From an uncultured Lachnospiraceae bacterium (lineage in GTDB: Bacteria > Bacillota > Clostridia > Lachnospirales > Lachnospiraceae), in the NCBI GenBank assembly GCA_949740745.1, contig CATJIW010000189.1, positions 1 to 39,375 on the forward strand: 39,375 nucleotides of DNA, read 5' to 3'. The notes under the pieces are model-generated. The model did no database searches and had not been told where the DNA came from. It saw only the letters and a list, made by a program, of their open reading frames with translations. The translations under genes were made by a program, and so were the position numbers. Below are positions 1-39,375 of this stretch, in pieces; the stretch's first letter is position 1, and the number at the start of each line of letters is the position of its first letter.

Positions 1-2
1 AG

Positions 3-515
3 ATCCTGCAGGTCAGGGGGCTTCCCGTCCGCCAGCTTTCCGGGATTGTCCACCAGTATGGAGGGATCCTGGGGCCGGCCCACCCGTACGGCGCCAAATT
101 TTTAAGCGCCATGTGCTCGAAGCGTCTGGAGCGGGAGCCGGAGCTGATCCATGAATTTGATTTCGTGGAGGCGTTCAATACCTGCGAGCTTCCGGAGTCC
201 AACCGGAAGGCGGCTCATCTGGCGGCCAGGCACGGGAAGGTCTGTTTTGGCGGCTCGGATTCCCATAAGGTGGATTATATCGGCATGGCTTACACGGAGA
301 TCCGCGAGCCGGTCGCCTGTGCGGACGATCTGATCCGCCTGGTGAAGGAGGGGCGGATCGACGGCTGCGGCGGAACGGAACGGGAACCGAAGGAGCGTAC
401 GCCTCTATGGGCGGCCACGATCGGAGCCGGATGGAAGATTTACAACCGGGGTGTGGCGGTAGCCAGGTGTCATGCGAGGAAGCTGGGGCTTAAGGAAGCC
501 GGGTTTTACGGTTAG
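3..515 (+). CDS. PHP-domain metal-dependent phosphoesterase, C-terminal part (5' end outside window)
   Basis: Frame is open from position 3 (ILQVRGLPVRQLSGIVHQYGGILGPAHPYGAKFLSAM...) with GPAHPYGAK and FGGSDSHK motifs typical of PHP domains; stop at 515. Confidence 0.75.
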   Translation: MLQVRGLPVRQLSGIVHQYGGILGPAHPYGAKFLSAMCSKRLEREPELIHEFDFVEAFNTCELPESNRKAAHLAARHGKVCFGGSDSHKVDYIGMAYTEIREPVACADDLIRLVKEGRIDGCGGTEREPKERTPLWAATIGAGWKIYNRGVAVARCHARKLGLKEAGFYG

Positions 516-534
516 GATTTGATGGAGGATTTAT

Positions 535-1380
535 ATGCGGGGAATCAGACAGTGGATGTCGGACCACGGGGAAGTGGCGGGCATTCTCGTGTTTTTACTG
601 GTGATCATTGTAATCGGCGGAGCCTCTTATGGCATCAGCTATGCGGCGGGAGGAAGCTCCGGGAAGAAGGGCCTTTCAGGCTCTTCTTCGCCGGAGACTC
701 TGGCGATGGGAAATCCGCCGCAGAGCAGTGAACCTGTAACGGAGGCAGGCCTGCCGTCCGAAGAGGGGGACGGGCCCTCCGTGCAGCCTCTGGAATCGGG
801 AGAGAGCGTTTCTGCAGCTTCGGAGCCGGAGAGCAGCGGGGCGGCGGGAGGCGCAGAGCCGAATGCGCCTGCGGCCCCGGAGTCTGTTCCCGGCGAGAGC
901 GGCGGGGCGGCTCAGGGCGAAACCTTTACGGAGCACGGCGTTCATTTCCAGGCGGTGGACGAGCAGGTGACGGCCAAGATTGAGACCAATCTCCGGCGGG
1001 TCCCCAGCACGGAAAAGGACGAGGATGTGGTTACGAGGATTTACAACGGCGACTGGATCAGGCGGACCGGCGTCGGCCACAATGGCTGGTCCAGGGTGGA
1101 GTACGAGGGGCAGGTGCTTTATGCGGTTCCCAGCTATCTCTCCACCGACGGCTCTTCTGTCCCGGTCCCTGCCTATCAGGAGGCTTCGGATAATGTGACG
1201 GCCAAGGAAGAGGTCTATCTGCGGTCGGCGCCGGATTCTTCCACCGACGATAACGTGGTGGCTGTCCTGACCCACGGGGAGTTCGTGGCCCGCACCGGAA
1301 TCGGGAGCAACGGCTGGTCCAGGCTTGATTATAACGGCGCCGAGGTTTATGCGGTCACCAGTCTGTTAACCACAGAATAA
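535..1380 (+). CDS. Membrane-anchored protein with two SH3-like (bacterial SH3) repeats
   Basis: N-terminal TM segment (AGILVFLLVIIVIGGASYGISYAA), Ser/Glu/Pro-rich linker, then two repeats (VTAKIETNLRRVPS..GDWIRRTGVGHNGWSRVEYEGQVLYAV and VTAKEEVYLRSAPD..GEFVARTGIGSNGWSRLDYNGAEVYAV). Confidence 0.8.
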   Translation: MRGIRQWMSDHGEVAGILVFLLVIIVIGGASYGISYAAGGSSGKKGLSGSSSPETLAMGNPPQSSEPVTEAGLPSEEGDGPSVQPLESGESVSAASEPESSGAAGGAEPNAPAAPESVPGESGGAAQGETFTEHGVHFQAVDEQVTAKIETNLRRVPSTEKDEDVVTRIYNGDWIRRTGVGHNGWSRVEYEGQVLYAVPSYLSTDGSSVPVPAYQEASDNVTAKEEVYLRSAPDSSTDDNVVAVLTHGEFVARTGIGSNGWSRLDYNGAEVYAVTSLLTTE

Positions 1381-1394
1381 GGAGAATTTGGGAG

Positions 1395-1443
1395 CAGCGG
1401 CCCTGTTTTCTGCCAGTGTATGGCAGAGCAGGGCTGTTTTTTG
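1395..1443 (+). terminator. Intrinsic terminator
   Basis: Stem cagcggccctg / cagggctg with inner ctgcca/tggcag, followed by TTTTTTG. Confidence 0.8.
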
Positions 1444-1536
1444 TTTTTCCCTGGAGCTCCCTGAAATTTCATCGCATAGCTTCCGATAACAGGGCGGGAT
1501 TTTTGATACGGGAAATCCGGCCTGCTAAAATATTAG

Positions 1537-1565
1537 TTGGCAAATATCTGGAAACATTGTATAAT
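1537..1565 (+). promoter_or_regulatory. SigA-type promoter of the ABC export operon
   Basis: TTGGCA (1537-1542), 17-bp spacer, TATAAT (1560-1565); leaves a ~180-nt 5' UTR before 1753. Confidence 0.6.
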
Positions 1566-1752
1566 GAAATTATAATTTCTGAAAATGGCGAAGGGAAACT
1601 GTCTGTACAGGCGGGGACGAGGGGGGCGAACCGGGTCGGGATTCCGGGGAGGCGCCGGATCCGGAACGGAAGGAGCTTTCGGGTATGTGACGAAATCGTA
1701 ACTTGTGAATGGCACAGGGCCTGTGATAAGCTGAGAGGAGGAGGGGACGTCC

Positions 1753-2622
1753 ATGAAGCTGGAAGTAAGGAAGCTGGTAAAAAACTACGGAAAGAAGCAG
1801 GCTCTGAAGGGGATCAACATGGCTCTGACGGAAGGGGTCTACGGTTTTTTGGGACCCAACGGGGCCGGAAAGAGCACGTTTATGAATATCCTGACCGGGA
1901 ATTTGAAGGCTGCCTCCGGGCAGATCCTTTACGACGGGGAGGACATTGTGAAGATGGGCCGGGAGTTCCGGGGGATCCTGGGCTATATGCCCCAGCAGCA
2001 GGCTCTTTACCCCGGCTTTACGGCAGAAGGGTTTTTGGCGTATATGGCGGCTTTACGGGGCATGAAACGGTCTGAGGCGGCAAGGCGGATTCCGGAGGTG
2101 CTTGCCGAGGTAGGTCTTTCGGAGGTGGCCGGGGACAAGGTAAGGTCTTTTTCCGGCGGTATGAAGCAGAGGCTCCTGATTGCCCAGGCAGTGCTTGCGG
2201 AGCCGAAGGTGCTGGTTCTGGACGAGCCTACGGCGGGGCTTGACCCCAAGCAGCGGATAGCCATCCGAAACCTGATTTCGGAAACTGCGGCGGGGAAGAT
2301 TGTGATCATTGCCACCCACGTGGTAACAGACGTGGAATCGGCGGCCAACCGGATTCTGCTGATCCGGGAGGGGGAAATGGCGGCGGATTCCACCAGAGAG
2401 GAGCTTTGTTCGGCCCTTGCGGGCAAGGTGTTTGAATTAAAGCTTCCGCAGGAGAAGCTTAAGGAGGTGGAGGGGAATCCGGCCTTTCTGGTGGGGAATA
2501 TTTCCAGAGAGCGGGAGACCCTGTTTGTCCGGGTGATTTGTGACGGAAAGCCGGAGGGCTATGAGGCAGAGCCGGTGCGGCCGGGGCTGGAGGACGTGTA
2601 CCTTTCCTGCTTCCGGGAATGA
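1753..2622 (+). CDS. ABC transporter ATP-binding protein
   Basis: Walker A GPNGAGKST, signature SFSGGMKQR, Walker B VLVLDEPTAGLD, H-loop ATHVV. Confidence 0.95.
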   Translation: MKLEVRKLVKNYGKKQALKGINMALTEGVYGFLGPNGAGKSTFMNILTGNLKAASGQILYDGEDIVKMGREFRGILGYMPQQQALYPGFTAEGFLAYMAALRGMKRSEAARRIPEVLAEVGLSEVAGDKVRSFSGGMKQRLLIAQAVLAEPKVLVLDEPTAGLDPKQRIAIRNLISETAAGKIVIIATHVVTDVESAANRILLIREGEMAADSTREELCSALAGKVFELKLPQEKLKEVEGNPAFLVGNISRERETLFVRVICDGKPEGYEAEPVRPGLEDVYLSCFRE

Positions 2623-2706
2623 GCCTTCCGGCAGGGCCGGGCGTCTGCCGGCCGGGATTTTGCAGCCTGTGCGTTCCGGCGGGGCGGTTTGTAGAAAGGA
2701 AGGAGG

Positions 2707-5136
2707 GTGCGGATGGGAAGACTCGTTTTTTATGAATGGAAAAAACTGTTTGGGAAGCGTCTGATTCCGGTCCTTCTTCTGTTCTTGTTCCTGTTCAACG
2801 GCCTGATGCTGTACCGGGAGTCGGGGCAGAGGATCAATTGGAGCTATACAAGGAAGGACGTGGTCCGGGTTTACGCAGACCTTGCGGGATGTACGGCGCC
2901 GGAGGCGGAGGCAGCGCTGACGGAAAAGAAGGAGCTTCTCTCGGCGGTGGCGGTCTGGCGGGAATGGGTAGACGGCTACGGGGAGTGGAACGAGAAAGAG
3001 CGGGAGAGCTTCCGGGAACGCAATGCAAAGACGTTTGAGAAATACCCGGATCTGGATCCGGAGGGAAGCTATCTTTCCTATCTGACGAATTTTTACAGCG
3101 AGCAGGACCTGCTGGACAATGTGCTCTCCCAGGTCTCGGCCGCGGCCCATTATGATGAATATCTGGAAGGGATCGACGAAGAGGCGAAGATCATGACCTC
3201 GTCGTCCCTTTTCGGGGATCCGGACACCTTTTCTTATAGGAACATTGAACGGACCCCGCCGGTTTACGCCCATCTGAAGGGAACCTCGCTTCCGGCGGCG
3301 GATTCCGAGGGGATTCTTCTGGCGACGGAGTTCAGGCTGACGGACGTGCTCCTTTTGGCTGCATTCCTGATCCTTGCCCTTTCCGTAATGGTGGGAGAGC
3401 GGGAGGAGGGAACTCTGCTCCTTATAAAGCCTGCCCGGCGGGGGCGCCTGGAGACGGTCACGGCGAAGCTTTTTACGATGCTTGCCTGCGCTGTCCTTTT
3501 CACCCTGTTCTTTTACGGGGCCAATCTGTTTTTGGCGGGGCGGCTTCTGGGGCTTGGGGATCTCTCACGGCCGGTCCAGAGCATCCGCGGGATGCTGGCC
3601 TCCCCTTATGCCATGACGGCGGGGCAGTACCTGGGGGTGTTTCTTGGGGCGAAGGTCTTTGCGGCGCTCACCTTTGCCTCTCTGCTGTTTTGTCTGTGTA
3701 CCGTATTTCGGAACGGCCTTAGCGCCTGTCTTGCTTCGGCGGGGGCGATTCTTTTGGAAACGGCGCTGTACCTGACCATCGGGATTCATTCCTACCTGAG
3801 TCCTTTAAAGGTTCTGAATCTGGTGTGCATGGCGGACGCCCCCTGGTTTTTGGGGGACTACCGGAATATGAACGTATTCGGCTATCCGGTAGAGGTGATT
3901 CCGGCGGTTCTTGGGGCGGCGGTTCTTGCGGCGGGGCTTTCCTGCTTCCTTGCCCTTTTCCGCTATGTGAAGGAGGCTTCGGCCCTCAGTGCGGAGAACC
4001 GCATGCTTTTCTGGTGGAAGGCATTTTTAAGGAAGCGCCGGGGAAGGAGCCGGAAGGCCGGGGGAGGGAGGATCCGGGTGGGACTCTTCGGGAAGGAGTT
4101 CTACAAAATCTTCGTCATGGAGCGGGCCGGGCTCCTCCTGCTGGCCTTTGCTCTGCTCCAGTGGAACGGTTACCGGGATTTCCGGGTCTATCGATCCCCG
4201 GAGGAGATGTTCTACCGGCAATACATCGGCTGGGCAGAGGAGGTTTCCCTTCGGGAGGCGGCAGGCAGGTATCAGGAGGAGCAGAAGCGGTTTGACGGCA
4301 TGGACCGGAGGGCGGCTAAGGCGGCTAAGGCCTATGCGGCCGGAGAGATTTCCTATGAGGAAAGGGAAGCGGCACAGATGGAAGTGCAGTCGTCCCAGAA
4401 TGCCCGTGTCGGTTTTTCGAAGGCGCTGGCTCAGTACGAGCATGTGCTTGAAATGGTCCGGGCGGGAACGGAGGCGGAGCTTTTTTATGCTTCCGGCTGG
4501 GAAGCGCTCCTGGGCCCTGAGGGACAGCGGGTGGATGTCATGGATGCAGGAAAGCTGGCTTTTTTCCTTGTGGTGGGACTTGCGGCTGCATTTTCGGTGG
4601 AAAAGACCAGCCGGGTGGAGCTTTTGCAGAGTACCTGTGTCCGGGGAGGAGGAGGCTGCTGCAAAAGGAAATATCTGGCGGGGCTTCTGTACGGGACTCT
4701 GGCCTGGGCCGTCGCATTCCTGCCCCGTTTCCTGACGGTGTTTTCTGTCTACGGGACGGCCGGGCTTGCAGCGCCTTTAAAAAGCCTTCCCATGCTGAGC
4801 GACCTTCCTTTTAACCTTCCGCTTTGGGGGTATCTGGCGCTGGTGGGGCTTTCCCGCTATCTGGGGATGGCGGCGGCGGCGGGACTTGTGTTCTGGCTTT
4901 CCAGGCGGAGCGGGAATCTGGTCCACACGATTCTTTTGGGAAACCTTTTGCTCCTGCTCCCGGTGTTCTTGTATTTGATGGGGCTTACGGGGGAACCGGC
5001 TTTTTCCCTGCTTCCCATGCTCACGGGAAGCTCCATGTACCGGCTGACGGCGGGACGGATCGTTTACTGGTGCCTGGCTCTGGCGGCGGGCGCCTGGTTC
5101 TATATCCAGACTTATGAGGAGGGGGCGTTGTCATGA
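2707..5136 (+). CDS. ABC-2-type permease, apparently two permease halves in one 809-aa protein
   Basis: Two N-terminal-like starts (GRLVFYEWKKLFGKRLIPVLLL... and VGLFGKEFYKIFVMERAGLLLL...) each followed by a soluble region and a multi-TM block; adjacent to the ABC ATPase. Confidence 0.75.
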   Translation: MRMGRLVFYEWKKLFGKRLIPVLLLFLFLFNGLMLYRESGQRINWSYTRKDVVRVYADLAGCTAPEAEAALTEKKELLSAVAVWREWVDGYGEWNEKERESFRERNAKTFEKYPDLDPEGSYLSYLTNFYSEQDLLDNVLSQVSAAAHYDEYLEGIDEEAKIMTSSSLFGDPDTFSYRNIERTPPVYAHLKGTSLPAADSEGILLATEFRLTDVLLLAAFLILALSVMVGEREEGTLLLIKPARRGRLETVTAKLFTMLACAVLFTLFFYGANLFLAGRLLGLGDLSRPVQSIRGMLASPYAMTAGQYLGVFLGAKVFAALTFASLLFCLCTVFRNGLSACLASAGAILLETALYLTIGIHSYLSPLKVLNLVCMADAPWFLGDYRNMNVFGYPVEVIPAVLGAAVLAAGLSCFLALFRYVKEASALSAENRMLFWWKAFLRKRRGRSRKAGGGRIRVGLFGKEFYKIFVMERAGLLLLAFALLQWNGYRDFRVYRSPEEMFYRQYIGWAEEVSLREAAGRYQEEQKRFDGMDRRAAKAAKAYAAGEISYEEREAAQMEVQSSQNARVGFSKALAQYEHVLEMVRAGTEAELFYASGWEALLGPEGQRVDVMDAGKLAFFLVVGLAAAFSVEKTSRVELLQSTCVRGGGGCCKRKYLAGLLYGTLAWAVAFLPRFLTVFSVYGTAGLAAPLKSLPMLSDLPFNLPLWGYLALVGLSRYLGMAAAAGLVFWLSRRSGNLVHTILLGNLLLLLPVFLYLMGLTGEPAFSLLPMLTGSSMYRLTAGRIVYWCLALAAGAWFYIQTYEEGALS

Positions 5137-6305
5137 AGAAAAAATGGATCGTGTTTGGGGCGGCAGCCCTGTTTCTTGGAGCGGCGGGACTGGGTATTTA
5201 CCTTGGGACGCCCTCTATTCCGAAAAGAGACGGGGACCAGAGGGTGCCGGTACAGTCCGTGGCGTCCCTTACCGGGTATGCGGAGGCGGAGGCGCTCCGC
5301 AGCCGGTTCCTGGGGGTCCTTTCCAGAAAAGAGGCGGTGACGGTGCGGCTGGATCCCGGCCGGGAGACGGGGGAATTTCTGGCGGAAGCAGGGGACCGGG
5401 TGAAGGAAGGCTCCGTCCTTGCCGTTTACGACAATTCCTCTCTCGTGTTAGAGCGGGATCAGCTTTTTCTGGACAGGGATCAGCTGGTTTTTGACCAGGA
5501 GAGTGCCGAACTCCAGATCCGGACGCTGAAACGGGAACGGAGTCAGGCGGAGGCAGCGCAGAGGGGAGATTACGATTTGCAGATCCTGCATGCGGAAGCG
5601 GAGCTGGAGCGGAAGGAATATGATCTTGACCGGAAAAACCGGGAGATCGGGGCACTGGAGGAGAAGCTGGCGGAATCTGAGGTGGTGTCTCCCTGCGGGG
5701 GCGTTGTGGCGGAGGCGGACCGGGAGGGCGGAAGCTTTTCTATCGTGCCGGAGGATGCCTATGAGTTTGTTTTTTCTGCCAGTGAGGAAGAGGCCGGGGG
5801 ATTCCAGGCCGGGGATGCGGTGACAGTCGTCTCCAGAGACGGGAGCCTTTCTCTTGCCGGGAAGGTGGAAAAGGTCGGGATAGGAGAGCCTTCGGACGGA
5901 GAAACAGACCAGGGGGCCGCCAGGGCTTCTCTGTCCCCGGTAAGCGGCACGGTCACGGGCGCAGACGCTTTTTTGCCGGGACAGCATGTCTATATCGAAA
6001 AAACGGAGGCCGGGGAAGGGGGCTCTGCCGCAGCTGACGGACGCAGGGAGGAGAACGGCCCGGACGGGGCCGCCGCTAAGGCCGAGATCCTTCTGCCGGA
6101 GGGGTATGTGAAGGATGCTTCCGGGAATCCCTGGGTATGGGCGGCGGGGGAGGACGGCCGGATAGAGAAGCGCCGGATCGTTCTCGGATCCTACAACGAC
6201 CGGCACAGCGCCTGGCAGGCAGAGGAGGGGCTTTCCATGACGGATTATCTGGCATGGCCGTCGGCCCTTTTGGAAGAGGGGATGGAGGCGGACTTCGGGG
6301 AATAA
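5133..6305 (+). CDS. Membrane-fusion/HlyD-like periplasmic-adaptor-type protein
   Basis: N-terminal TM, split lipoyl-like segments flanking a coiled coil (LERDQLFLDRDQLVFDQESAELQIRTLKRE...), SPCGGVVAEADREGG; start overlaps the upstream stop. Confidence 0.7.
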   Translation: MKKKWIVFGAAALFLGAAGLGIYLGTPSIPKRDGDQRVPVQSVASLTGYAEAEALRSRFLGVLSRKEAVTVRLDPGRETGEFLAEAGDRVKEGSVLAVYDNSSLVLERDQLFLDRDQLVFDQESAELQIRTLKRERSQAEAAQRGDYDLQILHAEAELERKEYDLDRKNREIGALEEKLAESEVVSPCGGVVAEADREGGSFSIVPEDAYEFVFSASEEEAGGFQAGDAVTVVSRDGSLSLAGKVEKVGIGEPSDGETDQGAARASLSPVSGTVTGADAFLPGQHVYIEKTEAGEGGSAAADGRREENGPDGAAAKAEILLPEGYVKDASGNPWVWAAGEDGRIEKRRIVLGSYNDRHSAWQAEEGLSMTDYLAWPSALLEEGMEADFGE

Positions 6306-6356
6306 AGCGGCTTCGGGGATTTTCCTGCGCCGCCTGTTCCTGAAGAATATAGAGAG

Positions 6357-8357
6357 GTGTATGGTATGGAGAAAGGGATGTGGACAGGAAAGACGAGGCT
6401 TCTTGCGGGAGGATGCGCAGCGGCTTTATTGCTGGCGGGGGTCTTTTCCGGCATGGGGCTTCGGAGGCTCTTTCCAGAAGACGGGAAGGAGGTTCCGGTT
6501 TATTCTGTGGAGGGGCTCCGGAATAAGAAGTGGTCCGATGCGGTGGCTCTTCCCGCCACGGTGGAAACAGGGGCCCTGACTGCTTACTATTATGACAGCC
6601 GGAAGCCGGCGGCGGAGCTTTACGTGAAGGAGGGGCAGATGGTGGAGGCCGGCACGCCCCTGCTGCGCTATGACTGTACAGTCCTGGAGGAGGAGCTTGC
6701 CGGGGTGGAGCGGAGCCTTGAGAACCAGCGGGTCTATCTGGGCCGGCTGGGAAGCTTCATTGAGGTCCTGAAGACGACGAAGCCAAGGGCAGACGGCCTG
6801 GGACGGGCGGGAGGGGTATTGTCTGTCTCTGCCCGGAGGGGGCCGGCGGGAGGGCTTCTTTCTGTTTCCGGTGCGGCGGCGCCTGTTTCTGCGGAAGAGA
6901 GCCTGGAAGGGTTTACGGAGACTGAGGGCCGGGACGGCGCCCCTGTGGTCTACGACCGGGTCGACGAAGCTTCCGTTTCTTCCGGAGGGAATGGAACGGC
7001 GCAGGATCCTTACGTCTACTATGTAAAAAAGGGCGGGGAGGTGGCCCCGGAGATGCTTGCCATGCTGGCGCGGATGAAGCTCTGCGGCCGGTTTGTCGTC
7101 GTAGAGGACGAGACGGGCATCCAGACGCCGCTCCTTGTCTGGACCTTTGACGGAAAGATCTACGAGGAGGCCATTCAGGGGGAGGCGCCTTCGGAACCGC
7201 CTGCGGAAACCACTTCTTCTGCGCCGGAATCCTCTTCGGAGAGTATGGAGGAGAGCAGCTTCACGGAGGACGATTCCGAGGCGGCGGAAACCACCGGGGT
7301 GCCGGAGCCTTCTGCCTCCGAGGAACAGACGACGGAGCCGGAGCCGTCTGAGGAGAGCAGCTTTGAAACAGAGGAAAGCCCTTCGGATCCGGAGGAAGAG
7401 ACCGGGACAGAGGGCGGCGGCTCCTTTGACGACGATGCTCTGAATGAGGCTTTGGAGGGGCTGGAGAGCGAGCCTCAGGGGTATACGAAGGAGGAGCTTG
7501 TCCGGGCCATACGGGAGCGGAGCCTGGAATATGAGAATCTGGAGCTTGCCATCCGAAAGAATGAGCAGCAGGCGGAGGATCTGAAAAAAGAGATTGAGGA
7601 GAACGTCCTGACGGCAAAGGAGGACGGCCAGGTGCGGACGGCGGCAGAGCCCGGAGAGGCGGCCCGTCTGGGACAGCCGGTGCTGACGGTCCAGGGAAGG
7701 GCCGGAAGTCTTTTGAGAGGGCAGATGAACGAGGTGCTGGCGGCGGCTTTGAAGCCCGGCGACAGGTTTCTGGTGTCAGCCAGAGTAAGAGGGAAAGAGG
7801 TTTCCTTTACGGCTGTCCTTCAGTCGGTGGAAACGGAGCCGGGGGACGGGAGGGAAGCGGACGAAAGCACGGCGGGCGGTGCGCAGGAGAGAGCCTTTGG
7901 AGGGGACGGGGCGGCCCTGCCTGCCGGGGAAGCTGCGGGAAACCCGGCTATGAGCCATTATTATTTTTCGGCTTTCCCGGAGGAGAAAAAAGGGATCCGG
8001 GAGGGGGATCGGGTGGAGATTATGATTCCGCGGACTGCCTTCGGACAGAAGGCGGAGGGGGAAGCTGCTTCCGACGGAAGGATCGTCCTTCCGGACTCGC
8101 TCCTGTCCTATGAGGGCGGCTCCGCCTTTGTATATGCCATGGGCGGGAACGGCCGGTTGGAGAAGCGGCCGGTGGAGACCGGCAGGAGCTTCGGTGGAAC
8201 GGAGACGGAAATTCTTTCCGGGCTTGACGGGAAAGACTACCTGGCTGTCCCTGAGGAGGCGGCCGGGATGGAAGGGGCGAGGGCCCGGATCGTCTATGGG
8301 GAAGAGATGGAGATTAAAACGGAGGAATCGGAAGGATGGGAGGAGACGGAACCGTAA
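6357..8357 (+). CDS. Second membrane-fusion/HlyD-like protein with a long acidic low-complexity insert
   Basis: N-terminal TM, adaptor-like segments (KEGQMVEAGTPLLRYDC, ENVLTAKEDGQVRTAAEPGEAARLGQPVLTV) with a Ser/Glu/Thr/Pro-rich central insert. Confidence 0.6.
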   Translation: MYGMEKGMWTGKTRLLAGGCAAALLLAGVFSGMGLRRLFPEDGKEVPVYSVEGLRNKKWSDAVALPATVETGALTAYYYDSRKPAAELYVKEGQMVEAGTPLLRYDCTVLEEELAGVERSLENQRVYLGRLGSFIEVLKTTKPRADGLGRAGGVLSVSARRGPAGGLLSVSGAAAPVSAEESLEGFTETEGRDGAPVVYDRVDEASVSSGGNGTAQDPYVYYVKKGGEVAPEMLAMLARMKLCGRFVVVEDETGIQTPLLVWTFDGKIYEEAIQGEAPSEPPAETTSSAPESSSESMEESSFTEDDSEAAETTGVPEPSASEEQTTEPEPSEESSFETEESPSDPEEETGTEGGGSFDDDALNEALEGLESEPQGYTKEELVRAIRERSLEYENLELAIRKNEQQAEDLKKEIEENVLTAKEDGQVRTAAEPGEAARLGQPVLTVQGRAGSLLRGQMNEVLAAALKPGDRFLVSARVRGKEVSFTAVLQSVETEPGDGREADESTAGGAQERAFGGDGAALPAGEAAGNPAMSHYYFSAFPEEKKGIREGDRVEIMIPRTAFGQKAEGEAASDGRIVLPDSLLSYEGGSAFVYAMGGNGRLEKRPVETGRSFGGTETEILSGLDGKDYLAVPEEAAGMEGARARIVYGEEMEIKTEESEGWEETEP

Positions 8358-9208
8358 AGGAAAAGAGGCGTCTGTTTGCTTTGGCCTTTCTTGTCCTGCT
8401 CGCTGTCTTGACGGTCGGGGCTGCGGCTTTTCGCCTGGGCAGGCGGGAGGGGGAGGCAGAAAAGAACGGGAGTCCGGGGGAAAACGGAAAAACCGGAGGA
8501 ACCGGGAGAGCGGAGGAGGAAGGAGAGGCGGGAGCGGAAGGGAGCGGGGGAGATTTCGGAAGCGGCTCTGTGACGGTGGCCCCTTCTCTTTCGGACGGAA
8601 CCTTCTGTGATTTTTCCCTGGAGCCTGCGCCTGCGGCCCTGGTTTCCCTGGCCGACCGGCTGCTCCCGGAGCTTGAGAGGAAAGAGCGGGTGGCGGCGGC
8701 CGCCGCCTATTATCGAAGGGATCATGCGGCGGTTTATTGCGGAATGGAGGGCCTGCCGGCAGGAAGCGTCCTGGGGATCGGGCCGGATTTTTTGGCGGCG
8801 GCCGGTTTTGGGGTAGAAAAGGGACGTGGGATTTCGGAGCGGGACGTGGAAGAGAAAAGGCGTGCGGCTCTTCTGGACGGGCGTGCCGCCCAGGCTCTTT
8901 TTCCGGGAACGGATCCGGTGGGGAAGACGGTGGAGGTGGAGGGGAGGCTCTACCAGGTGACGGGCGTCGTCAACCTTCCGGAGCCCCGTACAGGAGGCGG
9001 ATTGGTGCTTATTCCGGAGAGCACCTGGGGGGAGGTGTACCAGTACGAAGAACCGAAGTCGGTGGTGCTCAGGCTTTCGGAGTCCGGGGAAGAGTCCTTC
9101 ACGGAGGAGGAATGGGAAGCCCTGAGGGAGGAAACGGGCGTCGGTGCGGCAAGGATCTTAAACAGCATGGCGCCGGAGGGGGAAGAAATCCGCTATCGGA
9201 TGCAGTGA
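8336..9208 (+). CDS. MacB-PCD-like extracytoplasmic protein, single TM, no FtsX membrane domain
   Basis: N-terminal TM; GIGPDFLAAAGFGVEKGRGISERDVEEKRRAALLDGRAAQALFPGTDPVGKTVEVEGRLYQVTGVV resembles the MacB periplasmic core; ends without further TM helices. Confidence 0.6.
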   Translation: MGGDGTVKEKRRLFALAFLVLLAVLTVGAAAFRLGRREGEAEKNGSPGENGKTGGTGRAEEEGEAGAEGSGGDFGSGSVTVAPSLSDGTFCDFSLEPAPAALVSLADRLLPELERKERVAAAAAYYRRDHAAVYCGMEGLPAGSVLGIGPDFLAAAGFGVEKGRGISERDVEEKRRAALLDGRAAQALFPGTDPVGKTVEVEGRLYQVTGVVNLPEPRTGGGLVLIPESTWGEVYQYEEPKSVVLRLSESGEESFTEEEWEALREETGVGAARILNSMAPEGEEIRYRMQ

Positions 9209-9256
9209 CGGGGAAGCCGTTCACGGCATTTGGCCTGGGCAGACTGGAAAAACCGG

Positions 9257-9287
9257 TTGACTGTCCGGTTACTGTATAGTTTATAAT
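9257..9287 (+). promoter_or_regulatory. MerR-type promoter of cls (19-bp spacer)
   Basis: TTGACT-19 bp (gtccggttactgtatagtt)-TATAAT. Confidence 0.7.
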
Positions 9288-9335
9288 GACATGGAGAAAG
9301 CAGGGGTTCGTACAAAAGCCGGAGGGAAAAAGACC

Positions 9336-10919
9336 ATGCAGACGGATTATAAAAATAAGGGGCTCAATTTGCTGAAAAAAGGACAGAAGGGAATGATCCA
9401 TGCCATATTCAGCCGGTTCGGCCTGGCGCTTGTCATGCTGATCCTGCAGGTGCTGATCCTGTTTGGCATTTTTCAGTGGTTTGAGGAATATCTGCCCCAT
9501 ATTTTCGGAGGCATGGTGTTTTTGACCTTCATTTTGGTCATCGTCTTTCTGAACATGAACAGCAGGATCAATCCCACGGTAAAGATTACCTGGCTTATGG
9601 TGATCATGCTTCTGCCGGTGTTCGGCGTGCTGTTTTTTGTTTATATCCAGAGCGACCTGGGGCACCGGGTGGTGAAAGGCTATATGGATCAGGTGATTTC
9701 GGAGACAAAAACCTGCATTCCTCAGAAGGAAGAGGTTATGGAGCGGCTTAAGGAGGAGAATCCGGGAGCCGCCTCGCTGGCCCGCTATATTGCCAGAAGC
9801 GGCTGTCATCCGGTGTACGACCGGACAGCTGTCACGTATTTTCCTTTGGGGGAGAATAAATTTGAAGAGATGCTGAAGCAGCTTGAGGCGGCGGAGCATT
9901 TTATTTTCATGGAGTACTTTATTGTGGATGAGGGGGTCATGTGGGGACAGATCCTGGAGATCCTGGCGAAAAAGGCGGCGGAAGGGGTGGAGGTGCGGTT
10001 TATGTATGACGGCACCTGTGAGTTTGCCCTTCTGCCCAGGGATTATCCGAAAAGGCTTAAGGCGCTGGGGATCAAATGCCGGGTTTTTGCGCCGGTTACG
10101 CCCTTTGTCTCTACGCATTACAATTACCGGGATCACAGGAAGATCCTGGTGATTGACGGACATACGGCTTTTAACGGCGGCGTGAATCTGGCGGACGAGT
10201 ACATCAATCAGAAAGTGAAATTCGGACACTGGAAGGACACGGCCGTCATGCTGAAGGGGGAGGCGGTGAAAAGCTTTACCCTGATGTTTTTGCAGATGTG
10301 GGGAAGCGGAGGGAAAAAGGAGGAAATGGAGCAGTTCCTTTCGTACCCGTCCGGACAGGCGGAAGGCGCAAAGGGTTATGTGATCCCTTACGGGGACTGT
10401 CCTCTGGACGGGGACCGGCTGGGAGAGCGGGTGTACATGGATATCCTGAACCGGTCCACGGATCATGTGTATATTATGATGCCTTATCTGATTTTGGACG
10501 GGGAAATGGAGACGGCCCTTAAATTTGCCGCCGAGCGGGGCGTCCGGGTGGTGGTCCTGCTTCCCGGAATCCCTGACAAGGCCGTTCCTTATGCTCTGGC
10601 AAAGACCCATTATGGGTCTTTGCTGGAGTCGGGGATCAGGATTTATGAATACACGCCGGGCTTTGTCCATGCGAAGGTCTTTGCCGGAGACGGAAGGGAG
10701 GCGGTGGTGGGCACCATCAATCTGGATTACCGGAGCCTGTATCATCATTTTGAGTGCGCCACTTATCTGTACGGCGCAGACTGCATTTCGCAGATCGAGG
10801 AGGATTTTCAGGCCACGCTGGCAAAGTGCAGGCAGGTCACCATGGAGACGGTCCGGAAGGAGAGGTTTGGGGTGAAGCTTACGGGATGTCTGATGAAGGT
10901 GTTTGCGCCGCTTATGTAG
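9336..10919 (+). CDS. cls: Cardiolipin synthase (phospholipase D family)
   Basis: Two N-terminal TMs and two HKD motifs (HYNYRDHRKILVIDGHTAFNGGVN and FVHAKVFAGDGREAVVGTINLD). ATG at 9336 with ggaggg RBS preferred over 9291, which would be at the predicted transcription start. Confidence 0.92.
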   Translation: MQTDYKNKGLNLLKKGQKGMIHAIFSRFGLALVMLILQVLILFGIFQWFEEYLPHIFGGMVFLTFILVIVFLNMNSRINPTVKITWLMVIMLLPVFGVLFFVYIQSDLGHRVVKGYMDQVISETKTCIPQKEEVMERLKEENPGAASLARYIARSGCHPVYDRTAVTYFPLGENKFEEMLKQLEAAEHFIFMEYFIVDEGVMWGQILEILAKKAAEGVEVRFMYDGTCEFALLPRDYPKRLKALGIKCRVFAPVTPFVSTHYNYRDHRKILVIDGHTAFNGGVNLADEYINQKVKFGHWKDTAVMLKGEAVKSFTLMFLQMWGSGGKKEEMEQFLSYPSGQAEGAKGYVIPYGDCPLDGDRLGERVYMDILNRSTDHVYIMMPYLILDGEMETALKFAAERGVRVVVLLPGIPDKAVPYALAKTHYGSLLESGIRIYEYTPGFVHAKVFAGDGREAVVGTINLDYRSLYHHFECATYLYGADCISQIEEDFQATLAKCRQVTMETVRKERFGVKLTGCLMKVFAPLM

Positions 10920-10940
10920 GCCGGTTTTTGAAAACCGGCC
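10919..10940. terminator. Bidirectional terminator between convergent cls and merR-like gene
   Basis: Perfect 10-bp stem GGCCGGTTTT-tg-AAAACCGGCC, overlapping the cls stop codon. Confidence 0.8.
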
Positions 10941-10948
10941 GGTGAACG

Positions 10949-11767
10949 CTATCTGCGGACGGGGATTTCGATCTGTACGATATAATCCTCCGCATGATCG
11001 GTCACGGTTTCATTGAGGATTTTTTCATATGAGAATCCGGCCGGTTCCAGGCCGTGTTCTCTGGTGTAAGTAAAAATTTTTTCATATTTGGCGGACATTT
11101 CTTCCCAGCCTCCGCGGAAGAAGGTCCGCAGGCAGGTTCCGCAGGGCTGGATGTGCAGCCCTGCTTTTTGTATGGAGAAGGGGATTTCGATGAACAGGCA
11201 GCAGTAGTCGTTATATTCTCCTCTGAGGAGGCTTTCTACCGGGATCATGGTTCCGTAGGAAGCGTCGTGAAGGCTCCGGAGCCCATATTCACGGGTTTTG
11301 GCGACGATCATTTCGACGGCCCGGTCGTAGGAGGTGTCCCGGTTAAGATCCACCGTTACCAGACAGCTTTCCTCTTTTTGGACCAGATAGATTTCGGACA
11401 GATCCATAGTGAGCAGTGTTTCCATGCTTTGGCGGTGGCCGCAGAGGGTCTTGCGCACGGCCTTCAGGTGGTCGAGCTTTTCGTCCAGCTCCGCTATTTT
11501 TTCGTCCAGCAGGCATTTTAAGGTCCGGGCGGAGCGGTGTTTCACAAAGTCCTGGATCTCGCTTATAGACACGTCCAGTTCCCGAAGCATCAGGATGGTT
11601 TCCAGCAGGGAGCTTTGGTGATAGCTATAAAAGCGATAGCCGTTTTCCGGGTGGATGAAGGCGGGCCTGAAAAGCCCGATCTCGTCGTACCACATCAGTG
11701 TTTTTTTGTTGATGCCGTGAAGGGCGGCGAACTGGCCGATGGTGAGCAGTTTGTTTTTCTCTTTCAT
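10949..11767 (-). CDS. MerR-family regulator with GyrI/BmrR-like effector domain
   Basis: LLTIGQFAALHGINKKTLMWYDEIGLFRPAFIHPENGYRFYS = MerR HTH; C-terminal GyrI-like region. Start at MKEKNK (11767) follows an RBS-like gaggga. Confidence 0.88.
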   Translation of the reverse strand: MKEKNKLLTIGQFAALHGINKKTLMWYDEIGLFRPAFIHPENGYRFYSYHQSSLLETILMLRELDVSISEIQDFVKHRSARTLKCLLDEKIAELDEKLDHLKAVRKTLCGHRQSMETLLTMDLSEIYLVQKEESCLVTVDLNRDTSYDRAVEMIVAKTREYGLRSLHDASYGTMIPVESLLRGEYNDYCCLFIEIPFSIQKAGLHIQPCGTCLRTFFRGGWEEMSAKYEKIFTYTREHGLEPAGFSYEKILNETVTDHAEDYIVQIEIPVRR

Positions 11768-11780
11768 CTGAAAATCCCTC

Positions 11781-11811
11781 TTGACTGTACAGTTACTGTA
11801 TGGTTTATGAT
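11781..11811 (+). promoter_or_regulatory. MerR-type promoter of the MATE gene (19-bp spacer)
   Basis: TTGACT-19 bp (gtacagttactgtatggtt)-TATGAT with dyad ACTGTACAG-TTA-CTGTATGGT. Confidence 0.75.
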
Positions 11812-11865
11812 ACACCGTGCGGGGAGAAAACGCAAGAGGAATCCCAGAGAAAGGAACTGGAAAAT

Positions 11866-13197
11866 ATGGAAAAACAAAATGCCTATGAAAAGCCTGTTAC
11901 ATTGAAAAATATCCTGAAATTTGCGGTCCCGACCATTGCCATGTCGGTATTTATGTCTTTTTACACCATGGTGGACGGTCTGTTTGTGTCAAATCTGATT
12001 GGTACGGACGCTTTGTCTGCCATCAACCTGACTGCGCCTGTGATCCAGCTTGTCACCGCCGTTTCCACCATGCTTGCCACCGGGGGAAGCGCCGTCATCA
12101 TGAAAAAAATGGGAGAGCAGAAGGCAGAGGAGGCCAGGGAGGACTTTACCTTCCTGATCCTGGTAAACGTGGCAGTCGGCTTTGCCATGTGCGGTTTGGG
12201 ATACCTGCTGATGGATCCTCTTTTTGCCGGCATGGGCCTGTCTGCGGAGGTAACCGGATACTGTACGGAATATTTGAGCCGGTATCTTTGGTTCACCGTT
12301 CCTATTTTGCTGATGAATAATTTCACTTTGTACATGATCGCCGGCGAGAGGGCGGCGCTGTCTCTGGTCTGCTCCGTGGCAGGGGGCGTCCTGAACATGA
12401 TTTTGGACTACGTGCTGATTGCCTGGGCAGGCATGGGGATCGGCGGGGCGGCCATTGCGACGGGGATGGGATATTCGGTGACGGCCGTTGTGGGATTTTT
12501 TGTCTTTGCCCGGAAAAAGAGTCTTCTGCATTTTCGGAGGCCGGTCGTCCGTTTCCGGGTTCTTTTCCATGCGGCCTCCAACGGCTGCTCGGAAATGGCG
12601 ACGGCTCTGGTCACCGGGATCATTACCATGATGTTCAACTGGACAATGCTCACCTATGTGGGGGAGGCAGGAGTGGCCGCCGTGACTATTATTATGTACG
12701 TGCTTATGTTCGCAGGCTCCCTGTATACGGGCTATTCTTACGGAGTGGCACCCATGCTCAGCTTTTATTACGGGGAACGGAATCGGGAAAAGCTGAAGAG
12801 GCTGGTCGCCGTAAGCCTTTGGGTGATCACTGCGATCTCCCTTGTCACCGTGGCTGCTTCTTTTCTTTTTACCAGGCCGCTGGTGTCTGTTTTTGCAGGG
12901 CCGGAAGATCCGGTGTATGCCCTTGCGGTTACCGGGAACCGAATCTGCACCGTCGCCCTGCTGTTCGTGGGCTTTAATATTTTTGCCAGCGGGATGTTTA
13001 CGGCCTTTTCAAACGGCATGGTATCTGCCCTTCTGGCATTTTCCAGATCTTTCGTGTTCATGGTGATCGCCATGCTCGTCCTGCCCGCTCTTTTCGGCGT
13101 GAACGGCGTCTGGCTGGCAACACCGGCGGCGGAGCTTATGGCCCTTTTTCTGTCGGCAGCCATGTTTTTCAGATACAGGAAGAGATATCGGTATTAA
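11866..13197 (+). CDS. MATE-family efflux transporter
   Basis: 12-TM-type protein; LKFAVPTIAMSVFMSFYTMVDGLFVSNLIGTDALSAINLTAPV typical of MATE; divergent from the MerR-like gene. Confidence 0.9.
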   Translation: MEKQNAYEKPVTLKNILKFAVPTIAMSVFMSFYTMVDGLFVSNLIGTDALSAINLTAPVIQLVTAVSTMLATGGSAVIMKKMGEQKAEEAREDFTFLILVNVAVGFAMCGLGYLLMDPLFAGMGLSAEVTGYCTEYLSRYLWFTVPILLMNNFTLYMIAGERAALSLVCSVAGGVLNMILDYVLIAWAGMGIGGAAIATGMGYSVTAVVGFFVFARKKSLLHFRRPVVRFRVLFHAASNGCSEMATALVTGIITMMFNWTMLTYVGEAGVAAVTIIMYVLMFAGSLYTGYSYGVAPMLSFYYGERNREKLKRLVAVSLWVITAISLVTVAASFLFTRPLVSVFAGPEDPVYALAVTGNRICTVALLFVGFNIFASGMFTAFSNGMVSALLAFSRSFVFMVIAMLVLPALFGVNGVWLATPAAELMALFLSAAMFFRYRKRYRY

Positions 13198-13222
13198 GAA
13201 ATCGGGTGCGTCTGGGAGGAGC

Positions 13223-13267
13223 CTGCAGCCCCGCAGGCGGGGATCCGCTCACGGGGCTGCAGTTTTT
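13223..13267 (+). terminator. Strong intrinsic terminator after the MATE gene
   Basis: 11-bp perfect stem CTGCAGCCCCG / CGGGGCTGCAG then TTTTT. Confidence 0.85.
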
Positions 13268-13289
13268 CCTGATAAAGAAGACGGGAGGC

Positions 13290-13545
13290 TTATTTGCGGC
13301 AGCCGCAGTTTCCGCCGTCCGGGCCGTCGAAGGCCGGGTTGAACGCATAGAAGTTTTTGGAATCCAGATTATCCTGAACCACCCGCAGCGCCTCGCCGAA
13401 CCGCTGGAAGTGGACGATCTCCCGTTCACGGAGGAAACGGATGGGATCACAGACCTCCGGATCCTTGATCAGACGGAGGATGTTGTCGTAAGTGAGTCTT
13501 GCTTTTTGCTCTGGTGCGACCTTGTAAGAACAACCTGCAAAGAGT
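13290..13545 (-). pseudogene. cotJC: CotJC / manganese-catalase-like spore-coat protein, C-terminal fragment only
   Basis: APEQKARLTYDNILRLIKDPEVCDPIRFLREREIVHFQRFGEALRVVQDNLDSKNFYAFNPAFD matches the CotJC C-terminus; the N-terminal two thirds is absent. Right boundary approximate. Confidence 0.8.
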
Positions 13546-13679
13546 GAGGGACGATGAGACAAGCCATCCTACAAAGAAATATTCGAGAAAAAGACGAGAA
13601 GAAACAAGAAAGCGGCTTGTATTGCAAACGGGATTTATATATACTATAAATAAAGCAGAACGATCATTTCGGCAGAACA

Positions 13680-13768
13680 TGAGAGCCTTTACAGGCGATT
13701 GCGAAACTCAAAAGTTTGTTGAATATTCTCACAATTTCATGTTTCGCAATCACCTGTGAGAGCCTTTA
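13680..13768. repeat. 12-bp direct repeats enclosing 16-bp inverted repeats
   Basis: TGAGAGCCTTTA at 13680-13691 and 13757-13768; CAGGCGATTGCGAAAC (13692-13707) pairs with GTTTCGCAATCACCTG (13741-13756), 15 of 16 complementary. Confidence 0.85.
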
Positions 13769-13789
13769 TAAAGAAAGGAGGGCTGGCCC

Positions 13790-14131
13790 ATGCCACAGAT
13801 CATGCAAAATCTGATGGAGCAGTATATTTCTGAGATCAAGAAAATATATGGCCCGCATTTGAAAAAAGTGATCTTATATGGTTCCTATGCCAGAGGGGAT
13901 TTCAGAACGGATTCGGACGTAGATCTTATGATCTTACTGGATCTGTCTGAGCTTGATCTAAAGGCATACAGCCAGAAACTTTCTTATATGACTTACGATT
14001 TCAACCTGGATCATGATCTGGATATAAAGCCGATCGCTAAAAGTGAGGAGCATTTTAGAAAATGGATCGTCAATTATCCGTTTTACGCCAATATCCAGAA
14101 AGAAGGGATGGTTTTATATGGAGTATCTTGA
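13790..14131 (+). CDS. Minimal nucleotidyltransferase (MNT) domain protein
   Basis: GSYARGDFRTDSDVDLMIL = GSxxxGxxxxxSDxDL nucleotidyltransferase motif. Confidence 0.9.
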   Translation: MPQIMQNLMEQYISEIKKIYGPHLKKVILYGSYARGDFRTDSDVDLMILLDLSELDLKAYSQKLSYMTYDFNLDHDLDIKPIAKSEEHFRKWIVNYPFYANIQKEGMVLYGVS

Positions 14132-14377
14132 AGCAGAGACGGGAACGTATTTAAACGCCATAAGGATGCCATCGGAAATTTTAATGAAAATTATGTAAAA
14201 ACAGAAATCTTTCCGAGGGAGATCGGGAGGAAAATTGGTGAGGCAGAAGAGATACGCCATGCCAGCGATTACGATGATTTTTACATTGCCGGCAGAGAAG
14301 AGTGCGAGCGGCAGGTTGCGGTAGCCGCTGAATTTATTCAAATGGTAGAAAGGTATTGTGGGGGGCGGAGTGAGTGA
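14118..14377 (+). pseudogene. HEPN-domain protein remnant (partner of the MNT gene)
   Basis: Start MEYLEAETGTYLN, then only in another frame: RHKDAIGNFNENYVKTEIFPREIGRKIGEAEEIRHASDYDDFYIAGREECERQVAVAAEFIQMVERY (C-terminal half of HEPN); N-terminal half missing. Confidence 0.75.
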
Positions 14378-14538
14378 TCTGATAAGCGGTTGTGCTTTCT
14401 ATCCGGTAGAGCATGAGATAGCGGTGCCGCATGAAATGGATGATCATGTCAAATGAATCCATGCAAAGGGGATTGGATCCAATATGAGAAGAGGGAGATT
14501 GGGAAGAAAATAGAAGTATATAGTCAAAGCAGTGTACA

Positions 14539-14575
14539 TAGCCGCGTGATCTTTATGGAAGCGATCATGCGGCTA
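14539..14575. promoter_or_regulatory. 13-bp inverted repeat upstream of parA (operator, parS-like site or leader hairpin)
   Basis: TAGCCGCGTGATC / GATCATGCGGCTA (one G-T pair), 11-nt loop, shortly before the parA RBS. Confidence 0.5.
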
Positions 14576-14602
14576 AATTTATGCGAAAGGAGGACGCACA
14601 CC

Positions 14603-15448
14603 ATGTACCCACAGGGTATGAGGGAGAAATGCAGGGTGATCGCTTTGACGAACCAGAAAGGCGGCGTCGGAAAGACCACCACGGCGGTCAACCTGGGTGT
14701 GAGCCTGGCACGTCAGGGGAAAAAGGTGTTGCTGATCGACGCCGACGCACAGGCCAACCTCACGATGTCGTTAGGCTACGGCAGGCCGGATGACTTACCG
14801 GTCACACTGTCCACCATTATGCAGGATGTGATCGACGACCATCCCGCCGAGGTTTCCAAAAGCATTCTGCACCACGAGGAGGGAGTGGATCTGTTGCCGG
14901 CGAATATTGAGTTATCAGGTTTGGAGGTGAGACTGATCAATGCCATCAGCCGGGAAAGCGTGATGAAAACCTGCATCAGCGAAGTAAAAAAGGATTATGA
15001 TCATGTGCTGATCGACTGTATGCCTTCTCTCGGAATGCTGACGATCAATGCGCTGGCGGCCGCAGACAGCGTGGTTATCCCGACCCAGCCCCACTATCTT
15101 TCCGCAAAGGGCCTGGAGTTACTGCTCCGCTCCGTATCGAAGGTCAAGCGCCAGATCAATCCTCATCTGAGGATCGACGGGATCCTGATGACGATGGTAA
15201 TGCCCCGCACGAATATTTCCAAAGAGATCACGGAAACGGTGAGGAGCGCTTACGGGCAGAAGATCCGGGTCTTTGACACGCAGATCCCCCACTCTGTACG
15301 GGCTGTGGAGGCCACGGCGGAGGGGAAAAGCCTCTTTGCCTATGACAAAAATGGAAAAGTAGCGGCCGCTTATGAACGGTTCGGGAAGGAGGTGGCGGAG
15401 ATTGGCGAGAAGCAGAGGAACCAAGATCGAACTGCGTTCATACGATGA
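14603..15448 (+). CDS. parA: ParA-family ATPase
   Basis: VIALTNQKGGVGKTTTAVNLG deviant Walker A; LLIDADAQANLT; start at 14603 after aaaggagg. Confidence 0.93.
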   Translation: MYPQGMREKCRVIALTNQKGGVGKTTTAVNLGVSLARQGKKVLLIDADAQANLTMSLGYGRPDDLPVTLSTIMQDVIDDHPAEVSKSILHHEEGVDLLPANIELSGLEVRLINAISRESVMKTCISEVKKDYDHVLIDCMPSLGMLTINALAAADSVVIPTQPHYLSAKGLELLLRSVSKVKRQINPHLRIDGILMTMVMPRTNISKEITETVRSAYGQKIRVFDTQIPHSVRAVEATAEGKSLFAYDKNGKVAAAYERFGKEVAEIGEKQRNQDRTAFIR

Positions 15449-16340
15449 TCTTTTTGAGACGGACGAAAGCCGGGCAGAGGCGAATCTCAGCAAGGTACGG
15501 GAAATCCCCATATCAGAAATTGACGACTTCCAGGATCATCCCTTTAAAGTCCTGCTTGACGAGGACATGGAACAGCTTGTGGAGAGCATCCGGCAGAGAG
15601 GCGTCATGACTCCCGCGGCCGTCCGGCAGAAGGAGGACGGGCGGTATGAGCTGATCAGCGGCCACAGGCGAAAAAAGGCTTGTGAGCTTGCCGGTCTGGA
15701 GACTCTGAAATGTGAAGTGAAGGATCTGACCCGTGACGAAGCGATCATCGTCATGGTGGAAAGCAATCTCCAACGCTCCACGATCCTGCCGAGTGAGAAA
15801 GCTTTTGCCTATAAGATGCGGCTGGAGGCGATGAAGCGACAGGCGGGTAGACCGTCAAAGGAAAACGTGTCTCCATTGGGGACACATTTACGGAGCGATG
15901 CAGAACTTGCTGAAAAAGTGGGGGAAAGTCGTAATCAGATTCAGAGATACATCCGCTTAACCGGTCTTGTCCCTGAAATCCTGCAGATGGTGGACGACAA
16001 GCAGATCGCTTTCCGTCCTGCGGTGGAAATTTCCTATTTATCCCAGGAACAGCAATACACGCTTTTGGAAGCCATGAGCTACAATGACGCTACCCCTTCT
16101 CTTGCACAGGCGGTCAAAATGAAGAAATTCATGCAGGATGGAAAGCTTACAGAAGAGGTGCTTCAGTCCATCATGCAGGAGGAAAAGCCGAACCAGAAGG
16201 AAAAACCTGCTTTTCCGGATGAACGTATCACCAGGCTGATCCCGAAATCCGTGCCAAGGGGGCGGGAAACGGATTTTGTCGTCAAGGCCCTTCACTTTTA
16301 CAACCGCCATCTGCAAAAACAGCGGGGGCAGGAACGATAG
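15402..16340 (+). CDS. parB: ParB/RepB/Spo0J-family partition protein
   Basis: ISGHRRKKACELAGLETLKCEVKDLTRDEAIIVMVESNLQR = ParB N-terminal motif; TTG start inside the 3' end of parA with aaggaggt upstream. Confidence 0.9.
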   Translation: MARSRGTKIELRSYDDLFETDESRAEANLSKVREIPISEIDDFQDHPFKVLLDEDMEQLVESIRQRGVMTPAAVRQKEDGRYELISGHRRKKACELAGLETLKCEVKDLTRDEAIIVMVESNLQRSTILPSEKAFAYKMRLEAMKRQAGRPSKENVSPLGTHLRSDAELAEKVGESRNQIQRYIRLTGLVPEILQMVDDKQIAFRPAVEISYLSQEQQYTLLEAMSYNDATPSLAQAVKMKKFMQDGKLTEEVLQSIMQEEKPNQKEKPAFPDERITRLIPKSVPRGRETDFVVKALHFYNRHLQKQRGQER

Positions 16341-16560
16341 CCGCACACCGGGGGAGAAGTCCGCCCGTTTTTTGGAAAGAACGGATAGCCGTATTGCAGG
16401 TTGTCTCCGTCCTGCCCCGATGGACGGAAGCCTGCGTCACAAGCCGTTTCCAGGGGGCCGTGAGAGCTTCCCCCCTCTCCACACCTCACCCCCTTGATAC
16501 TGCCAAAACTAACCGAAAAGAAAAGATATGCAGGCTTCTGGGACGGGAGGATTTCCACCT

Positions 16561-16589
16561 TTGAGGATCCCTGCGCTTTTTCGTATAAT
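16561..16589 (+). promoter_or_regulatory. Promoter of the lipoprotein gene
   Basis: TTGAGG-17 bp-TATAAT. Confidence 0.5.
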
Positions 16590-16618
16590 GGGGCCATAAG
16601 CGAAGGAGGTCGACGACA

Positions 16619-17512
16619 ATGAAAAAACAAATGGTGATGGCAGTTATGATCCTGATGTTCCTGGCGGAAGGGTGTTCCGGACACACAGAAGGTTCTGTGG
16701 AGAAGGCAGAACCTGTGACGGGGATCCGGGAAACGGAAGAACGGGGACAGGAAGCAACGGAGGGGAGGACTTTGGAAGAGACAGTTTGTCCGGGGACGGA
16801 GCGGATGGCCGGGACGGAAACTATGGAGGCAGAAACGGAAGGCCAAGGACAGAACAAAAGTAAGATGGAGGCTGGTTCACGGTCTGCGGCGGTGGCCGCC
16901 ACGGAGGATGTAGAAACGTCCGCAACGGCGAATTCCGGAAAAAGGATTCCAACGGTTTCGGCAAATGCGTCGAAGGAAGATTCAGGGAGACTGGCGGTGA
17001 CGCCCACAAAGGAAGCAGTTCAGAGCTCTCCGGCGGCCCTTACGGAACCGTCCGGGACAGTTCCATCGGTGGAGACAGAACCGGATCCGGAGAACCTACC
17101 GGAGACCCAGCTGGAACCGGAAACTCAGCCGGAACCGGAAACGCCTGCGGAGGCTTTACCGGTTACGGAGCCGGAGACGGAAGCTCCGCCGGAAAGCCAG
17201 CCGGAGCCGAAAACGGCTTACGACTATCCCTTTGACATGGATTCCATCCGGTCGGACTGCATCGGGATCGGACAGGGGATGGGTCTTGCACTGGACGGTT
17301 CCCTCACGCCCGGAAATGCCGCCTGGTGGAACCCGGTGACGGCCTCTCAGAGCAATCAGGGAGCTGGGCTGAAACAGAGCTTAAAGTCCTATATTGCCTT
17401 TCACACTTCCGGTAACCTTGCCGGTTATGGGATGGATGAGATCACAATCTTTAACATTTACTGCGAACCGAGAGGAAACGGCGAATACTCCGTGTACTTC
17501 CTCTTCGGGTAA
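16619..17512 (+). CDS. Secreted lipoprotein with Pro/Glu/Thr repeats and a C-terminal globular domain
   Basis: Signal peptide with lipobox-like LAEGC; repeats EPETQPEPETPAEALPVTEPETEAPPESQPEPK; conserved-looking C-terminus. Confidence 0.7.
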   Translation: MKKQMVMAVMILMFLAEGCSGHTEGSVEKAEPVTGIRETEERGQEATEGRTLEETVCPGTERMAGTETMEAETEGQGQNKSKMEAGSRSAAVAATEDVETSATANSGKRIPTVSANASKEDSGRLAVTPTKEAVQSSPAALTEPSGTVPSVETEPDPENLPETQLEPETQPEPETPAEALPVTEPETEAPPESQPEPKTAYDYPFDMDSIRSDCIGIGQGMGLALDGSLTPGNAAWWNPVTASQSNQGAGLKQSLKSYIAFHTSGNLAGYGMDEITIFNIYCEPRGNGEYSVYFLFG

Positions 17513-17545
17513 CAAGAAGACCAAAATGAAATAGCACCAAGAGTA

Positions 17546-17579
17546 CCCCTCTGTTTTTCGCGGCAGAGGGGCTTTTTTT
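17546..17579 (+). terminator. Intrinsic terminator just upstream of structured element A
   Basis: CCCCTCTG ... CAGAGGGG then C and TTTTTTT. Confidence 0.85.
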
Positions 17580-17672
17580 ATGCACATGGGTTCCCAGAGG
17601 AAGGATGTCAGCGAGGCCGACGGGCATCCTGTGCAGGCGGGTAGGGAAAAAGATCTCCCTTACTCGACAGTC
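17580..17672 (+). ncRNA. Structured leader element, copy A (unnamed)
   Basis: atgcacatgggttcccagaggaaggatgtcagc...cgggtagggaaaaagatctcccttactcg; similar in order and sequence to 33596-33682; distal stem CGGGTAGGGA / TCCCTTACTCG. Confidence 0.55.
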
Positions 17673-17700
17673 TGAAACCAAGAAAGGATCAGGAAAACTT

Positions 17701-20700
17701 ATGAAAAAAACGATGAGATCAGGAGGCAGACGCATCCTGTCGGCGATGCTCTGCCTGCTTATGGCAGTGACCGTTCTGCCCTCGTCTTCTGCCGCATGGA
17801 CAGGTGAGGAGGGGGAACATTGTACGTCCCTGGTGGGGGAAGCGTTTACAGGATATGACGGGGAGCATTATTATGCCCCGAAGGAGTCGAAGGTGCTCTA
17901 TTACGATAAAGACGGAAGCTTCCATGTACAGGAGGAAACTTCAGACGGATATGCCCGGACAAAATATCTGTTCGTGGATGATTCAGGTGGCCGGCACTGG
18001 GTGTACTGCGCGGAAACGAGCGTGCTGTACGGATCCGGAAACTCTTATGTATCTGAGAACAGCGACAACAGCGCCTATTTCCGGAACCTTCCTGTTTCCG
18101 CACAGTTTGGCATGATGCTGGCTCTGCTCTATGGCTGGCAGGAGGGAAAGGCTTCGCCGGTGCCGGGAACAAATGAGGACGATTATGCTTATGCCACTCA
18201 GGTTCTCATATGGGAATACCAACAGCAGATCAGGACGAGCCCGGCAGACCTGCATGACGCCAACGGCGTGGCGGGCGACACTTACCTTGCGACCCTTGCG
18301 GGAAGACCAGCCAGGAAGTGCTATGACTGGATGCTGGCCCAGATGGCCGGACATTACACGGTGCCGAGCTTTGCTTCCCGGAACCAGGACAGGGCGGATA
18401 CCCATACCCTGAGATATGATCCTGTCATGAAAAAGTACAGCCTCACCCTCACCGACACCAACAATACCCTTGCGGACATCCGGTTTTCGGCGGAAGGGCT
18501 TGCCGTATCCAGAAGCGGGAACCGGTACACGTTTACAAGCGACCATATGATCACGGAGCCGGTCATGGTAGCGGCACAGCGGAACGTGGCGGATACGGAC
18601 TGCAGGAAAATGCTGATCTGGGGGAGCGGCGGAAGGCAGACCATGGCATCCGGGGCCTCAGACCCGGTGTATTTTTATTTTGGGATCGCCACGGAGTCCG
18701 AAGGGACCGGGCGGATCCAAAAGACTTCCGAGGACGGCATTGTATCAGGGATTCGTTTTCATATTTCCGGAAACGGTGTGGAGGAGACGGTCACGACCGG
18801 GGAGGACGGGATGGCGGAGATCCGGCTCATGCCGGGGGAGTATGCGGTCACGGAGGAATCTGCGGATCGATACGAGCCCCAGACTGCCCAGACACTCACT
18901 GTGGTAAGCGGCGGGACATCCACGGTGACGTTTAACAATATCCTAAGGCGCGGGAGCCTGAAAGTCACCAAGACTTCCGAGGACGGACTGGCGGAGGGAA
19001 TGAAGTTCCATCTGTACGGTACGTCCTTTTCGGGCCTGCCCGTGGACGAATATGCGGTCACAAACGCCCAGGGGGTTGCCACCTTCCAGGACATCCTGAT
19101 CAGTGGCGGAACACCCTACACCCTTGAAGAAGTGGAGACGGCTTCCCGCTATGTCGTGCCTGCCTCTCAGACGGCAACGGTGGAGTGGGGAAAGGTGACG
19201 GAACGGAGCTTTCACAACGTTTTAAAGAAATTCCGTGTCACCGTGATAAAGACTGATGCAGAGACGGGAAGACCCCAGGGGGACGGTTCCCTTGCCGGGG
19301 CCGTTTACGGCATTTACAAGGGCGGAGAGCTGGTGGACACCTACACGACGGACGCAGAAGGACGGTTCACGACTGCTTATTACGCCTGCGGCAAGGACTG
19401 GAGCATCCGGGAGGTCAGCCCCTCCGAGGGATACCTTCTGGACGAGACGACCCATCCGGTGGGGGCGGAACCAGAACTTTACACCGTGGAGAGAAACAGC
19501 ACGGAGAGCGATGCGACGGAACAGGCCATGAAAGGCAAGATTGCCATCATCAAGCACACGGACGACGGAGAGACACAGATTGAGACGCCGGAAGCGGGAG
19601 CGGTCTTTGAAGTATTCCTCAGATCTGCCGGAAGCTACGAGGCCGCAAAGGAGACGGAGCGGGACATCCTCACCTGCGATGAGAACGGCTTTGCCGGGAC
19701 AAAGGACATGCCCTACGGCGTTTATACGGTGCGCCAGACTTCCGGATGGGAGGGCCGGGAGCTTATGAAGCCCTTTGACGTGTTTATCAGTCAGGATGGA
19801 CAGACTTACCGATACCTGATCAACAATGCAGATTTTAAGAGTTATGTGAAGATCGTGAAAACGGATGCAGAGACGGGAAAGGCCGTCCCTTACGCCGGTG
19901 CCGGATTCCAGATCTACGATCCGTCCGGAAACCTGGTCACGATGATGTTCACCTATCCCGAAGCGACCACCATCGACACCTTCTACACCGCGGAGGACGG
20001 CAGTCTCATCACGCCGCAGAAACTGCCTTCCGGGAAAGGGTATTCTCTCGTGGAAGTGCAGGCTCCCTATGGCTACGTGTTAAACCCGGAACCGGTCTCC
20101 TTTGACGTGGTGCAGGAGGATTCCGAGGAAGAAGGCGGTGTTACGGTCGTTGTCGTGGAACGTCCCAACCTGGCGCAGAAGGGAAGGATCACCATATCCA
20201 AATCCGGGGAGATCTTTCATTCCGTTGCGGAGAGTGAGGGGATGTACCAGCCCGTCTTTGCCGTGCGCGGACTGGAAGGAGCCGTTTACGAGATTGCCGC
20301 CGCCGAGGACATCGTAACGCCGGAAGGGACGATCCGGGCTTCCAAGGGGGAAGTGGTGGACACCGTGACCACGGACGGGGACGGCATGGCGAAGTCGAAG
20401 GAATTATACCTGGGCCGCTATGAAGTCCGGGAGACGGAGGCCCCCTTCGGCTATGTGAGGAGTGGGAAAGCCTATGAAGTAGAACTCGTGTACGCCGGTC
20501 AGGAAACGTCTGTGACGGAGACGGCCGCGGACGTTTACGACGAGCGGCAGAAGGTGGAGATCGGCCTGGCAAAGAGCCTGGAGGTGGACGAAGCTTACGG
20601 GATCGGAAGCGGCGGGGAGCTTTCCCACGTGACGTTCGGCCTGTACGCTTCGGAAGAACTTGCGGCGGAGGATGGCACGGCCATTCCTGCCGGCGGCCTG

Positions 20701-21906
20701 ATCGAGATCCTCTCCCTGGACGAAACCGGAAGAGGTGCGGCAAAGTCCGATCTGCCTTTTGGAAGTTATTATGTCAAGGAACTTTCCACCGACGATGCTT
20801 ACGTGATCGGTGAGACGGAATATCCGGTTGTCTTTGCTTATGCAGGCCAGGATACCGCCACCGTTCGCCTTTCCGCCAATGACGGGGAGGCCATTGAAAA
20901 TCCGATCCTTTATGGCTCCGTGAGCGGAAAGAAATCCGACGAGGACGGGAATGGACTGGAGGGAGCGGTGATCGGGATCTTTCCGGCCGGCACTTCTGAG
21001 TTTATAAAGGAAGCGGCGATCGAAACGACGGTATCCGGGAAAGACGGCCGGTTTTCGTTTGAGAAAGTTCCTTATGGCACCTGGGTCATCCGTGAGATCG
21101 AAAGCCCGGAGGGCTTCGTACTCTCCGAAAAGGAATTTTCCGTGGACGTCGGTGAAGCCGGGGAAGTGGTGGAGATCGAGCTGGTCAACGACTCTATCCA
21201 GGGCAGTCTTGTCGTGGTCAAGGTGGACGGGGACAATCCCGCCCGAAGGCTTTCCGGCGCGGTGTTCGAGGTCTACGCCGATACGAACCGGGACGGGAAA
21301 CTGGATCCGGAGGATGTACTGCTTGGCGGAATGGAGGAGACGGAAGCTGGCGTTTACCGGATGGACGGGCTTCGCTACGGGGATTATCTCGTCCGGGAAG
21401 CGGAAGCCCCTGCAGGATTTGTGGCGGACGGATTCGTCTATACTGTGTCCGTCCGAGAGAATGGAAAAACCTATGCCGTGGAAAACCGGGAAGGGATCGG
21501 CTTTGTCAACGAGGCCAGGAAAGGAGCTTTGAAGATCGTGAAAACTTCCGACGACCGCAAGGTGGAGGGCCTTTCTTTCCGAGTGACAGGAACGGACGGA
21601 TACGACCAGGTTTTTCAGACCGATGAACGGGGAGAGATCCTCATAGAGGGCCTGCGGATCGGGGAGTACACCGTGTCCGAGGTAAACAACAGCGTATCCG
21701 CCGGATATGTCCTGCCGGATGACCAGGCGACGGAGGTTCAGGCGGATGCTGTGGTGATCGTCCGGATGCACAACAGGCTTCGGGATGTTCCGGAGACGGG
21801 AGACGCCACAGATCTTACTCCCTGGGTGGCTCTTGCGGCCCTGTCGGCTGTCGGTGCCGGGATACTGGGCATTGTGATCCTGGGCAGGAAGAAAAAGGAA
21901 GATTAA
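17701..21906 (+). CDS. Large cell-wall adhesin: thioester domain plus about ten Cna-B/SpaA-like repeats, VPETG sorting signal
   Basis: Signal peptide MKKTMRSGGRRILSAMLCLLMAVTVLPSSSAAW; HWVYCAE (Cys103) and TQVLIWEY (Gln167); repeats of type KIVKTDAETGKAVPYAGAGFQIYD; C-terminal VPETGD, hydrophobic helix, RKKKED. Confidence 0.9.
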   Translation: MKKTMRSGGRRILSAMLCLLMAVTVLPSSSAAWTGEEGEHCTSLVGEAFTGYDGEHYYAPKESKVLYYDKDGSFHVQEETSDGYARTKYLFVDDSGGRHWVYCAETSVLYGSGNSYVSENSDNSAYFRNLPVSAQFGMMLALLYGWQEGKASPVPGTNEDDYAYATQVLIWEYQQQIRTSPADLHDANGVAGDTYLATLAGRPARKCYDWMLAQMAGHYTVPSFASRNQDRADTHTLRYDPVMKKYSLTLTDTNNTLADIRFSAEGLAVSRSGNRYTFTSDHMITEPVMVAAQRNVADTDCRKMLIWGSGGRQTMASGASDPVYFYFGIATESEGTGRIQKTSEDGIVSGIRFHISGNGVEETVTTGEDGMAEIRLMPGEYAVTEESADRYEPQTAQTLTVVSGGTSTVTFNNILRRGSLKVTKTSEDGLAEGMKFHLYGTSFSGLPVDEYAVTNAQGVATFQDILISGGTPYTLEEVETASRYVVPASQTATVEWGKVTERSFHNVLKKFRVTVIKTDAETGRPQGDGSLAGAVYGIYKGGELVDTYTTDAEGRFTTAYYACGKDWSIREVSPSEGYLLDETTHPVGAEPELYTVERNSTESDATEQAMKGKIAIIKHTDDGETQIETPEAGAVFEVFLRSAGSYEAAKETERDILTCDENGFAGTKDMPYGVYTVRQTSGWEGRELMKPFDVFISQDGQTYRYLINNADFKSYVKIVKTDAETGKAVPYAGAGFQIYDPSGNLVTMMFTYPEATTIDTFYTAEDGSLITPQKLPSGKGYSLVEVQAPYGYVLNPEPVSFDVVQEDSEEEGGVTVVVVERPNLAQKGRITISKSGEIFHSVAESEGMYQPVFAVRGLEGAVYEIAAAEDIVTPEGTIRASKGEVVDTVTTDGDGMAKSKELYLGRYEVRETEAPFGYVRSGKAYEVELVYAGQETSVTETAADVYDERQKVEIGLAKSLEVDEAYGIGSGGELSHVTFGLYASEELAAEDGTAIPAGGLIEILSLDETGRGAAKSDLPFGSYYVKELSTDDAYVIGETEYPVVFAYAGQDTATVRLSANDGEAIENPILYGSVSGKKSDEDGNGLEGAVIGIFPAGTSEFIKEAAIETTVSGKDGRFSFEKVPYGTWVIREIESPEGFVLSEKEFSVDVGEAGEVVEIELVNDSIQGSLVVVKVDGDNPARRLSGAVFEVYADTNRDGKLDPEDVLLGGMEETEAGVYRMDGLRYGDYLVREAEAPAGFVADGFVYTVSVRENGKTYAVENREGIGFVNEARKGALKIVKTSDDRKVEGLSFRVTGTDGYDQVFQTDERGEILIEGLRIGEYTVSEVNNSVSAGYVLPDDQATEVQADAVVIVRMHNRLRDVPETGDATDLTPWVALAALSAVGAGILGIVILGRKKKED

Positions 21907-21924
21907 CGATTCGGCTTATGGGGG

Positions 21925-21950
21925 CGGGCGGCGACATGCCGCCCGTTTCC
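21925..21950 (+). terminator. Intrinsic terminator-like hairpin after the adhesin
   Basis: CGGGCGGC-gacat-GCCGCCCG then tttccct. Confidence 0.55.
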
Positions 21951-22100
21951 CTTTCAGGAGGATCGATAGGAGGAAGCTTTATGAGCGATGGGAAACGAAG
22001 CCATCGATATCAAAAGGGCCAGAGAAAAACGGATGGAGCGGTATCGGGAAAAATGCGGGATTTCGAGAAGCCCATTAATCCGAGAAGACAGGGAGGAGCG

Positions 22101-22811
22101 ATGATGGAGATACGGACTTTGACACAGCCGGAACAGAAATACACCTATTCTCAAAGTATGCAACTTACGGGACAGACGGGTTGCATCGGGTATCTGCGGG
22201 GGGATTTTGGAAGTTCGGGAAGCGACTTTCATAACACCTGGAAGGATCAAAGGGGGCAGTGGAACACGGACGGATTTAAGGCAGAATTGGAGAAGGTTAT
22301 CCATACGCTTCGTGGAGACAACGGACTTCTGCACAACCGTCATGATATGGAGGCGATCGTAGAGGGATCGCCAGATGCCGCTTTTATGGGTGAGTGTGGT
22401 ACCGTGTACGGCTTCCGCGTGGATACGGATCAGCATGCTTTTCTGTTCCGCTGTGATCCGGCAAAAGGTGATCACAATTTTTATTGTTTCTGCTATGTAA
22501 GACGGTGGCTTGACCAACACATGTCCAATGCCGAAAGAGGCATCAGTTTTATAGATTCCGGATATCAAGAACTGTTCCGTATTCCTGACGGCGGTAAGAT
22601 CATGATCACGAATGCCTTGGGAGAAAAGACAGAACGCTCCTGTCGGTATATTGATGAATATCATGTCGAGATCGGGAAGGGATGGGATAACCTTTATCAT
22701 ATCTGCCAGTTTGCTGAAATAATGGAGAAAAACGGGGCGACTTACGAGCCAAAGCCGGAGGAAGAACCGATTGTAAGAAAGACAGCAAAACACAGAGAGC
22801 CGGAGCGATAG
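22101..22811 (+). CDS. Conserved ICE hypothetical protein
   Basis: MMEIRTLTQPEQKYTYSQSMQLTGQTGCIGYLRGDFGSSGSDFHNTW...; ATG at 22101/22104 preceded by gggagg; position between adhesin and cargo region. Confidence 0.65.
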   Translation: MMEIRTLTQPEQKYTYSQSMQLTGQTGCIGYLRGDFGSSGSDFHNTWKDQRGQWNTDGFKAELEKVIHTLRGDNGLLHNRHDMEAIVEGSPDAAFMGECGTVYGFRVDTDQHAFLFRCDPAKGDHNFYCFCYVRRWLDQHMSNAERGISFIDSGYQELFRIPDGGKIMITNALGEKTERSCRYIDEYHVEIGKGWDNLYHICQFAEIMEKNGATYEPKPEEEPIVRKTAKHREPER

Positions 22812-23011
22812 GAGGGAGAAAAGGTGACCGTAAATCAAAAAGCCGTCAAGGTGGGGGGCATTTTTGACCGGTGAGGCGGAAAGCGGGCCGGGATAATGGC
22901 TTTCTTCCGGTAGACCGGCAGGCCGAAATATCGGACAGGAACAGGCGGCAGTGAAAGGGATCATTGCCGTCTGCTCATGGACGGACGATCCTTATATATT
23001 TGTCTGGAAAA

Positions 23012-23079
23012 GGACCGAGATTAGTCCCTTTTGGATTTGGCCATCCAATAAGATAATATAAAAGAACCAAAATCGGTTC
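23012..23079. promoter_or_regulatory. Promoter with two flanking 16-bp operators upstream of the first XRE gene
   Basis: GGACCGAGATTAGTCC (23012-23027), TTGGAT-17-TAATAT (23031-23059), GAACCAAAATCGGTTC (23064-23079). Confidence 0.6.
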
Positions 23080-23096
23080 ATAAGCAAGAGGGTGGC

Positions 23097-23351
23097 ATGG
23101 AACAGAAGATCAAACAGGATGAGATCTGCATCGGAAAGAATATCAGACGGATCCGGAAGGAAAAGAAGATCGGGCAGACGGAATTGGCGGCTTTGCTACA
23201 ACTGGAGGATGTTGCGATGACGAGGGAAGCCCTGGTGAAGATCGAGAGGGGCATCCAGCATATACGGGCTTCCCAGCTTAAAGCAATCAAGAATGTGCTG
23301 GGGACGACGTATGAGGAATTATTAGAAGAGGAAGAAAGTTCAAAAAAATGA
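23097..23351 (+). CDS. XRE-family HTH regulator (copy 1)
   Basis: IGKNIRRIRKEKKIGQTELAALLQLEDVAMTREALVKIERGIQHIRASQLKAIKNVLG HTH. Confidence 0.88.
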   Translation: MEQKIKQDEICIGKNIRRIRKEKKIGQTELAALLQLEDVAMTREALVKIERGIQHIRASQLKAIKNVLGTTYEELLEEEESSKK

Positions 23352-23369
23352 CAGTCCGCTGTGGAACTG

Positions 23370-23765
23370 TCATTTTTTGTCAGGCAGGAAGCAGATACCG
23401 CGTTTTTGGCATTCTGCTTCTAGTTCTGCCATAGATTTAACGCCCAGGTTCCGAAACTGTAGAATTTGTTTTTTGGAATAACCAGATAACTGGGACAGAT
23501 AGAAGATCTTCTTTATGGCCAGCGCATTTTTGATTCTCATAGAAATCGGAAGTTCATAAATGGACGGTTCCCTGTCTGGATGGGACAGATACCCCAAAGG
23601 AATGAGTTCCTTCATGATCATTTTAAAGTAGTAACAATCGGGAAATTGTCTTTCCAGAGAGAAGAAGTCGTATGCTTCCAGCTCGGATGTGTTTGTAAAT
23701 CCCAAGTCACAAAGGATTTCTTTTAATCTGGTCGAGATACGCAGTTTTGTAATGGGTTTATCCAT
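23370..23765 (-). CDS. Stand-alone RNA polymerase alpha-CTD-like protein, two helix-hairpin modules
   Basis: ISTRLKEILCDLGFTNTSELEAYDF... and ISMRIKNALAIKKIFYLSQLSGYSKKQILQFRNLGVKSMAELEAE resemble alpha-CTD (LSxRxxNxLxxxxIxTxxELxxxSxxxLxxxRNLGxKSLxE). Confidence 0.75.
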   Translation of the reverse strand: MDKPITKLRISTRLKEILCDLGFTNTSELEAYDFFSLERQFPDCYYFKMIMKELIPLGYLSHPDREPSIYELPISMRIKNALAIKKIFYLSQLSGYSKKQILQFRNLGVKSMAELEAECQKRGICFLPDKK

Positions 23766-23801
23766 GTGTAATTCCTTCTTATGTCTTTCTTTGTGGATTT
23801 T

Positions 23802-23870
23802 GGACTGAAACTAGTCCCATTGTAACATATTAAGAAAATAAGATAAAGAGAAAAGGACTGAAATTGGTTC
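23802..23870. promoter_or_regulatory. Second pair of the same 16-bp operators in the alpha-CTD / XRE copy 2 divergent intergenic region
   Basis: GGACTGAAACTAGTCC (23802-23817) and GGACTGAAATTGGTTC (23855-23870), start-to-start 53 bp versus 52 bp upstream of copy 1. Confidence 0.6.
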
Positions 23871-23889
23871 AAAAATTGGCGATGGGGCA

Positions 23890-24132
23890 GTGGAACAGAA
23901 AGTGAAACAGGATAAAATCTGCATTGGCTGGAACATCAGGAGAATCCGAAAGGAAAAGAAGATTGGGCAGACGGAATTGGTAGCTTTGCTACAGTTGGAG
24001 GATGTTACGATAACAAGAGAGGCCCTGGTAAAGATTGAGAGGGGCATCCAGCATATACAGGTTTCTCAGCTTAAGGCAATCAAGGATGTGCTGGGAACAA
24101 CGTATGAAGAGTTGTTTAGAGAAGAAGTGTAA
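23890..24132 (+). CDS. XRE-family HTH regulator (copy 2, GTG start)
   Basis: Close paralog of 23097-23351 (IGWNIRRIRKEKKIGQTELVALLQLEDVTITREALVKIERGIQHIQVSQLKAIKDVLGTTYEEL). Confidence 0.85.
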   Translation: MEQKVKQDKICIGWNIRRIRKEKKIGQTELVALLQLEDVTITREALVKIERGIQHIQVSQLKAIKDVLGTTYEELFREEV

Positions 24133-24139
24133 GAAATAA

Positions 24140-24232
24140 CGGCCCACCTTTGGGAATGCCACGTTTTGGTATCTCACTTTTAATTTTACCGTAGACTTAA
24201 GCTTTATGTTTCAGAATTTCGGTGGCTTAGTT
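24140..24232 (-). pseudogene. Decayed 3' remnant of a second alpha-CTD-like gene
   Basis: Minus-strand translation ILKHKA*VYGKIKSEIPKRGIP aligns with NLGVKSMAELEAECQKRGIC of 23370-23765; nucleotide similarity and in-frame TAA. Confidence 0.55.
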
Positions 24233-24295
24233 TGTTTGGATAAATATTTAAAAAGAGGAGAACTACTATTATTTCAAAGGAGAAAAGATATAATT

Positions 24296-24958
24296 ATGAA
24301 TAAAATACTAGATAAATTGGGGATTTATGATTTGATAGCCGTTTTGCTATCAGGTATAAGTATAACTATTTTTACAATTTTTTTTGCATATTTCCTTTGC
24401 AATATTCGGTCAATTGTAGTAAACCCTTTTAATATTAATGAAACGCTAGTATTTTTTGTTATAAGCTATTTTATTGGTCTGATTTTTCAAGAAGTAAGTT
24501 CATTTATTGAGAAAAGGTTATTGTTTAGAAATCATGCATTATTAAAAATTGCTTTGAATACGTCAAGACGTTCATATAGTCATTTGACTACAATAGAAAA
24601 AGAACGTATTTATAATTTTGTAGAGATGAAACTCCAACTTATTCCATCCCAAGACAATGATTATGTTATATATAATTACATAAAATTTAGTGTAAAAAGA
24701 TTAGGAGAGACAGCGCGAATTGACAAAAATCAATCAATGAGTGCAATGAGTAGAAGTTTTACATTGTATTTTATAATAATATTTTTAGTTGCAATTTTGA
24801 TGTCTCTCTATAAAAAAGATATTTATTATTTTGAAATTTCCATGGTTTTTCTTTGCTTCAGTATTCTATTTTTGGTAAGAAGTGTTCGCTTTGCTATATT
24901 AAGATATATTTATTTTTTTCGTATTTTTTATTATTATGTAGTATTAAAAGAAGATTGA
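24296..24958 (+). CDS. AT-rich multi-TM membrane protein, unknown function (cargo)
   Basis: RBS aaaggag before ATG 24296; N-terminal TM pair, soluble middle, C-terminal TM pair; strikingly lower GC than flanks. Confidence 0.75.
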   Translation: MNKILDKLGIYDLIAVLLSGISITIFTIFFAYFLCNIRSIVVNPFNINETLVFFVISYFIGLIFQEVSSFIEKRLLFRNHALLKIALNTSRRSYSHLTTIEKERIYNFVEMKLQLIPSQDNDYVIYNYIKFSVKRLGETARIDKNQSMSAMSRSFTLYFIIIFLVAILMSLYKKDIYYFEISMVFLCFSILFLVRSVRFAILRYIYFFRIFYYYVVLKED

Positions 24959-25029
24959 TAATTTACTTTAGAGAAACAAAAAAGGGTTGACGTGAATATT
25001 AATAGCAAAGTAAAAGTTATAGTTACATA

Positions 25030-25066
25030 GCCGAGAGCTTTCCCTCTGGAAATCTCCCGGCTTTTT
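25030..25066 (+). terminator. Intrinsic terminator directly upstream of the primase gene
   Basis: GCCGAGAGCTTTCC-ctct-GGAAATCTCCCGGC then TTTTT. Confidence 0.7.
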
Positions 25067-25091
25067 CCATGGAAGGAGGTGATTTTATCAA

Positions 25092-26072
25092 ATGAGAAAT
25101 AACAATCGTTACGTCCCGCTTGATTCGGAGGTGGTCGAGCAGGCACGGCAGATCGATCTGCTTTCGTATCTGCAACGGTACGAACCTGGAAATTTGAAGC
25201 GTGTCTCCGGCAACGTTTACTGCACCAGGGAACACGACAGCCTGAAGATCTCCAACGGCAAATGGTACTGGTGGTCGAGGGGATTTGGCGGCTATTCGGC
25301 TCTTGATTACCTGATGAAGGTCAAAGAGTATGGCTTCCTGGAAGCCGTGGAAGCCCTCACTGGGATCACGGCGGAGTGGAGACCGCCGTCCGTCTCTCCG
25401 AAAAAAGAAGGACCGAAGGTGTTGCTCCTGCCGCCCAGGCATGAAAACTGCGACAGGGTGACGGAATACCTTCTCGGCCGGGGGATTGACTGCCGGATCC
25501 TTCAGGACTGCGTTGCGGCCGGATTGATCTACGAGAGTGCCGATTACCACAATGCCGTTTTTATCGGGAAAGATGAAAAAGGAGTCCCCCGGTACGCCGC
25601 CTGCCGCGGCACGGCAGGAAGTTTCAAGCGTGACGCGACCGGAAGTGACAAGAAGTATTCCTTCCGGCTTTTGGCGAAGGAGGCATGTTCGTCGGTGCAT
25701 GTCTTTGAAGCCGCCATCGACCTGCTTTCCTATGCCACCTACCTGAAACGTACAGGAAAGGACTATCGGAATGAAAACCTGCTTTCCCTTTCGGGCGTAT
25801 ACCAGCCGAAAAGGGAACCGGGGAAGAGCAAGATCCCGGTTGCCTTGCAGAAGTATCTGCGGGAAAATCTTCCGGTTAAAACCCTTGTCCTGCACCTGGA
25901 CAGGGACAAAGCGGGCCGGTTATGCACTGCCGCTCTCACGGAATTGCTGAAAAAAGATTATCAGATCGTTGATGACCCTCCGCCTGCCGGGAAGGACTTC
26001 AACGATTTTTTAATGTCTTATCTGGGGATCCCAAGACCGCGATCCGACCGGGAAAGGGGGGAAGCCCGCTGA
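25092..26072 (+). CDS. DUF3991/Toprim-domain primase-like protein
   Basis: IDLLSYLQRYEPGNLKRVSGNVYCTREHDSLKISNGKWYWWSRGFGGYSALDYLMKV (CHC2-like) and LVLHLDRDKAGRLC (Toprim). Confidence 0.88.
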   Translation: MRNNNRYVPLDSEVVEQARQIDLLSYLQRYEPGNLKRVSGNVYCTREHDSLKISNGKWYWWSRGFGGYSALDYLMKVKEYGFLEAVEALTGITAEWRPPSVSPKKEGPKVLLLPPRHENCDRVTEYLLGRGIDCRILQDCVAAGLIYESADYHNAVFIGKDEKGVPRYAACRGTAGSFKRDATGSDKKYSFRLLAKEACSSVHVFEAAIDLLSYATYLKRTGKDYRNENLLSLSGVYQPKREPGKSKIPVALQKYLRENLPVKTLVLHLDRDKAGRLCTAALTELLKKDYQIVDDPPPAGKDFNDFLMSYLGIPRPRSDRERGEAR

Positions 26073-26104
26073 AAGCCAGGCGGCAGAAAAAGTGTCTGCC
26101 ATTT

Positions 26105-26180
26105 AAGACAGGTCTTACCAAGCACTGAATTTGGCTAGCCAAATTCGCTTGTCAGGGGGCGGGCCCCTGATCCCCCACAT
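26105..26180. other. Candidate oriT region upstream of mobC
   Basis: AAGAC-ag-GTCTT; perfect 20-bp palindrome GAATTTGGCTAGCCAAATTC (26127-26146); TCAGGGG-gcggg-CCCCTGA (26152-26170); directly precedes mobC and relaxase genes. Confidence 0.5.
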
Positions 26181-26201
26181 TCAGGAAGGAGGAAGAAGAG
26201 A

Positions 26202-26531
26202 ATGAGAAAACGAAGCGTACAGATTCTGTTCCGCTTGACAGAAGATGAGGCGGAGTATCTGCACCGGATGGTGAAGCGGTCGGGCCGCTCCAGGGAGGCG
26301 TTCCTCCGGACTATGGTCATGGGTTACCGGCTCTGCGAAAATCCTGATCCGGAGTTTTATAAAATCCTGCGGGAATTGTCCGCCATCGGGAACCGGATCG
26401 ACCAGCTTGCGGCGAAGGCAAATGCCCTGGATTTCGTGGACGCACCCATGCTTCGGGAGGAAGCAGAAAAATGGCATCGGTTTCAGATTGACGTGCGGAA
26501 GCGGTATCTGCTTCCGCGGAAGAGGCCCTGA
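26202..26531 (+). CDS. mobC: MobC-like relaxosome accessory protein
   Basis: KRSVQILFRLTEDEAEYLHRMVKRSGRSREAFLRTMVMG ribbon-helix-helix start; overlaps the relaxase start. Confidence 0.85.
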   Translation: MRKRSVQILFRLTEDEAEYLHRMVKRSGRSREAFLRTMVMGYRLCENPDPEFYKILRELSAIGNRIDQLAAKANALDFVDAPMLREEAEKWHRFQIDVRKRYLLPRKRP

Positions 26532-27961
26532 TGGCGGTGTGCGAGATCTGGGATGTGCGGGGGCGGCTCGACCATCCCATCGATTATGCGGAGAATCCGG
26601 AAAAGACGGCCAATCCCGCATACGACGCCAGCGTCAAATATACGGAAGCGGATCTGCAGGCCCTGGGAGACGTGATGAAGTATGCCGCCAACGGCGACAA
26701 GACGGAACGGCAGTTTTTTGTTACAGGGGTCAACTGCACCCCGGCCACCGCCAGGGACGAAATGCTGATCGCCAAGGCACAGTGGAACGATCAGAGCGAG
26801 ATCGTCTGCTACCATGGATTCCAGAGCTTCCGACCGGGTGAGGCCACGCCGGAGCTGGCTCACGAGATTGGCGTGAGGCTGGCCGGGAAGATGTGGGGCG
26901 GACGGTTCCAGGTGATCGTCGCCACCCACTTAAACACGGAATGCCTGCACAACCACTTTGTCGTTAATTCCGTGTCCTTCGTGGATGGAAAGCATTACCA
27001 CGACCATAAGAAAAATCTCAGGCTCCTGCGGATGCATTCCGACGAGCTCTGCCGGGAATATTCCCTGTCGGTCATCGAGCACCCTGTCGGCAGGAAGAAG
27101 CCCTACGCTCTCTGCCAGGCAGAAAAAATGGGTCTCCCCACCAGGGACAGCGTGGCCAGACAGGCGGTGGACGAGGCTATCCGTAAATCTTATACGCTGA
27201 GAGACTTTGATCGGCAGATGGCAGAAATGGGATATCGTTTGGATTTCAATCCGAACCGGAAATACTGGACGATCATCGGGAAAGGCTGGCAGAGGCCGAA
27301 GAGGCTCCACCGGCTGGGAGAGGATTACACCAAAGAACGGATTCTGGAACGCATCCGGGAAAATTCCTATGAGGTCAAATTTACGCGCTATGCCGAACCG
27401 GCGAAGGCCGTCAGGATCATAAGGGTAAAAGGTTCCCTGAAAGCCGGCGGGAGAGTCGGCGGCTTCCGGGGCCTGTACCTGCATTACTGTTATAAGCTGG
27501 GAATCTTTCCCGGAAGGAGACAGCAGGATCATGCGAGGCTTCATTATCTTTTGAAAGACGACCTCATGAAGATGCAGGCCATCGCAGAGGAAACGAGGTT
27601 GCTCTGCCGGAACCACATCGACACGGCAGAGCAACTTTTGTCTTATAAAACGTCGCTGGAGACGGAGATCGCAGAGCTGACCGAACGGCGAAAGGGACTT
27701 TATACTCAGAGCCGCAGGATGGGCGGGGAAAAAGGAGAAGTGGTCAGAGCTCAGATTTTCGAGATCACAGGACGGCTTAAAACGGCCAGAAAGGAGGTTA
27801 GGCTGTGCGGGGGGATCGAGGCCCGGAGCGGAATCTTGAAAGAGAAACTGCAGATCATACGGGCGGATGAAAAGGAACAGGACAGAAAGGAGCTGAAGAA
27901 GCATGAACACAGGCGGCGAGGCGGCGGAACAGATCGTCCGGATGAGCCTGGAAGGGCTTGA
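26531..27961 (+). CDS. Relaxase/mobilization nuclease (MobA/VirD2 type)
   Basis: GYHGFQSFRPGE-like region (CYHGFQSFRPGEATPELAHEIG), HLNTECLHNHFVVNSVSFVDGKHYHD histidine motif. Confidence 0.92.
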   Translation: MAVCEIWDVRGRLDHPIDYAENPEKTANPAYDASVKYTEADLQALGDVMKYAANGDKTERQFFVTGVNCTPATARDEMLIAKAQWNDQSEIVCYHGFQSFRPGEATPELAHEIGVRLAGKMWGGRFQVIVATHLNTECLHNHFVVNSVSFVDGKHYHDHKKNLRLLRMHSDELCREYSLSVIEHPVGRKKPYALCQAEKMGLPTRDSVARQAVDEAIRKSYTLRDFDRQMAEMGYRLDFNPNRKYWTIIGKGWQRPKRLHRLGEDYTKERILERIRENSYEVKFTRYAEPAKAVRIIRVKGSLKAGGRVGGFRGLYLHYCYKLGIFPGRRQQDHARLHYLLKDDLMKMQAIAEETRLLCRNHIDTAEQLLSYKTSLETEIAELTERRKGLYTQSRRMGGEKGEVVRAQIFEITGRLKTARKEVRLCGGIEARSGILKEKLQIIRADEKEQDRKELKKHEHRRRGGGTDRPDEPGRA

Positions 27962-28775
27962 AGTTGCCGCAAAGATTTCCGGGGCCGGTGCGAAAAACAT
28001 GGCGGCTCTTTTGTACGCCATATTGAAAGAAGAAAAGAAAACCAGAGGCAAGGCGAGGCTTGCGCCCTTACTCCGCTCCGGAAAAGAATTGAAAGTTTTC
28101 ACGATCAGGCGGAGCGATCTGAAGACATTCACCAGAGAGGCGAAAAAATACGGCGTGCTTTACCGTGTCCTTGTGGACAGGGAAAATAAAAGTCCGGGTG
28201 CGGAGGTTGATATCATTGCGCGGGCCGGGGACGCACCGAAGATCAACCGCATTGTGGAGCGGTTCCATCTGGCTTCCGTGGATGCGGCGTCCATTATGAC
28301 CCGGCCAGAAAAAAACAAAGGAACAGAAAGCGATCTGCCGGGGGCAGATACCAAGGAGCAGAGCCCGAAAGAGAAAGAAGCGCTTCTGGATGCCCTCATG
28401 GGAAAACAGGAGGCAGAAGCGTCCCGCCCAAACTCTTTGGAGGCGGAGACAGAGTCCGCCCCTCTGTCCGGGCCTGGCTCCGGGCCGTCCGGGAGATCCG
28501 AAGGGGCTGATCTTGGAGCCGGCACAGAGAAAAGGAACAAATCCTTGAAAGGAGAAGGGAGATTTTCGTTTAAAGAGGAGAAGCCTTCGGTCAGAGAAGC
28601 GATCCGGAAAATCCAGGAGGACCGCCGGGGACAGAGGGCGGGTGCATCCTCTGTTCCGGACAGGCGGGCCGGATCCGATCCGGAAAAGAAAGCGAACCTC
28701 CAGACTGTCCGGAGGACGGGCCGCAGACAGCCCCCGAAACGGAGGAAGCCGGAGAAAACGAAAGGAGCAAGGTGA
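27903..28775 (+). CDS. PcfB-family (DUF3801) protein
   Basis: GEAAEQIVRMSLEGLEVAAKISGAGAKNMAALLYAILKEEKKTRGKARL...GVLYRVLVDRENKSPGAEVDIIARAGDAPKINRIVERF. Confidence 0.85.
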   Translation: MNTGGEAAEQIVRMSLEGLEVAAKISGAGAKNMAALLYAILKEEKKTRGKARLAPLLRSGKELKVFTIRRSDLKTFTREAKKYGVLYRVLVDRENKSPGAEVDIIARAGDAPKINRIVERFHLASVDAASIMTRPEKNKGTESDLPGADTKEQSPKEKEALLDALMGKQEAEASRPNSLEAETESAPLSGPGSGPSGRSEGADLGAGTEKRNKSLKGEGRFSFKEEKPSVREAIRKIQEDRRGQRAGASSVPDRRAGSDPEKKANLQTVRRTGRRQPPKRRKPEKTKGAR

Positions 28776-28778
28776 GGA

Positions 28779-29651
28779 ATGAGCATTTATGACGTATTTG
28801 GCGGCACAAAAAGTTTTGACAAAGATGCCTGGGCGGCGGAAAAGCAGGAACAGCGGAAGGCGGCTTATGAACTGATCGAAGCTACCTGCGGCAGGATGAA
28901 AACCAACGGAGAACATTTCCGCCGGTATCTGGATGTGCAGGGGCGGTTTGACCGGTACTCCGTCAACAACGCCATCCTGGTCTCGGCGCAAATGCCGGAG
29001 GCGGCTCGGCTCAAAGACTACAACGACTGGAAAAAGAGCGGTGTGTATGTGGACAGGGATGCGCAGAGAGTGACCATTCTGGAACCGGGAAAGGAGTACC
29101 GGCGGGACGATGGCACAAAGACGATCGGCTACAACGCGAAGGAGGTCTACGACATTTCGCAGACTTCTGCAAAAGGCAGACAGGAAACAAAAGAGGCAAG
29201 ATCCATGCGGGAACTGGTGTCGGCCGTGATTGGCGCAAGCCCCGTCTTCTTCCAGCCTGTAGAAGAGCTGGAGTTTCCGGCCTTTTATGACGGTTCCAAA
29301 CAGGTGATCTTTGTTCGGACGGGTCTCGGAGAGAAGGAGCTTTTCGCCGCCATGGCAAAGGAGACGGCGTCGGCAGTCTACGATCTGAAACACAGGGAAA
29401 GACGGGAAGCTTCCGAGTTCGGGGCCTATTGTGTGGCCTATATGGCAGTTTCCCGCTACGGCGTGGATACCAGGGGATTCGACTTCGGAAAGCTCCCGGA
29501 GGGCTTTGCCGACATGGAAACGCTGGCATTTAAAAGAGAGCTTGGGAAAATACGGGATGTATTTGGGGAGATCCAGAACGGGATCTACCGGACCCTGGAA
29601 AAGAACAGGCCGCCCAAGGAAAAGGGGCGGGAGCATCATGAAGAACGATGA
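28779..29651 (+). CDS. ArdC-N-like ssDNA-binding/antirestriction-type protein
   Basis: FDRYSVNNAILVSAQMPEAARLKDYNDWKKSGVYVDRDAQRVTILEPGKEY resembles the ArdC N-terminal domain. Confidence 0.65.
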   Translation: MSIYDVFGGTKSFDKDAWAAEKQEQRKAAYELIEATCGRMKTNGEHFRRYLDVQGRFDRYSVNNAILVSAQMPEAARLKDYNDWKKSGVYVDRDAQRVTILEPGKEYRRDDGTKTIGYNAKEVYDISQTSAKGRQETKEARSMRELVSAVIGASPVFFQPVEELEFPAFYDGSKQVIFVRTGLGEKELFAAMAKETASAVYDLKHRERREASEFGAYCVAYMAVSRYGVDTRGFDFGKLPEGFADMETLAFKRELGKIRDVFGEIQNGIYRTLEKNRPPKEKGREHHEER

Positions 29652-31428
29652 GGGCAGGACGGGATGGCTTCTGTTCTTTGCAGGTCTCCTGGCTGTGGTA
29701 TGGCTTGCCCTGCTCACGGCTCCCCATGCCGGCGGCGGCCTGGTGGGGATCATAAAAAATCTTCCTGTGGCGATGGAGAGGCCGTTCCAAATAACCATGT
29801 GCGAGGACAGTGCAAGAACTGTTCTTATTTTTATGCTTGCCTACGGCGTGGGAGCCGGGATCTATTTCTTCACACGCAGGAATTACCGAAAAGGTGAGGA
29901 ACACGGTTCCGCCAAATGGGGAGATGCCGGAGCTTTGAACAGGAAATACAGGGAGAAAGATCCGTTCCAAAATAAGCTTCTCACCCGGCATGTCCGGATC
30001 GGACTTGACGGAAAGAAGCACCGGCGGAACCTGAACGTCCTCGTGGTCGGCGGATCCGGGGCGGGGAAGACTCGATTTTATTGCAAGCCCAACGCCATGC
30101 AGTGCAATACGTCCATGGTAATCTTGGATCCGAAGGGAGAGATTCTTCGGGACGTGGGCGGACTTTTAGAAGCCGAAGGCTACGAGGTGCGGGTTCTTGA
30201 CCTGATCAACATGCACCGGAGCCATTGCTACAATCCCTTTGTCTATCTGCAGGATGACAACGACGTGCAACGGCTTGTGACCAGTCTTTTTAAATCCACC
30301 GCGCCGAAGGGGAGCCAATCCCAGGATCCGTTCTGGGACACGGCGGCTTCCATGTTGCTCCTGGCCTTGATGTTTTATCTGAAATATGAGGCCCCGCCGG
30401 GGGAACAGAACTTCCCGATGGTGATGGAGCTTCTGCGGGCGGGAGAAATGAGCGAAGAGGAGGAGGGCGGCATAAGTCCGCTGGATGAGCTGTTTGACCG
30501 TCTGGAAATGGAGCATCCGGAGCACATCGCTTTGAAATATTACCGAAACTACCGTTCCGGTTCCGCCAAAACCTTGAAGAGCATCCAGATCACCCTTGCC
30601 GCAAGGCTGGAAAAGTTCAACCTGGAGAGCCTGGCGGGCCTTACCGCCACCGACGAGATGGATCTGCCGAGCCTGGGAGAACGGAAAGTGGCCTTGTTCG
30701 CCTTGATCCCGGACAACGACACCAGCTTTAACTTCCTTGTGTCGGTTTTGTACACCCAGTTGTTCCAGCAGTTGTTTTACCTTGCCGACCACAGATACGG
30801 AGGGAGCCTGCCCGTCCACGTGCATTTCCTGATGGACGAGTTCAGCAACGTTTCACTTCCCGATGACTTTGATAAGATTCTTTCCGTTATGCGCTCCCGC
30901 GGCGTGTCGGTCAGTATCATCCTGCAGAACCTGGCACAGCTCAAGGCTCTTTTTGAGAAACAATGGGAAAGTATCGTCGGCAACTGCGATGAATTTCTCT
31001 ATCTTGGCGGAAATGAGCAGGGCACCCACAAGTATGTGTCGGAACTGCTGGGAAAGGCGACGATCGACACCAACACTTACGGGAGAAGTTCCGGCCCGAG
31101 CGGGAACTATTCCACCAATTATCAGATTTCCGGCCGGGAGCTTCTGACACCGGACGAGGTGCGTATGCTGGACAACCGCTATGCGGTTCTTTTTGTACGT
31201 GGAGAACGCCCGGTCAGGGATCTGAAGTATGACATTTTAAAACATCCAAATGTGAAGCGGACTGCCGACGGGGGAGAGCCCCCCTATGTCCATGGCGAGC
31301 CGGTGCAGGCAACCGCGACCCTTGTGTTTGACGACAGGATTCCGGAAGGGGCCGTGAGTCTGGAAGCTGTCGGCACTTCTTATGAACTTCTGTCCGAAGA
31401 GGATTTAGAAGAATTATTTCATTTATGA
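29638..31428 (+). CDS. VirD4/TraG-family type IV coupling protein
   Basis: VVGGSGAGKTRFYCKPNAMQCNTSMVILDPKGEILRD Walker A; MDEFSNVSLPDDFDKILSVMRSRGVSVSIILQNLAQLKALF. Confidence 0.93.
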   Translation: MKNDEGRTGWLLFFAGLLAVVWLALLTAPHAGGGLVGIIKNLPVAMERPFQITMCEDSARTVLIFMLAYGVGAGIYFFTRRNYRKGEEHGSAKWGDAGALNRKYREKDPFQNKLLTRHVRIGLDGKKHRRNLNVLVVGGSGAGKTRFYCKPNAMQCNTSMVILDPKGEILRDVGGLLEAEGYEVRVLDLINMHRSHCYNPFVYLQDDNDVQRLVTSLFKSTAPKGSQSQDPFWDTAASMLLLALMFYLKYEAPPGEQNFPMVMELLRAGEMSEEEEGGISPLDELFDRLEMEHPEHIALKYYRNYRSGSAKTLKSIQITLAARLEKFNLESLAGLTATDEMDLPSLGERKVALFALIPDNDTSFNFLVSVLYTQLFQQLFYLADHRYGGSLPVHVHFLMDEFSNVSLPDDFDKILSVMRSRGVSVSIILQNLAQLKALFEKQWESIVGNCDEFLYLGGNEQGTHKYVSELLGKATIDTNTYGRSSGPSGNYSTNYQISGRELLTPDEVRMLDNRYAVLFVRGERPVRDLKYDILKHPNVKRTADGGEPPYVHGEPVQATATLVFDDRIPEGAVSLEAVGTSYELLSEEDLEELFHL

Positions 31429-31442
31429 GGAGGATCTACCCT

Positions 31443-31802
31443 ATGAAACTTTTTAAGAAAAGCGAGAAGAAAGCGACCAAAAAACTGCCGGCGGCAGAAA
31501 CAGCAAAAAAAGGCTTCCGCCATGTCTGCGCGGCAGTGCATGCCCTTTTGACGGCGTTCGGCATGTCCGCAACGGTTTTCGCCTCCGGAGGAGACCCGAT
31601 CGCCGTAGTCAACAACCTTTCTGATTTTATCTTTGGTCTGGTGCGGGCCGTGGGAATGATCATGCTGGGCTTCGGCATTGTGCAGGTGGGTTTGTCATTA
31701 AAATCCCATGACCCGTCCCAGAGGGCAAACGGCTTTCTGACGCTGGCAGGCGGCATTGTCATTACCTTTGCAAAAGAAATCTTAACACTGATCACGGGCT
31801 GA
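31443..31802 (+). CDS. VirB2/TrbC-like small membrane protein (putative pilin-type subunit)
   Basis: Signal-like N-terminus then two TM helices (FGLVRAVGMIMLGFGIVQVGLSL, GFLTLAGGIVITFAKEILTLI); position between VirD4 and VirB6. Confidence 0.65.
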   Translation: MKLFKKSEKKATKKLPAAETAKKGFRHVCAAVHALLTAFGMSATVFASGGDPIAVVNNLSDFIFGLVRAVGMIMLGFGIVQVGLSLKSHDPSQRANGFLTLAGGIVITFAKEILTLITG

Positions 31803-31818
31803 TAAAAAGGACGAGATC

Positions 31819-31865
31819 ACAGGGCGGGGATCTTTCCGGGCGGGGAAAGTCCCTGTTCTTTTTTT
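31819..31865 (+). terminator. Intrinsic terminator between VirB2-like and VirB6-like genes
   Basis: ACAGGG..GATCTTTCC..GGAAAGTCCCTGT then tcTTTTTTT. Confidence 0.75.
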
Positions 31866-31967
31866 AAAGAAAGGACTGGTTCATGAAGATCGATAAAAAA
31901 TACAGGGAGAGATCGTGTGCGGCACTGGGCCGGACAGAGATCCGGAAAGGGAAGGAGGCGGCAGACA

Positions 31968-32804
31968 GTGTCGGATAGCTGGATCGTCCAGAACCTGCTC
32001 AATGCCTTGAACACATGGAACGAGAAACTGTCGGAGATTTGGCAACTGCTCACCCAGTCCCCGGAGGAATTTAAGGGCGGGGCCATCTGGGACGTGATCG
32101 TGGCTGTTCATGGGGCTTTGCGGGCGATCGGCCTTGCGCTCCTGGTGCTGTTTTTCGTGGTGGGAGTCATGCGGACGGCGGGGAATTTTGCAGAAGTGAA
32201 GAAGCCGGAACATGCCTTGAAGCTGTTTATCCGCTTCGTTCTCGCCAAAGGCGTGGTGACTTACGGCCTGGAACTCATGATGGCCCTGTTCCGGATCGTC
32301 CAGGGGATCATTTCAACGGCCATGAACGCCGCAGGCTTCGGCTCCGTGCAACAGATGATACTGCCGCAGGAGATCGTGGAAGCTGTGGAGGACTGCGGCT
32401 TTTTCGAGAGCATTCCTCTATGGGCGGTGACGCTGATCGGCGGCCTGTTCATCACGGTGCTGTCGTTTGTCATGATCATGTCGGTATACGGAAGGTTTTT
32501 CAAGCTTTACCTTTATGCCGCCATCGCACCTGTGCCGCTTTCCACCTTTGCAGGTGCACCGAGCCAGAGCGTGGGAAAGAGCTTTATCAAGAGCTATGCC
32601 GCCGTGTGCCTGGAGGGGGCGGTCATCGTGCTGGCCTGCATCATCTTCTCCGTATTTGCGGCTTCCCCGCCGGTGGCCGATCCGGATGCGGCGGCAGTGT
32701 CCATGGTGTGGAGCTATGTCGGCGAGCTTGTTTTTAATATGCTGATCCTTGTCGGCACGATTAAGATGGCAGACCGGGTGGTGCGGGAGATGATGGGACT
32801 GTAA
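31968..32804 (+). CDS. VirB6/TrbL-like conjugal transfer membrane protein (GTG start)
   Basis: Multi-TM protein with GGAIWDVIVAVHGALRAIGLALLVLFFVVGVMRTAGNF...; ggaaggagg before GTG 31968. Confidence 0.8.
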   Translation: MSDSWIVQNLLNALNTWNEKLSEIWQLLTQSPEEFKGGAIWDVIVAVHGALRAIGLALLVLFFVVGVMRTAGNFAEVKKPEHALKLFIRFVLAKGVVTYGLELMMALFRIVQGIISTAMNAAGFGSVQQMILPQEIVEAVEDCGFFESIPLWAVTLIGGLFITVLSFVMIMSVYGRFFKLYLYAAIAPVPLSTFAGAPSQSVGKSFIKSYAAVCLEGAVIVLACIIFSVFAASPPVADPDAAAVSMVWSYVGELVFNMLILVGTIKMADRVVREMMGL

Positions 32805-32880
32805 AATAGAGGTGGATTTTTTGAATGCAGTCGGCTATAATGTAGGCACGGGGACAATGTCTTTCCGGAAGGAGGCACAT

Positions 32881-33216
32881 ATGCTGAAATTAGAGATCCG
32901 AATGGATGAGGAAAAGATACTTGCAGAAAAACGGTATCGTCTGGAAAGTATCTATGAGGCGCTGGAGCAGGCTTTTTCCAAATATAAGCTGAACAAGATG
33001 CAGGACGCAGACGGAACGATGTGGTTTACAGGCAATGGGGATCCGAAGGACTACGGGGCCTTCGGCAGTATCATCACGTCATTGCGGGAAAAGACGTGGT
33101 TTATGGATTATGTAACCAGGTGGGTGTGGTACAACAGCGACGACGGAGAGAACGAGGAAGATTACGCAGTTGAAGATGTTCTGTACCACTATACAAAAAA
33201 ATTAAGCGTGGCATGA
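32881..33216 (+). CDS. Small hypothetical protein, candidate partner of VapD-like protein
   Basis: 111 aa, starts after aaggagg; overlaps the VapD-like start by 4 nt (ATGA). Confidence 0.65.
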   Translation: MLKLEIRMDEEKILAEKRYRLESIYEALEQAFSKYKLNKMQDADGTMWFTGNGDPKDYGAFGSIITSLREKTWFMDYVTRWVWYNSDDGENEEDYAVEDVLYHYTKKLSVA

Positions 33217-33551
33217 TGGCAAAGAGAGAAGCAAGGCATCTGAAAGCACTGTATTTTGATCTTCGGGTGAAGGACTTAAAGGAGCATTTCTCAGAGACCA
33301 ATCCGAATGGAGCATATGGAAGGATACGGGATTATCTTGTGAGCCGGAACTTTTCCCATGAACAGTATTCCGGGTATCATTCCAGATACAAGACGACGGA
33401 TTTGGAGATTTTTGACTTGATCCGGGAAATGAGCCGGGAGTTGCCATGGCTTTCTTCCTGCTTAAATCACTTTGAAGTGACGAATGTGGGAGCCAACCAT
33501 GATCTGATGCAGTTATTCGAGGAAGCGGTGCCGGAACCGGAAACTTTATAA
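33213..33551 (+). CDS. VapD-like (Cas2-related fold) putative endoribonuclease
   Basis: KALYFDLRVKDLKEHFSETNPNGAYGRIRDYLVSRNFSHEQYSGYHSRYKTTDLEIFDLIREMSRELPWLSSCLNHFEV matches VapD layout. Confidence 0.7.
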   Translation: MMAKREARHLKALYFDLRVKDLKEHFSETNPNGAYGRIRDYLVSRNFSHEQYSGYHSRYKTTDLEIFDLIREMSRELPWLSSCLNHFEVTNVGANHDLMQLFEEAVPEPETL

Positions 33552-33566
33552 AAACAGGATTTAAAA

Positions 33567-33596
33567 TCGTCACTTTTTATAGGTGGCGGTTTTTTA
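33567..33596 (+). terminator. Intrinsic terminator just upstream of structured element B
   Basis: tCGTCAC..GTGGCGg then TTTTTT. Confidence 0.65.
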
Positions 33597-33682
33597 TGCA
33601 CACGGGCCCCAGAGGAAGAGTGTCAGCAAAGCTGACGGGGCCCGGCGCAACGAGTAGGGAAAGAAAGCTCTTCTCTACTCGA
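33596..33682 (+). ncRNA. Structured leader element, copy B (unnamed)
   Basis: atgcacaCGGGCCCCagaggaagagtGTCAGCaaaGCTGACGGGGCCCGgcgcaaCGAGTAGggaaagaaagctcttctCTACTCG; three stems; similar to 17580-17672. Confidence 0.6.
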
Positions 33683-33707
33683 TTGCCAAAAAGGAGGCAG
33701 TGTTCAT

Positions 33708-34148
33708 TTGGAGGTAAAGATCAACAAGGAAATCCGCAACTATACGGAAAGCATGTTCTTCGGACTGTCGCTCAGGCAGTTCTTTTTTTCTGTTTTAGCC
33801 TGCGGCGTAGCGGTTGGATCGTATTTCTTACTCCGCCCACGGTTTGGCATCGAGACCCTCAGCTGGGTGTGCGTGCTGGGGGCGGCCCCTTTCGCCGCCC
33901 TGGGCTTTGTCCGCTACAACGGCATGACGGCGGAACAATTCTTGTGGGCCTGGTTCAAGTTTACGTTTCTCATGCCGAGGCGGCTTCTGTTTCTTCCGGA
34001 AAATCTCTATTATGAGGCGATGAGGCCGATCATCGAGGCCCGTGAGAAGGGCCTTCCGGCGGGAGGGAGGAGCCGGAGAGGAAGGGCAGAAAAAGCGGCG
34101 GCAGAACAGAGATTATCATTGAACAGAAAGAAGAAAGCAAGGAGGTAG
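33708..34148 (+). CDS. PrgI-family membrane protein (TTG start)
   Basis: MEVKINKEIRNYTESMFFGLSLRQFFFSVLACGVAVGSYFLLRPRFG; just before VirB4. Confidence 0.88.
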   Translation: MEVKINKEIRNYTESMFFGLSLRQFFFSVLACGVAVGSYFLLRPRFGIETLSWVCVLGAAPFAALGFVRYNGMTAEQFLWAWFKFTFLMPRRLLFLPENLYYEAMRPIIEAREKGLPAGGRSRRGRAEKAAAEQRLSLNRKKKARR

Positions 34149-34151
34149 GCC

Positions 34152-36485
34152 ATGTTAAAAACGCTGAAGACCCTGTTGAAGCAGGACAAGGAAAGATTTA
34201 CCGTGCCGAAGTCGGTGCAGGAGGCTATCCCTGTCAGGGCCGTCTGGGAGGATGGCCTGTTTCTTGTGGGGCGGGATAAATACGCAAAGACCTATAAATT
34301 TGAGGACATCAATTACGCTGTGGCGGGCCATGAGGACAGGGAAGCCATGTTCCTGGAATATTCCGGACTTTTAAATACCCTGGACAGCGGGGCGGTGACG
34401 AAGATCACGGTCAGCAACCGCCGGCTGAACCAGGCGGATTTTGAGAAGAAGATCCTGATCCCCCTGGCGGGGGACAGTCTGGACAGATACCGGGAGGAGT
34501 ATAACAAGATGCTTTTGGACAAGGCGGCCGGGGCTAATTCCATGATCCAGGAGAGATACGTGACCGTCTCCGCCCATAAGCAGAGCGTGGAGGAGGCGAG
34601 AAACTATTTTGCCCGTGTGGGAACCGGCCTGACCGGTCATTTTTCAAGACTGGGATCCAAGTGCGTGGAGCTCGATGCAGAAGAACGGCTCCGTATTTTC
34701 CATGATTTTTACCGAACCGGGGAGGAGACGGCGTTCCGCTTTGACCTGTCCGAAACCATGCGGAAGGGCCACGATTTCAAGGATTTTATCTGTCCCGACA
34801 CCCTTGAATTTGAAAAAGATCATTTCAGGATGGGAGACCGGTATGGGCGGGTGCTCTTCCTGCGGGAGTATGCCGCCTATATCAAGGATATCATGGTGGC
34901 GGAGCTTTGTGAGCTTAACTGCAACATGATGCTCTCCGTTGATGTCATTCCTATCCCCATGGACGAGGCCGTGCGGGAGGTGGAAAACCGCCTGTTGGGC
35001 GTGGAGACCAATATCACCAACTGGCAGAGAAAACAGAACCAGAACAACAATTTTTCTGCCGTCATCCCCTACGATCTGGAGCAACAGCGGAGGGAGAGCA
35101 AGGAGTTTCTGGATGATCTCACCACCCGTGACCAGCGGATGATGCTGGCGGTGCTTACTTTAACGCATACGGCGGACACAAAAGAACAGCTAGACAGCGA
35201 CACGAAGGCACTGCTCGCCACAGCCAGAAAACGGTTCTGCCAGATGGCGGTGTTAAAGTACCAGCAGATGGACGGACTGAACACGGCCCTTCCTGCCGGC
35301 GTGAGGAAGATCCAGGTTTTCCGCACTCTTAATACGGAGAGCCTCGCGGTGTTCATGCCTTTTCGGGTGCAGGGGATCTTCCACCGGGACGGCGTGTATT
35401 ACGGACAGAACGCGGTTTCCGGAAATATGATTATCGCAAACCGCCGCCATCTTTTGAATGGAAATTCCTTCATTTTAGGGGTGTCCGGTGCCGGAAAGTC
35501 ATTCACGGCAAAGGAGGAGATGACCAATATCATCCTCTCCGATCCGAATGCAGATGTGATCGTCATCGACCCGGAGCGGGAATATTCGCCGCTTGTGAAG
35601 GCCATGGGAGGTGAGGTGATCCATATCTCGGCCGCCAGCGAGAACCACATCAATGCCATGGAAATGAACGCCGATTACGGGGACGGGGCCAATCCCGTTA
35701 CCTTGAAGTCTGAGTTTATCCTGTCTTTGTGTGAACAGCTCGTCGGCGGGACGAGCCTGGGAGCGAGAGAAAAATCCATCATCGACCGGTGTACGGCCAA
35801 TGTCTATCGCCATTACCAGCAGGGAAACTATCAGGGGACACCGCCCACCCTGCAGGATTTCCGGGAGGAGCTCCTTCGCCAGGGGGAGCCGGAGGCGAAA
35901 GAGGTCGCCCTTGCCATCGAGCTCTTCACGGACGGCTCCCTGAATACCTTTGCGAAGCATACAAACGTGGATACCCACAGCCGCCTGATCTGCTACGATA
36001 TCCTGGATCTGGGCAGACAGCTCCAGTCCATCGGAATGCTGGTGGTGCTGGACAGCATCCTGAACCGCATCACCATGAACCGGGCGAAAGGCCGGAACAC
36101 ATTCATTTTCATTGATGAGATCTATCTCCTGTTCCAGCACGAGTATTCCGCCAACTTCCTGTTCACCCTCTGGAAGCGGGTACGGAAATACGGGGCCTAC
36201 TGCACAGGAATCACCCAGAACGTTGACGATCTTCTGCAGAGCCACACGGCGAGGACTATGCTTGCCAACAGCGAGTTTATCATCATGCTCAACCAGGCGT
36301 CCACGGACAGGATGGAGCTTGCGAAGCTCTTGAACATCTCTGATCTGCAGATGGACTATATCACGAACGTCGGTGCTGGGGAGGGCCTTTTGAAGGTGGG
36401 AAGTTCCCTGGTGCCTTTTGTCAACCGGTTCCCCAGGAACACGGAACTTTATAAGCTGATGACGACCAAGTTCGGGGAGGTTTAG
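34152..36485 (+). CDS. VirB4/TraE-like conjugation ATPase
   Basis: NSFILGVSGAGKSFTAKEEMTN Walker A; RNTFIFIDEIYLLF Walker B. Confidence 0.95.
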   Translation: MLKTLKTLLKQDKERFTVPKSVQEAIPVRAVWEDGLFLVGRDKYAKTYKFEDINYAVAGHEDREAMFLEYSGLLNTLDSGAVTKITVSNRRLNQADFEKKILIPLAGDSLDRYREEYNKMLLDKAAGANSMIQERYVTVSAHKQSVEEARNYFARVGTGLTGHFSRLGSKCVELDAEERLRIFHDFYRTGEETAFRFDLSETMRKGHDFKDFICPDTLEFEKDHFRMGDRYGRVLFLREYAAYIKDIMVAELCELNCNMMLSVDVIPIPMDEAVREVENRLLGVETNITNWQRKQNQNNNFSAVIPYDLEQQRRESKEFLDDLTTRDQRMMLAVLTLTHTADTKEQLDSDTKALLATARKRFCQMAVLKYQQMDGLNTALPAGVRKIQVFRTLNTESLAVFMPFRVQGIFHRDGVYYGQNAVSGNMIIANRRHLLNGNSFILGVSGAGKSFTAKEEMTNIILSDPNADVIVIDPEREYSPLVKAMGGEVIHISAASENHINAMEMNADYGDGANPVTLKSEFILSLCEQLVGGTSLGAREKSIIDRCTANVYRHYQQGNYQGTPPTLQDFREELLRQGEPEAKEVALAIELFTDGSLNTFAKHTNVDTHSRLICYDILDLGRQLQSIGMLVVLDSILNRITMNRAKGRNTFIFIDEIYLLFQHEYSANFLFTLWKRVRKYGAYCTGITQNVDDLLQSHTARTMLANSEFIIMLNQASTDRMELAKLLNISDLQMDYITNVGAGEGLLKVGSSLVPFVNRFPRNTELYKLMTTKFGEV

Positions 36486-36497
36486 AAGGAGGAGATT

Positions 36498-36905
36498 ATG
36501 ACGGCGATTCGATTTCGAAATAAAGAACACAGGGATTTTTTCCTGGAAATGATGATGAGATCCAGGGTGAAAGATTGTTACCACAAGGCTTTTTTCTATG
36601 TGATGGGGATTGCGAAGGAGACGAGGCAGAACATCCACGCCATGTTCGACTTCCGGGAAGACTGCATCAAGCCGGAGGGAATGCATGGCGGCTGGCAGAC
36701 GAGCGGCACGGTCAGGGTGTGCCACCTTGCCTTTAATCTCTGGAACGGGTACACCGAAGAAGGAAAAGAAGAATACTTCACGCCGGAAGAATTGTTCTGT
36801 TGCGAATTTGCGTCCTATTTTATGGAAGGGATCCGAGTGCGGTATCCGGAGTACTGTCAGGAGCTTCCTGCGTCGGAGCGGCCTGAGACCAGTACGGTGA
36901 GGTAA
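36498..36905 (+). CDS. DUF6075-like conserved ICE protein
   Basis: AIRFRNKEHRDFFLEMMMRSRVKDCYHKAFFYVMGIAKETRQNIHAMFDFREDCIKPEGMHGGWQTSGTVRVCHLAFNLWNGYTEEG. Confidence 0.75.
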   Translation: MTAIRFRNKEHRDFFLEMMMRSRVKDCYHKAFFYVMGIAKETRQNIHAMFDFREDCIKPEGMHGGWQTSGTVRVCHLAFNLWNGYTEEGKEEYFTPEELFCCEFASYFMEGIRVRYPEYCQELPASERPETSTVR

Positions 36906-36909
36906 GAAC

Positions 36910-38673
36910 ATGAGGATCAAGACCAGAGAACCGGGAAAGGCCGGGATCAAAACCGTGGAGCGGATACCTCGTCTTTCGAGAGCGGTAAAAGCCGCCCATG
37001 CCGGAACAAGAGACAGCATGATAGGGGAAAACGGTGCAGAGGATGGCACGGCGGCCGGGTATGCTTCCAGACAGGTGTTGGGAGCCGCCCAAATCGTTAT
37101 AAAAGAAGGGGGCCGTAAGCTTTACCGGGGAGAGAAAAGGGCGGTTCAGGACACGAAAGAGAATCTCTCTAAAACCCGAAAGAGAGTGGCTGATCTCAGA
37201 CGGAACAGAGAAGAATGGAGGGCGGCGGCAGAAAGGGGGGAATTGAAAAATCCCCGAGGGGCCTTAGACGCTTCTCTACCGTCTGCTCGGACAACTTTGG
37301 AAGGGAGAAGATCCCGTAACGCCATCCGTCAGAGAGTAAAAGACAAAGCCGTGAAAACCCATGCCGAGAACACGGAACAGGCAGTCCGGAGAGTAGTAAA
37401 AAATACGATCAGGGCAGTCCCGAAAAGTATTAAGACGGCGCAGGCCGCCTCGAGGGTATCTGTCCGTACTTCCAGCCGGGCCGCCGGCGGGACATGGATA
37501 GCAGTGAGGACATCCGTACAGGCGGCAAAAAAGAAAGTATGGATGGCATCGGTGAGGAAAAAAGGGACTTGGAAAGCGATAGGGAGAACGACAAAAGCTA
37601 CCATGAAAACCGCAAAGACATTCCTCACCGGGGCAAAGGCGCTCACCACCGCTTTCGTTGCCGGCGGGGGTATCGCTCTTTCCGGGATCCTTATGGTGAG
37701 CTTCGTCGGACTGCTGGCAGGTTCTGTGTTTGGAATTTTCTTTTCGGGTGAGGATTCCGGGAGCGGGATGACCATGCACGAGGCGGTGCAGGAGATCAAC
37801 GGAGAGTACGAAGTTCGATTGAACAGAGTCATAGACGGGATAGATCACGATGTGCTGGAGGTTTCAGGCGGGCGGACCGCCTGGAATGAAGTGCTCGCAG
37901 TTTATTCCGTGAAAACGGCCACGGATCCGGAAGCTCCCCAGGAAGTCGCCACGATGGACGCCGGGAAAAAAGGGATCCTGAAAGGAATCTTCTGGGAAAT
38001 GCATGAGATCAGCAGTCGGACAGAGAACCGGATGGAGACAGAAGTGGCGGAAAGCGATGACGGCAACGGGAATATCGTGCAGGGAGAAGACACGGTTTCC
38101 AAAACGATCCTGTATGTCACAGTCAGCCACAAGACTGCCTGGGAAATGGCCGATCAGTACGGTTTTGGTGAAGAACAGCGGGAACAACTGTCCGAGCTTT
38201 TGTCAGAAGAACATGCCGCCGTCTGGTCAGAAGTACTTTACGGCATAGGGGATAGTGACAGCCAGATCGTATCCGTGGCCCTGGAACAGGTGGGAAACGG
38301 CGGGGACACCTATTGGTCGTGGTACGGCTTCGACCACAGGGTGGAGTGGTGTGCCTGCTTTGTTTCCTGGTGCGCCAACGAATGCGGCTATTTGGACAGC
38401 GGGATCATTCCCAGATTTGCAAGCTGTCAGTCCGGTTCCCAGTGGTTTAAAGACCGAGGCCAATGGCAGGACAGAAATTTCGAGCCCTCGGCGGGCCACT
38501 TGATCTTTTTTGATTGGGAGGGGGATGGCCACACAGAACATGTGGGGATAGTCGAACGAGTGGAAAACGGGATAGTCTACACCGTGGAGGGTAACTCCGG
38601 TGATCTGTGCAGACAGAGAGGGTATTCGGTCGGAAGCGGAGACATCTACGGATATGGTATCCCTGCTTACTAA
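36910..38673 (+). CDS. CD1108-type mobile-element protein with C-terminal CHAP/NlpC-like peptidoglycan hydrolase domain
   Basis: Basic N-terminal region, TM segment, then VALEQVGNGGDTYWSWYGFDHRVEWCACFVSWCANECG...GHLIFFDWEGDGHTEHVGIVERVENGIVYTVEGNSGD. Confidence 0.88.
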   Translation: MRIKTREPGKAGIKTVERIPRLSRAVKAAHAGTRDSMIGENGAEDGTAAGYASRQVLGAAQIVIKEGGRKLYRGEKRAVQDTKENLSKTRKRVADLRRNREEWRAAAERGELKNPRGALDASLPSARTTLEGRRSRNAIRQRVKDKAVKTHAENTEQAVRRVVKNTIRAVPKSIKTAQAASRVSVRTSSRAAGGTWIAVRTSVQAAKKKVWMASVRKKGTWKAIGRTTKATMKTAKTFLTGAKALTTAFVAGGGIALSGILMVSFVGLLAGSVFGIFFSGEDSGSGMTMHEAVQEINGEYEVRLNRVIDGIDHDVLEVSGGRTAWNEVLAVYSVKTATDPEAPQEVATMDAGKKGILKGIFWEMHEISSRTENRMETEVAESDDGNGNIVQGEDTVSKTILYVTVSHKTAWEMADQYGFGEEQREQLSELLSEEHAAVWSEVLYGIGDSDSQIVSVALEQVGNGGDTYWSWYGFDHRVEWCACFVSWCANECGYLDSGIIPRFASCQSGSQWFKDRGQWQDRNFEPSAGHLIFFDWEGDGHTEHVGIVERVENGIVYTVEGNSGDLCRQRGYSVGSGDIYGYGIPAY

Positions 38674-38736
38674 GTGAGCTGTCACCACAGGAATCGGTAT
38701 TTGTAATAATAAGCCTTTTACGCTGTAGTGAAAAAA

Positions 38737-38757
38737 GCAACCTCATTGCGAGGTTGC
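38737..38757 (-). terminator. Intrinsic terminator for the minus-strand XRE gene
   Basis: GCAACCTC-attgc-GAGGTTGC; T-run on the minus strand (gaaaaaa on +). Confidence 0.65.
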
Positions 38758-38812
38758 CTACATAGTCAGAGTTCGTTTTTAGAATTCATATAAGGAAAAC
38801 ATAAAAGGGAAG

Positions 38813-39022
38813 TTATTTATCTCGAATTTCTAAAAGGCTCTCTATAGGGCACTGAAAATAATCACACAGTTTTAGAATTAAGTTTGCGTCAATTCTTTGG
38901 AAATCATCCCGACAATATCTATTAAAATTGCCTCGTTGTAGATCTAAGTCTTTACATATTTTTGTTTTAGATATCTGATTTTCTTGAAGTAATTCCACAA
39001 TTCTAAGATGTAAGTATTTCAT
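38813..39022 (-). CDS. Small XRE/Cro-type HTH regulator
   Basis: RIVELLQENQISKTKICKDLDLQRGNFNRYCRDDFQRIDANLILKLCDYFQCPIESLLEI. Confidence 0.75.
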   Translation of the reverse strand: MKYLHLRIVELLQENQISKTKICKDLDLQRGNFNRYCRDDFQRIDANLILKLCDYFQCPIESLLEIRDK

Positions 39023-39130
39023 GCGGTATCCTCCTGTTTACATACAGTTTATCTAAATATTGCCCAAAGCATAACTCTATATAAGGACAGGGTAAAAATA
39101 TGTACTGTATGATTATTAAGGAGGAGAGCT

Positions 39131-39265
39131 ATGGAGTATCTCGGATTTCTAAAAGTCCCTCAATGGGACATTGAAAATAATCACACAACTTTAGGATTAG
39201 GTTTGCGTCGATTCTTTGAAAATCGTCTCGACAATATCTATTAAAATTGTGACGTTGTAAATCTA
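39131..39265 (-). pseudogene. N-terminally truncated paralog of the 38813-39022 HTH gene
   Basis: Minus-strand LDLQRHNFNRYCRDDFQRIDANLILKLCDYFQCPIEGLLEIRDTP*, near-identical protein with mostly synonymous base differences, but no matching N-terminus. Confidence 0.65.
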
Positions 39266-39351
39266 GTGTACTGACCTGCTGATATTTAGATAAATATTTC
39301 TGGTAATTATTGTTGTTTCGAGGTATAATAAAAGAAACGGCGGTGATTCCT

Positions 39352-39375
39352 ATGGCAAGACCTAAAAAGCATATC
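39352..39375 (+). CDS. Start of an unidentified gene (MARPKKHI...), truncated by window end
   Basis: ATG 39352 with TATAAT at 39324-39329; only 8 codons visible. Confidence 0.3.

Follow-up and report, generated by a model that had tools for sequence, protein, structure and literature searches.

A free-standing RNA polymerase alpha-CTD protein beside paired XRE operators in a conjugative element and in agr-like loci of Lachnospiraceae

The locus and its setting

The stretch of DNA analysed (the window; 39,375 bases) is contig C189 of a 2.9-Mb, 411-contig assembly of an uncultured Lachnospiraceae bacterium. It contains a conjugative element with genes for a MobA/VirD2-type relaxase, a NikA-like protein, a VirD4-type coupling protein and a TraG-type ATPase, as well as a CHAP hydrolase, ParA and a SpaA-repeat surface protein. 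Flanked by the surface-protein region on one side and the mobilisation genes on the other lies a module (23012-24132) in which two operators, the XRE1 gene (plus strand), an alpha-CTD-like gene (minus strand), two further operators and the XRE2 gene (plus strand) follow one another (Table 1). A bidirectional terminator-like hairpin, with an A-run and a T-run on its two sides, separates the convergent XRE1 and alpha-CTD genes. The membrane protein predicted to be encoded downstream of XRE2 gave no Pfam or NCBIfam match; since its gene is absent from the corresponding place in a sister element of the same assembly (see below), it is likely cargo.

Table 1. Positions of the module's genes, operators and predicted promoter elements, of neighbouring features, and of related repeats in other loci
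Feature	Position	Strand	Remarks
Surface protein, 1433 aa	17605-21906		with a thioester domain and ten SpaA repeats; 79% DNA identity to the copy in the sister element
Operator 1 (distal), GGACCGAGATTAGTCC	23012..23027		found at the corresponding place before XRE in 26 distinct promoters
Predicted -10 of XRE1 promoter (TAAGAT)	23049..23054	+	21 nt after operator 1, 9 nt before operator 2
Operator 2 (proximal), GAACCAAAATCGGTTC	23064..23079
XRE1, single-domain HTH regulator, 84 aa	23097..23351	+	HTH_3 31.7 bits (cut-off 23)
Bidirectional terminator-like hairpin	23343..23378		between convergent XRE1 and alpha-CTD genes; RNA fold -17.0 kcal/mol
Stand-alone alpha-CTD-like protein, 131 aa	23370..23765	-	residues 66-117 = alpha-CTD
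Operator 3, GGACTGAAACTAGTCC	23802..23817		about -5..+11 of predicted alpha-CTD promoter; centred at -41.5 of predicted XRE2 promoter
Predicted -10 of alpha-CTD gene (TACAAT; extended: TGTTACAAT)	23819..23824	-
Predicted -10 of XRE2 promoter (TAAGAT)	23839..23844	+	21 nt from operator 3, 10 nt before operator 4
Operator 4, GGACTGAAATTGGTTC	23855..23870		at predicted XRE2 transcription start; about -58..-43 of predicted alpha-CTD promoter
XRE2, 80 aa, GTG start	23890..24132	+	85% identical to XRE1; model pLDDT 90.6
Predicted membrane protein gene, 250 aa, AT-rich	24206-24958		directly downstream of XRE2
TGCAGAAnnYGAC repeats (examples)	L060:5570 and 5590; L066:5836 and 5856; L059:9484 and 9504

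The minus-strand gene encodes a stand-alone alpha-CTD protein

The minus-strand product, described as alpha-CTD-like in an earlier, sequence-only reading of this DNA, is a genuine stand-alone RNAP alpha-CTD protein. Its residues 66-117 matched PF03118 (RNA_pol_A_CTD) with 44.6 bits (cut-off 23.8; E=1.1e-11), and a homologue (L009) scored 53.1 bits. Structure prediction, which that reading had named as a check, returned the alpha-CTD fold: with the AF2 model (pLDDT 80.7) as query, the best 50 PDB matches in Foldseek were all RNAP alpha or alpha-CTD, the first being 9zum (alpha-CTD on AT-rich DNA), with 1z3e (Spx/alpha-CTD) also among them. Sequence matches to solved alpha-CTDs agreed with Pfam, AF2 and Foldseek. 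The rpoA models matched only via the C-terminal part and far below their cut-off, the N-terminal assembly domain being missing; weak matches in frames near 325 aa were set aside as host rpoA, not free alpha-CTD.

The residues of RNAP alpha which we take to contact the UP element (R265, N268, G296, K298, S299 and E302) are all present in the window protein (R77, N80, G108, K110, S111 and E114). Across the family, the R265 equivalent is conserved in 30/32 sequences, N268 in 24/32, G296 in 32/32 and K298 in 21/32; S299 occurs as S or T in 30/32, and E302 in all those aligned (31/31). In B. subtilis alpha, alanine replacement of R261 and G292 was not possible (PMC4495994); our alignment places these at the same R and G positions. 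In the alpha-CTD2 paralogues found in relatives (see below), the N268 and K298 equivalents are mostly replaced by H and Q, and therefore not all copies would be able to bind DNA as RNAP alpha does.

Residues 1-65 showed the same helix pattern in the AF2 model as the alpha-CTD half, and hhalign of the two halves gave a weak match (E=0.002); this part is likely a degenerate second copy of alpha-CTD. Homologues outside the element are ∼250 aa long, with an added C-terminal part whose match to alpha-CTD in profile comparison was weak.

The XRE proteins and their operators

The two XRE proteins are paralogues, as had been noted, and both score above the HTH_3 cut-off (24.6 bits for XRE2). The XRE model has a five-helix HTH_3-type fold, closest to those of restriction-modification (R-M) controller proteins and SinR; C.BclI and C.AhdI, both controller proteins, occupied Foldseek ranks 1-4. 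Neither XRE has anything besides its HTH (80-84 aa), both being without a lambda-type C-terminal cleavage/oligomerisation domain and without a ligand domain; on these grounds a reading as SOS-cleavable repressor was rejected.

All four operators share the near-palindromic form GRACY-N6-RGTYC, and the sequence-only reading had placed and spaced them exactly: the paired sites start 52 bp (23012/23064) and 53 bp (23802/23855) apart, with a gap of 36-37 nt between 16-mers. The four sites exceed chance; GRACYNNNNNNRGTYC has exactly four matches in the window, while 100 shuffles gave a mean of 0.77 matches and a maximum of 3, four being reached in 0/100. When the 2.9-Mb assembly was searched with a tighter form of the operator, eight places were recovered, seven of them within the module's two copies and one a stray match on contig C229 that was taken as chance; the reversed-pattern control gave one match. 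No wider XRE regulon was found by this search of the assembly, the sites being essentially confined to the module.

Nearly all close homologues of XRE are preceded by paired operators 48-55 bp apart, whether alpha-CTD is present or not. Ten homologues with the same operators were found in viral contigs (L013-L022); these prophage-like contigs carry the same XRE and paired operators without alpha-CTD (one site in L022 is off by one base), and their divergent genes are others. Paired operators also precede XRE in other Lachnospiraceae genomes (L094, L096-L098, L100, L101 and L104), while in more distant relatives of XRE the sites are different and unrecognised. Because they occur before XRE homologues even where alpha-CTD is absent, the operators belong to XRE as its own predicted sites. 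Among 397 family genomes, XRE was detected at E<=1e-16 in 44, and the alpha-CTD protein as well in only four of the 44, so the XRE switch is wider than its pairing with alpha-CTD. The switch is common to different types of element, with alpha-CTD one of several genes it can face.

Predicted promoters

Comparison of 26 distinct XRE promoters revealed a common order of distal operator, -10-like hexamer (TACAAT, TAAAAT or TAAGAT), a 9-10 nt interval and proximal operator, the distal operator lying 21 nt from the -10 in nearly all those linked to alpha-CTD. The predicted XRE promoter would thus have its distal site at -49..-34 (centre -41.5) and its proximal site at about +4..+19. No -35 was found in XRE promoters, nor any consensus promoter at these places. 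At alpha-CTD promoters, the operator precedes an extended -10 (TGnTAxxxT) by 29-32 nt; this element is conserved at those found beside an operator, with no evident -35. In the divergent layout a second operator would fall at -5..+11 of the alpha-CTD promoter; in the second layout found in relatives, an operator stands before alpha-CTD1 only at about -58..-43, where blocking of the start site would not apply. The earlier suggestion that operators 3 and 4 may control both alpha-CTD and XRE2 is strongly supported by their conserved spacing to both predicted divergent promoters. A/T runs between operator and -10 had a mean of 5.9 at alpha-CTD promoters versus 3.8 at alpha-CTD-less ones, a hint only, as 20 and 5 related sequences were compared.

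A second copy in the same genome and relatives in others

The whole module is also present in the sister element (contig C245; L008:13009-14191), with 81-82% DNA identity. The dN/dS values between the two elements (0.11 for alpha-CTD, 0.03 for XRE1 and 0.07 for XRE2) indicate purifying selection on all three genes; dS was 0.79-1.6, i.e. synonymous sites are near saturation, yet all four operators are retained. The module is kept as a unit, since the flanking cargo differs between the two elements. By promoter sequence, the two XRE1 copies group together and so do the two XRE2 copies, which suggests that the XRE duplication is probably older than the split of the elements. Describing the locus as a duplicated XRE was right as to the duplication, yet what recurs in many genomes is an older and wider unit, a repeated array of XRE and alpha-CTD.

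While a search of genome contigs with a single alpha-CTD sequence found nothing, one with a seven-sequence alignment yielded 26 alpha-CTD loci in Lachnospiraceae-type genomes. The XRE/alpha-CTD pair, the conservation of which the sequence-only reading had made a point to check, was found with the same operators in about 25 other Lachnospiraceae loci. Where sequence was available on both sides, XRE or a remnant of it adjoins alpha-CTD in 20; one of these (L076) has a diverged XRE without this operator. Two more loci, L073 and L074, keep the operators with no recognisable XRE. Relatives show two layouts: alpha-CTD divergent from XRE over two operators, or an alpha-CTD1 that converges with XRE and has a single operator to itself, an alpha-CTD2 being present on the opposite side. 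These same parts make up the array in the window. The two tandem XREs at L076:6806-7512, which adjoin a pair of alpha-CTD genes, are only 32% identical to those of the window. Upstream of these XREs another motif is repeated, TTGCGCC..CTACAGTCCC, which perhaps reflects a second operator specificity.

A response regulator with a LytTR-type sequence start lies near 19/26 loci, and in the one locus whose neighbours were checked by Pfam (L063) these were AgrB, a GHKL kinase and a LytTR regulator. At such agr-like loci there may be a link between the XRE/alpha-CTD switch and peptide quorum sensing. No LytTR-type response regulator was found in the window. An agr-like neighbourhood was seen at L059-L073, L075 and L077-L079, and also at L009, L012, L052 and L053; carriers include named gut bacteria, e.g. 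Eubacterium plexicaudatum ASF492 and Petralouisia muris. Direct repeats of TGCAGAAnnYGAC, 20-21 bp apart, occur upstream of LytTR and alpha-CTD1 genes, and also near genes for predicted secreted proteins; they are candidate LytTR sites of an agr regulon.

The plasmid collection held no relative of alpha-CTD or XRE, and the viral contigs none of alpha-CTD. The phage collection contained one, an unannotated 11-kb faecal record deposited as 'Bacteriophage sp.' (MT836337.1; L012), in which a LytTR/kinase-like pair accompanies XRE and two alpha-CTD genes; the record resembles an agr-type locus from a chromosome more than it does a phage.

Possible action of the free alpha-CTD

Taken together, these comparisons make it very probable that the XRE switch and its operators are real, and quite probable that alpha-CTD is controlled by XRE; the specific action of alpha-CTD is proposed tentatively. 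The reading that we favour, with some reserve, is that of an autoregulated XRE switch on a conjugative element whose output, a free alpha-CTD, would displace that of RNAP. With no -35 in its promoter and an operator whose centre lies at -41.5, XRE would probably activate itself at low dose from the distal operator, judging from position only, and it would shut its own promoter off from the proximal one. XRE on the alpha-CTD start site would block the alpha-CTD promoter, and alpha-CTD would be made when XRE is scarce, e.g. on entry into a new host. Since the search of the genome turned up no further operators, alpha-CTD would be the main output of the switch, with the exception that genes behind XRE2 may be co-transcribed. 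As the residues gripping AT-rich DNA are conserved, the free alpha-CTD would most likely substitute for RNAP's own, either on UP-like AT-rich promoter DNA or on the alpha-CTD-contacting face of an activator. Its first targets would be the T-tract-rich alpha-CTD/XRE promoters themselves. The sequence-only reading had already proposed that such a protein could redirect RNA polymerase or compete for its contacts, which the conservation of the DNA-contact residues makes no more than plausible.

Three actions fit the data, namely displacement of RNAP's alpha-CTD, binding to XRE, and a global decoy. The conserved DNA-contact residues favour displacement and the tight linkage to XRE favours XRE binding, and these two are not mutually exclusive. 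Were alpha-CTD to bind XRE directly, it would act from the 'cro' position as an antirepressor or co-regulator, relieving or redirecting XRE and not competing at other promoters. Its presence beside XRE in almost all loci fits such a role, as does the make-up of XRE (80 aa, one HTH): with neither an SOS-cleavage nor a ligand domain, it must be relieved by some other factor, and small partners that inactivate the repressors of mobile elements are established (PMC10432266). DNA-contact residues would, however, be needless in a pure protein antagonist, and XRE homologues of prophage-like contigs do without alpha-CTD, so direct binding to XRE is considered possible, if rather unlikely. A global decoy lowering UP-element-dependent host transcription in the element's favour would also explain why the UP-element-contact residues are kept, and PMC4495994 describes phage G1 gp67 as blocking the alpha-CTD/UP interaction in S. 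aureus, which makes this contact a known phage target. Nevertheless, loci that are linked to agr and apparently chromosomal also conserve the protein, which speaks for a local regulatory role, and a decoy would have to reach the needed abundance; we consider it improbable.

Truncated or broken copies of the module (L053, L065 and L083) and orphan fragments (L054-L057) might suggest a real XRE switch with an alpha-CTD gene that is passive cargo or a decaying relic, which is very improbable given the dN/dS of 0.11 between the two elements, the conserved promoter and operator, and the occurrence of the gene in about 25 loci. A toxin-antitoxin pair with XRE as the antitoxin, to which weak matches of XRE to antitoxin models might point, was rejected and is given hardly any weight: those matches were all far below cut-off, the genes are divergent or convergent and form no operon, and the partner has the alpha-CTD fold.

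In a broader proposal, which we regard as doubtful, a family of free alpha-CTD-repeat proteins, linked to mobile elements and quorum sensing and switched by XRE, would replace RNAP's alpha-CTD on promoters or activators. A mobile element may in this way steer host transcription with a borrowed piece of polymerase. Phages are known to hit the alpha-CTD of polymerase with inhibitors; a free alpha-CTD of the element's own, under a dedicated and conserved switch, would be a different route. With clean operators, a second copy and an agr-like link in named gut bacteria, the idea is directly testable. A literature search that covered few subscription papers found no XRE/alpha-CTD pair and nothing relevant on a free or orphan alpha-CTD.

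Comparison with known systems

The window protein shares its fold, sequence family and DNA-contact residues with the C-terminal domain of RNAP alpha (PF03118), but it is free-standing, has no N-terminal assembly domain, is encoded on a mobile element and likely has a second, degenerate copy in front. NF005841 (PRK07758), a 95-aa hypothetical protein, is also short, alpha-CTD-like and without the alpha N-terminal domain; the window protein scores below membership of that family (24 bits versus a cut-off of 115).

In lambda, the divergent promoters PRM and PR have an operator at about -42 of the regulator promoter that covers the opposing start; the XRE module is likewise divergent, with a predicted operator at ∼-42 of the regulator promoter and over the opposing start. 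Unlike the lambda regulator, XRE is a single-domain protein without an SOS-cleavage domain, the opposing gene encodes alpha-CTD, not Cro, and the module is carried by a conjugative element instead of a phage. The TF-smORF modules of prophages (Silpe 2023, PMC10432266) resemble it in that a DNA-binding regulator on a mobile element controls a small neighbouring partner gene, but in the XRE module that partner adopts an alpha-CTD fold and is not known to target a repressor.

The closest solved folds to the XRE model are those of the R-M controller (C) proteins C.Esp1396I, C.BclI and C.AhdI. Both kinds of regulator have two operators before their own gene with GACT/AGTC-like half-sites, most tested C proteins reading GACT-tat-AGTC (PMC4824078). 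In C proteins the distal operator activates and the proximal one represses (PMC4041747), and activation followed by repression would be expected of XRE from the shared layout. They differ in that no R-M families were found in a Pfam scan of the neighbouring proteins, that C-protein operators adjoin (about 35 bp in all) whereas those of XRE are 36-37 nt apart, and that the divergent target of XRE is alpha-CTD.
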